Source: Tipula vernalis (taxonomy: Eukaryota; Arthropoda; Insecta; Diptera; Tipulidae). Taken from it: DNA of 64,000 bases. Shown here piece by piece: positions 1-64,000 of this stretch; the stretch's first letter is position 1; every line of letters starts with the position of its first letter. Position numbers and translations under genes: made by a program. Where the stretch lies: contig OY282558.1 of assembly GCA_958295665.1 (NCBI GenBank), forward strand, positions 461,068,995-461,132,994. The letters run 5' to 3'. The notes beneath the pieces are model-generated. The model ran no database searches, was not told the DNA's origin, and worked only from the letters and a program-made list of their open reading frames with translations.

Positions 1-1912
1 TCTACCTTAGGAAGAGCATTTGGCTCCGGAAATTCAATATTCAGCACACGCAGAATGTTTGTTAATTTTAATCGCACATTTTTTTAGTTCTCGAGTGGAA
101 CTCAGTCATGCTGCATTGCACGGTTTGGACCCTTTTTTCGTTGGTGAATGCTGCTTTCAAATTAACTAATTTCGTTGCAGGATCTCTCCTACATTCAAAG
201 TAACTAACTTCATTGCCGGAAGAACAACAAACAAAAATGTTATTTCAGTAAACAGAGAAAAAATAAATCAAATTCCATTCGAATATTTTATCGTGTAGTA
301 ATTCTGAAAGCTTTATATATTTAAAGCACAATGCTCGAGATGGGATTTTTAAAAATGTAATATATTTCTACTCAATAATAGAATAGTGGGAGGATACTTT
401 TGGTGTCATGTGATAATTGCGAAAAATGAAATATGAAGTTTGGATTTTGTAAGTAAAATATTGTAATAAGTTTTATACTTTACTTGTTTTTATTTTCGGC
501 CCGATTCTGCCTTTCAAAATTTTAAATTTTGTTATTTTTGGGTTTTCAATATAGATTCATATTGGAAGCAATAAAGTAACCTAACATGAATTTTATCATT
601 TCACATTGAACATTTCGTCGATCGCAAATGATGCAACGCACTAAAATAATTTTTTAAATAAAAATATCATGAGAATCTCTCTCGATTTAGCTTTGCTTGT
701 GTCGAGGTTATGTCTAATGTTCGTAACATTTCTCGTTATACCGGGTTAATAGGTAAATTGAAAAAATAAAACAAATTGTTGTTTACTATACTAATCGATG
801 TTTTAATATACGACAAACTTAAAGACAACATTGAGTTTCAATGAATTTCACAGAAAATCATTTCTCAAATCATTTCTTCGTGAATATTATTTCTCAAAGT
901 TTGATCCTTTTACACCACCCGATCCCGAGGTTTTTAACTCAAGAGCCAGTTTGTTATACTACAGATAGTGTATATTGAGGTTTATGCTTTCCTGAGAATT
1001 TATTGCTAGGAAGCTGCCCTATAACCAACCACCCTTCGTGCCTTCTGCAAGCAATATAGATCCTTGTGAGCTTTTTTAGAAGATTCATATTTTCTTTCAA
1101 CAATATTTGCAAAGTTTTACTGAAAGGAAATGAAAAGTGTTTACAGTTGGTTGTTATTTCGAGCTTATAGCTTCAGTGTTTCAGTGGTTACTCCGCAAAA
1201 CAAGCTCGACCAAATCAAAAATATATTTCTAGTGATAAAGAAAAAAATAAATTGCACAGCAAACAAATTGCCCAGCTAACAGTTGTAAGGAAAAGATTTC
1301 CTTTATATTACCAAAATTAGTGATATTTAGAGAAAGATTCAGCACATTGAGTCTTGTTTGTAACGTTCTTGCTGTAACCGTTAAATATTGGAATTCGACG
1401 GCGTTTGTCTTTAGGATTGTGATCCTTAAGAAAGTTCTTCTTAAACTACTTTATCGACGTAAAACTGATATTAGCAACTCCCATTATGGTAATTATATAG
1501 ATGTTAATTTATTGGCCACAAGGCGACTGGAATGGTTAACATCAAATATTTCACTATTTTGACTATATACTTTGTTGAAGTTCAATTGTAAAAATATATA
1601 TAGAGTTGAGCTTTTTTGCATACATGTGCACATGCATCTATATACGCACAAACTAGAGCTTTTAGGGAATAATCTGTTCAAAATATTAACTATTTTGAAT
1701 TATAAAAATTATTGTATATAATTATGACTTCATGTCACGACTAATTTATTTCAATTGAATTTTATATACAGAAAATGTGTTTATATATATACGTAAGAGA
1801 ATGACAATAAATTACATAAATTTGAGTATTCTTTTTCTATAGATGGTAAGCTCAACCTAATACAGTAGTTTATTGGATGTATTCGAGATACATCATTTTT
1901 CCCTTCATAATT
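1..1912. other. Non-coding, nothing recognised
   Basis: AT-rich sequence with only short open frames that resemble no family I know. I see no splice-flanked coding exon, tRNA or clear repeat. It adjoins the 3' side of the gypsy remnant that begins at 1913 and may include decayed LTR sequence from it. Confidence 0.5.
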
Positions 1913-2217
1913 TTACCGAAAACGCAGTGGTTTGTTTCGGGGTCGCTCTGAGCGGCGAATCGCTACCGGGCTGGTATCTATCCTGGTATTTCTGCTCTCT
2001 TCACTCGATGTTGATGGTTGTGGTTCTGTCGAGTTCTTCGCTGATATATTCGGCAAGAACGCGACAAATGGTAGTGTGTTTTGCTCTACCATTGTTGGTG
2101 ATTGATTTGGACTTTCGCCTTCGTTAAATTCGTTCATAATTTCAAAATTTTTATCATTTCCTTGAGATCTTTTACGAATTTGATTTTGGTGACGCCTGTA
2201 AATTCCAGATGCTGTAT
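1913..2217 (-). pseudogene. C-terminal tail of gypsy Pol
   Basis: The minus frame ending at 1913 gives a Ser/Pro/Glu-rich stretch that finishes with RRSERPRNKPLRF, a common ending for Pol in Ty3/gypsy elements (RRSxRxRxxPxRF-like). It can be followed upstream to about 2215 in the same frame and is out of frame with the integrase fragment, so a frameshift lies near 2220. It marks the 3' end of the coding part of this relic. LTR sequence should lie below 1913, but I cannot define its edges. Confidence 0.65.
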
Positions 2218-3268
2218 TTATGATGAAAATTTTCTGGCCAATGATTTTTTTGAAATTTTACCCGACATCCACTTTTTTCCACGCCCGAAATACTTGGCGT
2301 ACACAGCTTGCCCTGGATAAAACTTTGACGTTGTTTTACAATGCTGGTGTTGTGGAATCGGTACTAAGGCAGATATTATGGTACGAGGCTGTCGTCCATG
2401 TAGAAGTTCTGCTGGCGATTTTCCACTGGATGGATCGGGTGTAGCCCTATATGTCTTCAGGTATTTTAAGAGTGCTCTTTGCTGATTATTCTCATCTGCC
2501 ATGATTTTAGCGAAAGATGATTTAAATTTCCGGACGAATCTTTCTGTTTGCCCATTTGAGGCAGGATGAAATGTAGCTGACGTCAGATGCTGACATAAAT
2601 TGTGGACCATTATCTGACACTATGGTTACTGATAAACCCTCAATTGCAAAAATTGACTGAAGTGCCTGCACCGTGGTAGCTGCGGTGGTATCCCTTAACT
2701 GGATAGTGTAAGGAAACTTTGAAAATGTGTCCACGCAGATGAACCACATTCTACCGAAAAAGGGACCTGCGAAATCGATATGGATACGTTCCCATGGATG
2801 TTTCGCAGTAGGCCAACTGGAGTATGTCTTCCTTGGATCACTTGCATTTGACTGGCACACTGCACAATTTGACACGACACGTTCTATTTCCTTGTCAATA
2901 TTTGGAAACCAAACATGTCTCCGAGCTACCTGTTTCATTCTTGTTGAACCCCAATGACCATCGTGTAGAAGTTGAAGTATTGTAAACTGGACTGCTTTTG
3001 GAATAACGACTCGGCTGTGTTCTGTTTGAAGTAGAATACAATTTGACTGCAATGATAAAGAAAACTTTCGATAAAAAAATGGGGTAATCGCGCTATCCGC
3101 CTTGGAAAGATCATTTGGCCATCCGTCTCGGATGAAACTTGAGACCTTTGACAACACAGGATCGTCAATTGTCGCCCTAGCGATCAACAACGAATTGATA
3201 GGTAATTCGTCTAAAGCCATTTGATTTATCTGGCCCACGTTCGTCAACTTTTTTTTCGTACTCATCAA
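2218..3268 (-). pseudogene. Integrase fragment of gypsy Pol, frameshifted
   Basis: The first frame (3268-2522) carries the HHCC zinc-binding domain, visible as HWGSTRMKQVARRHVW followed by CAVCQ, and then the integrase core with first acidic residue in IHIDFAGP and second in VSDNGPQF. The reading then continues in another frame (2610-2218), where NGQTERFVR supplies the conserved Glu region. The overlap at 2522-2610 marks a frameshift inside the catalytic core, so the enzyme would be broken. Integrases of this kind join retroelement cDNA to host DNA. This copy is a fossil. Confidence 0.85.
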
Positions 3269-3540
3269 ACTCCTCGTCTTCGCCTAATGGAAGCCTTGAT
3301 AATGCGTCTGCATTGGCATGTTTTTCCGTTGGTCGATATTTTATGTCATATCTGTAACCTTGGAGAGCGATAGCCCAACGTTGAAGCCTTTGAAGTATTG
3401 CGACTGGCAGTTTCTTATATGAATGAAAAATCGTCGTAAACGGTTTGTGATCCGTAAGCAATTCAAATTTTATGTTGTATAAATATTGGTGAAATTTTGT
3501 CACCCCATAAATAATGGAAAGTGCTTCCTTACTTGTGCTT
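3177..3540 (-). pseudogene. RNase H C-terminal fragment of gypsy Pol
   Basis: The minus-strand frame contains a KEALSIIYGVTKFHQYLY-type segment, then LLTDHKPF, then the ADALSRLP motif that ends the RNase H/connection region in Ty3/gypsy elements. The catalytic N-terminal half is absent. The reading frame leaves the ancestral frame at the homopolymer of eight T (3249-3256). Upstream of 3256 it runs in the RNase H frame and downstream the integrase frame takes over, which points to a one- or two-base indel there. It is a transposon relic rather than a host gene. Confidence 0.8.
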
Positions 3541-5148
3541 AATCTATATTAAATAAAATTGAATTAGAAATGTGTTTCGTATAATGAGAGCTTTCAATAT
3601 ATTATTGAAACGAAAAAGGAAAATTATTAGCAGACAAGAAAAAAATATTACCAGCAGAACTATCAATTATGAGCATGACAATGTAAAACTCCAATTGGAC
3701 AATACATCATGTATATATTATACCTTTGTGTCTAAAACATAATTCGTGCTGCAAGTATCCAGTAATGCAATCAAATCATAAATTCTAAACTTAAATCACG
3801 CATTAAAAAAAAATTAAATCCAGTTGTTTTTATCAATCAGATCTAATAAAAATCTATTAGCTTCAATAAAACAATACTAAATAGCTTTTATATATCCCAT
3901 CAAATATATGCGGTATGGTGGTTATGTGTGTGTAAGAATGGAAAGACCATAAAATACGAATTATTCTAACTATATACAGCAAAGTGCATGATTTTCAGCA
4001 ATAAACATTCTGAGCATTTTTTTTTAGTTCTGTATTTTTAAATTAAATCATGAAAATATAAATAAATTAAATTAAATTCGTATTATTTTATTTATATTAT
4101 ATAAAATAACAATTTTGTGATGGATAAACGTGATGTATTTATTTAATATATTTCCTGGAAATGCTGATAACGTTGAATATACAAACGTCTATGTACATAC
4201 ATATATGCAATGTACGGACATCAAGGCTTAAACAATTGTGTGGTTTAAATTCATCATTATCCTTTTATAAAACTATTATCATTAGCGTGTCTGTTAATAG
4301 CCTCACTTCCACACAAATTTTTTTTTTTTTCATTTTGTAACATGTATCACTTCATCAAATTCAAATTATTTACTTTTCTAATATTTAAGACGAACTAATT
4401 GCGATCTCCTTTATACCATATTTATAAAAGCACAAACAATTTTTAAAATAACACAAAAACACGAAATAATAATAATTTAAATTGTTGTTTCTAAAACATC
4501 AAAAAATATTGTTTCACATTTCTCAGTTTCGAGTTTTCGGCAGATCAAAACAAAACATAAGAAACAATCTATACACAAAAAAAAAATGTAAAAGAAGTAG
4601 AATTTATAACCTCTAATTATATAAGACTCATTTGTGCAAACTCTAACACTTTAAACACCATTTGAAGAAACTTAAAACTCGCCTCTTTTTTGGTCCGTTC
4701 ATTCAATTTTTTATTTTGTTTTTTTTGTTGTTGTCTGTATTCCATTTCTTGTTGTGGTGCGCTTTTTTATATACTATAAATGTTTATATAAATTTTCATC
4801 AATCTTTTCGGTGTTTATATTTTATGCGCAATGTATACCCAAACTCTTGAGGTTTTCTTTAAATTTCATTAAATTATGTTAGAAAAATATTTTATCGAGA
4901 TTTTTATCTCGTGACGATCTGACGATTATACAATGTACTAATAAAATTGAATTAAACGAAAATTAAATTTGATAAACGATGTTTGTATTGCCGATGGGCT
5001 ATTTGGTAAATTTATTATTATTATTATTACTTTTTTTGTTCCGAATCTAATTTGTTTTTTTAGTTTTTAGTTTGGGGTACATTTAAAGAGACTAAAATTT
5101 GCATACTTTTAAAAATCTACAAATTTAATATTTAAGTTAAATAATAAT
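3541..5148. other. Non-coding, nothing recognised
   Basis: AT-rich sequence with homopolymer runs and a short (ATT)n tract near 5012-5032. I found no coding exon or recognisable element. Confidence 0.5.
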
Positions 5149-5222
5149 TTTGAGCGACCAAATAGCACTATGGCGTTTAGATCAGGAGGTATCTGGTTTG
5201 AATACCAAAAGGGGGAGGAGCG
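5149..5222 (+). repeat. Diverged tRNA-derived SINE head (candidate)
   Basis: This segment aligns by eye with the tRNA-like head of the SINE at 33343-33600 (minus strand). Both share a GGAGGTA-CTGG run leading into a B-box-like GGTTTGAATACC, followed by a G-rich stretch. The middle, between the A-box region and the B box, is shorter here, as if part were deleted. With one short match the call is tentative. Confidence 0.4.
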
Positions 5223-7189
5223 GGTAAAATTGCAGAAATTCAGAACAAAGTAAGCAATCTAAACATATCCTTTAGTACAAGGACGCCCTAAGCAACTTAT
5301 ATTCCTGGTGCTATCAACTGCGAAATGCATATTGTAAGAAAACATTAGATTTCAGATTAGTTTTCAATTCATTAAAATAATAGGGCCGATTCACAGACAT
5401 TTTACAATGTGGTTATTTCAAGTCATAAAATCCTAATTTCGAAGTTATAAATGTCAAAAAACGCAGCAATTGAGGCGGTAAGTAGAACAGATAGAATATT
5501 TTAGAAAAAACATGAATGCCAAAAATTAATATTTAGAACTAAAATTTAAAAAAAATCGGAACCATCTAATATTTTAAAATTAATTTTAATTTTAAATAAG
5601 TTTTTCACAGGACACCAAAACAATTAATATTTGTGATACGAACAAGAAAAAAAAATTCTAGGCATCATAAAAAATAATTTTTTGGAACAAAATATAATAA
5701 ATTGGCCACTTTGTTGGCACTATTGGAAAGGAACACAAAAATTTTTTTTTGCGCAGCAAAATAAACTTCTGAGAGACCACCATTAAAAACAAAAATAATA
5801 AATTAGCAAAAAAGTTAACATTTGGGGCAAATTTATACCGGCTATGAAATTTAAATTAAATAATTAAACTTAATTTTAAAATATTCTGGAAAATGGAGAT
5901 ATAATTTTAAAATTGATCCGCTAATCTTCAAGATACACAGACCAAATATCGATTAAATTTGATAGTTTGTCTCGATTTAAAAAGATTATTTGTGTTACCA
6001 ATTTATTATTTTTGATGTAAATATTTGTCATCGCAAAGTATTTTTTGGTTGCTCATTTAAGTTGTTTAGTAAATTTGCCCCAATGGTTCCCTCACAAAAT
6101 CTTTATTCTGATGCCGAAGATTATCGTTTGTGTTCTCAAATTCCATTTATCAAATGAAAATGCAAAGTACTGTAATTAACAGAGTATTTCGTTGGTTGCA
6201 ATTTGGGCGACGAGATCGGTTTGAAAATAGTTACCATTAATATATGGTTAACTTTATAATAATTATCTCGCAAATTTAATTAAGTTGCTTTGAAAATTCA
6301 AGATTATTTAGTCTTGAAGCTTTATAACGAAAGCAATTTTCAGCAAACAGTTTAGAAGATTTACGTAGATTGGTGTTCAAATATCGTTCCAATTACCAAT
6401 ATTCAGTAAAAGTAGGATCGGTTGGTCAATTTTTATAAAATTTAAATATTTTGGTTGAAGACATAGAAGGCAAGTGGCAATTTAATAGTTGTCATATGCC
6501 TATAGGGAACCGAATAAAGAAAGTGCAACTTTTGAGAGGCCGGTCTAGAAATGTTTTCCAGTCCGCTAGTAGGAGGAACCCAAGAATTAGTGGGATCTTT
6601 CCAAAGCTAAACAAGCAGCAAGAGACGATACAGTTTTCTGGAGCGGTTTGGAATTAGAATCTAATGTAACAAAAAATCAAAGAAGAACAAGAAATATTTG
6701 TCTTAAAATATTAAGGCCGATACAAAAGAATTCGGGGCTTTACAGTGTATTGTTTGCATTATTGGTGGTGAACTCCATAATTTAAAGGTATGTAATAAAA
6801 AAAACTGAAGCATCTGAAACCACACAGCAAATTTTAGAGATTATATTCAGCAGTCAGAGCAAGGATTTCCACCGTTAAATGAGGCTTGAGAGATACGATT
6901 TTCACCTATCATCCCAAATAACAAAAAAATATGTGTATGTGTATGTATAAACAATAAAAACAGCATACATTTAAATGATATTTTGTTCAATAAATGTTAC
7001 ATACAACTCGCAAAATGTTGAAAATCAGAACCAGAATATTCAAAAACTATTAATGTATTATGCTGGGAGTGTTCCTTAGTATCAAAATCTTAGTATAATT
7101 TTTTATTTACGAAAAGTTTAAATCGGCATAATTAATTGCAAGGGATTAAGTATACTATATGTTGATTCGTATGCATCGTATAAATCCAT
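5223..7189. other. Non-coding, nothing recognised
   Basis: AT-rich, with no exon-like open frame. A 68-codon frame at 6451-6657 has no family resemblance and starts at a non-ATG codon. Confidence 0.5.
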
Positions 7190-7650
7190 TTGACAAATAT
7201 CTTGAGTAAGTGTATCCAACAAGACTCAAAAGATTGACATTCTAAAAAGGTTCCTGGAATGTCTGTTATGCGCAGGCCTTATAAGTAAAATGATATATGG
7301 TCGATCCTACGTAGTTCGGCGATATAAATAGCAGGGAAAATATTTATGACATGTTGCACCAAATTTCAACAACACAATCTGTTCAACAAAAATCAAAAGT
7401 TTCACAATTTACTTTATTTGGCAATGTATGTCTGGCATGTTTCACCAAATTTCAATGACGACATCAGTTCAAGCAAAGCCAAAATATTGACATTCAAATA
7501 AGGTATCTGAAATTTCTTTAGCAGAGGCCTTATACATATGTAAAATGGCAGAATATTTGCGGCATGTTGCACTAAATTTCTACGACGAAATTTATTCAAC
7601 AAAGCCAAAACATTAACATTCGATCCCAAAATTTTGTAAACTAAAAACAA
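7190..7650. repeat. Imperfect tandem repeat, unit about 100-120 bp
   Basis: Diverged copies share the phrases GGCATGTTGCACC/AAATTTC, CAACAAAGCCAAAA, TTGACATTC and GCAGGCCTTATA. They appear near 7205-7290, 7350-7400, 7430-7540 and 7555-7625. The phrases keep the same order in each copy, which supports tandem duplication followed by decay. The minus-strand frame at 7414-7695 is an accident of this repeat. Confidence 0.6.
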
Positions 7651-7699
7651 ATTGTAGAGTAAAACTAGCATTCCACTTCGGAGCCCTGCGCACATCTTT

Positions 7700-10079
7700 T
7701 GATTGACGATTTTTATTTAATTTCTTGAACTCGAATTAATTGCTCATTCTATATCATCTTCTAAATCAGCAACCTCAAGACGCTCCAAAGGAATTCCAGT
7801 AGAACGCTTAAAAATTACCCAATTTTTGAGCTTCTTCACGTTTACAGTTCCCGTTCTAAATTGCCCAGGTTGAGTTTTCTAATGCATATGATATCATTTT
7901 TGATTAAAAAGTCTAACCCAACTTGAGAAATTTGTTTTTCAAGATTTTTTAAAATAACTTTAAAAAAAACAGGCAGCAACGTATTTTCTTAATTTTAATC
8001 TAGAAATAGTCACAAATTAAGCGAGATTAACGCTAACTCTGCTCCACTAAAAATTAAATTAAATGTTTTTAAAAAAATATTTAAAAAGAAACAAATCTAT
8101 ACTACAATCCATACCTATAGCTAAAAGGGGAAGGTACCTCATTTTCTACATTCTACGTATTGCTAGGCCCAATTTTCAAGGAATAACCGTATTTGTATTC
8201 GTAAATAATACCGAAATCCGAATAGGTATTTAGGGGTAAAAAATAAACCGATTTATTGATGGTTTCAATAGGTGAATGGTTCAATAAAAATAGAGATATT
8301 ATAAGCAGAATTTATCTGTTACGGCATATTGGTCTATACAATTTCGGTAAAGCACATTTCAGAAATGTATAATTCTATTAGTGCCTTTGAACATACATTA
8401 ATCCTAACTGTATTCCATAATATTTTATAAAATTCCGAAACGCGAGATTCGGTATGGCGCACCCTGAATTTTTAAAAGATGTTTACCTTTTCGATTTAAT
8501 TTTTATAATCTTATCAGTGCCTATTTCTCCCATGTTTATTTAGTCTCCAATTATTGACAAAAGTGCAAATGACGATTCCGTCATAGATGACCTTAAATAA
8601 TTCTTTATTAGGTTTAATTTTGAGAAACTGCGTTCGTTTAAAAGTACCAAAACTCTTATGGTTACCAGTTATCGGATTACAACCACAAAATTAAATAATT
8701 CTTCGATAATTAAATTTTCGCTTTTGATGTTTACTAAATTTAATAGAGAATTCTACCTGGCTCCTGACTATTTTTCTGATTCGTTATCCGTTCAGAATGT
8801 GTCCGATGCAGCCTTTTCAACGCAAATGACGATATTGTAAAGCAACGTCGTTCAAACCTAGCAATTCAACCCTAGACTGTTAGCTATGCCCTATAGCATT
8901 TGATTAAAGTGATAGCTTGTTTTGAATCAGCTGGTTTGGAAAATGTTTAATGAGAAAACAATTTTTATCGTCTGAAGATCAGGAAAATGGTCGAGTATGA
9001 AAAAGAAAATTGGGGAACACCAGCGCTATTATAGCATATTGATATTCTTAGCTAATTCAGGAAGCATCGGGAGCTGTGACACAAATAAGTGATATATAAA
9101 TTTCACCCTTGGAATCCATTTCATACGTATAGCTAATTTGTGTAAACCGTTGAGCACTAATGATTTCTGTATTTAAAAATTAGTTTCATCAAATAGCCTT
9201 CAATTGCATATTGTTAAATTAAACACAAGAGTAATTGCTGCATAATCATCAAGTGTCAACTTCAATAACGGAAATAAATGGACACACTACTGCTCTAAAT
9301 ATCTTGTTTCAGTTTAAAAAATTCAATTTACATAAAAAATTAATTTATTTTATCATACTTGCATAATATATAATTATAGTAAAATTGATTCATTGCAAAT
9401 GATTACAATAATTACAACCGTTTGGTGCTAACAGAAGAAAAAATAAATTTTTAGCCAAACAGAAACTCTTACAACAAATTTTATGATTTAATTACTCCCA
9501 TTTAAAAAAAAAAAAAAAACTTTATACCTCTTATTGTGTATGTAATATAATACAGAATTTTCCCATTTTGTTGTTGTTGTACGTGTTTTCATGACAACAG
9601 ATTTTCCACACTCTTAACTTATTGTAATCAATCAAATTGAAATTATTTAACTAAATGAGATTTCTTTTTCACATCGTCGTCTTTTTGCCTTTGTATTCGT
9701 CCATTTGGTCGATTCTGGTTTTATTTTAGATGATTTTGCGTTGTTTAGCGCTTCAAAAGTAAGTTAATCTTCATGTAAGGAATTTTTGTTAAAATTTTAT
9801 ATTTGAGGATACGAGAGTTTAATATGAATTTAAGAATGGAGTCATCTCATTATAATCGAATATATCCCGCCTATTTCACACCTGAATAAAATTTAAATGG
9901 ATTTTAATGTTTTTCGTTTTTTTTTTTGATGTTGAAATGCGGTTTGATTATAATATTTTATATGAAAATGTATTTTGATTATAGATTTTTGTGTGTGATT
10001 ATTTTGGCTAAGGTTTTATGTGCAAATTTTCCTGAAACGCGTATATTAGTAAGAATGATCAAAAAACCTCTATAAATGT
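7700..10079. other. Non-coding, nothing recognised
   Basis: AT-rich, with a poly-A tract near 9506-9519. No coding exon or element was recognised on either strand. Confidence 0.5.
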
Positions 10080-10410
10080 TCAATTTGGTGCTGTTTATAT
10101 GAAATTATCCTTAAAGTCACCAAAGAATTTTGTAAACCGTCATTTGAAACCATTGATTTAGATACCAGTATTTTGAAACCATTTGGTTTTGAAAACGGTG
10201 CTTTTGGAAAATAGATTTTTGGAAATCGCGGTTTTGGAAACCGGCATATAGCAACTATTATTATGAGAACCATTTGGTTCGTAGAATTTTGAAAGATAAG
10301 ATTTTAGAAACATGAAAAGAAAAAATGATTGTAAAAGAAAACTAATTTAAAAACAAGGATTTTAGAAACCGTGGTTTTGGAAACCATCGTAAAGTGGAAT
10401 TTTGGAACTA
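10080..10410. repeat. Imperfect short-period tandem repeat (TTTTGGAAACC-like)
   Basis: A run of loosely repeated units built on TTTTGGAAACCG/A, with period about 15-20 bp: TTTGAAACCATT, TTTTGAAACCATTTGG, TTTTGGAAACCGGC, TTTAGAAACCGTGG, TTTTGGAAACCATCG. It is too diverged for a clean satellite but too ordered for chance. It resembles the other decayed minisatellites of this window in style. Confidence 0.65.
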
Positions 10411-12204
10411 GGCCCGAATACTGTTATACCGTGTTAAATGATAATTTTTGGTATTTATGTGAGCAATTTTCACCTTGGTAGCTATCTTTTCAATTTTATT
10501 GCTCGAATACTAGAATAATTTTTCCGTGATAAGTTCTCCGCCTATTTTATTTCTCCATTGGAAAACGGTGAAAATAATATAAAAATTGGCATATGGGCGC
10601 GTCATATCCTTAAAATACTCATTTCATGTTTCCTAGAAAATTCCGAGATGATTCCGAGATGGCAAATTAAAACTTCAACATTATGAATCTGAAAAAAACT
10701 ATCATAGGCGAAAAGTCTATAATAATTTGGATGAGCATGGTTTTATACCAAAAATTATTACGTGTGATGCTATTCATATGGTGAAGTGAGTGAATATATT
10801 TTAGTATTTTACTATTTTTTTAAAAATATGAGTTATTCATCAAGAGTATAACAAAACTGGACATATTTATCTAAATTACCTATGATCCACTATACAAATT
10901 GATCACTTTGTCGATCTCCTTCGCGATCAAAAATACCGAAAAACTTTAAATATACACAATATTAAGATCAAATAAGAATTTATATACAACAAAATATTAT
11001 GCATTCAAATCGGTTTCTTTGATATTCCACCCACAATTTGAAGGTGTGACATAATGAATGGCGCCTCAAACTTGTAATCGAAGTTCTAACAATATTTTTG
11101 TATGTTTATTTATATGTTATCTTGTATATAAAATCGTGATTCATGATTTTTTTTTCTGTGTACACACATAAGTTTATACACAAATGTGAACATACTAAAC
11201 AAAGTTCAAATTAAGTACAATAGATAGGCGATTTCATCACAAATATACACAAAATTTTTATCGATTATCATGTTTATGTTGCAACAAATACACTCACACA
11301 CGATCAATTCAATTCAATCAATCAAAAATCACTTTTCAATTTCACAAAATTTCAACAACAATTCTTACTTATTGTTATTACTATTATTATTGTTATTAAT
11401 TTTTTTTATTCTGCTTATAGATAAATATGTATTAACAAAAATATGTTATGTATTAAAGTTAATTTAGCTTATAATTTCATTTTATTGTTAATATTTTATG
11501 TATTTTTATTTAACATAATCGTGTATCAATAACTGATTAGTTACGGTTTGTCATTACAAATCATTATTTTTGTAATTTTTTTTGTTTTTTTCATACATAA
11601 ATATGTAGGTATATAACATAAAGTCTTGTATGATGTTGTTTGGGTAAAATCATAAATTCAATAATTGTGTTTTGTAAATTCTTGTATATGCAATATTATG
11701 TTTGGTATGTGTACGATGATCATTAAATGTATGATAATTTTTTAATTTTTTTTATGATTGTTTACGTGTACATTGTACAACGGGCACTCGGCTCTTTTAA
11801 CATTATTGTACATACACATACAATATTGGATGGTTGTTTATAAATGAAATTGAATTGGATAATTATGGTAATTCTGGTGTTGAAAATTCTCGTGAATTGT
11901 AGATGGATAATTTTAGGATAAATAAATAATTAAAGTGAAAATAAGAAAATTGTTTTGTTATAATTAAGCAATTGTTATATAATGTGAAAAATTGATTTTA
12001 CCGAATCGAAAATATAGATATAATTATTAGATAATTATCCAGTCGAATGGCGTATAAAATAATGCGTCAGTTGCGCCATATATTTTGAAGTATAGTTTTT
12101 GTAAATCGAAATATTTTTTCGGCTAATACTGGATCTCTTATTGATGCATCGGGTTGAATTCAAAGAATTGTTTATTTACCTAAATTCAAAAAAGGCACAA
12201 AACT
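10411..12204. other. Non-coding, nothing recognised
   Basis: AT-rich, with simple-sequence patches such as the (ATT)n-like tract around 11370-11400. The frame at 11270-11467 is a by-product of that tract. Confidence 0.5.
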
Positions 12205-12310
12205 CATAATAATTCGAGATTTTATTTTTCGAGATTTCGTCGCGTCGAGATTTTATTTTTCGGGATTTTAGTTTCGAGAAATTTGTTTTCTAGATTTTGT
12301 TTTTCTGAAT
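12205..12310. repeat. Imperfect tandem repeat (CGAGATTTTATTTTT-like)
   Basis: About five or six diverged units of the type CGAGATTTTATTTTTCG follow each other (TCGAGATTTCGTCGCG, CGAGATTTTATTTTTCGG, GATTTTAGTTTCGAG, TAGATTTTGTTTTTCTG). It is a small decayed minisatellite. Confidence 0.55.
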
Positions 12311-13271
12311 ATTGTGAAAAAATTGTAAAGAAAAAAATGTAAGAGAGCCAAGATCACCATATTTGCCTGAAAAAAACCAGAACTTTTAAAATGCAGAAAA
12401 TTATATCCCAAAAAAACTAGAGATTACCAGGCCAAAAAAAATATTTTGTTTAAAATAAATGAAATAAATTCAATTTCATATAGGCATTTTTAGACCTTTG
12501 TCCCCAGTTTTTGTGAAGATGGATTAATTAGAAAAGAACAACCTAGGGTTTTAGGCAATGGGCCTTCCAGACTAAACCTCTTATTTATATTTTATGCGTA
12601 AGTCATTTTTTATATAAAAAACCTATGGGGTATACCCTTGAGTCCTCCGAACCTCAAACGCTTAAATTATACGATTGTGCATGTTGTACATTTACCAGTG
12701 AATAAAATTTCCGTATTTTCTTTAAAGAAAAACAAACAAAAAAATATAAAATTAAACACCATAGGCTCGAGCTTTCCAATTCAATAGGTTATTATTTTTT
12801 TTTAAATTTAAAATAAACCGTTAATAGGAAGATCCTTGAAATATAAACAATTCCGAATTTTGCCGGGATACCTTTATTCCCTCAATATTATTACCACAAG
12901 CTTGGAGGAATCGCTTTAGGAATAATGATATAAATATTGGTAGTGGCACTGTTTACTACGAATATAAGGTAGCTTAGGATAGTGTTAAGTCAGGTTCTAA
13001 AACAAATCTAACGCCTTATTCTCTTAAGAATAAAGTGGTGTTTGTGATGTAATCCACGCTAGAAGTAAAACAGATCTACTTGCACCATAGCAAGTCAACT
13101 TGTTTTGAATTGAGGAAGCTGCTCGCTACATAGCATACAGATATTTGTATAATTCAGGAACCTTGCATTTTGGATGATGGTGTTTCTGGATTAAATCCTA
13201 TTAATGGCGGAATCTTGCGGAGAGCTTGTATTTTTATTTCAAATAATATTAATGCTTCTCTAATTCATGAA
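12311..13271. other. Non-coding flank of the LINE
   Basis: AT-rich, no exon recognised. It lies beyond the 3' tail of the LINE that reads leftwards and ends at about 13272. Confidence 0.45.
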
Positions 13272-13526
13272 TATTTATTTATTTATTTATTTTATTCCGT
13301 TTTTATTACAACATGACAACTAGGTCATTTTACGTAATTACACTGTAATTACGCTGTATAAACAGCAACAAATCCACTTAATCTACATTAGTTTGTACCA
13401 CAGATCAGTAAAGGAAGAAAAATTATAAAAAAATATGAAGAGATAAAAATAAAAAAATAAAACTAAAACTAAGTCTTCAGATTTATAACTAATTATAAAT
13501 AACTGTAAACCATTAATTACATACAG

Positions 13527-16348
13527 CTATAGATTATTAAGATAATTCACGCATTCCACCCTAAACGTGTCCAAACGTGTCAAACATTTAATATGTGTTG
13601 GAATAGTATTCCATAGCCTAGCACCTCTCCTTATAAATGACCCTTTCATATAATTGGTGCGAGTGTTTGGCAATATTATGTTTTGTGTCCGTAATGACTG
13701 AGCAAATACAAGCTTATGATATATGTAGATATTGAGGTTGACGAGTTGTAATAATTTTTTACATTAAAACTAGAATTCTAAGATCAAAATAATTCTCCAA
13801 AGAGCATCCAAAAATCTTATTATAGTAAGGTGTCAATCGATCCCTGCGTTTCAATCCAAAAATGTATCTTAGGCATGAATTATACACTCTTTTAATTTTG
13901 GTAAATAAGCAAAAACTTAATTCGGAGAACACCACATCACAATAAAACAGATTACTAAGAATTAAAGATCTAGCTAACAGCATCCTGACCTTGATTGGAG
14001 TAAATGCAGAGATACGCCAAAGCATTCGCAGCCCATTGAACATTTGCTGCATAATAGAATTCACATGCACATTCCAATCCAAGTGTTTATCCAAGGTCAC
14101 ACCCAAATTCCTTACAGATTCACTAAAAGGTATATTGTCATTACCAACTCTAACAGAAGTTAAGTCCACGTCATAAGTAAAAGGATTACGCTTCTGGGAA
14201 AACATAATCACCTGGGACTTTTTCGAATTTAATAACAATTGATTCTCCGCCGACCACTCAATAATATTATTAATATTCCTGTTCATATATGCAATTACTT
14301 CATTAGTAGCTACCATTCTATCACAATTATCAATCTCAATTTCCCTAAAAATTTGGAGATCATCCGCAAACAAATGATAGTGAGAGTGTCGAATAGAACT
14401 TCCAATATCGTTTATATACATTGTAAATATTAAGGGCCCCATAATAGATCCCTGGGGGACACCAGTAGGCAGAGGCAAATAATTAGATTTAACTCCATTA
14501 ACTTCAACAAATTGAAAGCGATCAGTTAAATAAGATAACATTAATTCCGACGCATTAGATGAAAAACTGAAGCAGTTTCTCAATTTATAACAAAATTTAA
14601 CGAATGATATACAGTTAAAAGCTTTACTGAAATCAAGTAGACATAGCAGGACATAATTGCCCCTATCCAAGCAGCTCCTAACAAATTCCATCAAATCCAC
14701 TAACACCGTTGCAGTACTATGTCTTTCCCTAAACCCTGACTGCTGAGAAGATAATAAGTTACTTGTATTAAGGTATTGTTTAATCTGGTCGGAAATAATT
14801 CTTTCGAACACTTTTGAAAGAACTGAGAGTTGAGCAATAGGTCTCACATCAGACACTAATGCAGGCTCCTTAACTTTAGGTAGCCCAATAACTCTACTAA
14901 CTTTCCACACTTTAGGATAATATTGATGTTTCACAATACTATTAAACAAATACGTTAAATGAGGTACAATCACAGGAGCTATAATTTTTAAAAATCTTAG
15001 CGGCAAATTGTCAGCACCCATTGCATTAGACGTTAGAGAGCCTATTGCTTTAAGAACATCGTCATCAGACATAATATTAAAATTGAAGCAATTAGAGTTA
15101 TTAAAAGAGGTCTCAGTCTCCGAATGCTGCACCAGATTCATTATTGGCACTTTAACAAACTCCTCATTAAGCTCATAAGGAGAAAATTTAGAAACAACCT
15201 CAGCTGAATCCTAGGTTTTAAACCCATATTTGTCCAAATTCCTCCACAATAATTTAGTGCCAAGTTTGGGATCCAACTTATCACACAAAAACTTTCTCTT
15301 AGCCGATCTCACCATCTTATTAAGTTCTTTTTCATAACATTTGTAGGTTCGTTTGTCTTCCTCACAACGAGATTGTTTCCATACATTTTTTGCCATATCA
15401 ACAAGTTGTTTTTTATTTTTAATAGCATAGCTGAACCATGGGATATGCTTGATTGTTTTCCTAATCATTTTAAAGGGAGCATACTGATGCAGCCATTTCG
15501 AGATTTTATCATATAAAAGCTCAAACTTCCCATCAATTGTATCAAATCTACTCAATTCAGTCCAATCAACATTAAGTATATCACAATGAAGGCTGGGAAC
15601 ATCCTTATTATCGTAGTTGCGCACAAACTTAATCTCATCATTGAGTTGAACCGGTATGTTAAAGTCAATTGATATAAGATCATGATCAGTGAAGGATGAC
15701 TGATGAAAATTAGATGTTTCAAATTGGGTGTTAGAAACAATGTAATCCAGAAGTCTTTCAGTAGTATCACAAACTCTTGTTGGTTGAGTTTGCGTTGTAT
15801 GCAAATTAAGTGAATCAAAGATATTTCTTAATTCACGGCTTTCAACCCTGCCTAAAAAATCAATATTAAGGTCACCCACCAAAATAACCATATCAAAATC
15901 CACAACTAAATTAGACAACAGCTCACTCAATTCATTAAGAGGAAGGTCCCAAACATGCATATAAGCAACACAAACAACTACATATATTTAAAGAATTAAT
16001 ACTAAATTCAATTGTTAGATACTCTAAAGTCTCAGAAGAACCCTTTGAATGTATCTTCACATGATAATATTTAAAAAAGTCACTACGTACATAGAACGCA
16101 ACTCCACCACCTTTTCTTCCCACTCTATCATTCCTGAGCAACTTATACCCATCTATTTCAACACTTTTAAAAGTATGCGATGATTTAAGATTTGATTCAG
16201 ACACTCCAATAATGTGATGGGAAATGTGCTTAAATTCCATTCTCAATTTATCAATATTCGCCGAAACACTACGCGCATTAATATGAGATACTTTCAAGCA
16301 ATTTATCGCTAACGGGGAAATGCTAGGTAAACTATTAAAAAAGCTCAT
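13527..16348 (-). pseudogene. LINE ORF2: endonuclease and reverse transcriptase, broken
   Basis: The likely start is ATG at 16348. The N-terminal third is an APE-type endonuclease (INARSV near the start, GVSES, RKGGGVAFYV, then GDLNIDFLG and the FTDHDLI motif). The reverse transcriptase follows, with PKVWKVSRVIGLPKV, LDFSKAFNCI, GVPQGSIMGPL and the catalytic FADDLQIF, then the C-terminal segment up to the TAG at 13529-13527. Lesions seen: a frameshift near 15950-15980, an in-frame TAG at 15213-15211 between endonuclease and RT, and a frameshift near 13760 in an A-rich run. The polymerase block 15150-13759 is itself open. The enzyme nicks target DNA and primes cDNA synthesis there. Confidence 0.85.
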
Positions 16349-16726
16349 AATCACAACCACAATGACAAGCCAGGATACAATGCATGAAAAAACAATAGGG
16401 AAAGAAAAGAGGAAAAAATATATAAGATAAACTATAAAATCTGAAGACTGTAAAACTATCAACTACTACATTCAAGATTAACTTAATATCTAAATTCAAA
16501 AGTTTACAATACATATTTAATAACTAAACTGAATAAGGCTAAGAACAAAATTTATGCTAATCATGCAACTAATCATGCACTAAATGTACTCAAAGATAAG
16601 GCTATAAGAACAAAATATGTATATAAACTAATCATGCACATACTATACAAGATATGTATTAACCAATAACTAAATGTCTAAATGTTAAATGTTCAACTGA
16701 ATAAATTGAATCAACCATCTAAACCA

Positions 16727-17638
16727 TTATTTTTTAAATTGAGCCAATTCTTCTACAGATCGCACAATTTTCGGTCTATCATTAGCTACCGCAATAATAG
16801 CTACCATACCTCTTCTTATAACCACATTTGATACCATACCCGCTGTTTTCATCAACTTCGCTTTAGCTAGAATGTCCTTGGCTTCCTTAGACAGATATTC
16901 ATTGATGTATATCCTCGATTTTGGAAATTTGTCATCAATACATGTTATCCATAATGGTTTATCCTTTAAGTACTTAAGATAAGTAGCCATAAAATGATTG
17001 CTCTTCAACTGCTTGAACCTTTATAACTGACGGACCTCCACCATTCTTTCTATGTATCCTAAAAATATCCTAGCATTAAAGTTATGTACACCCATCTCAA
17101 CAGCAATATTTGTCAAAAATAGGTGATCATAAATGTTGACCGTATCTGGAATACCGTAAAGCATCAACACCCTTTGATTTTTCCACTCATCCCGCCTTTT
17201 ATAAAGCTCAAATTGCTTCTCAAGAAAAACAATCCTTTCCACCAATTTCGATGTTTCAGATGACAAACTCGCCTTCACATCAGCTATGGCATTATCACAG
17301 TAACTAGTAATTTTCGGCCACATCGCATTCAATTGCTTTGATACCCAATTCTCAATATCATCCTTATTCCCTAGTTTATCCTTCTTAGCCTCAGCATCTT
17401 TAGCTTTGATCAAGCCAGCCAGAACTCTAGTGAGGTTACTGTCCGCAATGCAACGTGGACAAAACCATTTAGCTTTTGATTTAAGATGTTCAAATTCCAC
17501 ATCCGTTTTGACATCGACACATTCCGAATGGAACCACTTCAAACAGCCATTACAATTCAGCTGCAGCCAATTTTGCTTATGCATAGAAGACTTAGGCTCA
17601 ACTTCTTTTTTGTTACAAATTGCACATTTCTCGCCCAT
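16727..17638 (-). pseudogene. LINE ORF1 protein with PHD-type zinc finger, one nonsense codon
   Basis: ATG at 17638 opens a frame whose first 70 residues form a C4HC3 PHD-like finger: CAIC near the start, NCNGC, WFHSEC and WFCPRC. A helical, charged middle follows, probably coiled coil, as in LINE ORF1 proteins that bind element RNA and multimerise. A TAA at 17023-17021 interrupts the frame after 205 codons. The same frame then resumes without a shift to 16727, giving a C-terminal domain with YINEYLSKEAKDILAKAK, like the C-terminal ORF1 segment of CR1-type elements. A single substitution therefore explains the break. Confidence 0.8.
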
Positions 17639-17640
17639 TG

Positions 17641-18207
17641 TTAATTGAGGTTATGTTATTTTATTGTAAGTATTAAAATTAAAATTTTAGATAAATCCAC
17701 CTTTACTTATAGATTAATTAATTAGCAATTATAAGCTTCCACAACTTTAAGCAGCCTTATACCAGTTTAAAACAAAAAATGTATTAAAACATTAAATTTA
17801 ATAATTAAATACGGACCAAATAAAATTTGTACATGTACAACCAATGTCAAACACAATATAGTTGAGCTTACCTTGCGGCTGTGCTCTTCAATGTCGGAAC
17901 TTTTCATTCCCTGCACGATTCTGCTTTACCTCCACCTACGGAGGATCTTGCTATGTTATTTATGTCTAGCAAGAAAAGCCGCTTTTGTGGTTCTCTGCTT
18001 TCTCACCTAAGCCCTTCTGAGCTTTAAATTTTCAAGTTTAAGCTCTATGTCTATCACTGATTGAATTGTAAATGGAGAGTGACGGATATATTCTAAGACC
18101 ACTTTTCAAACCACATCGCAATAGAAAATTAAATGATTAGGAATATTTCTCTCTCAAACTTGTTTCGTTACTTTCTCCCGTTAGGGTAATTCGATCGGCT
18201 GAAGATA

Positions 18208-18238
<31 letters not shown>

Positions 18239-18555
18239 TTTTTAGCAATTTCCATTGCTTTTGAAAATTCTTATCCTCTGATTACGAAACAAAAAACACA
18301 GAACAAACGTGTTTGGTACTGAAATACAAATAGAACTAATCTTGTAGCTAATTGGTCTTGCTTCCTATAATGGCTCAAAAAAAAAAAATATAAAAGAAAT
18401 TTAAGATCCCAGTACATAACTTATTGGATTAACTTCAGTGATGAAATTAATAGGGGTATTATAGGTGTACCTTTCGGGTATCGCAAGGCTTAAAAGAATG
18501 TTCGCTAAAAACGATGCCTGTCGTCTTGATGTTCTTTGTCTTCCTAATAGAGGGG
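17641..18555. other. LINE 5' flank or 5' UTR and non-coding DNA
   Basis: The first few hundred bases above 17640 could be the 5' UTR of the LINE, but no boundary is visible. A T-rich run (TTTTTTATT repeated) lies at about 18210-18242. No coding exon was recognised. Confidence 0.4.
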
Positions 18556-19222
18556 CTACCTCTTCCTAATAGGATATTGGTGAGGTGCTTTTTCAGTCCA
18601 TTTTCCCGGTTGCAACATTATCAACTTTGATCGTTCTACCTCCGAACTAATTAACGTCTCTGTTGACACCCCCGATTGGAGTTTAGCTTGTATGCTAATC
18701 ACAAGCGGTGATCTGCACTGGAGTATGTTCTCCTGTGCTCCGTACAAGGCTGAGAGTCCTTTTGTCATTTTTCCAGCTGAATTACAGCATCATTTTTCTC
18801 TTATTGAGTACATTTTGCTCCAACTCTTCGAAGCGTGCATTACGTTTGGTGCTGTTTCGCATTTGTTGTATTTATTCCGAAACCTGGCAGGTCAGATCAC
18901 AGTGATCTCATGAAGTTCTGTCATTTGTTTATTACCCCACTCAGTAATATGGAGCATGTTTAAAAAGTGGGCGTAGGTTGAGTGAAACTGCTCTACATGA
19001 ACTTGTTACAAGGTTTGAAAGATGGAACCTCCTATATAGCACCGTTAGTTCCTTTTCTGCGATTTCTGACGCCTTGGCAAGGTTATTAGGTTTTGTATCG
19101 TTGAGCCTACAGTCCCTCATTTTAAGCACTACTTGTTTTACTGCATTTCCACTGAGGTGCATTGGGGCATCGAACTCTCTTCTTGATGGTTTATCCTTCG
19201 AGGTATTTATGGTTCTCGCCAA
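18556..19222 (-). other. Possible degenerate element ORF1/gag-like region
   Basis: Two minus-strand frames (19222-18941 and 18768-18556) encode polar, Lys/Arg/Ser-rich sequence in two different frames. One contains KDKPSRREFDAP and SEIAEKELTVLYRRF, which looks protein-like rather than random, but I recognise no domain. Given the element debris around it, a decayed ORF1 or gag is the likeliest reading. It could also be chance. Confidence 0.25.
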
Positions 19223-19314
19223 ACTTTCTAAACTAAGTGACTTAGACGATAATTTGTTTCTTCTTTGACGACTCCCTCTCTGATGTATGTGCGCAGTTAG
19301 CTCTCATTTATTGT

Positions 19315-19557
19315 GTGTTTGATTCTTTGAAATTTGCTGACAGTTGTAAAAATATTATTCTGTCCACAGATAATAAACCAGTACTCAACTCTCGGAAAAA
19401 TTATTTGATTGTTTCCAAATTGGTCAAGGATTGTAAACACTTCATCAATCTACTTTGCTCCCGCAATAATGTCACAGTTATGTGGTTTAATGCCCATTGT
19501 GACTTTGCGGACAATAAGGTTGCTGATTTATTAGCTAAAAATATTCCATATTTGTAA
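19315..19557 (+). pseudogene. RNase H-like fragment of a non-LTR element
   Basis: The plus frame reads through ILSTDNKPVLNS, then VTVMWFNAHCDFADNKVADLLAK. The STDNKPVLNS segment corresponds to the Asp-containing strand, and WFNAHCDFADNKVADLLAK to the final His/Asn/Asp motif (normally W.PgH..i.gNe.AD.lAk) of the RNase H domain found at the end of some LINE ORF2 proteins. Only about 80 codons remain, with no polymerase upstream in frame, so it is an isolated relic. Confidence 0.6.
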
Positions 19558-22500
19558 CTTCATAATCCTGAACAGGCTGGCTGCTCCCTTATTCTTTTGT
19601 TGTGGTAATTAAGACAAGGAGGGTTCGACGCGTCGTTGTCGTATGGCGGATTTCTTCAATAGTGGGTTCAACATAAGTTTGCAATATTTGTCAAATGCCA
19701 GAAGTTTACGAAATTTTATTTTCATTCTTTCTGACACATGATTATTATATAAACTTTAGTTACTATATGTCCCGTCTACTCATCCTGCTAAACAATTTAC
19801 ATTTTAATATCAAAGATGAATCCACTTATGAGAAATTCGACCACTTATGTCGCGACATCTTGGGGTGAATGTTATAACCGATCCCAAAGACAATACCACT
19901 TTAAGTGGATCAATATTTTTTGAAATTATCTTAGTTTGTAGTCCAGTCGGCATATTGTTGTCTGTTATGGGCTGACATTTCCTAGTACAACTTCCACTTA
20001 ATTTGCCGAATATTCTGGAGTAAAGTCTTTAGTTTTGAGAACACGAGCAACACAGCCTTTTCTCGATGCTACTCTATTAAATGAGGTTTTTACTGTGTAC
20101 TCCTATTTATAACGTCGAACTGTATTGATTGAGATTTGAATACCGTTCGCACAAGTTTTCATTTTGATTGTCGTGCGTTTCTGTTGGATTTTTCTCCTTC
20201 TCTGAATTGACTCTATCTATATGTCTTCTTGGTAAGTCATCCACATTTAGAGAGTCACTCTCCAGCTTAACCTACTTCTTTACAAATGGCACATATATTT
20301 TGGTGTATTTTACTACCTACTTACTACACATTGATTTTCGGTCCTTTGGGATGGATAACTAAGAACACCACCTCAAAAGGCTCTTTATACACGAAACTGA
20401 TTTTAAAACATATAATTGTTGGTTACTACTCAAATGCTCAAACTGAACTGAAGAAAGAAAAGTAATGCGAGAGAAAGAAAAATATCGATCTGCTATTGTG
20501 GTGGGGCTTAAACAGAAAGAATAGATTAAGATACTTTCTTGTGGAACGCACTGTATCTCGAGTAGTAACAGTCTTGCTGGCGTTTTGTTAGTACGATTTC
20601 TGTTAGGTAAAATAAAATTACTTTAAATTACGTCTCTAACAAACCAGCCAAGATATCTGGTCGAAAAGGAGATATAGAGTGTCCATATACTTAATACAAT
20701 TGGCTATCGAATTTTTTATTCAAGGAATACCAATTAAAAATTATTTTGTTTTTCAGAATTAAAAGACAATAAATTGTCCAAGCTCTACATAATATAAAAT
20801 CATAAAAATTTTCTGATTTTTGACGATGAATCAAGGTATCAGAAAATAACTTATTTTACTTTATCTCGGTAGTCATAATAAGTAACAACCGCAACTAAAT
20901 AGTAATTACAATAGATAGGTAGTTCCATTTGTATGTATAATTAAATTAAATTCGAAATCACAATAGAGAATGTAATATACACAACATCAAATTAAACTAT
21001 AAAATTGTCAAATTTAAACAATAATATAAGAGGATATACATATGTAGGTAACAAAGAAGGTATTTTATATGGATAGTTAAGAGATGAAATATTCTGCTAT
21101 TCAGACAGTTTCAAATTTATATTTCTCAAGCAAATCAAGACTTATAATAATTTTGTAATGGTTTTGTATTTTTGCTGTACGAAATAGCAGAATATTTTTT
21201 TTCAGCGACATGGATATACACATAATATTATAAAGATAATTTCAATATAGTATACATATAAATACAAAAATGAATATATAATTTGAAATTTGTTATGCTT
21301 CGTTAGCTTTTTTTTTGCTGTATAAATAATTTTCAAAAAAATTTTCATTTAAACAACAAAGGTTTTTCTTTACCGCGCTTATAATATATATGTAAAGACG
21401 TGTTGATTTCGCTGCACAAATTATATTACGAGTCGTGAAATCGTGAAAACTCTGTATTTTATGTAGATGTATAATGTACGTTTATATGTATGAAAGTCTA
21501 AATTAATTTACTTCATTTATTTACAAACATTCATAAGTAGGTAATGTGTAATTAGTCTAATCACAAATTAAATCAAGATCATTTTCATCAACTAATATTT
21601 TATCTTGTGAATGCAACCTAATAAATATTTTTTTTTTTGTATTTAAAGTAAGCCGCAAACCTATACTAAAAAAATAAATAAAACAAATTAACTCTTGAAG
21701 AAACAACCTAACCAATATTATTTTTAAACTTGAGATGTAAAAAAAATTATCTCATCATCATCATTCTCACATTACCTAGCGCACCCCGCGATTTATTGAA
21801 ATCACTGTATTTTATTGTGTTTGAGTCGATATTATTTTATTGAAGATGAATTATTATTAATTTACTTAATGTATTTTGACAGCATAGCATCTGGGTAAAA
21901 AAAAAACATATTTTATTGGTGTTGAGTAATTAGCTGTATGTGCGAAATCAGTGTGATGCACATCCTATCCCTATACCGCCGCAGAAAATTATTTATTGTC
22001 CCGTTTTTAAATCTAACACGTTTTTGCTTTATTGACCGAAACGAAAATATTTCCTTAAGAACTCATAAATATTTGTATAGAGATTAGTCTTTCATCCGCA
22101 CCCCACATATTACATATAAATATCCGATAACAAATTTATTTCTTAACTTCTTTATTACAGCACTTTATGAATTGGATGGTGATTTGATTTTATTACATCA
22201 TCATCATGTGTGTGAGTGTGTGTGTGTGTGTGAAAATGAAAATTTGATACAACAATTTGATATAGAAAAAAGGGGCGAGAATCATAATAACCGCATCCTA
22301 GTTAAAATATTTGTGGTTTGATTATGATTGTCAAGGTATACCATATAGTGGGGTTGAAATACAGTAAAAGAAAATATTTTATTTGGGAAAATGTGGAAAA
22401 ATAAGGAAAATTTATTATTAAGTATTTTGATTATTTTCTTGTGTTTGTAGCATAATGGACTTTGTCGTAAATGAATTATAAATCAAATTGATTGTGTAAT

Positions 22501-23994
22501 AAATTAAGTGGTTGTGGAAAATTTATTAGAATTTTCATTTAACTTAATATTACATGTTTAAATTGAAAAAGTAATTTGTGTATTATTACTTACTGTAGTA
22601 CTGTGCTGCAAATGTGTCTCTTCTCTTCAACGTTGTTTAACGTTTGATGATCATTTTAAAAAATCTTAATTCTATTGATTTAATTATGGTGGGGGAAGGG
22701 GGCTGGGGAAGGATGAGTTCATCCTTAATTATCGATTTTTTTTTAAAGAATTGGCTATTTTAGTGCAAACCAAATTTAACATTCAATTAATATGTTTGGC
22801 AAGCTCTCGCATTTCAAAAAAAAAATTTAAACTTTAATTCTTTAATTGTAAAAGGCAATAGGCAAGAATAGAACGAAAGGGCAACAAAATGGGGCAAACA
22901 GTTAAGTATTAAGAAGAATCTGTAAAGTAAATGCAGAATTATGCAGAGTACAATTCTGACAAATTAGTTTTTAATGTTCTGCTATTATATTTAGTTAACA
23001 AGTGTGATATATCTCTTTCGATGGGTTTTGTTTTTTGAGCCATGAAACCGAAATCACATTTCTTAACTTTTTATACCAATTCGATACAAAAAACGAATAA
23101 AATGAGAAATTTGCCATTGAACCGAAATCCGAATATACAGATCACTTAGATTTAAGTGATTTTATGTAAGAATGTCTAAAATTCGGTTAAGCAAAAATGA
23201 GCTTATTATACAACATATAGTACGCAAGTGCATGCAGAGACCATATTGTATACGATAAAGAACAATTAAAAAATTTTACACTACGACATTCTATTAATAT
23301 TAGAGACAAATTTAAAGCTTCGGCCTAATTTTAAGGACAATATTTATGATCTTGTCAATTTTAGGATCGATAAAAATATATCATTTTTACTGTAGGCAGA
23401 TGAAATGATTTAAACCATAACATAGTTTGAATAAAAAAATTAAATTACAGGGCCCACAAGATTAAGAAGTGGTTTGCTTAGAGTAGAAAGAAGAAGAGAA
23501 CCGATGATAACTATACAAAGATGTTCTCAGTTACAATATTCAGCACACAATTAGGAAAGGACGTCCTGGAATTTGAACTTCGAATAGTGATTCAGAATGG
23601 GAGTTGAAACCTCAAAAACATTTGCTCGTAAGCAGAAAGCGGGATAGAAATCTAACCGAAAATAGATCAAAACCCGTCATAATGCAACAGAACGTAAGAG
23701 TATTAAGGGCTTTGAATCTCGAAATGCAAACTTCAAATATAATGGCGAACGTTTTCACCACCGAAAATGGTTTATCTCAAAACAGGTGGACAAATTTTAT
23801 TGAGACAAAATCCTGTCCCAATAAATTTCGTCCAACTGTATTGAGATAAATCATTTTCACTTGAAATTAGATGTTGATATTTTAGTTTAAACTGTTTGGT
23901 GATAAATCATCGAAAAGCTTAAGTGTAGATGTGTTGTTCATATACGTTGGTTGGTACTCTAAAATCAATGGCTTGCCTAGTATGCCTCATAATC
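19558..23994. other. Non-coding DNA
   Basis: AT-rich throughout, with a (GT)n microsatellite near 22207-22232 and several poly-T tracts. The sequence just after 19557 may be the 3' end of the element that supplied the RNase H relic. No exon with plausible splice sites was recognised. Confidence 0.45.
22207..22232. repeat. (GT)n microsatellite
   Basis: A run of GTGTGTGAGTGTGTGTGTG, almost pure GT with one GA interruption. Confidence 0.85.
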
Positions 23995-24180
23995 TTTAAA
24001 TTTTCTAAATTCTTAAAATACTTCAAATTTTTAAATTTTTAACATTTTTTAAATTTAGGTCATTTATCTGACTAAATTCTATAAATTCTCACTTACTTTT
24101 CACTAATTTTTTTAAATTGTTTAAATATATTCTTTAAATCCCTAAATTCTTTAAAGTCTTTAAATTCTTTATGCAAAGAT
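23995..24180. repeat. Imperfect short-period repeat (TTTAAATTCT-like)
   Basis: Repeated TTTAAATTCT / CTAAATTCTTTAAA words at roughly 9-11 bp spacing over about 180 bp. It is strongly AT-biased, so part of the regularity could be composition, but the CTTTAAATTCTTTA core recurs several times. Confidence 0.45.
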
Positions 24181-24870
24181 TTATGAAAATTATTAAAGCA
24201 CTTTAAAGAGTTTGTTAAACGTATCAAAATAAGTTAAATTCACATGAGTTTTTTTTAAACCCGGCTACATAAGTTAAAGTGCATTTGAATCAAAAATGGG
24301 CAGTATACTTCTATGGAATAAATTCTACTATTTGTGGATTCAAGGATGCTTAGTATTCATTAAATAATGCATTCATCATTAATTGTTGTGAAAGGGGATT
24401 ATCGGATTCTTGTAAGAAGAAGGGTTTAACAAAGACATATACGCAGGAATTATTGGAAATCACTCTCCGAGTAGTTTCTTGACAACCAGGGTCTATGCGT
24501 CAAGCTCGAGGCATGTTCAAAGCTATTTATTTATTAGAATTATTTATATTTCAAGATTTTAAGTTAACACCACCAGAAGAGAATAACTTACGGGATATAT
24601 ACATTTTCATACTACGATTTTGTTTGAAAGTTTGGTTTCAGTGAACTAAAGCCGCTAAAGCCCTAACGAGGTTTTTATAAATACACAACACATGACGCAA
24701 AATTGGCGATAGCTATAATTACTAAATAAAATATGTAATCGTTTGTGGTATTTTTCAGTTTCGTCCGAACAAGTTTTGAGCGCACAGGAATTTATTAGGT
24801 CGAGCCTAATAAATTGCTGATATTGAAAAATTTATTAAGAAAGACCTCAAGAGTTAATCTTGAAAAGCTT
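24181..24870. other. Non-coding, nothing recognised
   Basis: AT-rich spacer between two decayed repeat tracts, with no coding content seen. Confidence 0.4.
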
Positions 24871-25440
24871 GTATAATCTTCATAAAAAATTTCAATTTTT
24901 CAATGTTCCAGAAAAACTAGAGTAAACAAACAAAATTCTAAAATACTCCTGAAAAATCAAGAAAACACTGAGATTCTCGAATAATATGAAAGACACCATG
25001 CAGACTTGGCAAAACATTCAATAATTTCGAAAATACGACAATGACGATAATATCAAATACTCTATTTAGAAAAGCTCAAATAATCTCAATTGCTCTAGAT
25101 TAATCAATCATTCTAAAAAACTCGATATCCCTAAAATATTCTTGAAAAATCGGAATGCAGGAAACAGGAAAAAAGCTTCTTGCTCGAAAAAATAAATGGA
25201 AAATCTCGAATAATCTCGAAAATATTGAATAGTGTTGAAAATTTCGAATAAATTAGATACCAATCAATTTAATGCTATTCAAACCTGGCTATCTATAGAG
25301 TACTCCAAAAATCTCAAAATCTCGAACTTCGAGAATCTCACTTAACTCATTTTTAACGTCAACTCTTATATTTCAATCCAAACTAAACTCGAATAATATC
25401 GAAAAATTTACAAAATCTTGAATAATACCTAAATGGGTGG
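24871..25440. repeat. Imperfect short-period repeat (AATCTCGAA-like), copy 1
   Basis: Words such as AATCTCGAATAATCTCGAAA, TCGAATAATATCGAAAA and AATCTTGAATAAT recur with a spacing near 10-20 bp. The end of the tract (about 25317-25440) matches part of the tract at 30430-30990 in word order: TCTCGAACTTCGAGAAT, CATTTAACTCA-like, ATCCAAACTAAACTCGAATAAT, AAAATCTTG, CTAAATG. The two loci are therefore related copies and not independent simple sequence. Confidence 0.6.
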
Positions 25441-25750
25441 GGGGCTTCGATTATTTATATAAGGATTACGCGAGTTTCGAGAATTTTATCCAAATCGCGG
25501 CAAAACATGGTTGAAAGTTCTCTTACGCCTGGCATATATAGAAAATGCACTGGTCTGCCTGAACGCAAAATCAATTGAGGTCAATTTTTCAATTTTTTTT
25601 GTGAATTTATAACAAAACTTGAAAAAAGTTTTTGTTTGGTCAACTTAGACTAGACTACTTTCTATAGGCGCTTGTCTTTAATGCTTATAATCGAGTATCC
25701 TGGCAATCGGGACTTGCCAATTGTGAATTTTCGATACTCGGAGAAATAAA

Positions 25751-25850
25751 ACTCGCAATACGAGAGATACATAATCGAAAGGCAGAGAGATATTAACTAC
25801 AACTTTCTGTAGAATTGAATTTCAGTATTCTGAAATGTATGCTACGATAT
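25751..25850. repeat. Dispersed repeat, copy 1 (shared with 35771-35910)
   Basis: A 27-bp block at 25751-25777 (ACTCGCAATACGAGAGATAC plus seven more bases) matches 35771-35797 with one difference. Downstream both copies keep weaker similarity, including ATTCTGAAATGT. It looks like a dispersed low-copy element, too short here to classify. Confidence 0.55.
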
Positions 25851-28800
25851 TTTTTCCTTGAAAGGGTATTAAATCCACTGGAAGAGCAGCATTACATTCA
25901 AAAAGACGGTAGGATCAATTTTGATTGAGCGGCAGAGTTTTGTTTAGGACTACTTTTGGCCTCAGAGTACAAACAGTATGTACTCAAAAGCTCGTAATAA
26001 TATATTCGCAGATAAATGTACCGGTCTCCATTTAAAATTGTTGATCAATCAGATCAGTAAAAAATACCTTAGGGTAAAAATCCAACCTCGTAATACACCA
26101 AGAGAGTTCCAAAAAAAAAATCAATTCTATATTTATAATATGTCATGGATTCTATACTCATGAATTTACAGAAAATCCATTTAAATTGTGTTTGTATAGC
26201 ACAAACAAACAGCAATTTGGGCCAAAGGTCATCATTTTACCCCTCTTATCGATCGTTTGATCATGTAATTGCCATTTGCCAGACAATATTAACAAATTCT
26301 TTGTTTTTTTTTTTTTTTGTTCATCGCCCCAAACAATCAAAACACCAATACACATAATTATACGAAAGGAACTCAAAACTACCAAATATCATTAACCCGT
26401 TTAAGAATATCAAACACAACCAAAGTAACAAAACTAACACGGTTTTTTAGAGTTTTATTTTGTTTGGCTTTAACGATCTATAAAAAATAATAAAAAGCTG
26501 AAAGGTATGACTTTCAAAAAGAAACTAATATTTTGACTAATTGCAATAATTATAGAGTTTTTTTCTGGTTTATTTGTTTGTTTGGATCTTTTATTTATTT
26601 CGGTGTTTTTCTTTAAGTTTAAATGATCGTTATTATAATTTAGAGAGAGAAGAACAACAAATATAATATACTTAACATATACGGTGATCGGACTAATTTT
26701 AAGGGTATTTTAATACATACACATAAATTAGTCCCGTATACAAAGAATACAGACAACTGGTCTAACCGAAAAGCTTAAAAAATCAATACCGCGCCGCATC
26801 AATTTTAAAATCATAATTCACTTAATTTCAACCTCTCAAAATGTTAATAATTAAATTAATTTAAAAGAAATACATAATTTTTATTTTTATTTTTTTTTTT
26901 GTTTAACTATAACCTTTCAATCATCTTAAAGCAGTAACAATGTGCATATATAAATACGAGTTTTTTATATACCCACAAAACATAAAACTTATAATCAACA
27001 GAAATGAAAAATCCCGAAAAAGGGGCAAACACCAAAATTATATATTTTGATTTTGGTTTCTAAACGCAACGCACACCAAAAGGTACCGAAATGTGTTTAA
27101 ATTATAGACAATCAGCATGTAATGTATAGAGAGAAATGTATATACAATACAAACAGATTGAAACAGACGATTATTTATAATGGGGGTTTTATGATCTTGA
27201 TCATCATCATCATCATCAGCAATATCATGATATCATGTTGATATACTGTGAGATGATGATGAAGCCCGTTATTTAAAATTTGATTATGTTTACATTTTTT
27301 AGGTCATTATAATATACGTATATACAGTCTATGAACATAAACTTAAGGATTGTTTTATGGTTTTATCTTTTTATTGAATGGACCATTCACCACAGAATCT
27401 AAAACACTAGAAAACAGCCACTAATATTTTAATTTGATGTTGGAAGGAGGTCCCCATGTAAACAAATACATAATTTGGCTCACTAAATTAATTTATTTAA
27501 GGATAATTAATTCATCAATAATACTACAAGCAAATAATTTTTGATCAACTTTTATATACAAGCAATCGTGTTGCCCCTTGAAAGCAAAAAAAAAATATCT
27601 TCAAAATTAATCAAGGTGAGTAAGGCTATTCTAAGTTTATGTCATTTAATATGAGCGAATACTCAAATGGAAGTTTAAGATTTTTTAATATTCTTGATTT
27701 TATAAACCTTTCAAGCTCCACTTGGAAATAAAACTTAAGTAACTTGCAAACAACTTTATTTAAAACACAAATCTCTTTAAATCATGAATGGCAAATTTAA
27801 TGAAAAGTCGAGAAATTCACATAATGAGAAATTCATATATTAGTATCAGACATCGTTATAAGCCCCCAAACTTTGTATTTAAAAAATCCAAAAGTATGAT
27901 ATCTTTATTGGATTTGGTAATGAAAATTTACTTTTGATAAATCGGAGCACGGATTTTGGCCGTGATTTGAGAGTTGCGATTTGGATATCGCCCCTTCGGT
28001 TTTAAAGTGATATGACTCAGATAAGGGAATATTTCAAGAGTTAAAGTGTCAGTAGTTCCATGGACATGTAATTTCTTATCGAAGGGACATCGTTAGGTCG
28101 CCTAAATCGTGCGATTTAACAAAACAGCTATCCGATTAGTTAACGGGGGAAGAAAAAGTAACGCATTAGTAACTATTTACTATTCTTGTACTTTTTCTTC
28201 CTTTGCCTATATGGGCAAACTACAGTATTACAAAATTATCGTTGAAAGCAAATGAAAGCTTTCGCCTCATTTAGTAGCCTTAGCAAACAAATTACTTAAG
28301 GCAGACCTACTTTTTTGTAGTTCCCACTAACTCTTTAGCCCTCAGCTGCTAAGCTTAAGTATTTTATTTTTCGATTTATATTAAGCGATCCCCAAAACAT
28401 TAAACAGTATTTTAGTTCACCATAAATGTAGTTTTGACTAAACTAACTCTGGTTCTTTGTAGTTATCTTCAATTTTTTCACTGTGGAGTGCGTTAAACTG
28501 GTTAGGTGACCAATTCATACAAAAGTTAGCCTGCCTCCAATTAGTCAATTAAATGGTTAAAGAAACAGTAATCACTATTTTTAGCAGGGTTTCATTCAAA
28601 ATTTACCGATATTCACACTGTTTTGAAGGAAAATAAAAGTGGACCAGCAAATCAAAGTAAATTGTATGAAACGTTTATGATTAAAAGGTTTCCATATAAC
28701 ACATACGATGTTGTAGCTAAAATATTATAATTTCTGCATATCGGATAATAGTTTTAAATATCGATAAATCGTTACCATAGACAATACTTATTTTTAATTA

Positions 28801-30429
28801 AATCATCATGTTGAATAATTTGCCATTTCTTTTCTAAACAAAGCTCAAAACCAAAAGCTCTAAGGTAATTAATGATTACATTTTATATTATAAATAAATT
28901 GTAAAAAAGCGTTAAAAATCGAAACTATGAATGATAACAAGTAAACTTAAAGTAGTTTAAACATAATCAACACTTATATACTAAGAAGTATAAGATACCG
29001 CGCCACGATCAAAATATTGAGTCGAAGCACAGCTCTCGCGGTTCGTAAATTTATATTATTAACTGGTGCCTGGTATACAAAATATAAAGTCAATAATAAC
29101 AATAAATTAATAATAAGAAAAAGAAAATACTCTCGTACAACACACATACTCACACAAAATAATTAACAATAACAAGAGAAAAACCCAATACACAATATAA
29201 TAAAAAAGAAAATAAATAATAAATTTGAATCACAAAATAAAAATGGATATCATAAAGAATAATAGGTGTGATGACTTTGAAATACAAATTTTCACCACAG
29301 GGGGTCATGATTTAGCGGTATCGTTTGATTTACTTATTTTCAGTTTAGCGTTTTTTTTTTTTTTTTTTTATCAAGTCTTGTTGTATTAAAATGAAATACA
29401 ATTTAAAAACATTATTTTTTGTTGTTTTGCTTTTTTTTAATTCAATAAAAGAAAATACAACAAGAAAAATTTATTTTTTTGTATAATACATAAAGAAAAT
29501 ATGTTTAAATAAAGTTTAATTTATTGGGTTGTATAATAACAAAATAAACTTTGAAAAAAGTGAAGAATATACCACCACACCAAATACAAAAAAAAAGGGT
29601 AAATTTGGAACAGGATGTTTGTATAAAATATCGTTTCAATTTTTTTCTGTTTTGATTATATTGAAGTGATTACTGTTTTTGTATCGATGAGAGGGTGTGG
29701 AAGCGCTTCATTGTAAAATTGTAAATATAAAAGATGTGATTTACACAATTATAAGATTGTAAAATAATAAACATTCCCAAATTCTGGCTGAATAGAATTT
29801 CATGAAACAATTATGGTCAATCGTCTGGTTATTAAAAAGTTCGATTGGACAAAATACGTCAGCTCTTTAAAAGGACCAAAACCAATCGGCAATCAGCCTC
29901 CCAACTTTTTCTTTTCAACTAATTTTCAACAACGTTTAGGCAAGGTACATTTTCGTTCGCATTTTCACACATCACACACATGCAAAAACTAATATTCGTT
30001 CTTCAATTGGAGAAAAACTGGTGTTATTTATATTTCTTCGAGAGTACATAGTGATTATGACTTTGGCTTATTATCCAATAAAAAAGCAACATTTAAACTA
30101 ATTAGCGAAGTTTAAAATGATCTATAGAGATCAAAAACCAAGATTTTTTTTTTTAATTTGTTTAAATTATTGTTATACCAACAAATATACTCTTAGTTTG
30201 TTTGAGAAATGTAGAGTCGATCAAGTTGATAGTTGATGAACAAATCAAAATTTTAGATTCGATGCGTGAAAATGGTTGTAAATAAAATAAAATGCATTTC
30301 CAAAAGGGACTGAAAAAATGTCTAAATGGCTGTACTAATTATACTGAGCAAACCAATATAGACTGATGATCCACCAAGCATGATATACTAAATATCGACG
30401 AAACAGAAATTTCTTCTAAACCAGAACTT
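25851..30429. other. Non-coding DNA
   Basis: AT-rich, with a (TCA)n patch at about 27202-27220 that folds against a downstream TGATGATGA patch near 27252-27261, poly-T near 26305-26318 and 29350-29370, and no recognisable exon. The overlapping frames on both strands at 26145-26385 are composition artefacts. Confidence 0.45.
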
Positions 30430-30990
30430 CAACGTCAACGTCCAATTCCGGAAATCTAGATTAATTCAAAAACCACAAAATCTCGAAGTTCGAGAATAAA
30501 AGAAAGTAACATCGAAAATCCCAAATAATCTCAAAAAATAATGAAAGCTCAAACAAATTTTATTACATATTACTCAATACCTAGCAAATCTGGAATAAGC
30601 TTAAAACCTAGAAAATCCCTTAAAATATCGATGTACCACTATAATACTGTAACATATCGCATCTAAAGTATTTTACAAATTTAGTGTAATATCAAAAAAA
30701 TGAACCTCGATATCTTAATTTATCGGTAGAATCGCAGGATAGCAAAAAACATACCTATTTCTCCTAAAACTTGGTAATCTTGAATAAAATCTACACATTA
30801 ATCCAAAAATCTCGGATTTCAAGATTTTCACATAACTCAACGCAACGCTTAACTCAATCCAAACAAAACTCGAATAATCTCGCAAAATCTTGCAAAATTT
30901 CTAAATGTATAAAATATAGCAGTACTCAACGCCAAGCAAACCTCGAATACGTTTAAAAACTTCGAAAACACAAAAACTATCGAAAATTGC
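30430..30990. repeat. Imperfect short-period repeat (AATCTCGAA-like), copy 2
   Basis: This is the same style and partly the same word order as the tract at 24871-25440: AAATCTCGAAGTTCGAGAAT, ACTCAATCCAAACAAAACTC, GAATAATCTCGCAAAATCTTG, TTTCTAAATG. The shared order supports a common ancestor for the two tracts, about 5.5 kb apart. Confidence 0.6.
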
Positions 30991-31133
30991 CTAGTACCTG
31001 TATTCTTCTTTTCAACGTTTCTTTATTAAATTGAAAGGTGGATGGATTACATTATTTGTGAATAATTTGCTGTGAAATTTAAGTGCAGTGTCAGCTAATA
31101 ATTTTCATGTTGAATCATGGCTAATTTACATTT

Positions 31134-31321
31134 AGGTCTGAATTTATAGTCGTAACTATTACTCTTATTATTGCCACGACTTTCAAAATCAAATCATTTT
31201 AAAAACCTATCAAAAAGTCGATATGAATTTTGAATTTACTTTGTTGTTTTCGATATGTAAATATGAAAACTGTTACTATAACATGAGTTGTAGTTGTAGT
31301 AACGACTATAAATTCGGACCT
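31134..31321. repeat. Foldback/MITE-like unit 1 (25-bp terminal inverted repeats)
   Basis: Arms at 31134-31158 and 31297-31321 are reverse complements at 23 of 25 positions (AGGTCTGAATTTATAGTCGT versus AGGTCCGAATTTATAGTCGT, then AACTA/TACTA). The whole unit is 188 bp with no coding capacity, as expected of a MITE-like non-autonomous DNA element. I did not see a clear target duplication. Confidence 0.6.
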
Positions 31322-31322
31322 T

Positions 31323-31683
31323 AAGACTGATTTACATTCAACGACAATCGACGTCTGCAAAAAAATTGAAACACAACATAGGAAAAAGTACAAAGACAAA
31401 AAGAGAAAAAACAATCATCTGCTTAAAAAAGTCAATTGAAACCCGAGAAACAAACCCAAAAAACCTCGTCTGCTTTTTTTTGCAGATGTCGAGTTTCATC
31501 TTTTTTCTGTAAAATCGTCTATGCGTGAATAAATAACTATAATAAGGTTACATAAATAAGAAAACCAGTCATTTGCATTGGTTTATGACATTTTTTGTTT
31601 AAATTTAGTTTTTATGTGTAAAGAAAACGAATTTTTGATTTGACATCTGCATCTGCGAAATTTTTTGAATGTAAATCAGTCTT
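31323..31683. repeat. Foldback/MITE-like unit 2 (19-bp perfect terminal inverted repeats)
   Basis: Arms AAGACTGATTTACATTCAA (31323-31341) and its exact reverse complement (31665-31683). Inside, a second inverted pair is visible: CGACGTCTGCAAAAAAA near 31351 and TTTTTTTGCAGATGTCG near 31477. The 361-bp unit abuts unit 1 directly and has no coding capacity. Confidence 0.6.
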
Positions 31684-31807
31684 TAGTCTTTTCGTCTATT
31701 TAAAAAAATGTTCGACATTGTGTCTCGGCTAAATTTAATATAAGTCACACATTTTTGTTAGTTTTTCTTTTGCCTCCCATACCACACAACCGATTGACTA
31801 CAACGAA

Positions 31808-33059
31808 TTGGCTTTGGATCAACAAAGATGCAGTGAACTGGCATCCGTGTTGAACGACAGTAACCTCACGTTGAGCCTAGATGCTATAAACGTACCAGGT
31901 TCCAATAAGCGACTATATTGTGACGTCTTTAATGGTAATGTTCGTCCTTACGTTACGTCAAGATTCAGGACTACGGTAATCGAGGGTGTCCATAATCTGT
32001 CACATCCGGGAGTGAGGGGTACCCAGCGCCTAGTGCAGGAAAGATTCGTGTGGAAAGGCATGCGTAAAGACTGTCAGATGTTCGTAAAAAATTGTGTGGT
32101 GTGCCAACGATCGAAAGTCACCAAGCACAATCGATCAGAAGTTCTAACAACTGTGCCACCAAGCCAACGATTTGATCATATCAACGTTGACTTAATTGGT
32201 CCATTGCCAACATCAGGCGAGTATAATTATTGTCTTACCATAATCGATCGTTATTCAAGGTGGCCCGAAGCAATTCCAATCCCGAACATGACGGCAGAGA
32301 CGGTGGCTAAAAACTTAATTTCAGGACGGTTCTCACGGTTCGGAATTCCGAAAATCATCACGACAGACCAAGGTCGACAATTCGAATCGAGTTTGTTTCA
32401 CGAATTGTCTAAACTACTAAGTATCCAGCATATTAAGACAACGAGTTACCACCCACTTTCGAACGGATTGGTGGAAAGATGGCATATGGCATTGTATCAT
32501 GTGTCATCAAACGCCCGATTGGTCAGCGGTTTTGCCGATAATATTACTTGGTCTGAGATCAACGTACAAACCAGACATCAATTCTACACCAGCAGAGATG
32601 CTGTATGGGCAAACGTTACGACTGCCGGGGCAATTTTCCGAAAGTGATGATAAGACGACGATGCCGCAGTCAGAGTTCATCAGCAGTTTTCGCGAAGCAA
32701 TGACTTCCCTGAGGCCAACGAGTAGTACGCATCATTGTAAAAACGACATTTTCCTACATAAGGATATTCATCGGTGTACTCACGTCTTTGTAAGACACGA
32801 TGCTGTTCGCTCAGCTCTTCAACAACCTTACGATGGTCCGTTTGAAATTATTAGGCGTCATGAAAAGTATTTTGTCATTCAGCTAAACAACCGAACTTCA
32901 AAAATATCAATAAACCGGTTGTTGTTGTTTGTTCTTGATTTATTTTTTACCGTCCTACTTTACGCCTGGAGTAGCCAAATCGAGGACGGGCGGCTACAGA
33001 TCCGTTCTTTGAAAACCTGGAATTTTGATGTACATCCATTTTCCCATTATTTGCGTTAA
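31808..33059 (+). pseudogene. Gypsy integrase, frameshifted
   Basis: The first frame (31808-32647) shows the HHCC finger ([13 protein letters not shown] followed by CVVCQRSKV), the first catalytic Asp in [10 protein letters not shown], the second in [10 protein letters not shown] and the conserved Glu in SNGLVERWH: a complete D,D,E set. Directly after VERWH the sequence loses a few bases, and the continuation is in another frame (MCHQTPDW...LLGLRSTYK...[10 protein letters not shown], running to 33059). The break near 32490-32510 separates the core from the C-terminal DNA-binding part. Start and 5' partner domains are absent. Confidence 0.85.
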
Positions 33060-33342
33060 AAACCGGAAGTACGTCACAACAATGTGGAAACTAACGATAA
33101 TTAGCACAATTGGGCTAATGTACATCATAATTACTATCAAAATAATTTTTTAATCGATAACATATCAAGTTACGGAATTTAGAAAATATGATAAGCATAA
33201 ATGCGGAAATGGCTATAACACCCTGTAAAAAAAGCCCTACCCAGCATTTTGAAATTTTGGCAAGGATAAATCACTATGATAAAGCTGCCCCAATGCTAAA
33301 AAATTACAAAAAAATTATTTGCGTTAAAAACCGGAAGTACGT
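33046..33342 (+). repeat. 29-bp direct repeats flanking a 239-bp segment
   Basis: The 29-mer beginning ATTATTTGCGTTAAAAACCG occurs identically at 33046-33074 and 33314-33342. The right copy abuts the 3' end of the minus-strand SINE. The spacing suggests either a duplication that accompanied an insertion or a recombination product. The 239 bp between have no recognised content. Confidence 0.7.
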
Positions 33343-33600
33343 TGCTATTACATCCCGTAAAAAAACATTGCATTGCTTCATGCCAACCTGTAGTGCTGAC
33401 ATGAAAGGTGGGTCGGCCCATGGATTCTGAACTCTCAACATAGATGTGTTCATATTCATCACCGATCGTAATCAGATGATGAAAAATCCCTTTTGCATCG
33501 CGCCCGCCCCTATAGGGATTCGAACCAGGTACCTCCCGATCCAACCGCCGCAGCTTTAACCACTGCGCCGTTTGCTCGGTCAATAGACCGGTTAAAGCCA
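33343..33600 (-). repeat. tRNA-derived SINE
   Basis: Reading leftwards, an A-box-like GGCGCAGTGGTTAAAGC (about 33572-33556) is followed by a perfect B box GGTTCGAATCCC (33526-33515), the two internal RNA polymerase III promoter elements of a tRNA. The body that follows includes GACCCACCTTTCATGTCAGC and ends in a T/A-rich tail. The body segment 33365-33430 has a diverged homologue at 52903-52971, so this is a dispersed family. It interrupts the gypsy remnant. Confidence 0.7.
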
Positions 33601-33721
33601 GCTTTTTTACCGAAGATGAATTGAACGCTCAAACATCAACGCAGTCGGCGAGCCATCAGTTGCCGTCAGCATTAACGCAGTCATCGAGTCAACAGTTACC
33701 ATCGCAACCAATGCGATCAAC

Positions 33722-33875
33722 GAGCCGATTTAGACGTGTTTTCTTGCATCAGTTTCTTTCCTCGTTTCTTTACCCCTCTCTCTACAAAAATATGACCTTC
33801 GAAATCAATTTATAGTGAGAGGGGTAAAGAAACGAGGAAAGAAACTGATGCAAGAAAACACGTCTAAATCGGCTC
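33722..33875. repeat. Perfect 59-bp inverted repeat with 36-bp loop
   Basis: Arms 33722-33780 and 33817-33875 are exact reverse complements (left arm starts GAGCCGATTTAGACGTGTTT). The 36-bp spacer is unrelated. The left arm continues the frame of the gypsy Pol-like tail (STSRFRRVFL), so the right arm looks like an inverted duplicate of element sequence. The absence of any mismatch suggests a recent event or active homogenisation. Confidence 0.85.
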
Positions 33876-34000
33876 AATGAGTCATAGCTCTGAGGCACTA
33901 CAAACACAACCGCATCCTAGTAGCTCATATAGTAATAATACGAGTTGAATTGTATAATTTTGTTTTTATAATACCGACTTTCAGTCTGGCGGCGGAGTAA

Positions 34001-35092
34001 TGTGGCAACTCGATATTACGCGATACAATATTTTCGCACGCGACTGTAGTACATGTGTTTCAATATTTTTACACTCGACTTAAAAATATTTGACAGGAGG
34101 GTGGAAAAAAAAACATTCGAGTGCGCGTCTTCATAGTGTACAGTAGTAATAATTTCCAGGTATCTGTATTAAATTAAAATAAAATAAATTAGTTAATTTA
34201 AAATTGTGTTAATCGTGTTAATCGTTGTTATTTATATTAAATATAATAAATCGTTGTTATTTATATTCTGGTTAATCTTTCAACTGTGGCTGAACCGTCA
34301 AAAATTGATTTTGAATAAGCTGATAAGTCGATAAGGTAGTTTTCATCAAAATGATGCACACTGCACTCTTAAATCAATTTTAACAACTAAAAATCATTGT
34401 GTCTTCGCTAAACATTGAAAAAAAATTAATTAATTTATTAAATTTTAAATTTAATTTTTATACAATTTTTGTGTCTTAACAAGCATAATTTACGAATTTT
34501 TCAGTCAATCATAACCAATTTTATTCAGTAATATAAAAATAATAACCATTCGTTTTAATTTATATTCACCACACCCACATTTAATTTCGATATCGAAAAA
34601 TCTATTTGACCGAAAAAAACAAAAACATCGAAAATATATCGCAAGAAATCAAAAGTGTCATGGCCGAGTTTTGTTTTACACAAAACTAACAAAAAAAATC
34701 AAAGTAAAAACAATTCAATCTCATATTTCTAAAATATTGTATTTTCGTGCGACTTAAAATCTATTAAAACCATTCTAGTGATTTAGTTAATACGCTTAAT
34801 ATACCTACGACTGTAGTACTAAGAAAATAATATGCATTTACCACGAAATTATTGGTTTTAGAGGGACAAGAAAAGTGTTGGAACTTTTTTTTTTTTTTTT
34901 TGTGTTGTGCTCAACCCAAGACGACCAGACATCCATCACCATACCAAACTCAAGAGACAAGAAAGGAAGAAAAAATATTTAAGTGCCCACAGATTTATTG
35001 TGTTTGCTTGCGTTTTGTAGAGCTGGGAAAATACGGAAAATCCGTGTTTAATTAATATAAATAATTAAATCGTAATATTATGTTTAGTTAGG
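34001..35092. other. Possible LTR remnant, then 5' region of the ABHD17 gene
   Basis: The first 300 bases may be gypsy LTR (repeated TAATCGTTGTTATTTATATT phrases near 34210-34270). The rest is AT-rich and should contain the promoter and 5' UTR of the ABHD17 gene, whose coding begins at 35093. I cannot place the transcription start. Confidence 0.4.
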
Positions 35093-37749
35093 ATGAACGG
35101 TCTAAGGTAAAGTAAATTTTCTTCTCCCCACTATATTGTGTCTTGTGTGTGTATGCGTGGAAAACCCTTTTTCTTCTGTGAGTTCATTTAAAAAAGGAAC
35201 ATTCTCCATACACAATATGATTTTTCTAATTTTTTTTTATCATGTTCCGATTATTAATTTTTGTGATACCATGCACTGGCTCATTTTCTTGTTTGTTTTC
35301 CACCGTCTGTGTTATATAAATTGTTTGTATTTTTTTTAATGTTTTTGCAAATAATTATCGGTTTCTGTTAATGAACAACACAAGAATACAATTTTTTTTA
35401 TCATGTCTATCGTGATTTTGTATATAACAAAGTTGTGCTACAGTCGCGAGCAATTGAGGTGGGGTGGTAGTTGTTTTGCTAAGACTTGGCTGGATGTTCG
35501 AATTGGGCGGAGATTATTTGGCTACTAAAATAGGTTAGAAGGACCTCCATCGTAATAGTGCCGTTGTTGTTCTTGGCAATATCAACATGTATGTATTTCG
35601 ATTTTATTTATTGATTTCGTTACAGAAGACTGCAAGTGGATCTTGTGGCTTAAAATAGTGTCTGTGTCTTGTTAAGTATTCGTATAACTTTTTGAGTATG
35701 ATAGACAATTCGTAATAATAAAAAAGATTCCTTTTAAATAAAATTTGTCAACATATTTCGAGCTCTCGAAACTCGTAATACGAGAGATACATAATCGCAC
35801 CCCTGGTACTTGAGACCAAATTTGCTAATTATAAACCTCGCACTGCAGACAATAATAAGGATGAGCTTGAATAATATTCTCAGTAATTCAACATTATTCT
35901 GAAATGTTTTATGGGCAGATTCACCTCAATCTCAACAACTCCTTTCCACTCAAATTTAACTTAAATTTAGTTCGTATAAATTTGGTGCTATTAAAAGTTT
36001 GGATGACATGGGAACAGTTAAAATTAGTGTTCAAATACAATTCAAACCACATTCAGAATTGATTCTTCAGAGTTCGAACCTACATATATCACATTGCATA
36101 GTAGTTTTGTTAATTGTTACAAAATTCTTATAAAAAATTCCTTTTTTTTCTTCCATTACGATGTAAGAATGAAAATGCCCCCTGGCCTTTCTTTATATGG
36201 TAAATTGGAAGTTTTTTCTTTGTCACAATTTTCACGTAAAATAATTGTAGTTTTTGTGATAATTGGATGACATGTGATTACATAGATAATTGGATTTTTA
36301 GTACTTATTTCTCTATTGACTCGACATAGTCGAATTGTATTGCTTGCTACTGTACCTTACACGCTAATATTTAATACATATTTGCATTGAATATGATATG
36401 ATATACTTGATAAACAAACAAAAAAAAAAATATAAAAAAGCGAAAATGAAATATGATCTAATTAATTAAGTTATCTAACAACAAAAATATAAGAAATTGG
36501 AAATTTATACGTTTTGCAAGATAATCACGATTACTTTATTAAATATTTTTTTTCAACGCTATGTAGGATTTAGTGGTGGACACAATATTGGTCGTTGACC
36601 TGCAGAATTAATTTATCTGTGCATTTTGCTCTCTATATTTTCAGTTTTAGTGAACTCTGCTGTCTCTTCTGTTGTCCCCCATGCCCAGGGCGGATAGCAG
36701 CCAAACTAGCTTTTCTACCACCAGAACCAACATACAAAATAACTGCTGAAGATGAACAAAAAACAAAATATCAGATACATTTAAATGAACGAGCCGAATG
36801 GCAATATTCTGAAAGGGATAAAGAAAACTTGGAAGGATTTTTAACAAGAACGGGTCGTGGCAACTCGATCACCTGCTTATACATAAAATGTTGTTCGAAT
36901 GCCAAATATACGATTCTCTTCTCGCATGGTAATGCCGTTGATCTGGGCCAAATGAGTAGTTTTTATTTAGGCCTAGGGGCTCGTATCAATTGTAATATAT
37001 TTAGTTATGATTATTCTGGGTATGGAATGAGTGGTGGGAAACCGAGTGAAAAAAATTTGTATGCTGATATAGAGGCGGCATGGTTGGCGCTTAGATCTAA
37101 GTATGGAATACCGCCTGAAAATATTATACTTTATGGGCAAAGCATTGGGACGGTGCCTACGGTGGATCTGGCGACACGTTATCAAGTAGGCGCCGTAATA
37201 TTACATTCCCCGTTAATGTCGGGTATGCGTGTGGCATTCCCGAATACGAAACGAACATGGTTTTTTGACGTATTTCCAAGGTAATTGATCAATATTTTCC
37301 TCGAAATTAATTAATCTCTAATGATTTTAATTTTCTTTAGCATTGATAAAGTGTCAAAAGTGAAATCTCCGGTGCTAGTGATCCATGGGACTGAAGACGA
37401 GGTGATAGATTTTTCGCACGGTCTCGGTATATTTGAGAAATGTCCAAAGGCTGTGGAACCATTATGGGTCGAGGGTGCTGGTCACAATGACGTAGAGCTT
37501 TTTAACCAATATCTCGAGCGGCTTAAAAAATTCGTAACAATCGAGTTACATAAGAAACAGGCGACCGCGGGAGACGAACTCAAAAAAGGGGGCAAAAATA
37601 ATGCAGACGACCCGGATAAGGGTGTCGACAGCAAAAACAATAAAAATTCTAAAACGGACGAAATTAAAACATCCGAATCCAATCCAGATGATTTAAATGG
37701 ATCGACGATTAGCTCAATTACAAGTTCAGCAACAGAACAATTGCTATAG
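35093..37749 (+). CDS. ABHD17: ABHD17-type protein depalmitoylase (alpha/beta hydrolase)
   Basis: Coding exons 35093-35106, 36645-37280 and 37341-37749 join in phase to 352 codons ending in TAG. The 14-nt first exon gives MNGL plus two bases. With the second exon this yields [20 protein letters not shown], the conserved family N-terminus whose cysteines are palmitoylated for membrane anchoring. Donors AG|GTAAAG and AG|GTAATT and acceptors TTTTCAG and TTCTTTAG are good. The triad is visible: Ser171 in GQSIG, Asp236 in HGTEDE, His265 in GAGHND. Family members remove palmitate from proteins such as Ras and synaptic scaffolds. The hydrolase ends near residue 290. A 60-residue Lys/Asn/Asp/Ser-rich tail follows, longer than vertebrate homologues of about 290-310 residues. 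The stop is followed by a very long in-frame extension (separate entry). Confidence 0.93.
35107..36644 (+). other. First coding-region intron of ABHD17
   Basis: A 1538-bp intron from GTAAAGT to TTTTCAG. Apart from the dispersed repeat at 35771-35910, I see no feature. Confidence 0.85.
35771..35910. repeat. Dispersed repeat, copy 2 (shared with 25751-25850)
   Basis: Its first 27 bases differ at one position from 25751-25777, and both copies share ATTCTGAAATGT further on. This copy lies inside the first intron of the ABHD17 gene (35107-36644). Confidence 0.55.
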
Positions 37750-37755
37750 CAGTTT
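37747..37755 (+). promoter_or_regulatory. Candidate leaky stop codon: TAG CAG TTT
   Basis: The stop has C at +4 and CAG TT after it, close to the CAR-YYA context that promotes UAG suppression in tobacco mosaic virus. Only the sixth base differs. Insects are known to use C-following stops for readthrough. A 571-codon open frame follows. Confidence 0.55.
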
Positions 37756-39465
37756 GGGCCCGGCCCCAGTGCTATCACAAATCCGCAAACGACGAGCACT
37801 GATGGTCAGGCCCAAAAAATTAACTCGACAGCAGCATCAGCAATAAAATCACCAATAAAACCAGTCGCAGCTCCACCACCACCGGTTGTTATACCGGTTA
37901 GTCCGAATTACAGTGCAAAAAGTCGAACCGCTACTGCGGCAACATCGACGACGAGTTATACGAGACGGATTATAGCAGGCCATGGCAATACAGTTCTTGT
38001 AGATATGGATTGTACATGTTCGAGTGGGCGCCGATTGAAAAACCATAATCGCCATTCGAAAACTGATGAAAAGATGCAAATCGTACAACCAACAGTGCAA
38101 ACGGAACAGCCGACTGATAATCGAGAAAAATCGAGAGAGTGTGAGAAAAAGACAAATTGTGCGTCCACCTCGACATCGACTTGTACTTCGGCGTCTACTC
38201 AAACGCAACCCAAGAAAAAGGTAACGCGGTGTGTCGGTACAAGCCCTCAGATGGAGATTAAACATCGGGATGTTAGTCCATTGCGGAAGGCACACTTAAG
38301 TCCCATGAAGAGTGTTGAAAAGGATCCACAAAATAATCGAGTGCTCGAGAAATCTAATTCGCTGGGCGAAAATAAACCACAACGACCGCTACGAACAACT
38401 CGAAGCCTTTCACCAAGACCACCGGTGAAACATCAGACCGCAATCACAGTTTCGGATGAGAACGACATTGTATCGGTTAAGCTATCTCCGAACGATGCCG
38501 ATTTTGAGGATGTCTTTAACCAGAGACGTGAACGACTACCACCGTTTAGTGAGCGAGCATCCCCAAATTTATCTGAAATCATCATGTTTAAAGGAAGTGA
38601 CAGTCATTTAGTGTACGTTCCCACAGATCCGTGGCTTAAAATGCCCGACAATATGCTTAAGAAGCAGGCCGGCAATATTGAAGATCCATGGGTGTGGCGT
38701 AGCACAACCAATATTGTGGATGAGAAAAAGAATCCGTCGCGAAAGGGGGTACTCGTTCGGGACGATAAAATATGGAAAAGTACAACAAATGTCATGAGCA
38801 ATGAGCGGGCTCGTAATCCCAAGCAGATTGCATATCGTCAGACAAAATCGTTTTCCTGTAAAGATAATGAGGAACTGTTTGGCGGAAAGCAGCTAAAATT
38901 GATTACAGGAAATATGGAAAAGGCTGAGAAAAAACCTAAGCTGCAGCGGTCCAAGTCACCAGCACCGCCACCACCACCTCCACTAGCAGACGACTACGAT
39001 TATGATATTCCTCCACCGCCACCCGTGCTTTCGCCTCGCCATTCACCAAATCATAAAAAATTTACCACCGTAATACCCGTAGGTGTTCTTGTCTCGCCAT
39101 CTCATATTGGATCTGCGCGTGATTTACCTCCAATTATCATCAAAAGCAACACACTAAATCTTCCAAACGTAAATTTATTACAGCCTCGTCATTCATTTTC
39201 AACGCCCACCGCTCAAAAAGATGATGAGCTACAACTAAATATTCGCCGCCTAAGCGAACAAATTCGTTATAATCCGGCTGCATATTTATCATCTCCATCA
39301 CCGGAAGCAGCCGCATCAACACCAGTCATTATCGCTGCGGCAAACATGAAATCAGTAGTAGCAGCGGCCGCAACAAATTTACTTGTGACAACAACAACTA
39401 AGACGCAGTTAACTGGTAGCAATAGTAAATTAAATTCAGATCCAATGTTGGAGACAACTTGTTAA
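37750..39465 (+). CDS. In-frame extension after the ABHD17 stop: readthrough tail or downstream ORF
   Basis: Starting at the codon after the TAG at 37747-37749, the same frame stays open for 571 codons to the stop at 39463-39465 with no intron needed. The product would be largely disordered: Ala/Pro/Thr/Ser-rich, a Cys patch (DMDCTCSSGRRL), poly-Pro runs (PAPPPPPPP, IPPPPPV), two DPW tripeptides (38626-38634 and 38683-38691) and a repeated W[RK]STTN (38695-38712, 38773-38790). The base composition is clearly more GC-rich and codon-like than the flanks, so it is coding. The first ATG is at 38005, 85 codons after the stop, and the 85 codons before it look equally coding-like. That favours readthrough over a separate cistron. 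I know no homologous domain. Confidence 0.8.
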   Translation, partial: QFGPGPSAITNPQTTSTDGQAQKINSTAASAIKSPIKPVAAPPPPVVIPVSPNYSAKSRTATAATSTTSYTRRIIAGHGNTVLVDMDCTCSSGRRLKNHNRHSKTDEKMQIVQPTVQTEQPTDNREKSRECEKKTNCASTSTSTCTSASTQTQPKKKVTRCVGTSPQMEIKHRDVSPLRKAHLSPMKSVEKDPQNNRVLEKSNSLGENKPQRPLRTTRSLSPRPPVKHQTAITVSDENDIVSVKLSPNDADFEDVFNQRRERLPPFSERASPNLSEIIMFKGSDSHLVYVPTDPWLKMPDNMLKKQAGNIEDPWVWRSTTNIVDEKKNPSRKGVLVRDDKIWKSTTNVMSNERARNPKQIAYRQTKSFSCKDNEELFGGKQLKLITGNMEKAEKKPKLQRSKSPAPPPPPPLADDYDYDIPPPPPVLSPRHSPNHKKFTTVIPVGVLVSPSHIGSARDLPPIIIKSNTLNLPNVNLLQPRHSFSTPTAQKDDELQLNIRRLSEQIRYNPAAYLSSPSPEAAASTPVIIAAANMKSVVAAAATNLLVTTTTKTQLTGSNSKLNSDPMLETTC

Positions 39466-39733
39466 AATTTAAATGTCGTAACTTTTCGTTATATTGTGTG
39501 TGCAGCATTTTTGTTCTCGTGCGGGATTATAGTCGGAAATATCTTGAAAGTTTTCTATTTACAACGAATTTTTTTTTAGTTTAACGTAGCGGGGGGTGAG
39601 GGTCATAGGATTTTTCGGATTGGGTGTAACTTTTTGTGTCTCGCGCGACTGTTTTTTTTTGTTTTTGTTTATATCTTGTCACTATCGTGCTACTTTTATC
39701 TAACTTAATTTTGTCACGATAGACACAAGCAAC

Positions 39734-39814
39734 AATAAAACCGTTGAAGATTCGTGTAATTTTGGTGCAATATAAATTAAACATTTAATCATTCCACACA
39801 TAATTTATAATAAA
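39734..39814 (+). terminator. Candidate polyadenylation signals of the ABHD17 transcript
   Basis: AATAAA hexamers at 39734-39739 and 39809-39814 lie 270-350 bases after the end of the extended frame, a usual 3' UTR length for flies. Many other AATAAA hexamers exist in this AT-rich DNA. Confidence 0.4.
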
Positions 39815-39872
39815 TGCGTTTGTTTCCGACTATCGTACCTCACACACCAATCGACCATTAAGAAATTTTTTC

Positions 39873-39952
39873 GATTTCGGATTTAACGATATCGAATGGA
39901 ACTCTTTTCTATTTAAAGGCTGATTTTTTCGGTATCGTTAAAATCCGAAATC
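39873..39952. repeat. Inverted repeat (hairpin) downstream of ABHD17
   Basis: GATTTCGGATTTAACGATAT plus CGAA at 39873-39896 pairs with 39928-39952, with one mismatch and one bulged base, leaving a 31-base loop. It lies about 60 bases beyond the second candidate poly(A) signal and could be a small foldback element or a transcript 3' structure. Confidence 0.65.
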
Positions 39953-41129
39953 ATAAAGTTTTGTAATGGGTCCCCAGTTTATTCATTTTACTAATTTATT
40001 TCATTGAAAATCAACCAATATAATTAATTATTTAATCTACATATACAAAAAAATACATTTATTTTGTTATATAGTCGATAAATAATAAATAACACAATAA
40101 ATAAAAATTAATTAAAAACAAAGAAATTATAAAGATTTTTTTTTTGATTAGATAAAGAATTATATTACAAAATATTTAAGTAAATTAATAATACTAGATA
40201 ATATTAAAAAAATTTATAAAAACAAAAATAAATTTCGTTTGTGAATTTAATTAAATTAATATGTACATTGAAATAATGAATTGAAGCAAAAAGAAAGAAA
40301 ACACGTTATTTCGTCTTCCCATATGTATATGCGATATATGATGGCAGCACGTGGTTAATTATTGTGGTCCGCCGTTTTAATTTGGCGTTTGATGTTAAAT
40401 TAATCATGACAGAATGGCCTACATTATATATTAATCAATAATATTTATACTATAAAACAAATTGTGTATTATTATAAATTACCTACATTAATTTTGATTT
40501 TAATAGTTTTTGTGTTTGTCATTTCTAAATCAAAATACAGTTTTATTTATTAATATTAATTATTAACTATTTTAAATGAATTCTATTGCAATTAAATTAA
40601 TATTAATACATAATTATTATTAATTTATATTTCTCTTTTGTAAAGAGAATTTGAACAAACAAAATCAATTTTTTATAGGTTATAAAAATAAATAAAACAA
40701 AGAAATTATTACAGTACATATACGATTTATAGATTGTTTTATAATATCATTATATAACACAAATAATAACGAAATAGTAAAAAGGGCGGTTTAAAATATT
40801 ATTAAGATGTGGTCTCGCCGCCATCCTGTTCAGTATTTTATTTTTTGCAATTTTTGCGTTTACAATAATTTAAGTTTTCTTGCCCTCGTTTTACAATACA
40901 TACAGTTAAAATACAAAACAAAATATTAATTATTATTATAATTGTAAAATTGATGATCTTAAAATTCTAATGTAATTTTGTGATTCCAGAATTTAAGAAG
41001 AAATATACATAATATATTTAAAAATTCGTGAATAACAAATAAGTTTGTGTTAATTTTATTTTTCAGTGGAAGCACAAACAATTAAATTTGTAAGTTACAC
41101 ACCTAAAGATTTCCAAATTGCGTGGTCAT
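39953..41129. other. Non-coding, nothing recognised
   Basis: Very AT-rich sequence between the ABHD17 3' end and a LINE scrap. I see no exon, RNA gene or clear element. Confidence 0.5.
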
Positions 41130-41375
41130 GGCAAAGTTTTCAATATATGAAGAGAGTGTATTTGGTGATTACCAATGTGGTTTTTGTTCAAACAAATCAC
41201 CAATCGAAAATCTCAATCTGAAGGTAGTATTATCATATTATCATTATATTCCTGTATAAGGTATTTTCATAGACTTCCAGCAGCTATTCGACAGCATTAA
41301 GAAGAACACAATCATGGAATATCTTGCTCTCTGTGAGCATACCGTCAAAATTGGTACGTACATATATGTAAGCTT
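41130..41375 (+). pseudogene. LINE reverse-transcriptase scrap
   Basis: The plus strand reads VFGDYQCGFCSNKSPIENL, matching the motif (I)GdYQCGFr..rSt.dqi that precedes the catalytic core in some non-LTR reverse transcriptases. After a short frame-broken gap it reads IDFQQLFDSIKKNTIMEYLA, matching the first catalytic block (vDFkqAfDsi.R..L). Nothing else of the element survives here. Confidence 0.6.
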
Positions 41376-44300
41376 TTAAATAATGGTTCAAAATTCAGGG
41401 TGCTCATTGAAAGCAAAATTTCGGATGCTTTCGAGATAAGACCTGCTGGGTCACATTGTCACCTTCCTGAAAGAGATTCTCTTTCCTGTTGGAATTAACA
41501 CCCCAACAAATGGCCTTCAGATGAAATGAAATTCATTCGATTCATACACTAGGTTAAACCTACTCTAAATGAATATACGATACAGTACCTTCTAGTATTA
41601 TAATATTATAACCAGTAAAATAACGAATATAAAATATTTAGATTTATTCGAGATATCAATCGGACCACAATAACGAATTTTAGTTTTTTGCTACAAAATT
41701 TGTGGCTTATAGCTTTGATGATTTTCAATAAAAATTAATTTTCGATGAAATGTGTAGAATAATCGATTTTCTTCCTTCTTCGACTGGCCCTTATACCATT
41801 AAGTGATTTGCCCGCCTGTCTGATGCGCTCCAAATGCTTCGATCCTCTACAAGAGAATGCTAGACACGATGGCAGGTGTATTTAGGTGTTTTAATATCGG
41901 CAATCTCGATTGTGTCTCGAAATTTTGAGTTTTTTACACATGGTTTAGACTGTACCCACATCTAATATACACTTATATTTATATGAGTTTGAAATATGTT
42001 TGCGGAGCGTGGGTATACCTATTTAAAAAGTAAATTATAATAAAAGTTCTATTATTTTAAGATTTCTTAACACATTTTCTTTCGATATGACCCATCTCTT
42101 AATGACAAGAGACAATGGATATGATAGATATGGGTCGCCTAATGTTTTTGACACCAAAACCACTTGTAATAATTACAATAAAACATCTTTAAAGAATCAT
42201 CTTAAGGTTGGAAAATCAACTTACACCGGTTATTGAATAAGAAATAACGGCTTTATCGTTTGTGTCGAAGCATGTAAGTCAGTTTACGTTTTGAGATTGA
42301 ATCCGGGTGTAAAACATGTGACAAATTTCGTTTTCCTGACAGTAACGTCAGGCCAATCAATTAAATGTATCGCAAAAACGAATACGTTTCTCTATTTATA
42401 TTGACAATCAAACCATGATCAGAAAATTTTTGAAAAAGAGATTTCAGGGAATTTAGGAGGGATTCGCACAGTTGCAGCGTATCTCGCCGATTCGATTTCA
42501 TTGTGCTTGGATTGAACGAACTGGACCGTCGACAAAAGCTGTTTTCTGTGCTTGGCCGTATTCGGAATAAGGGTTCACCCTCAAGCTCGTACAATATCCT
42601 TTTGGGCAGAGGTCGGTCAGCTACTTAGGCCACATCAGGCAAATGGGTACCATCCAGACAAAGCCAAGATCTAGGTATTTCAGCAATTACTAGCGCCTTC
42701 TCTGGTAGCCTTTAGTTGGCCTGTCATGTTCATCAAAGAGTTGAAAGACCTGTGAGGGCCGTTGGACGAATTGTTCAATAATTTTAAGAAAGTTCTGATA
42801 GCAGATCTCGCATTTTCGCATGACGATCCTACCAGGGAAATCACTTTGTCTTTTATTTCAAGACTCATTAACATGCTACTGAAGCCAGAATCGGAAGATG
42901 CTATCATTTCAATAATGCGAATTTATGAACTTGCAGATTGATTTTCAATTGAATCATAGAAATCGCTGCCTAAAAGTGGCTAATCTCACCAAACATATGA
43001 TTAGTGAAACATCACATCGTCAGACATAACGAACGGCCCACAGTTCATTTCCGACTGTTTCAAGATGTGCAATGGAAATGACATTGGTCTTACCAGTATG
43101 GCTCCAAATAAACCAAACTCGAATGGCCGGCCCGAGCGTTTCGCCGATTTGCTAACGACTGGTCTCGAGAAGTTGTAGGGGGAAGGGAATTTGACAATAT
43201 TTAACAGAAATTCTGGTGTGCTGTTGACATGTGCCTTCGTACTCACAGGGAATGAATTCTTTGTATAAACGTTCGATCTGATCTGATAATGTTGGATCTG
43301 ATCAAACCGGTGAAATGTATAACACGGGAATGGTAGACTAGTTCAACAATCATCACGAAGCCCAATGGTAGTAGTTCAATGTCGGAGAAGCCGTTTATTT
43401 CAAATCCATGTTTCAATATGGATACAACAATATGTTAGAATGGTTGCCGGGGAAAATCGAGAGCCGTGGAACAATTAGCAGCTGTTGATGAACCAATCAA
43501 AGCCGAAGAAATGACACCGGACGGCATGAGCTACCGCCACACAGTTTTACAAAAGTCTAAATCTGGCTACAACGACCATAAAGAAAGGGGATTCCTAGTT
43601 GGGGTGGTTTTGTGAGAAAAAATTCCACAACCAATAGATCATAAATGATCTCTCAGGTGACCTTTGGAAGATTTTCACCTAATTACACATGAAATTCATT
43701 TGTTTCGTAACGTACGAATGTAATATCTAGCGTAATATTATGACACATACTTGACATATTCGAGTTGCCAAGAAATATTTATGCCAAGCAAGGATAGGGC
43801 AAGAGTGGTTATCTTAAACTACATTATCTTAGTTGAATGAACTGTCTTAGAGATAAGTGTTGGGTTAGCCTCATATTTTGCATTACAAAATCTGGCATGA
43901 CAATTTCCTTTAAATGTATGGGAAATTGTTGTGCAATAAATTTCTACTGTAAAATGATAATTGCAATCGGCAACGTAATAATAATAAAATTAAATGAAAG
44001 GGTTGGCTACGTAATCTCAGTTTTCAAAATCTCGGATTTACAAAATCTTGGTTTTTATAAATTCTAATAAATAGGGATTTCAATTTTAAAACGAAAATAA
44101 CCAAAAATATAAATTCTGAAAAATGGGGAATTTATAAGAATAAATAAAAACCGAGATTTTGTAAAACCAAGATTTGACGCTCCCGAATTTTCAATTTAGA
44201 AATCATGAACTTTTATGAATAAACGAGATTATGTTGCAGATAGATATTAAAACTGCAAGATTTTATACATGGAAGATTTTGTAATGAAAGATTTCGGGGC

Positions 44301-44891
44301 GCACTGGAAAAAAAGCGTTTAAGGATTTCATTTATTGGTTGCTGTCGAAACATACACAACGTGTATTCAAAAACTTAAAGCTTTGTGTTAAATCTTCCAA
44401 ATCGCAAAACAAAACATCTTCAGATTAACCGTAAAAAGACGAAACAAAATACGTTATAAGGAAAAAACCTGTACAAAAATGTATGTAGAACGTTTTTAAT
44501 TTAATGTTTTTTATACAGAAATAAGGAAGAGTATGGGCAGCCAAAACACCATAATAACAACGATGTACTATAAATCGTACAAGAACAAAATTTTGTAGCA
44601 TAAACACAAAAAAATTTTTTTTTGGTTCAGTGTTTCATAAAATTTGGTAGTAAATTGAACGCCTTCCTTTGAAAATTATGCCCCTTAAACATAGCCTATC
44701 AATTTGACGAACTCTGATGTAGCTTTTTGCGCAAAAATAAAAAAATGAGAAAATCCTTATATGGTTTTATTACAAATTAAAAGCTTTTCTCGTTTTTTTC
44801 AAAGTTATCGTTGGTTGTTGGTTGTTGTGTCGTTGGTAGTGAGGAATCGATGTTGAATTAAACTACCAAATTATAAATCAAATTAATTAAA
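41376..44891. other. Non-coding DNA, probably element debris
   Basis: The stretch 42350-43600 is less AT-rich than its surroundings and has several minus-strand open frames (42361-42594, 42680-42907, 43001-43246) in different frames, which suggests decayed coding DNA. I could not assign it to a family. An inverted repeat lies at 44027-44175. No host exon was recognised. Confidence 0.4.
44027..44175. repeat. Inverted repeat, 31-bp arms
   Basis: Arms at 44027-44057 and 44145-44175 are reverse complements at 28 of 31 positions. Each arm is itself built from the word AAATCTCGG / AAATCTTGG repeated, so the unit resembles the decayed repeats elsewhere in the window folded back on itself. Confidence 0.6.
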
Positions 44892-44897
44892 TTTATT
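44892..44897 (-). terminator. Candidate polyadenylation signal of SPEF1 gene
   Basis: AATAAA on the minus strand about 60 bases after the SPEF1 stop codon. Confidence 0.5.
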
Positions 44898-44955
44898 ATT
44901 TGCACGGATATAAATAAAATGATTTTGTGGGTGGTGTGCTGTACATTCATCCACC

Positions 44956-45795
44956 CTAACTATCGAATATTAGTGAACTAATATCGGCATGTTTTAAATC
45001 ACAGCTTATCACTTCCTTATTTGTTTGTTCGATACTTGAGAAACGTCGATCTTTTTTTGATGCCAGCATCGATGACAGCTCATCGATACGTACCTGCTTC
45101 ATTTTAACCATATTCTCAAGATGCTCACTCTTTTGCGTTAATATAGCGATGGCTTGATTTTTTTCACGCACCATATCCTCGAGCTTCTCATATTGTGAAT
45201 ATAAAATCATTTTTTGGGGTACTTCAACCACTTGATGGTTAATTTTACGTGATACATTCACAGTCATTACGTCAGCTGGAAACAACACATTCTTTCATTC
45301 AAAATACATAACAATAAATCAAAACTTACAATTTTCAAATTCTTCACTACGATCTTCTGAACTGTCCCGTGATGTCTCCATATAAATTCTATGCTTCGTC
45401 ATTATATCGTGCAATAATGATTCAATGAGGCCAGGTACTCCTTTTGATATTAGCTCCATCGTTTTGAAATTGATGGGCGAATGAATTTTCCGCAATATTT
45501 TACGATTCAGTGTATTCCAATTTTCCATTTTTAAATTGAATGAGCTGCACGATTGATAATTATGCAATTCAACTATTTTGGGATACAAGTGCTTAAGGAT
45601 TTCGGCCAACAATAGGCCATCGGCAAAATCGCGTGGTAATTTTTTACTTGGCCGCGACAATTCAAATTTATCTATCCACAGTAGAAGTTCTTCGGTTTCT
45701 TCAAATGTTAGTTCTCGAATTTTTGTGAAGTAGGAAGCTTTCACATTCGTTGATTGATTTGATGAATTTGTTGATAATGAATTTTGATTCTCCAT
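44956..45795 (-). CDS. SPEF1: SPEF1/CLAMP-like calponin-homology microtubule protein
   Basis: Two exons, 45795-45330 and 45275-44956, join in phase across a 54-bp intron (donor AATT|GTAAGT, acceptor TTTCCAG) to give 261 residues. Residues about 30-140 are the single divergent CH domain of the SPEF1 family: LLLWIDKFELSRPSKKL, RDFADGLLLAEILKHLYP, VELHNY, NWNTLNRKIL. This domain binds microtubules, and family members bundle them in the central apparatus of motile cilia and in sperm flagella. The second exon encodes a coiled coil (about 183-230, with heptads in YEKLEDMVREKNQAIAIL). I chose the ATG at 45795 because a Ser/Asn-rich lead follows it. An in-frame upstream non-ATG stretch to 45930 is open but hydrophobic and unlike the family. 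Close to the usual 230-260 residues. Confidence 0.9.
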
Positions 45796-45930
45796 TATTT
45801 CGGACGTGGTTATGATTGGGGTTTTAATTGCTGGGGTAGGAATCTTCTTGTAGAAAATTTTTTTTAATAGAGCTAAAATATAAAAAACTATTTTACAAAA
45901 ACAAAAACTAGTTCTAATTTCGCACCACAT

Positions 45931-47098
45931 AATGCTTAGATTGCTGAGCTGCCTAATTCTTTATAGCGAAGCTGACTCTTGAATTAAAATTTTATATGAG
46001 CGAAAATATTGGGTGTCGGCTCATTTTTATTAAGCAAGCTTTTATTTGTTTTCAGATGAATTTAAGACTATTTTGGTCAATTGGCCAAATAGGACTCCAT
46101 CGGAAAGATGATAATTTCGCTTGGCTTTCGGTTTGTAAACTATTATAATGAGCGAAGATTTTACATCAAACCATTGTCATTGTACATAATAGTTGAACTT
46201 TATGTCCTCTCGATCGAATTGTTCGGTCAGCAGAGTTCTTCTGAGACATCTGGCCTAATTTCTGGCTGATCCACGTTTGATGAAAATTATTTTTGATGTT
46301 AGCTGTTCCCTTAAACCTAAATAGAACTGGACCTTTCAGAGGATATGGAGCAGGTACAGATTAAGCATTAGTCAGCCAATAACGAGTTCGATTTGCCAGG
46401 TTATAACCGCCAAGTATTTAAAACCTAAAGCGTTTTAAACTTCAAAAATAACACGAATGCAGAAAACGTAAAACACCGTCAACTTTAACGAATTATCAAT
46501 GTTAACACTCCAAAGTGAAGAATCGCAGCCAAATTTGCTCAATGTTTGTGCGGAACTAGTAATCATATAGTAGCGATAGAAATAGCGATGGTATTTGCCT
46601 CCACGGCGCTACGAATGAAAACGACGGGTACCCAGTTATTGTCGGTTTAATTAAAATTTAATGGCGACGGCCAGGTTTAAAACGCACTATGATAATATGA
46701 TTGCTGTTTCATATAGCGGTCATGGACAAAAACCGACTTAGGAACTTACCATAAATTTGACAATCACCAAATATAAAATTACTTTTGAATTTGATTTATA
46801 TTTCAAGAATTTCATTTTTTTTTTTTAAATATTTATTTATCTTTTATACATTTATAACATTTTTGACTTAGTCTATTGATTTGTTTGAGTTGGTTTTTAA
46901 AATTTAATTTGATTGAAAAAAATTGTTCGCTGTATTGAATTAAATTTGTATTTTGATTCTTCTTAAAATTATCCATTTATGTGTGTGTGTTACATCTTAC
47001 ACATACCTATGTATATATACATATATAAGAAAAGATATTTAAAAATATTTTAAATGTCCGGATCTTAGTCAGTCAGTCGGTTCATGCTCCTATATATC
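45931..47098. other. Intergenic region and receptor 3' UTR
   Basis: This holds the promoter side of SPEF1 and the 3' UTR of the receptor gene, both on the minus strand. A less AT-rich block at 46070-46720 may be a retroelement relic, but I found no secure motif. A CA/TG microsatellite patch lies near 46981-46990. Confidence 0.4.
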
Positions 47099-47488
47099 CT
47101 ATATCCATGTCCGTTTTGTTTTATGCAAATTATTTGGTCCACTTCTATTACTGTATACTGAATCAGTGCGATTCAGTGTACAGCTATCATTACTACTATT
47201 ACTATTATTACTATGTAGGGTTGTCTTATTAGGCGGCGTTGATTGTATATTATTGTTGTTTGGCGGCGGTGGTGGTGGTGGCGGCGGCGGCGGCGGGTGT
47301 GATAATGTTGATAAATTTAATGGTATCTCATCTAATATCGGGCTATCTAAAAATGTAATTTCCTTGTGTTTCACAGAACTAAAACTAGTTACAGTATTCC
47401 TAATATTATTATTAATATTAATACTATTATTATTATTATTATTATTAATTAGATTACTATTGTTGTTATAATTGTGACCAGGATAATG
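47099..47488 (-). CDS. In-frame extension after the receptor TGA: readthrough tail
   Basis: After TGA (47491-47489) the same frame continues for 129 codons to TAG at 47101-47099. It begins HYPGHNYNNN, then a run of AAT-encoded Asn/Ile, then a non-repetitive segment (SSVKHKEITFLDSPILDEIP), then 12 prolines (47296-47261), an Asn/Ser/Thr-rich part, and ends RTDSVYSNRSGP..KTKRTWI. The complex segments between the simple repeats, rich in phosphorylatable Ser/Tyr, look like selected cytoplasmic-tail sequence. There is no in-frame ATG at its start, so it is not an independent gene. It is most easily read as a readthrough extension of the receptor tail, or the end of a splice isoform that avoids the TGA. 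Confidence 0.7.
   Translation of the reverse strand, partial: HYPGHNYNNNSNLINNNNNNNSININNNIRNTVTSFSSVKHKEITFLDSPILDEIPLNLSTLSHPPPPPPPPPPPPNNNNIQSTPPNKTTLHSNNSNSSNDSCTLNRTDSVYSNRSGPNNLHKTKRTWI
47406..47456. repeat. (AAT)n trinucleotide repeat within the extended frame
   Basis: On the minus strand AAT repeats encode seven consecutive Asn and then mixed Asn/Ile. Because the period is three, expansions keep the frame. Confidence 0.8.
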
Positions 47489-47491
47489 TCA
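47488..47491 (-). promoter_or_regulatory. Candidate leaky stop codon: TGA C
   Basis: TGA followed by C is the least efficient termination context in insects and the most common at conserved readthrough stops. Here it is followed by CAT TAT and 129 open codons. Confidence 0.55.
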
Positions 47492-50400
47492 AGACATGGT
47501 TGTACGTCGTGTTCCGCCACCCAATCCAACATTTATTGTAGTCGATGTGGCTGTTGTCCATTTTTGACTTGCCATCCGATTACGATTTGATAAATTGCTA
47601 TGATAGTTATTGTTAAATGAATTCATAGAATGCATTCCGGCGTTCGATAGTAGCACCGATGAATTTGTGGCTGGTCCCGTGCATGATAGATGCGGCGGTA
47701 GTCGTACCGAACCTGTAAGTAAAGGTAAACAAAATGTTTTCTTTATTATTTATATTTTTAATGACTTCGTCGAGAGAGCTTTAGGATTAATTAAAAGTGT
47801 AAATCTTCATTATCCGATGATTTGAGATATGCAAGAGGGATTCATCCTATTACTCAGTTTTTAATAACTAAAAGCGTGTTAATTACTTTTGAAATAATTC
47901 GTTTGTTTTATTTTATTTTTTTATATTCTGAGCATAAGCTCATTATAAATATTATATTTACCATCCCCATCAACATCATGGTATAATTATTGCATGATAT
48001 GCTTCTTTATTATTCACAAAAAGGAGGTTTTGTATTTACGTGCAGAAGAGAAATACTACGAATTGTTTGTGAGATTTATTTTGCTGCCTCAACAGCAATG
48101 AAAAGTGGTTTTATTGTGTTTTTGTAATATTTAGAAATTTCTTTAAAAACTTAACCAGTGACCAGACGACAAGCTACTTGTGTATGTTTTGAATTGTTTA
48201 GTTATTATCGGAACTTGGATTCATCGATAGAAATATATCCGGTAAATAAACAGTAATATTGGATAAAAATTACTAATTAATATTTGAACAACAAACGTCA
48301 ATATTAGACTAATAATTTAAGGCGCAGACTAATTTTAGTTCTAATTCGCGTCACTCTTTAGTTTAAACAAACTTTTTAAAAATTCTCAAATATCACGGAA
48401 ACGAGGACACTATTTAGTAATGGTTATGAAAAATTCGATTTATTCAGTTGTTTGGTGATAATTTGATGAGCATTCGGAATCGATCTGCATCGACTAAAAA
48501 CTTAGATTACAAAGAGAATCTAAGTGGCTATTTCAGAATTTGGTTAAATTGCCTAACAGACTGTTTATAGCGCCCTAACAAAGGATTATTCGAAACTTTA
48601 AATAGAGCACGATACAATTAGATACGATCAGGAATCATTCGTGGTTGGATATCAATAAATTCTGAGGGTCCTACATTATTAATCAAAAATCTGGTCAAAA
48701 CTAAAATAAATTAAAACGAATATCAATCGAAACTAACGACGCGTTGCGACAAACGAACGAGAGCGAAACAAAATAATTGTGATCAAGAGGAACAACCAAC
48801 AAAAAATTTCCAACTTAGATTGTTTCGAATTTTTAAATATCGGATGTGATGGACTTATTGAGATGAACTTAATCGAATTACCATCCAAATCAATATGAGT
48901 TTTGAAGGAGATAATCAGTCTTAAAAGCAGTGTCGCCATTTTCAAAAAACTTAATGCCGGGACGTATTAATGGAAGTTGGTTTTGTCCTAAGTAAATTAC
49001 TTTTTTTAAGAGTTTCAAACTACCTTACGGAATCTGATATGTAAGGATTTAGTGACGGTACTGTAACCATTAAGACTCTTGATATTCAAAATAATCCGGT
49101 GTGAGATGTTTTTTTCGGTCGTGATCAACTTTTCACCAAGCATATCGTTTTGTAGGCGAAACTTACTCTCCAAGATCTCCATAATTTTTAACCTTTGTTG
49201 TTTCCCCATCGAAAAATTGGGGGAAACGGGGATAATTTTGTTGCAGACATCGTCTAATCTTGAAATCTATAGAAATCTGTGGATTTTGTGACATGCACTA
49301 TGTGGTTTATTTTGGTATTGAAGATGAAATGGGCTGCATTAAAACCTCACTAAGGATCGCAAAGACGCGATTTACACGCATCAAGAGCTTGATTTTTGGC
49401 AAAACTCATCCAATTTACGTCAAATATTTTAAAAGACCACGATTGTCTTGGTCTGGCTATCACCAGTTACTTTGGAATTTCGAGTTGTCGTGGTTCGGCC
49501 CCGAATCGAAAGTCAAAAGGGCCACCGCAATACCACATACGAAGAGTTTGATCCATAAAGCAGAATTGTTTATCATCAAGGAAGTTTAGCGGGAAACATT
49601 CTGTGTAGTTATCCAAATATTTATCAAGAAGAGACCATGAGTCGTAACAGTCGACTTAAATCTTTATAGCTATTCATCGACAAAGAAGGTCTGTTGAGAG
49701 TGAGAGATTTTTGTTGGGTGTAAATCTACGGATGATAATCTACGAGACTAATTTGCTCAATCTGCATCCTGGACAATCACTATTGCAAAATTTAATCAAA
49801 TAAACATTTTGGGTCATAAAGAGTTGAAATATAATACGCCATTTTGATCAAAAAATGTCTCGAATGCGTATGAGAAAACCATAAAACGTTTCACTTTTCA
49901 TCGCCTATTTACTACCACCGGTGTAAATTACACCGGTCTAATTCACATTAAAACAAAATATGGACAAGGACAAATTTCTATGATCAAGGATCACAATGGT
50001 GTCTTATGTAGCACCGGAAACATACTTTATACCACTTTGTGAGTCATTTAAGAATTCCTGACGAGTAAGTGAGCGATAATGGAACAAACTTAGTCGATGG
50101 CAAACGAGATTTTCTAGTACTTCACCACGACCAATTCCTTAATTGAAGGACAAACAAATTAATATCGGATTTTTGTTTTGGCCAACTACGAACAAATTTT
50201 CATTGAATCGTACTATAGAGTACCTCACTTTGTCAGACTTTGGGAATTCAACATAAAGTTAATCTAGTATTACCTCAATTGAGTCACCAGCAACGTTTAT
50301 TCAATTTAATATTTCTTTTGTTGCTCCTTGAACGTGACTTCACAAACGTCTAATTTAAGCCAATATTTTTTTTTGGATCAAGTGAAGAAACTAAAACTCC

Positions 50401-53400
50401 CCACTTCAAAAAATTGTTTAATTGAGGGAAGGAGGGGATAGTAAATACTTCAGATAAGCTACTACTTTAGTTAATTCAGCTCAATTGAATAGGCCGTAGT
50501 ACAAATATTTTTTCGAAAAAAATTTTCAAATAGGCCCCAAACCTGTTTCTGTTAACCTGTTTGATGAGTTCGAGTAGAGAAATCCCGAATTTTGAAAACT
50601 TCTATAAAGTTTTATTTTTTTACCAAATTTGAAACTCCTTGGTTCTAGATCATTTACACCTGCTTGCTACGACTTCATTATTATGCTAAATATTTTTATG
50701 ACGGCAAGGTTTTTGTTTTATAAGTTGTAATATGACTTGTTTGTTGAGTATAGGCTAAGAAAAATTCATATGTTCTGGAAATAACTGTGCTGCATCGACA
50801 TAATTATTCCGCTTAACATTTTCCGGCTTTAATTTTCGGATGGCCCGGATACCTTTCAAAGCATTTTAATTATTGTTGTTTTATGGCTGCAATATAATAG
50901 GATAGTTGCATCTATCCTTGAATATTGGCGCGAAGATTGGCATAGGTAATGTGCTTTCACAGGAAAATAAACAAGAGGTTTAATACAATTAGTGATTGTG
51001 GTTATTATTTTAAAATTTATAAAATGTACAGACAAAATTTCGGTATCAATGAAAATGGATCTTCTAAATGCGTGCGATGCAAATCTAAATTTTTGTAAAA
51101 TCGAGCAGCGCAAGAACATTTAAACAATTAAAGCTTTTCTTTTCCAACTTATTAATTAATCGCCAGCGGTGGGAAAGAAAAGCTTCTATTGGTCAAATGA
51201 TACTTGCGCTGGTGGGTTTTATACAAATTAAGATTTGCATCACGCGGACTAGGCTAATTAGTGAACCCGACTAGGGTTTAATCATAATGAATACGAAAGG
51301 CATTTCAATACATGTAAATATTCCTGAATTTTAAACGCGCATAACTCGGCATTGTAGTTTCAAATAATGGTAACTAAATTTACTAAGCGTGACGTGATGA
51401 CAACTGGTTTTTAAAGTCTTGACAAAGCTAGATCCGGGAATCACCAAAGAAGTGCGCAAGACATCAGAAATTTCCAAACGCAGATCCTGAATATAAAAGC
51501 ATCAGGAGTTCAAGCTATCATTCCATTCCAGGAAACTTGTACTTATGGTTGATACAGTCACTAACACTTACGAATTATGAAAGGTCGAAGCTAAGATAAC
51601 CTCAGAAAATTTAGAGTACTCCCCTTACGTTACTCCCCATTTAGTACTCCCTAATTGTAAAAATTAATAAATTTAAAACTGCAAAACTTCAACTTCCAAA
51701 TAAATTTTGCTATACAATGCAGCTAGACAAGATCATTTGCCATACATCGAAAAAATGGTTTCTTTAACCCGCATAAATTTGGTTCGTACAGATATCCCAA
51801 TTAATTTCCAAGACTTAATCGTTCCCATAGCTATAAATTTAAATATTCTTACTAGACACGAGTCCAAGTCTAAGTTTCTATAAACAGACGCTTACAATCA
51901 TCGTACAAACGAATATTAATTTGTATTTACATCAGAAGAAAGACATAACAACCAAGAGTTCTGTTGTGTTGTGTCGTATAAATTGTGCTACTATGCATAT
52001 ATACTAAATATATGTAGGTACATACATTGTCCTGAAGAAATAAATGTCTGTAAGAGTTTTCCACTTGATTTTCTTGTATTCTTTTTGAAATTATAAAATT
52101 TATAAATATAAAAATAATAAAATAAAATTGTTAATACTTACAACAACAAAATATATATAATTAAGAATTTATATTAAAAGAAAAACTAGTTTTTTAGTGA
52201 CATCATGCCATTAAAGTGTTTGGTTATATACTTAAATACAAATCTAACATAATTTACATGCTAATTCGTTCGGTTAGTGTCTTGAGACTGATGCCAGATG
52301 ATCCTAAAAATAATATTTAAATACAGTTAAAAAAATATAATAATTTAAAATTATTTAATATACTACATATACAAGAACTAAGCGGTTGATGTGCACCAAT
52401 AAATGAAGTGGATTAATAAATAAATGATGAATTATTATGATGAGGTGAATTTAAGTTTTAGACGTAAAATTCGCCTTAAAATGAATAGAACATCGTTATA
52501 AATTTTGTTTGGAAACAATACGTTTTTTGAGTGTAATGCACCCACCAATGCACCCACCTAGTTCAATAATTCTTCCCTTCTCGTTTTTTTTTCCAGCTCG
52601 TTCTTTTCAGAGTTTGCTGTGTCATTGTAGGTTTTAATGGAACAACAAACCATTTTCTTTGAGCACCCCAAATCCGCTGCAATTGCTACAATAAAAAACT
52701 GTCCCCCCATAATTGGCAATCGTTTTTGCAATTATTAACAATGAAGGTGAAGTTAATAAAAAAATTGATCTTTATTGGCTTTTTTATAAAGCAATTTTCA
52801 ATTGAACGGTTGTTTTTTAAAAATTTAATACGCACGTATTGCGGCCGAGTAGTCAACAATGGGGGAAACCAGCCGTTTTCAGAAAACAGAGAAATTGCGT
52901 GCAGAATCCACGGGCTGGCCTGGCCCACCTTTTATGTCACTACTGTTGCCATACATGAACCAATGCAATGTGCCGCGGTTTATGCAAAAAAGACCAATAG
53001 TCATTCTTTCTTGGTTACGAAAAAGTTGGGACTACCTTGAGTCACAGAAAACATTGCATTATACAAATCACTTATTTCTAAGCAATGAAACAATTTTTGT
53101 ATGAAATATCGTGAACTAAAATACTATTGCAACACTATTTTATGCAAAACGTCCTTTTCTGCTTTATTTTAATTACCATCACTTTCGATACGTTCTTACA
53201 ATAAAAATTGAGGTGTGGCCAACACACGACTTTCTTTTACGAACAGAGAATTTTGAGAAATTTTATTTTTTTCCTAATTTTTTTTTTAATTTGTTTTTCA
53301 TTTTTGGAAATATTTTGTATTAAGTAGTTTTTTGTAAACCTTATACTTTTTAAGATATTTGCAAAACAAATTTTCTGGACCAAGGGAGTGGCCACTTCCG

Positions 53401-56400
53401 GTTAGCCGATTTGGAGTAAAATTCACTGGGACCTACCAATTTATCAAAAAAGCTTAAATCTGAAGTTTCAGTTCGATTGATTAAACCATCTGGGCTGTAG
53501 AGAGGACACAGACAGACTGACAGACTAACAGACTAACAGACTGACCGACTGACAGACAGACAGACAGACACCATTTCGAAACCCACTTTTTCGGACTTAG
53601 GGGAGCTAAAAACAAATAAATTTCTAAAAATCTCAAGGTTCAAAATTTTCATGATTACTATACTTTATTTTACTAGAGTAAAAGAAAGTAAAAAACCCTA
53701 ATCCATACGAATCGTTCGTTTAGTAAAAGTTCTGCAAAATTATTTTTTGGAAATCGCACTCAACTCCCAAGGGCCAATATCGGCCATTGCCAACAATGAT
53801 GACAAAGGTTTGGCTAGCACATAGAATAGGTCCCTCAAATACCTAGTTAGAAAACCCTAATCTATATGAATCGTTCGTTTAGTAAAAGTTCTGCAAAATT
53901 ATTTTTTGGAAATGGCACTCAACTCCCAATGGCCAATATTGGCCATTGCCAACAATGATGACAAAGGTTTGGCTAGCACATAGAATAGGTCCCTCAAATA
54001 CCTAGTTAAAAAACCCTAATCCATACGAATCGTTCGTTTAGTAAAAGTTCTGCAAAATTATTTTTTGGAAATCGCACCCAACTCCCAAGGGCCAATATCG
54101 GCCATTGCCAACAATGATGACAAAGGTTTGGCTAGCACATAGAATAGGTCCCTCAAATACCTAGTTAGAAAACCCTAATACATACGAATCGTTCGTTTAA
54201 TAAAAGTTCTACGAAATTATTTTTTGGAAATCGCACTCAACAATGATGATAAAGATTTCGCTAGCACATGGAATAGGTCCCTTAATTTCCTAGTTAAAAT
54301 TGAGGGGTGGCCAACACACGACTTTCTTTTACGAACAGAGAATTTTTAGAAATTTTATTTTTTTCCTAATTTTTTTTTTTAATTTTTAAATTTTTATTTT
54401 TATTTGTTTTTAATTTTTGGAAACAATTTGTATTAAGTAGTTTTTTGTAAACCTTATACTTTTTAAGATATTTGCAAATCAAATTTTCTGGACCAAGGGA
54501 GTGGCCACTTTCGGTTAGCTGATTTGGAGTAAAATTCACTGGGATCTTCCAATTTATCAAAAAAGCTTAAATCTGAAGTTTTAGTTCGATTGATTAAACC
54601 ATATGGGCTGTAGAGAGGACACAGACAGACTGACAGACTGACAGACTGACAGACTGACAGACTGACAGACTGACAGACTGACAGACAGACAGACAGACAC
54701 CATTTCGAAACCCACTTTTTCGGACTCAGGGGACCTCAAAACAATTAAATCTCTAAAAATCTCAAGGTCCAAATTTTCATGATTACTATACTTTATTTTA
54801 CTAGAGTAAAAGAAAGTAAAACGACTCTGAGCTGAAATTTTTTGTATTTGTTCAAGATAATAATTGTACTAAATTTGTACTAAAACAACATAAAATAGCT
54901 TTCAAAAATTGTAAAGGTAAATCATTTTTCAAAAAGCGAATCAGTTCAATTTTTAACTCCCTAAAATTTTGGGATTAGAATAAACGAAATATCATATTTT
55001 AATGAGATTCCGTTTCCTTTTCAATATACCAAATATTGTTGGTGTTTGAAGTGTAATTTAAAACATTTGGTAATACTTCAAAATTATTAGAGAGAATATT
55101 TAATTTCCCAAAAAGCTAAACCGATATTACATATTTTGTAATATTGCACCTATGTAAATTTTCACTTTGATCCTAAAAGTAGTTTTACCAAAAAAAACAA
55201 AGCGATAAAGCGAATTTCTTTATTATTAAAATTACAATAACAAAAATGTTAAATCTCAGAATTAATTGAAACAACTTTTCGATTTGAATAACAAAATTTT
55301 AGCATTTTTGAAATATAAAAAAAGCTTTTATCTCTTTATAGAATCAAAATATTTGTAGAGTAAAGCTCATAATATAGCAACAACAATGTTATCGATTATT
55401 TAAAACTTATAAAGTTTAGTTCGATAAGATTTATGGATGAAAAATTGAAATTTGTTAGATAAAATGAGTCCTAGGTATATATGTAAGATAGAAAGTACAA
55501 TGCAGAGATCCGCAAACTTTGTACCCATATGCAAAAAACGTTCCTCTTACAAATAATTTTAGAAAGCGTTTGTAATTTGAAACAATAAATTCAAAAACTG
55601 AATTGGGTCAACTTTGAACAATGTGTGCGTCGGTTCAAGAAGGTTCCGCGGAACTTAGATTAAAAATCCATGATGTACTACGAGTATGGTAAAAATTTCT
55701 TAAAATTTGGTATATTGAAGTGATATTTGTTGAATCGATAAAAACTATTCATCTATCGTACTGTTACTGTATATATGTAAACATAAATTTACATCTGATA
55801 TTTATCTTACGTTAGCGAAAAATGGGAATGTCAATTTATGTAGATACGTGTAAATAGTTGAACGCAAATATAAAACACTATTCGAATTACATAGTTTGTA
55901 AAATGAGTATGGCCTAAAATCACCCTAAAATGTTAATTATTTGAGTAATTATGGATATAAACTAAAAGAAAGATATCATCATTTGAAAAGTTATATGAGG
56001 TGAGGGTGTTTAGCATAACAAAATCGTAATGGTTTCTGCTTTTGGCACGCAGACCCAACTAACATGTCAGTAGGCAATGTGTACAGGTGGTCTACGTAAG
56101 AGAGACATATGCCGTGCACCCTCGAATTGGTTACTGCGTGAGCTAGGACGTTAAAAGTTAGCTGGGAAGGAGTTGGGAGTGTCTCGAGTCCCAAGGGCTT
56201 TTACTAATTCCACAACATCACTTATAACTATATTATCAATTGTGAATAATTGTGAGAGTGAGTGTATTTTATTTCAACAAATCAAAACTCATACCTATAA
56301 AATTCTAACACATTAGTATTCAAGTAAAATTGAAGAGAACCTCGAATAGGGTGGGCAATATAATTAAATGGACGGTTTGTTTGTAGATATCTCAGTAACT

Positions 56401-59400
56401 AAGAAAACATTTACAAATTTACGATTGAAATCTTTTATTGACGTTGATTCGTTTTGCTTAGGTATATGAAACAATATTGATGGCTGGCTTCTGAAAATTT
56501 TTAATGACGCGGCTGCAGTGTTTCAGTCGAAATGTTGGCAATTCTTATCGAATGTTGGCTTTAAAGGTAAGAGACAATGAACGATTGATGTAGATAGCCC
56601 CGCAAAAAGTTTGGTGTTGTCAAATCGGGCGATCTGGATTGTCCATATGAAATCGTCCAATATAGATATGACACTTCCACGAAACATTTGGCGCAAAATG
56701 GTCATTGTTTAACCGGCTGGCACTAGCCGAAATTAAAGTTCTTCCATGCCAATTATTGTCCCAAAAAGTCGTTTCGCATCACCATGATGGCTCTAGCGAT
56801 TATCATTGATAGTAACAGCCTTCTCTTCAAGAAAGTACCATTCAATGATACACTCCGACCAAATCCCAAATCAAACTAACACTTTTTCTACTGAATAATT
56901 CGAGGATTTTTTTTTTTTGTAAGTTGCTTGGTTGAGTTAGTGCCTCAAGGTAGTTAGATGTTGAGCCAAAAATGATTTTAGGCTCCACTTTCTAGAAAAC
57001 CACCAAGGTCGATTGTTTGAATTGCAATTTTTAAATTTCTGTTTGGCTAACATGAACATTTATATTTGATTTTCTGCAATAAATTTTTCTTTTGAAAATG
57101 TCATTGCACACGGGTCAAACATAGCATTTTCACTGTCTATTTTTATTATTGAACCATCAAATTTTGGTTTTAGTTGTGGTTTCTTGCAAGAGTTAACTTA
57201 AATCAATCAGCCTGTAAAAAATACAAACTAGACACAGTTAACCATTAATGGCATACTAATTGCGATGCACAACAACAACAAAATCGATCAACAAACTGCT
57301 GAGCCGCATAAAAATATTACAAACCGCAAATTACCAAAATAAAAAATTGGTTTTCAATACGATTTTACCAATAATAATTTATGCAAATTCGATTTCCAAT
57401 TTGCAAGTAAAAAAAAAAAAAAAAATTATTTCAGTTAAATATTTGGTTTGGTCACACGAAATCCAATCAAAGTTGAAAATATACAATTCTTTTCCGTAAA
57501 GCTCGACGACGAGTGTATATTGCTACTTTGCAAAAAACTGGGGAATATAATGAGTCTGCGTCAATAAAAATTTCATTTTCTCTACAGCGACACCAAAGTG
57601 AAATTAAATAAAAAAAAAATAAAAGGAAAGTTTTTTACTTTTTTAAATGAATAAATTAAATTTAAATTTTTTTTTTTGTATAATTTAAAAGAACAAAATT
57701 TAATTGCAGATATTATAAATTCAAAGCAAAATGTTTTTTTTTATTAATAAATTATTATTTTCAAAGAAAGAAAATGTGGAAAATACGAGCAAATCTTCTT
57801 ATAGAAATTATTAAAAAAAAATCGGGAATTTTTTTTTAATGAAATATCACATAAAATGAAACTGGCTGCGTATATTTTAATCCAAGGTTTTATGGTATCT
57901 TACTACATTGTTTTATGAGATAATTAATTGTGGTTGTTTCTCTTTGCTGTTTGGCCACTGTTTTGCCGCAAAGGTATATCTGATGATATAAAGTTGTTGT
58001 TCTAAATTTAGGGTGTACGAAATATTTTATTTAATTGCTTTACGAATGATTTATACGGGTGGTACTGTCGATTTACACCGAATTTTGTTATCATTGCTGC
58101 ACCAACAGCCAACCTATTGAAAAATTAAGCCTAAGTGATCTGGTCAGATGGGGCCGTGCAAGCATTTCAAACAAGTCATATTGAGCAGTGCTATTTCAGC
58201 TGGTTGACTGTCAGATTCACAATTTATTTCTAATGATCTCGCTTCACTACGTTAGTTAATGAGCCAACATAATTTATCTGGCAAACTCGAGCGGTGGAGT
58301 TTAAAACATCAACTTCATCTAGAGCTTTCTGCGAGGCATACTCAACTCATATCGATGGTTCGAAGATAAAATCAAAAATACTGAGAAACTTGTGTCACAC
58401 AATTGTAATTAAGGTATTGTGATACGGATGTATCAGATTGGTTATCGAATGACGTCAAGGTAGTTCGTTACTGTTTTTTACTTATTTGCAAATTCTTACA
58501 GTTGAAACCATTTTAAGAAAGCTTTGTATTATGAAGGTAATAATTGTAATTGTATCTTTCCAAGCGTTTTATTTCCAACATTTTATTTACAATATATATG
58601 GTAATAAAAGACAAGCTACTTTTCGCTAAGCTATACAACAAATGGGGAAGCTGCCATCTTAGAACAATAGTATAGCAACAAAAAACTCTTAATATTTATG
58701 GATTTCCTTAATATTAATGCTTTTATTATTCCACAAATCTTATAGTAAGCAGTATACTATATGTATGTACGAATTTTACAGTTGTAAATATTTAGGCACT
58801 TGTTTCTTAAGAAGAAGCCATAAATATATGTTATACAAGATGCGAGAACGTTTGATGAAGCTTTTATTTTATTTGTGTGGAAACAATGATGGAAACCTAA
58901 ACGTTGCATCAAAAATATAAATTTTTCACGTGGAAATTATTTACTCAACATATAATGATGCTTATCTCGATAAAAAGGATATTACCTGGTTTTGTTTCGA
59001 GTTTTTCTATGTAGATACATAGCTTTATGTTTTGGAGAAAGAAGTCGATAAGGGAAATAGGTGGTAGACGAACTAAAATTTATTATCTTGTTTTCGTTGT
59101 ATGTATATACCATATTCCGGAGGGTGTTATTTAGGTGTGATACATATGGTTGCTACAATCGACTTTATTTAGGTTGATTTATGTGTTTCTGGTTTATTGG
59201 TTTCGGGTATTATTTAGATGGTGTTGATCGAATAATTCATGCCTAGGAACTATGACTTTATATAAGCTGTTAATATTTGATGAATGTTTATAAAATTGGT
59301 AATAAAGAAAAGCTTAACTTTATTACTTTAATGATTTTACAGGCAGACGGCTGCTTCCATCATCTTTGGGAGAAATAAATTTTTGCTCAATAGTGATATT

Positions 59401-62400
59401 AAATGTATCACGTCAAGAGTTATTTAAATGATGAAAAAGATGAAAATGTAAATGACATTTGATTGTAAAAACCTTTCAGCTCTCTATACATTTACATTAT
59501 TACAATTTATCACATACCATTGCAACTTCCTTCATCAAATCGATATGATTTTCAAAAAGATTTTATCATTTCTTGAGAAAATATCAATTTCCGAATGAAC
59601 ATTTTCTTAAATATAACAATGAAAACCTATTTTCATACACAATTTTCACAATCGAACCGGTACAACAACAATAAAAAAAAATTCAATTAAACTGATTATA
59701 GATAGTGTACATGAAAATTCTGCAAATATATCCCACAGCACTATTACTACTCGTGTTACGGTACAGAAACAGTAACATACCCACAAAAAGGATATGGAAA
59801 ACGGAAATCTTTAATATACAATTTTCCTTATCTTGTATGCCCTTCATTGCCTTTACCCATACTTCATAAAACAAAAAGTATTTAATTTGAAAGAGTTTAT
59901 AAATTTAAATTTAATAACATGTTTGGTTGACGTTTTCCCCGAAAACAAAAAAAAAAACAAATCGTTTGGGTTAATTAAGGAAAGTCATAAAAATTATATT
60001 TTATGAGTACCTACCATGTTATCTAGCGGGCGATATGGGATGTAAAATATAAATGTATATGTATTACGGTTTGTTATCAATTTGGTTATTGTTCTTTTCC
60101 AAAAATAGAAAAACAAAAAAATGGTTTAGGGTAATCTATATTTTCCGTGAACGGAATTTATATTGTTAACCGAACTTGCGGGACGATTTTTATGCGGCAA
60201 CCGAAATATGCTCGTTTTGTAAACAATTTAATTATGCTTTACGCAAAATTTTACTATTGTAAAAAAATGGAAATGAATTTTCCGTTTCTTTTTATACGGG
60301 AAAATCGTATATACGAAAGTTTAACCAACCGCAAAAGAAGGTTTTGCCAAATTTTTTGATTCTATTAAATTTTTGATTTTTCGTTTGGGATACATACATA
60401 TCGTTGATGTCAATTCACAATTACGTATCTAAAAATATTGAATAAAAATTTACGTATCTAAAAACGTTTAAAATTAATCGTACATGACTTATTTACTGTT
60501 GGTGACTTTCATCGACATTGGTCATATGCGACCAATGTCGTGTTTTAAATACGTAATTGTAAATTGACATCAACGATATACCCGCGTATTGGGTGTTTGT
60601 TGAATTTTAGATGGTTGATTAGAATTTTAAATTGGATACATTTTTCGATATGTTTGGAATAGTGTGGCTTATTTTAGAAAAGTTTTGTTGGGGTCCTTAC
60701 AAAACAACATGGTTGACCTATTTTGTTATATTTTGAAAATTACATTTTATTTGTGAAACAAACCAATTGTTGACATCATTTTGTTCTTTTTTCCGTAACT
60801 ATAATAATTTCTTTATTAAGTCGTAGCAATATCAAGAAAATCAAGAGGTCCAAGAAGGTTAATTATGAAGGCTATTAACAGAATATAAAGAATAGACATC
60901 ATCGAAAAATAAAGAGAACGGAGAGTCAGAAGGATCGATAGATTCAGGAGGAACAAAATAATCGAAAGCTTCAAGAGAACCAACATAATCAAAAGAATCA
61001 AGAGGGACAAACCAAAAGAGAAATAAGAGAATGAATAGAAGCAATCTAATCAAAGGAATCAAGAGGATCAAGCGAATCGAGAGAATCAGGAGAACCAAGG
61101 AATTCAAGACAATAAAGAGTATCAAGAGAATTAGAGTAAAAACAGAATTTTAAAATCAAGAAAATCGAGAGACTCAAGAGTCACCTGTAAGAGATTCAAA
61201 ATCATCAAGATTCAGAGAATAAATCAAGAAGAAGAGAGAATGGAAAGGATCAAAAGAATCGAAAGGATCTTAACAATTAAAAGAGTCAAGAGGAGCAAGG
61301 AAAAGAGCCATTAATGCAAATTTAATTTTATTTTAATAACCAACTAGAATTTTCTTCGTTCAGAGTTTTGTATTATTTGCAATTACGTGTAAAAATGACG
61401 ATGAACAACAGTATCCTATCTTGAAAAGGATGCAAGTTCTGAAAGATCAAAACTTGTAGAATTTGATGTCAAAGCAGGTTGTAACTACAGGCTGAGATCA
61501 AGGAAACAAGTCGCATTGGATATTTGGTTTACAATTATGAGCATCAAGTCAAGGTAATAGTTTAATACGCAATAAGCAACCAGCTACTCAACCTACCAAC
61601 ATTTCGAGTAGATTTTAAAGTAACCGGAGTTGACGGAACGTCAAACAACACTATTAAATTTAAGGCATACGTAACTAAAGAAGGGTTCTAAGAACAATCC
61701 ACAGAAAAACTGAAATAGGCAGATTATCAATATGATTCTAGGATACATAATGTTTGATTAACAAAACTTACATATCAACCGATAGCTCAGGTGGATCGGT
61801 TAGAGCATCTCTCGTTCGTGGTACATAATAATCTTAACATAGAATTATGTAAGTTATTGGAAAATGAAAAGAAGAAGAGTCGTTTCAAAAAGCGTTTGAA
61901 GATATGCGGAGCAGGTTGTTCGATACCCAACAACGCCACCAAACAACAACGCAACAGAACGTTGAGCAATATGATAGCAGAGACGGATTTGGAAAAGATA
62001 GCAGCGTAAGCACAGCAATAACAGCACCAATTATGATAGATACATTTTCTTCTCTCACAAAAACAACTCGATTTTAGATATATGGTATTGGTGGCATTTA
62101 TTTCCATCATAAATATAAGAAACGAAAGGTACCTCAATATCAAGAAGGAACAATATCAAAAAATTAACGGAAAATTGATCTGTGTTAAGCAAGATCAAGA
62201 TTCTCATAAAGTTCCTACATTCATTTTGAACGTGTAATGAAAAGAGTCCAGGCATCCTGTTACATAAGCGTCATCTCACGAGTTTGATCCTCGATTGGGC
62301 ATATAAAAGTACATAACATGTAGGCATCAGCTTAACTTCAAATTCAATGTTGGTCAAGCAACTCGATTGATGGGAATCATGGTAGAAGCAGATTCGCTTC

Positions 62401-63966
62401 TTTGAAAACTCAAAATGGAATAGTCGAAAGGTCACGTGAACATTTAATCTCGCCAAAAACTATATGAAACAACTAAATGAAAAACCCGAAACTAATCCAA
62501 CAATTTATCTTGCGAATCTTATTTTGTGTTTGGCAACGCTGATCAACATATTATCCAAACAACTCATGCTAGTCATTAAAAATTTAGAATATGCTCACAG
62601 AACCCTCATTGCAATATTCAGACATGCGCATAATGGAATAATAATCAAGCTCAGGTACCTTTGGTACTTCATTGAAGAAATATTTGCAACATTTATCGAG
62701 CAATTTCGATATCTTTCAAGTCTATCAAGGAAATTCAAAATTATGAAAACGATCAAGAGAATCAAAAGCAAAATAACAAAGAAAAGGATACGGAGAATTT
62801 AGAGAATTAAGAGGATCAAAAGAATAAAGCTAGTCAAACGAACAAGAAAACCAAAATAATCAAAAGAATCGACCTAATTTCGAAATTATAAAATAATGTG
62901 CGGGGTAATTGATTTCAATAAGTTGTTTATTTTGTGTTTTAGACGTATCACATTTACAATTGTATCTGCATCTTTGATCGCTAAAATTTGGGAACATGCT
63001 AGGCCGAAAGTTTCAGTGGTGAGTTGATAATGAATCGATAACTACGAGCTTTACGCCATGCAAATCAGTGTCGTGTTGTTGGTACATCTTTTCAATGTCC
63101 GCTGCTAAAGCGATTCGATGTTGTCGAAACCTTGTAGGTATTGACCAAAGTATTGGTTGTATCATTGAACCTATCATAATTTTTTTGATTAAGTGAAATT
63201 TTAGTTGAAGTTTTGCAAAATCCGTCAAAAACTACACGAACTTTCGATATTTAACTTGCTTCCTTTCTTAGTGTTTGTCTCTTTTTCATTAATGTCATCT
63301 TCGGAAATTCATACCTAGTGACCTTGCCCTATGTAGTCATCCATATTGCTTTTATATATTTGTTTTTTAATGCTTCGTTTGACCTAAGTTTTCTTTCTAG
63401 ATTGTAGAATTGTTTAGTCACCTTATACTGAATTTCCTAGATCTGGCGAATTTTTTTGAAAAGGAATCTTTACTAAAAATTTTCCATTTTCAAGTCGCTT
63501 ATGAATCGAAAAGATCAATGGAAACGAGAGAATGAAGAGATTATCAAATGAATAAAGAGTATTAAGAATTTGGACAGATTCAACAATGTATAATAGTAAT
63601 TGGAACAATATAAAGAGAATCGACAATGTAACGCCAGAAATAATGGTTAATATATAGAGTGTATAGAGTGACATTTAAGTAAATTTACCTCTTTTGAAAA
63701 GTGAATTTTTGTTACCTATTTTACATGAACTTTTACCTCCACCTTGAAAATTATATACGATTGTAAATACAAAAAGCAACCCATCGACCAATTAAAATGA
63801 CAAATTCAACACACACAATTACTTACCATTCCTTAAAATGCGATTATGATCTGGCGACCCCGAACATGAGTAGCGCGAGGTCAGCACCTCTCTCCTACTC
63901 AAAGTCTCTGGTATATAATTAACAAATGGTAACCACCTAAAAAATTGCTTGAAGCCACGTCGAAAT
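47489..63966 (-). CDS. Tachykinin-receptor-like GPCR, 3' exons only
   Basis: The exon 63966-63827 (acceptor CTTTCAG, donor G|GTAAGT) encodes 46 residues: helix 8 and the start of the cytoplasmic tail, FRRGFKQFFRWLPF then TSRYSCSGSPDHNR. FRxGFKxxFRxxPF followed by a TRY/SRY motif is typical of neurokinin/tachykinin receptors, and an exon boundary just before this phenylalanine is also known in vertebrate members. The terminal exon starts at 47712 (acceptor TTACTTACAG) and joins in phase to give HNRILRNGSVRL, again matching the GSV of neurokinin tails. It adds 73 codons of Ser/Asn/Thr-rich tail to TGA at 47491-47489. Seven-helix exons lie beyond the window. Such receptors signal through Gq/Gs in neurons and gut. 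Extra exons in the 16.1-kb intron are possible. Confidence 0.75.
49260..50250 (+). mobile_element. Decayed BEL/Pao retrotransposon relic
   Basis: The frame 49260-49589 contains EICGFCDMHY and KTSLRIAKTRFTRIKSL, corresponding to the HGFCDAS and LLtAKtRVAPiK motifs of the BEL/Pao RNase H region. At about 49920-49960, GVNYTGLIHIKTKYGQG resembles the GvDyaGP.yik...rG start of the integrase core, and at 50078-50125 DNGTNLVDGKRDF matches the second catalytic motif (sDNGtNFvGA.reL). Stops and shifts lie between, so nothing is functional. It may begin upstream of 49000. Confidence 0.65.
50251..52902. other. Non-coding intron DNA
   Basis: AT-rich, with no recognisable exon. The left end may be the rest of the BEL/Pao relic. 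Confidence 0.4.
52903..52971 (+). repeat. SINE-body relic, homologous to 33365-33430
   Basis: AGAATCCACGGGCTGG...CCCACCTTTTATGTCA...CAATGCAATGT aligns with the reverse complement of 33365-33430 at roughly three quarters of positions. No tRNA-like head is recognisable upstream, so only the body of the family is preserved. Confidence 0.5.
53204..53693. repeat. Repeat unit A, copy 1, with GACAGACT microsatellite
   Basis: A 490-bp unit beginning AAAATTGAGGTGTGGCCAAC. It contains GTGGCCACTTCCGGTTAGCC, a GACAGACT/GACAGACA microsatellite at about 53507-53570, and a near-palindrome TACTTTATTTTACTAGAGTA at its end. A second copy lies at 54296-54821. Confidence 0.85.
53694..54295. repeat. Tandem array, 159-bp unit, four copies
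   Basis: Units start at 53694, 53853, 54012 and 54171, each with AACCCTAAT then CGAATCGTTCGTTTAGTAAA-type sequence and ending CTCAAATACCTAGTTA. The period is exactly 159 bp for the first three, with only a few differences. The fourth (125 bp) lacks about 34 bp in the middle and is more diverged. The unit is non-coding. Confidence 0.92.
54296..54821. repeat. Repeat unit A, copy 2
   Basis: Same order as copy 1 at 53204-53693 with small differences. It has a longer GACAGACT tract (about 54618-54700, at least eight units) and an expanded T-rich stretch near 54360-54415. With copy 1 it flanks the 159-bp array in direct orientation. Confidence 0.88.
54822..58040. other. Non-coding intron DNA
   Basis: AT-rich. 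A less AT-rich block at 56470-56960 may be decayed element sequence but gives no motif I trust. A poly-A tract lies at 57409-57424. Confidence 0.4.
58041..58240 (+). pseudogene. Gypsy reverse transcriptase/RNase H scrap
   Basis: The plus strand reads FTPNFVIIAAPTANLLK and, in a shifted frame, WSDGAVQAFQT. These match the Ty3/gypsy motif (F.iPNfs.iAaPLt.LLkK ... f.Wt...q.AFe.lK) at the RT-RNase H junction. Only about 60 codons remain. Confidence 0.6.
58241..60397. other. Non-coding intron DNA
   Basis: AT-rich, no exon or RNA gene recognised. Confidence 0.45.
60398..60579. repeat. Foldback/MITE-like element with 37-bp terminal inverted repeats
   Basis: Arms 60398-60434 and 60543-60579 are reverse complements at 35 of 37 positions (ATATCGTTGATGTCAATT...). 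A second, perfect inverted repeat lies inside: CGACATTGGTC at 60513-60523 and GACCAATGTCG at 60530-60540, with a 6-base loop. TTACGTATCTAAAAA occurs twice near the left end. At 182 bp with no coding capacity, it fits a MITE. I see no target duplication. Confidence 0.7.
60830..61300. repeat. Purine-rich imperfect repeat (AATCAAGAG-like), copy 1
   Basis: Words such as AATCAAGAGGATCAAG, AATCAAAAGAATCAAGAGG and ATCGAGAGAATCAGGAGAAC follow one another with a 9-10 bp rhythm for about 450 bp, A/G-rich on the plus strand. The two Leu/Ile-rich minus-strand frames here (60816-61125) are artefacts of the repeat. Confidence 0.7.
61779..62302 (+). repeat. tRNA-derived unit (SINE head or tRNA relic) split by an insertion
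   Basis: At 61782-61806 TAGCTCAGGTGGATCGGTTA plus GAGC forms a tRNA D-arm/A box (stem GCTC/GAGC). At 62279-62294 CGAGTTTGATCCTCG forms a T-arm/B box (4-bp stem, 7-base loop). In a tRNA these are about 35 bases apart. Here they are separated by 470 bases. TACATAA occurs at both 61822-61828 and 62261-62267, so removing 439 bases restores tRNA-like spacing. The acceptor stem pairs poorly, so it is probably a SINE head or decayed tRNA. Confidence 0.6.
61829..62260 (+). mobile_element. 432-bp insertion with 7-bp target duplication (TACATAA)
   Basis: Defined by the duplicated TACATAA on both sides and by its position inside a tRNA-like unit. No terminal inverted repeats or poly-A tail are visible. 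It contains a 50-60 codon plus-strand frame to 62009 (FKKRLKICGAGCSIPNN, TLSNMIAETDLEKIAA) that is complex and basic, looks coding-like, and is followed by a donor-like C|GTAAGC at 62006. I do not recognise the protein. The insert could be a retrocopied or transposed exon fragment. Confidence 0.4.
62740..62880. repeat. Purine-rich imperfect repeat (AATCAAGAG-like), copy 2
   Basis: GATCAAGAGAATCAAAAGC, GAATTAAGAGGATCAAAAG and AATCAAAAGAATCGACC show the same word family as 60830-61300. A weaker tract of the same kind occurs at 63500-63640. Confidence 0.55.
63013..63228 (-). pseudogene. BEL/Pao reverse-transcriptase scrap
   Basis: The minus frame includes LWSIPTRFRQHRIALAADIE followed by KMYQQ. 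This is the first catalytic block of BEL/Pao reverse transcriptase (L..il.rfR.h..a..aDIekMf.Qv), including its Asp. About 70 codons survive, with the frame lost on both sides. Confidence 0.8.
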
Positions 63967-64000
63967 CTGAAAGAAAAAAAAATTTAATATTCATCAATCT
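63967..64000 (-). other. Polypyrimidine tract of the upstream receptor intron
   Basis: On the minus strand a T/C-rich tract ending TTTCTTTCAG leads into the receptor exon at 63966. The intron continues beyond the window. Confidence 0.7.

Follow-up and report, generated by a model that had tools for sequence, protein, structure and literature searches.

The hydrolase gene and the frame beyond its stop codon

The forward strand of the window (the whole 64-kb stretch of DNA that was analysed) carries a hydrolase gene modelled in three exons, the joined frame of which encodes 352 amino acids and terminates at a TAG at positions 37747-37749. Beyond this stop the same frame stays open, as the earlier note had described: 571 codons lead from 37750 to the TAA at 39463-39465, the earliest in-frame ATG after the TAG lies at 38005, and the length given for a long form, 924 residues, agrees with the count (352 + 1 + 571). 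The parts of the gene are given below, with splice scores from a generic matrix and not from MaxEnt:

35093..35106, + strand: coding exon 1 of the hydrolase (MNGL plus 2 nt); donor GTAAAG, score 7.0, in the top 1.8% of GTs
36645..37280, + strand: coding exon 2 with the N-terminal cysteine cluster and the nucleophile motif GQSIG; from the joined frame and Pfam Hydrolase_4
37281..37340, + strand: GT-AG intron of 60 nt; donor 7.55, acceptor 6.52
37341..37746, + strand: coding exon 3 up to the stop; contains the HGTED region, the AGHND region and a tail of 62 residues that is hydrophilic; from the joined frame
37747..37749, + strand: UAG stop, proposed to be leaky, with CAGUUU coming next; from the sequence
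37750..38004, + strand: 85 codons with coding phase that separate the stop from the earliest in-frame ATG; from open-frame simulation and codon-phase score
38005..39465, + strand: remaining extension to the TAA at 39463-39465, with two DPW and two WxSTTN motifs, proline runs and the C-terminus ETTC; from translation

The gene product is predicted to be an ABHD17-type depalmitoylase. Exon 2 alone gave a match to Pfam Hydrolase_4 of 29.9 bits against a cut-off of 27, which assigns it to the alpha/beta hydrolase family, and both a cysteine cluster at the N-terminus and a GxSxG nucleophile at residue 169 are present; the name ABHD17 itself is a putative assignment. A PDB sequence search with the hydrolase returned six distant sequences, the best with an E value of 1.8e-8 over about 90 residues and none of the six named ABHD17, and the scan of exon 2 against prokaryote contigs confirmed no relative. 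For the human ABHD17 depalmitoylases, an N-terminal cysteine cluster has been described and, like the alpha/beta hydrolase predicted here, they combine it with a serine nucleophile, whereas the part of that source available describes no long C-terminal extension such as that of the present gene (PMC4755737). The fly relative is named as CG33096 (PMC3506735).

The extension tail is rich in proline and serine and hydrophilic for the most part. A Pfam search of the extension assigned it to no family (top entry DUF1924, E value 0.81), a PDB search returned one match only, with an E value of 0.89, i.e., no relative, and the scan of its 486-amino-acid part against viral contigs confirmed no relative.

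Coding phase upstream of the first ATG

The other two forward frames of 37750-39462 contain 26 and 48 stops (summed over two pieces), and an open run of 486 codons arose in none of 2,000 simulations. The 85 codons preceding the ATG were open by chance in 1.9-2.8% of simulations with the composition of the extension and in 0.3% of those with the composition of the whole window. Moreover, the coding character claimed for 37750-38004 in the earlier note was borne out: frame 0, the codon phase of the gene, scored +13.7 bits, as compared to -28.8 and -24.1 bits for the other forward frames and +3.5 bits for the top reverse frame. This value was equalled by none of 20,000 resamples and by none of the 629 stop-free ones among them; the 60 overlapping noncoding windows beside the gene reached at most +2.1 bits, the pre-ATG stretch lying above 60 of 60, and GC by codon position within the stretch gave a permutation P of 0.00065. 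These coding-phase and open-frame measures are single-genome scores and not PhyloCSF, and the coding-phase score is imperfect: when only the ORF body served for training, the true frame of the hydrolase received -0.2 bits (other forward frames, -102 and -130), and one of five windows of the ORF body scored -1.0. The 17 codons adjoining the TAG scored only +0.4 bits, too little to indicate coding directly behind the stop, and we counted this against readthrough. Neither the GC step, which is largest at 39978 rather than where the ORF ends, nor the use of RNY codons singles out the frame, and both were dropped as evidence. A reverse ORF at 37849-38295 (148 codons) was considered as source of the coding signal and rejected, the reverse frames of both 37750-38004 and the ORF body scoring lower.

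These scores bear on the possibility of a dicistronic mRNA, in which the 486-codon ORF from the ATG at 38005 would encode a second protein translated from an internal start (IRES or reinitiation). This ATG has G at both -3 and +4, and CG33096 has the neighbour number CG33095, as we presume split dicistronic annotations often do, which was counted in favour of a second cistron. CG33095 appears in a mass-spectrometry list, from which no link leads to the present ORF (PMC5617222), and flies commonly have dicistronic pairs, of which release 6.04 contains 159 (PMC4528330). However, a noncoding stretch would be expected before the ATG of a second cistron, and coding phase was found instead: the same frame is open and carries the +13.7 bits, in line with the argument of the earlier note that 85 coding-like codons speak against a plain second cistron. 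According to the comparative survey of readthrough, a dicistronic call requires a negative coding score before the second ATG (PMC5100048), whereas the score before the present ATG is positive, the measure being single-genome here and comparative there. Upstream ATGs also stand against internal initiation, two of them out of frame in 37750-38004 and 27 in the hydrolase coding sequence (all frames, start included). We therefore consider a dicistronic mRNA quite improbable.

Stop context and a predicted hairpin behind the UAG

Two further features lie downstream of the stop:

37753..37816, + strand: RNA hairpin of 64 nt with 21 predicted pairs (8 + 4 + 7 + 2), proposed readthrough stimulator; from folding
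37829..37836, + strand: the 8-mer CAGCAGCA, its sole + strand copy within the window

The CAR-YYA context marks the leaky type of UAG known from plant viruses. The earlier note had cited this context, with which the present stop agrees at five of six bases: positions +4 to +9 read CAGUUU, so that UAG is followed by CAG-UU as in the viral type, whereas the sixth base is U instead of A and a hairpin is present in addition. The base right after the TAG is C; in Drosophila and Anopheles, genes with readthrough are enriched for both C after the stop and CAGCAGCA (PMC5100048). As a stop codon, UAG leaks less than UGA (PMC13170385). Selenoprotein recoding was discarded, as it needs a UGA codon and the stop here is UAG.

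A stable stem-loop is predicted directly 3' of the stop, its onset being the fourth base 3' of the TAG and its span +7 to +70. The 100-nt fold after the TAG reached -31.2 kcal/mol (z -4.21) and was matched by none of 200 shuffles. With a window of 67 nt, a length fitted to the hairpin post hoc after it had been seen, the energy was -29.8, matched by 3 of 10,000 dinucleotide shuffles and by 3 of 10,000 synonymous recodings of the same protein. Among the 67-nt folds at 8,193 stop trinucleotides of the two strands, this value was equalled only by the present TAG and the reverse strand of the hairpin, the same two among the 82 stop trinucleotides of like GC (2/82). Similarly, only four of the 2,695 67-nt windows in exons 2, 3 and the extension reach the fold, namely those that start at the base next to the TAG or up to 3 bases further on. 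Plain 100-nt windows were less selective: 61 of 2,662 positions of the coding span, around the TAG and one place in exon 2, fold equally well, the whole 64-kb window contains 16 distinct places at the same energy, including the hairpin on both strands, and after GC correction 120 places in the whole window reach the energy level of the hairpin. Mean pair probability of the hairpin was 0.92-0.95 across three contexts. An Rfam snoR9 match over the hairpin on the minus strand (23.5 bits, gathering score 90) was taken as chance.

A close known counterpart is UAG readthrough of dfr/vvl (drifter) in Drosophila, which requires a stem-loop located at about +9 to +59 and varies with its stability and its distance, and six further predicted stem-loops raised readthrough in a reporter (PMC13170385). 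Both genes share a UAG with a stable stem-loop close by; they differ in that gene and stem sequence are others, that the stem here overlaps +7 to +9 with an apical loop of 14 nt as folded, outside the 3-10 nt rule of the same source, and that readthrough was reported there and is predicted from sequence here. A stem-loop after the stop is by itself weak evidence, because only 50 of the 1,012 Drosophila genes that follow the stem-loop rule show other signs of readthrough (PMC13170385). The comparative survey gives predicted structures for 9-10% of readthrough candidates as compared to <1% of other transcripts, with TAG over-represented among structured candidates of Drosophila (P = 0.0006) and a TAG difference in Anopheles that was not significant (P = 0.18; PMC5100048).

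The surroundings of the stop also bear on a rival view, namely that a long ABHD17 protein is interrupted at the TAG by a recent nonsense change, a polymorphism or an assembly error. One base change would be enough to create the stop, and a 601-bp query found a single place in its own genome; however, a chance TAG is not expected to lie directly in front of the hairpin that is the strongest in 67-nt windows of the coding span, nor to have C and CAGCAGCA downstream, and we regard this explanation as very unlikely. A-to-I editing of UAG to UGG, which would restore the frame, has in its favour that a hairpin adjoins the stop, but the UAG is not inside the hairpin, and in a 253-nt fold its U and A are part of a loop of four bases closed by five pairs, which is a poor editing substrate, so that we give editing almost no credence.

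Possible splicing around the TAG and the case for readthrough

The main rival to readthrough is alternative splicing into position 37770:

37770..37770, + strand: candidate alternative acceptor, first exon base; generic score 6.86; frame fits both upstream donors

In this case, acceptor 37770 (or 37914) would be joined to donor 35106 or 37280, the extension would derive from a different mRNA and the TAG would never be translated. For each of these joins the frame is open through 39465; the score of 37770 falls between the 8.19 and 6.52 of the two model acceptors and in the top 2.6% of AGs, and the 20 nt from the TAG to 37770 are too short for a coding-phase test. Against this, 37752-38005 holds 18 AGs, for which the chance of one in the top 2.6% is about 0.38, G runs interrupt the tract TTGGGCCCGGCCCCAG before 37770, and 37715-37768 lacks a YTNAY branch motif. 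Furthermore, a join from 37280 would remove the exon carrying the HGTED and AGHND regions, and the hairpin stays unexplained if the TAG is skipped by splicing. We thus judge such splicing to be unlikely. A splice at 38003, directly before the ATG, was rejected: the frame is lost with both upstream donors and the score is 2.34.

Hairpin-stimulated readthrough of the UAG, yielding a 924-residue form, is the best explanation and in our view a probable one. Leaky readthrough is likely because the UAG precedes 571 in-frame open codons and a predicted strong hairpin. The readthrough proposed in the earlier note is strengthened by the hairpin, while the frame-fitting acceptor at 37770 leaves some room for alternative splicing. 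By analogy with dfr/vvl, we propose that the ribosome encounters the hairpin with UAG in its A site and that the hairpin hinders termination, that a near-cognate tRNA would sometimes be used at the UAG, inserting an amino acid and continuing the frame, and that the majority of ribosomes would still terminate, giving the enzyme of 352 residues. In the predicted minor form, the proline/serine-rich tail would be added, for 924 residues in total. With its two DPW motifs, this tail would be a suitable ligand of the AP-2 alpha ear and could thereby tie the enzyme to endocytic sites. Carried further, and as a speculation that we hold to be doubtful, the stem-loop behind the UAG might create a switchable two-form depalmitoylase, in which the 571-residue tail with its paired DPW docks palmitate removal on AP-2 clathrin-coated pits and the rate of readthrough determines the sites at which membrane anchors are removed from proteins.

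If readthrough occurs, a palmitate-turnover enzyme would join the genes controlled in this manner, its extension being among the longer ones, and UAG-C with a hairpin at +7 would constitute a compact cis-element suited to reporter tests. Additionally, the present case suggests that a strong hairpin at a stop can help support a readthrough call from a single genome. No report of the present readthrough was met in what was covered of the literature on ABHD17, CG33096, CG33095, and palmitoylation with readthrough; papers there that bring together ABHD17 and readthrough concern transcription or disease. Readthrough itself is a known kind of event, and what we put forward is a candidate for a new, unusually long extension. 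It resembles the genes with conserved readthrough in Drosophila and Anopheles in its coding-like second ORF in frame, the C that follows the stop, a structure lying within 100 nt, the presence of CAGCAGCA and a long low-complexity extension, whereas multi-species alignments were the main basis for defining that set and the present candidate comes from one genome (PMC5100048; PMC4528330). Extensions in known readthrough genes are given as usually 8-300 aa, the longest being >1000 aa, so that the 571 aa found here lie over the usual range and under the longest (PMC5100048; PMC4528330).

The hydrolase gene and the open frame past its TAG

The coding exons of the predicted depalmitoylase join in one frame of 352 aa, which ends at TAG 37747-37749:
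35093-35106, + strand, first coding exon
36645-37280, + strand, second coding exon
37341-37746, + strand, third coding exon

The product displays alpha/beta hydrolase features (a cysteine-rich start, a GQSIG motif at residue 169, HGTED and AGHND regions), and the second exon scored 29.9 bits against Pfam Hydrolase_4 (cut-off 27); by its family features it is a putative ABHD17. Past the TAG, the hydrolase frame stays open for 571 codons up to TAA 39463-39465, the first in-frame ATG of this extension being at 38005. When sequences were simulated with the composition of the extension, 1.9-2.8% of them stayed open over 85 codons, the run that precedes this ATG, and 0 of 2,000 simulations did so over 486 codons, the length of the ORF body from the ATG, which upholds the long in-frame run described in an earlier note. 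Two AATAAA signals lie inside the extension (37842-37847 and 37854-37859, + strand), approximately 93 and 105 nt past the TAG, and early polyadenylation there could yield a hydrolase-only mRNA.

Coding phase ahead of ATG 38005

With both the hydrolase and the ORF body as training set, a phase model gave 37750-38004 a score of +13.7 bits in frame 0, as compared to -28.8 and -24.1 in the other + strand frames and +3.5 in the best reverse frame. The frame-0 score was matched by none of 20,000 first-order resamples and none of 60 noncoding windows, which overlap one another; training with the hydrolase only gave +13.8, with the body only +9.5. The model also had misses: one of five tested 255-nt ORF-body windows scored -1.0, and body training placed the true hydrolase frame at -0.2 (the others at -102 and -130). 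Frame 0 ranked top in all five 51-nt blocks, the first only weakly (+0.4), so that the 17 codons adjoining the TAG are unproven as coding. GC by codon position was in line with coding before the ATG (P = 0.00065); the GC step and RNY codons were of no help as coding evidence.

These scores bear on the possibility that the ORF from ATG 38005 is a separate second cistron of a dicistronic mRNA. Such a call requires a negative coding score ahead of the ATG (PMC5100048). Here the score, from a single genome, is positive, which makes this arrangement improbable and agrees with the earlier note, in which the codons before the ATG were held to be coding-like and to argue against a plain second cistron.

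A predicted hairpin after the stop and the case for readthrough

A stem-loop of 8+4+7+2 predicted pairs (37753-37816) begins at the fourth base past the stop. The first 100 nt past the stop fold at -31.2 kcal/mol (z -4.21; matched by 0 of 200 shuffles). In a 67-nt window, a length picked after the hairpin had been seen, the fold of -29.8 was equalled by 3 of 10,000 shuffles and by 3 of 10,000 same-protein synonymous recodings; a 60-nt window truncates the long stem. Among the 8,193 stop trinucleotides of both strands, only this TAG and the hairpin's own reverse reach the 67-nt energy, as do 4 of 2,695 windows in exons 2 and 3 and the extension, starting 0-3 bases past the first base downstream of the TAG. 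With 100-nt windows, 61 of 2,662 positions in the coding span equal the hairpin, all of them either near the TAG or at a single site in exon 2; over the whole window and both strands, 16 distinct places, the hairpin included, reach its 100-nt energy, and 120 reach its level after GC correction.

Flies and mosquitoes offer well-documented cases of readthrough, in which the added stretch measures 4 to >1000 aa, mostly 8-300 (PMC4528330). In Drosophila dfr/vvl, UAG readthrough needs positions +4 to +9, counted from the stop codon, plus a stem-loop that spans about +9 to +59 and acts through its stability and its distance, not through its sequence (PMC13170385); the 14-nt loop predicted here lies outside the 3-10 nt of the corresponding screening rule. 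Since only 50 of the 1,012 genes that pass the stem-loop rule have other readthrough signs (PMC13170385), a stem-loop alone says little, and the case for readthrough rests on the hairpin, the coding phase and the open frame jointly. Predicted structures occur in 9-10% of fly and mosquito readthrough genes versus <1% of others, and C after the stop and the 8-mer CAGCAGCA are enriched in such genes (PMC5100048). Like them, the present gene has C at +4, a predicted hairpin at +7 to +70 and CAGCAGCA at 37829-37836, the window's sole + strand copy. Its stop is UAG; readthrough candidates with structures have an excess of this stop in Drosophila (P = 0.0006) and not significantly so in Anopheles (P = 0.18) (PMC5100048). 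We propose that the hairpin probably hinders termination, whereupon part of the ribosomes would continue past the UAG. As far as text searches of the literature show, this is a new readthrough candidate of an established kind.

Alternative splicing around the TAG, to an acceptor at 37770, is a serious rival to readthrough, if an unlikely one: this acceptor is in phase with both upstream donors and, by a generic matrix, scores comparably to the gene's weaker acceptor, whereas its tract is broken by G runs and lacks a YTNAY branch motif, and the probability of one as good by chance among 18 AGs is approximately 0.38.

The tail of the putative long form and other features

In the putative readthrough product, extension residues 86-571 fall on the disordered side by charge and hydropathy, a proxy for disorder only, and residues 1-85 do not. 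The C-terminus ETTC matches a class I PDZ pattern. Two DPW motifs are found at extension residues 293 and 312; at least two DP[FW] motifs occurred in 26 of 20,000 shuffles, the motif having been picked after reading the sequence and as one among several patterns looked for. In epsins, DPW binds the AP-2 alpha ear (PMC6912373), and the pair may be a candidate for such binding, which, given this post hoc choice, is only a lead. W-[RK]-STTN (WxSTTN) is present twice (38626-38790, + strand), 26 residues apart and adjoining both DPW motifs, a repeat that resembles an internal duplication.

Elsewhere in the window, the following were recognized:
2525-3268, - strand, and 31808-32644, + strand, integrase pieces of LTR-type elements (Integrase_H2C2 and rve domain matches)
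13759-15150 and 17021-17638, - strand, non-LTR-like element with a reverse transcriptase ORF (RVT_1, E 2.1e-28) and an upstream PHD-finger ORF
45319-45930, - strand, 203-aa ORF matching CH_2, a domain of sperm proteins (E 2.4e-29)

An inverted repeat at 33717-33880 (72-nt arms, 94% complementary, 20 nt apart) contains the most stable fold among the 100-nt windows scanned, and another inverted repeat lies at 23763-23858 (45-nt arms, 87% complementary, 6 nt apart).
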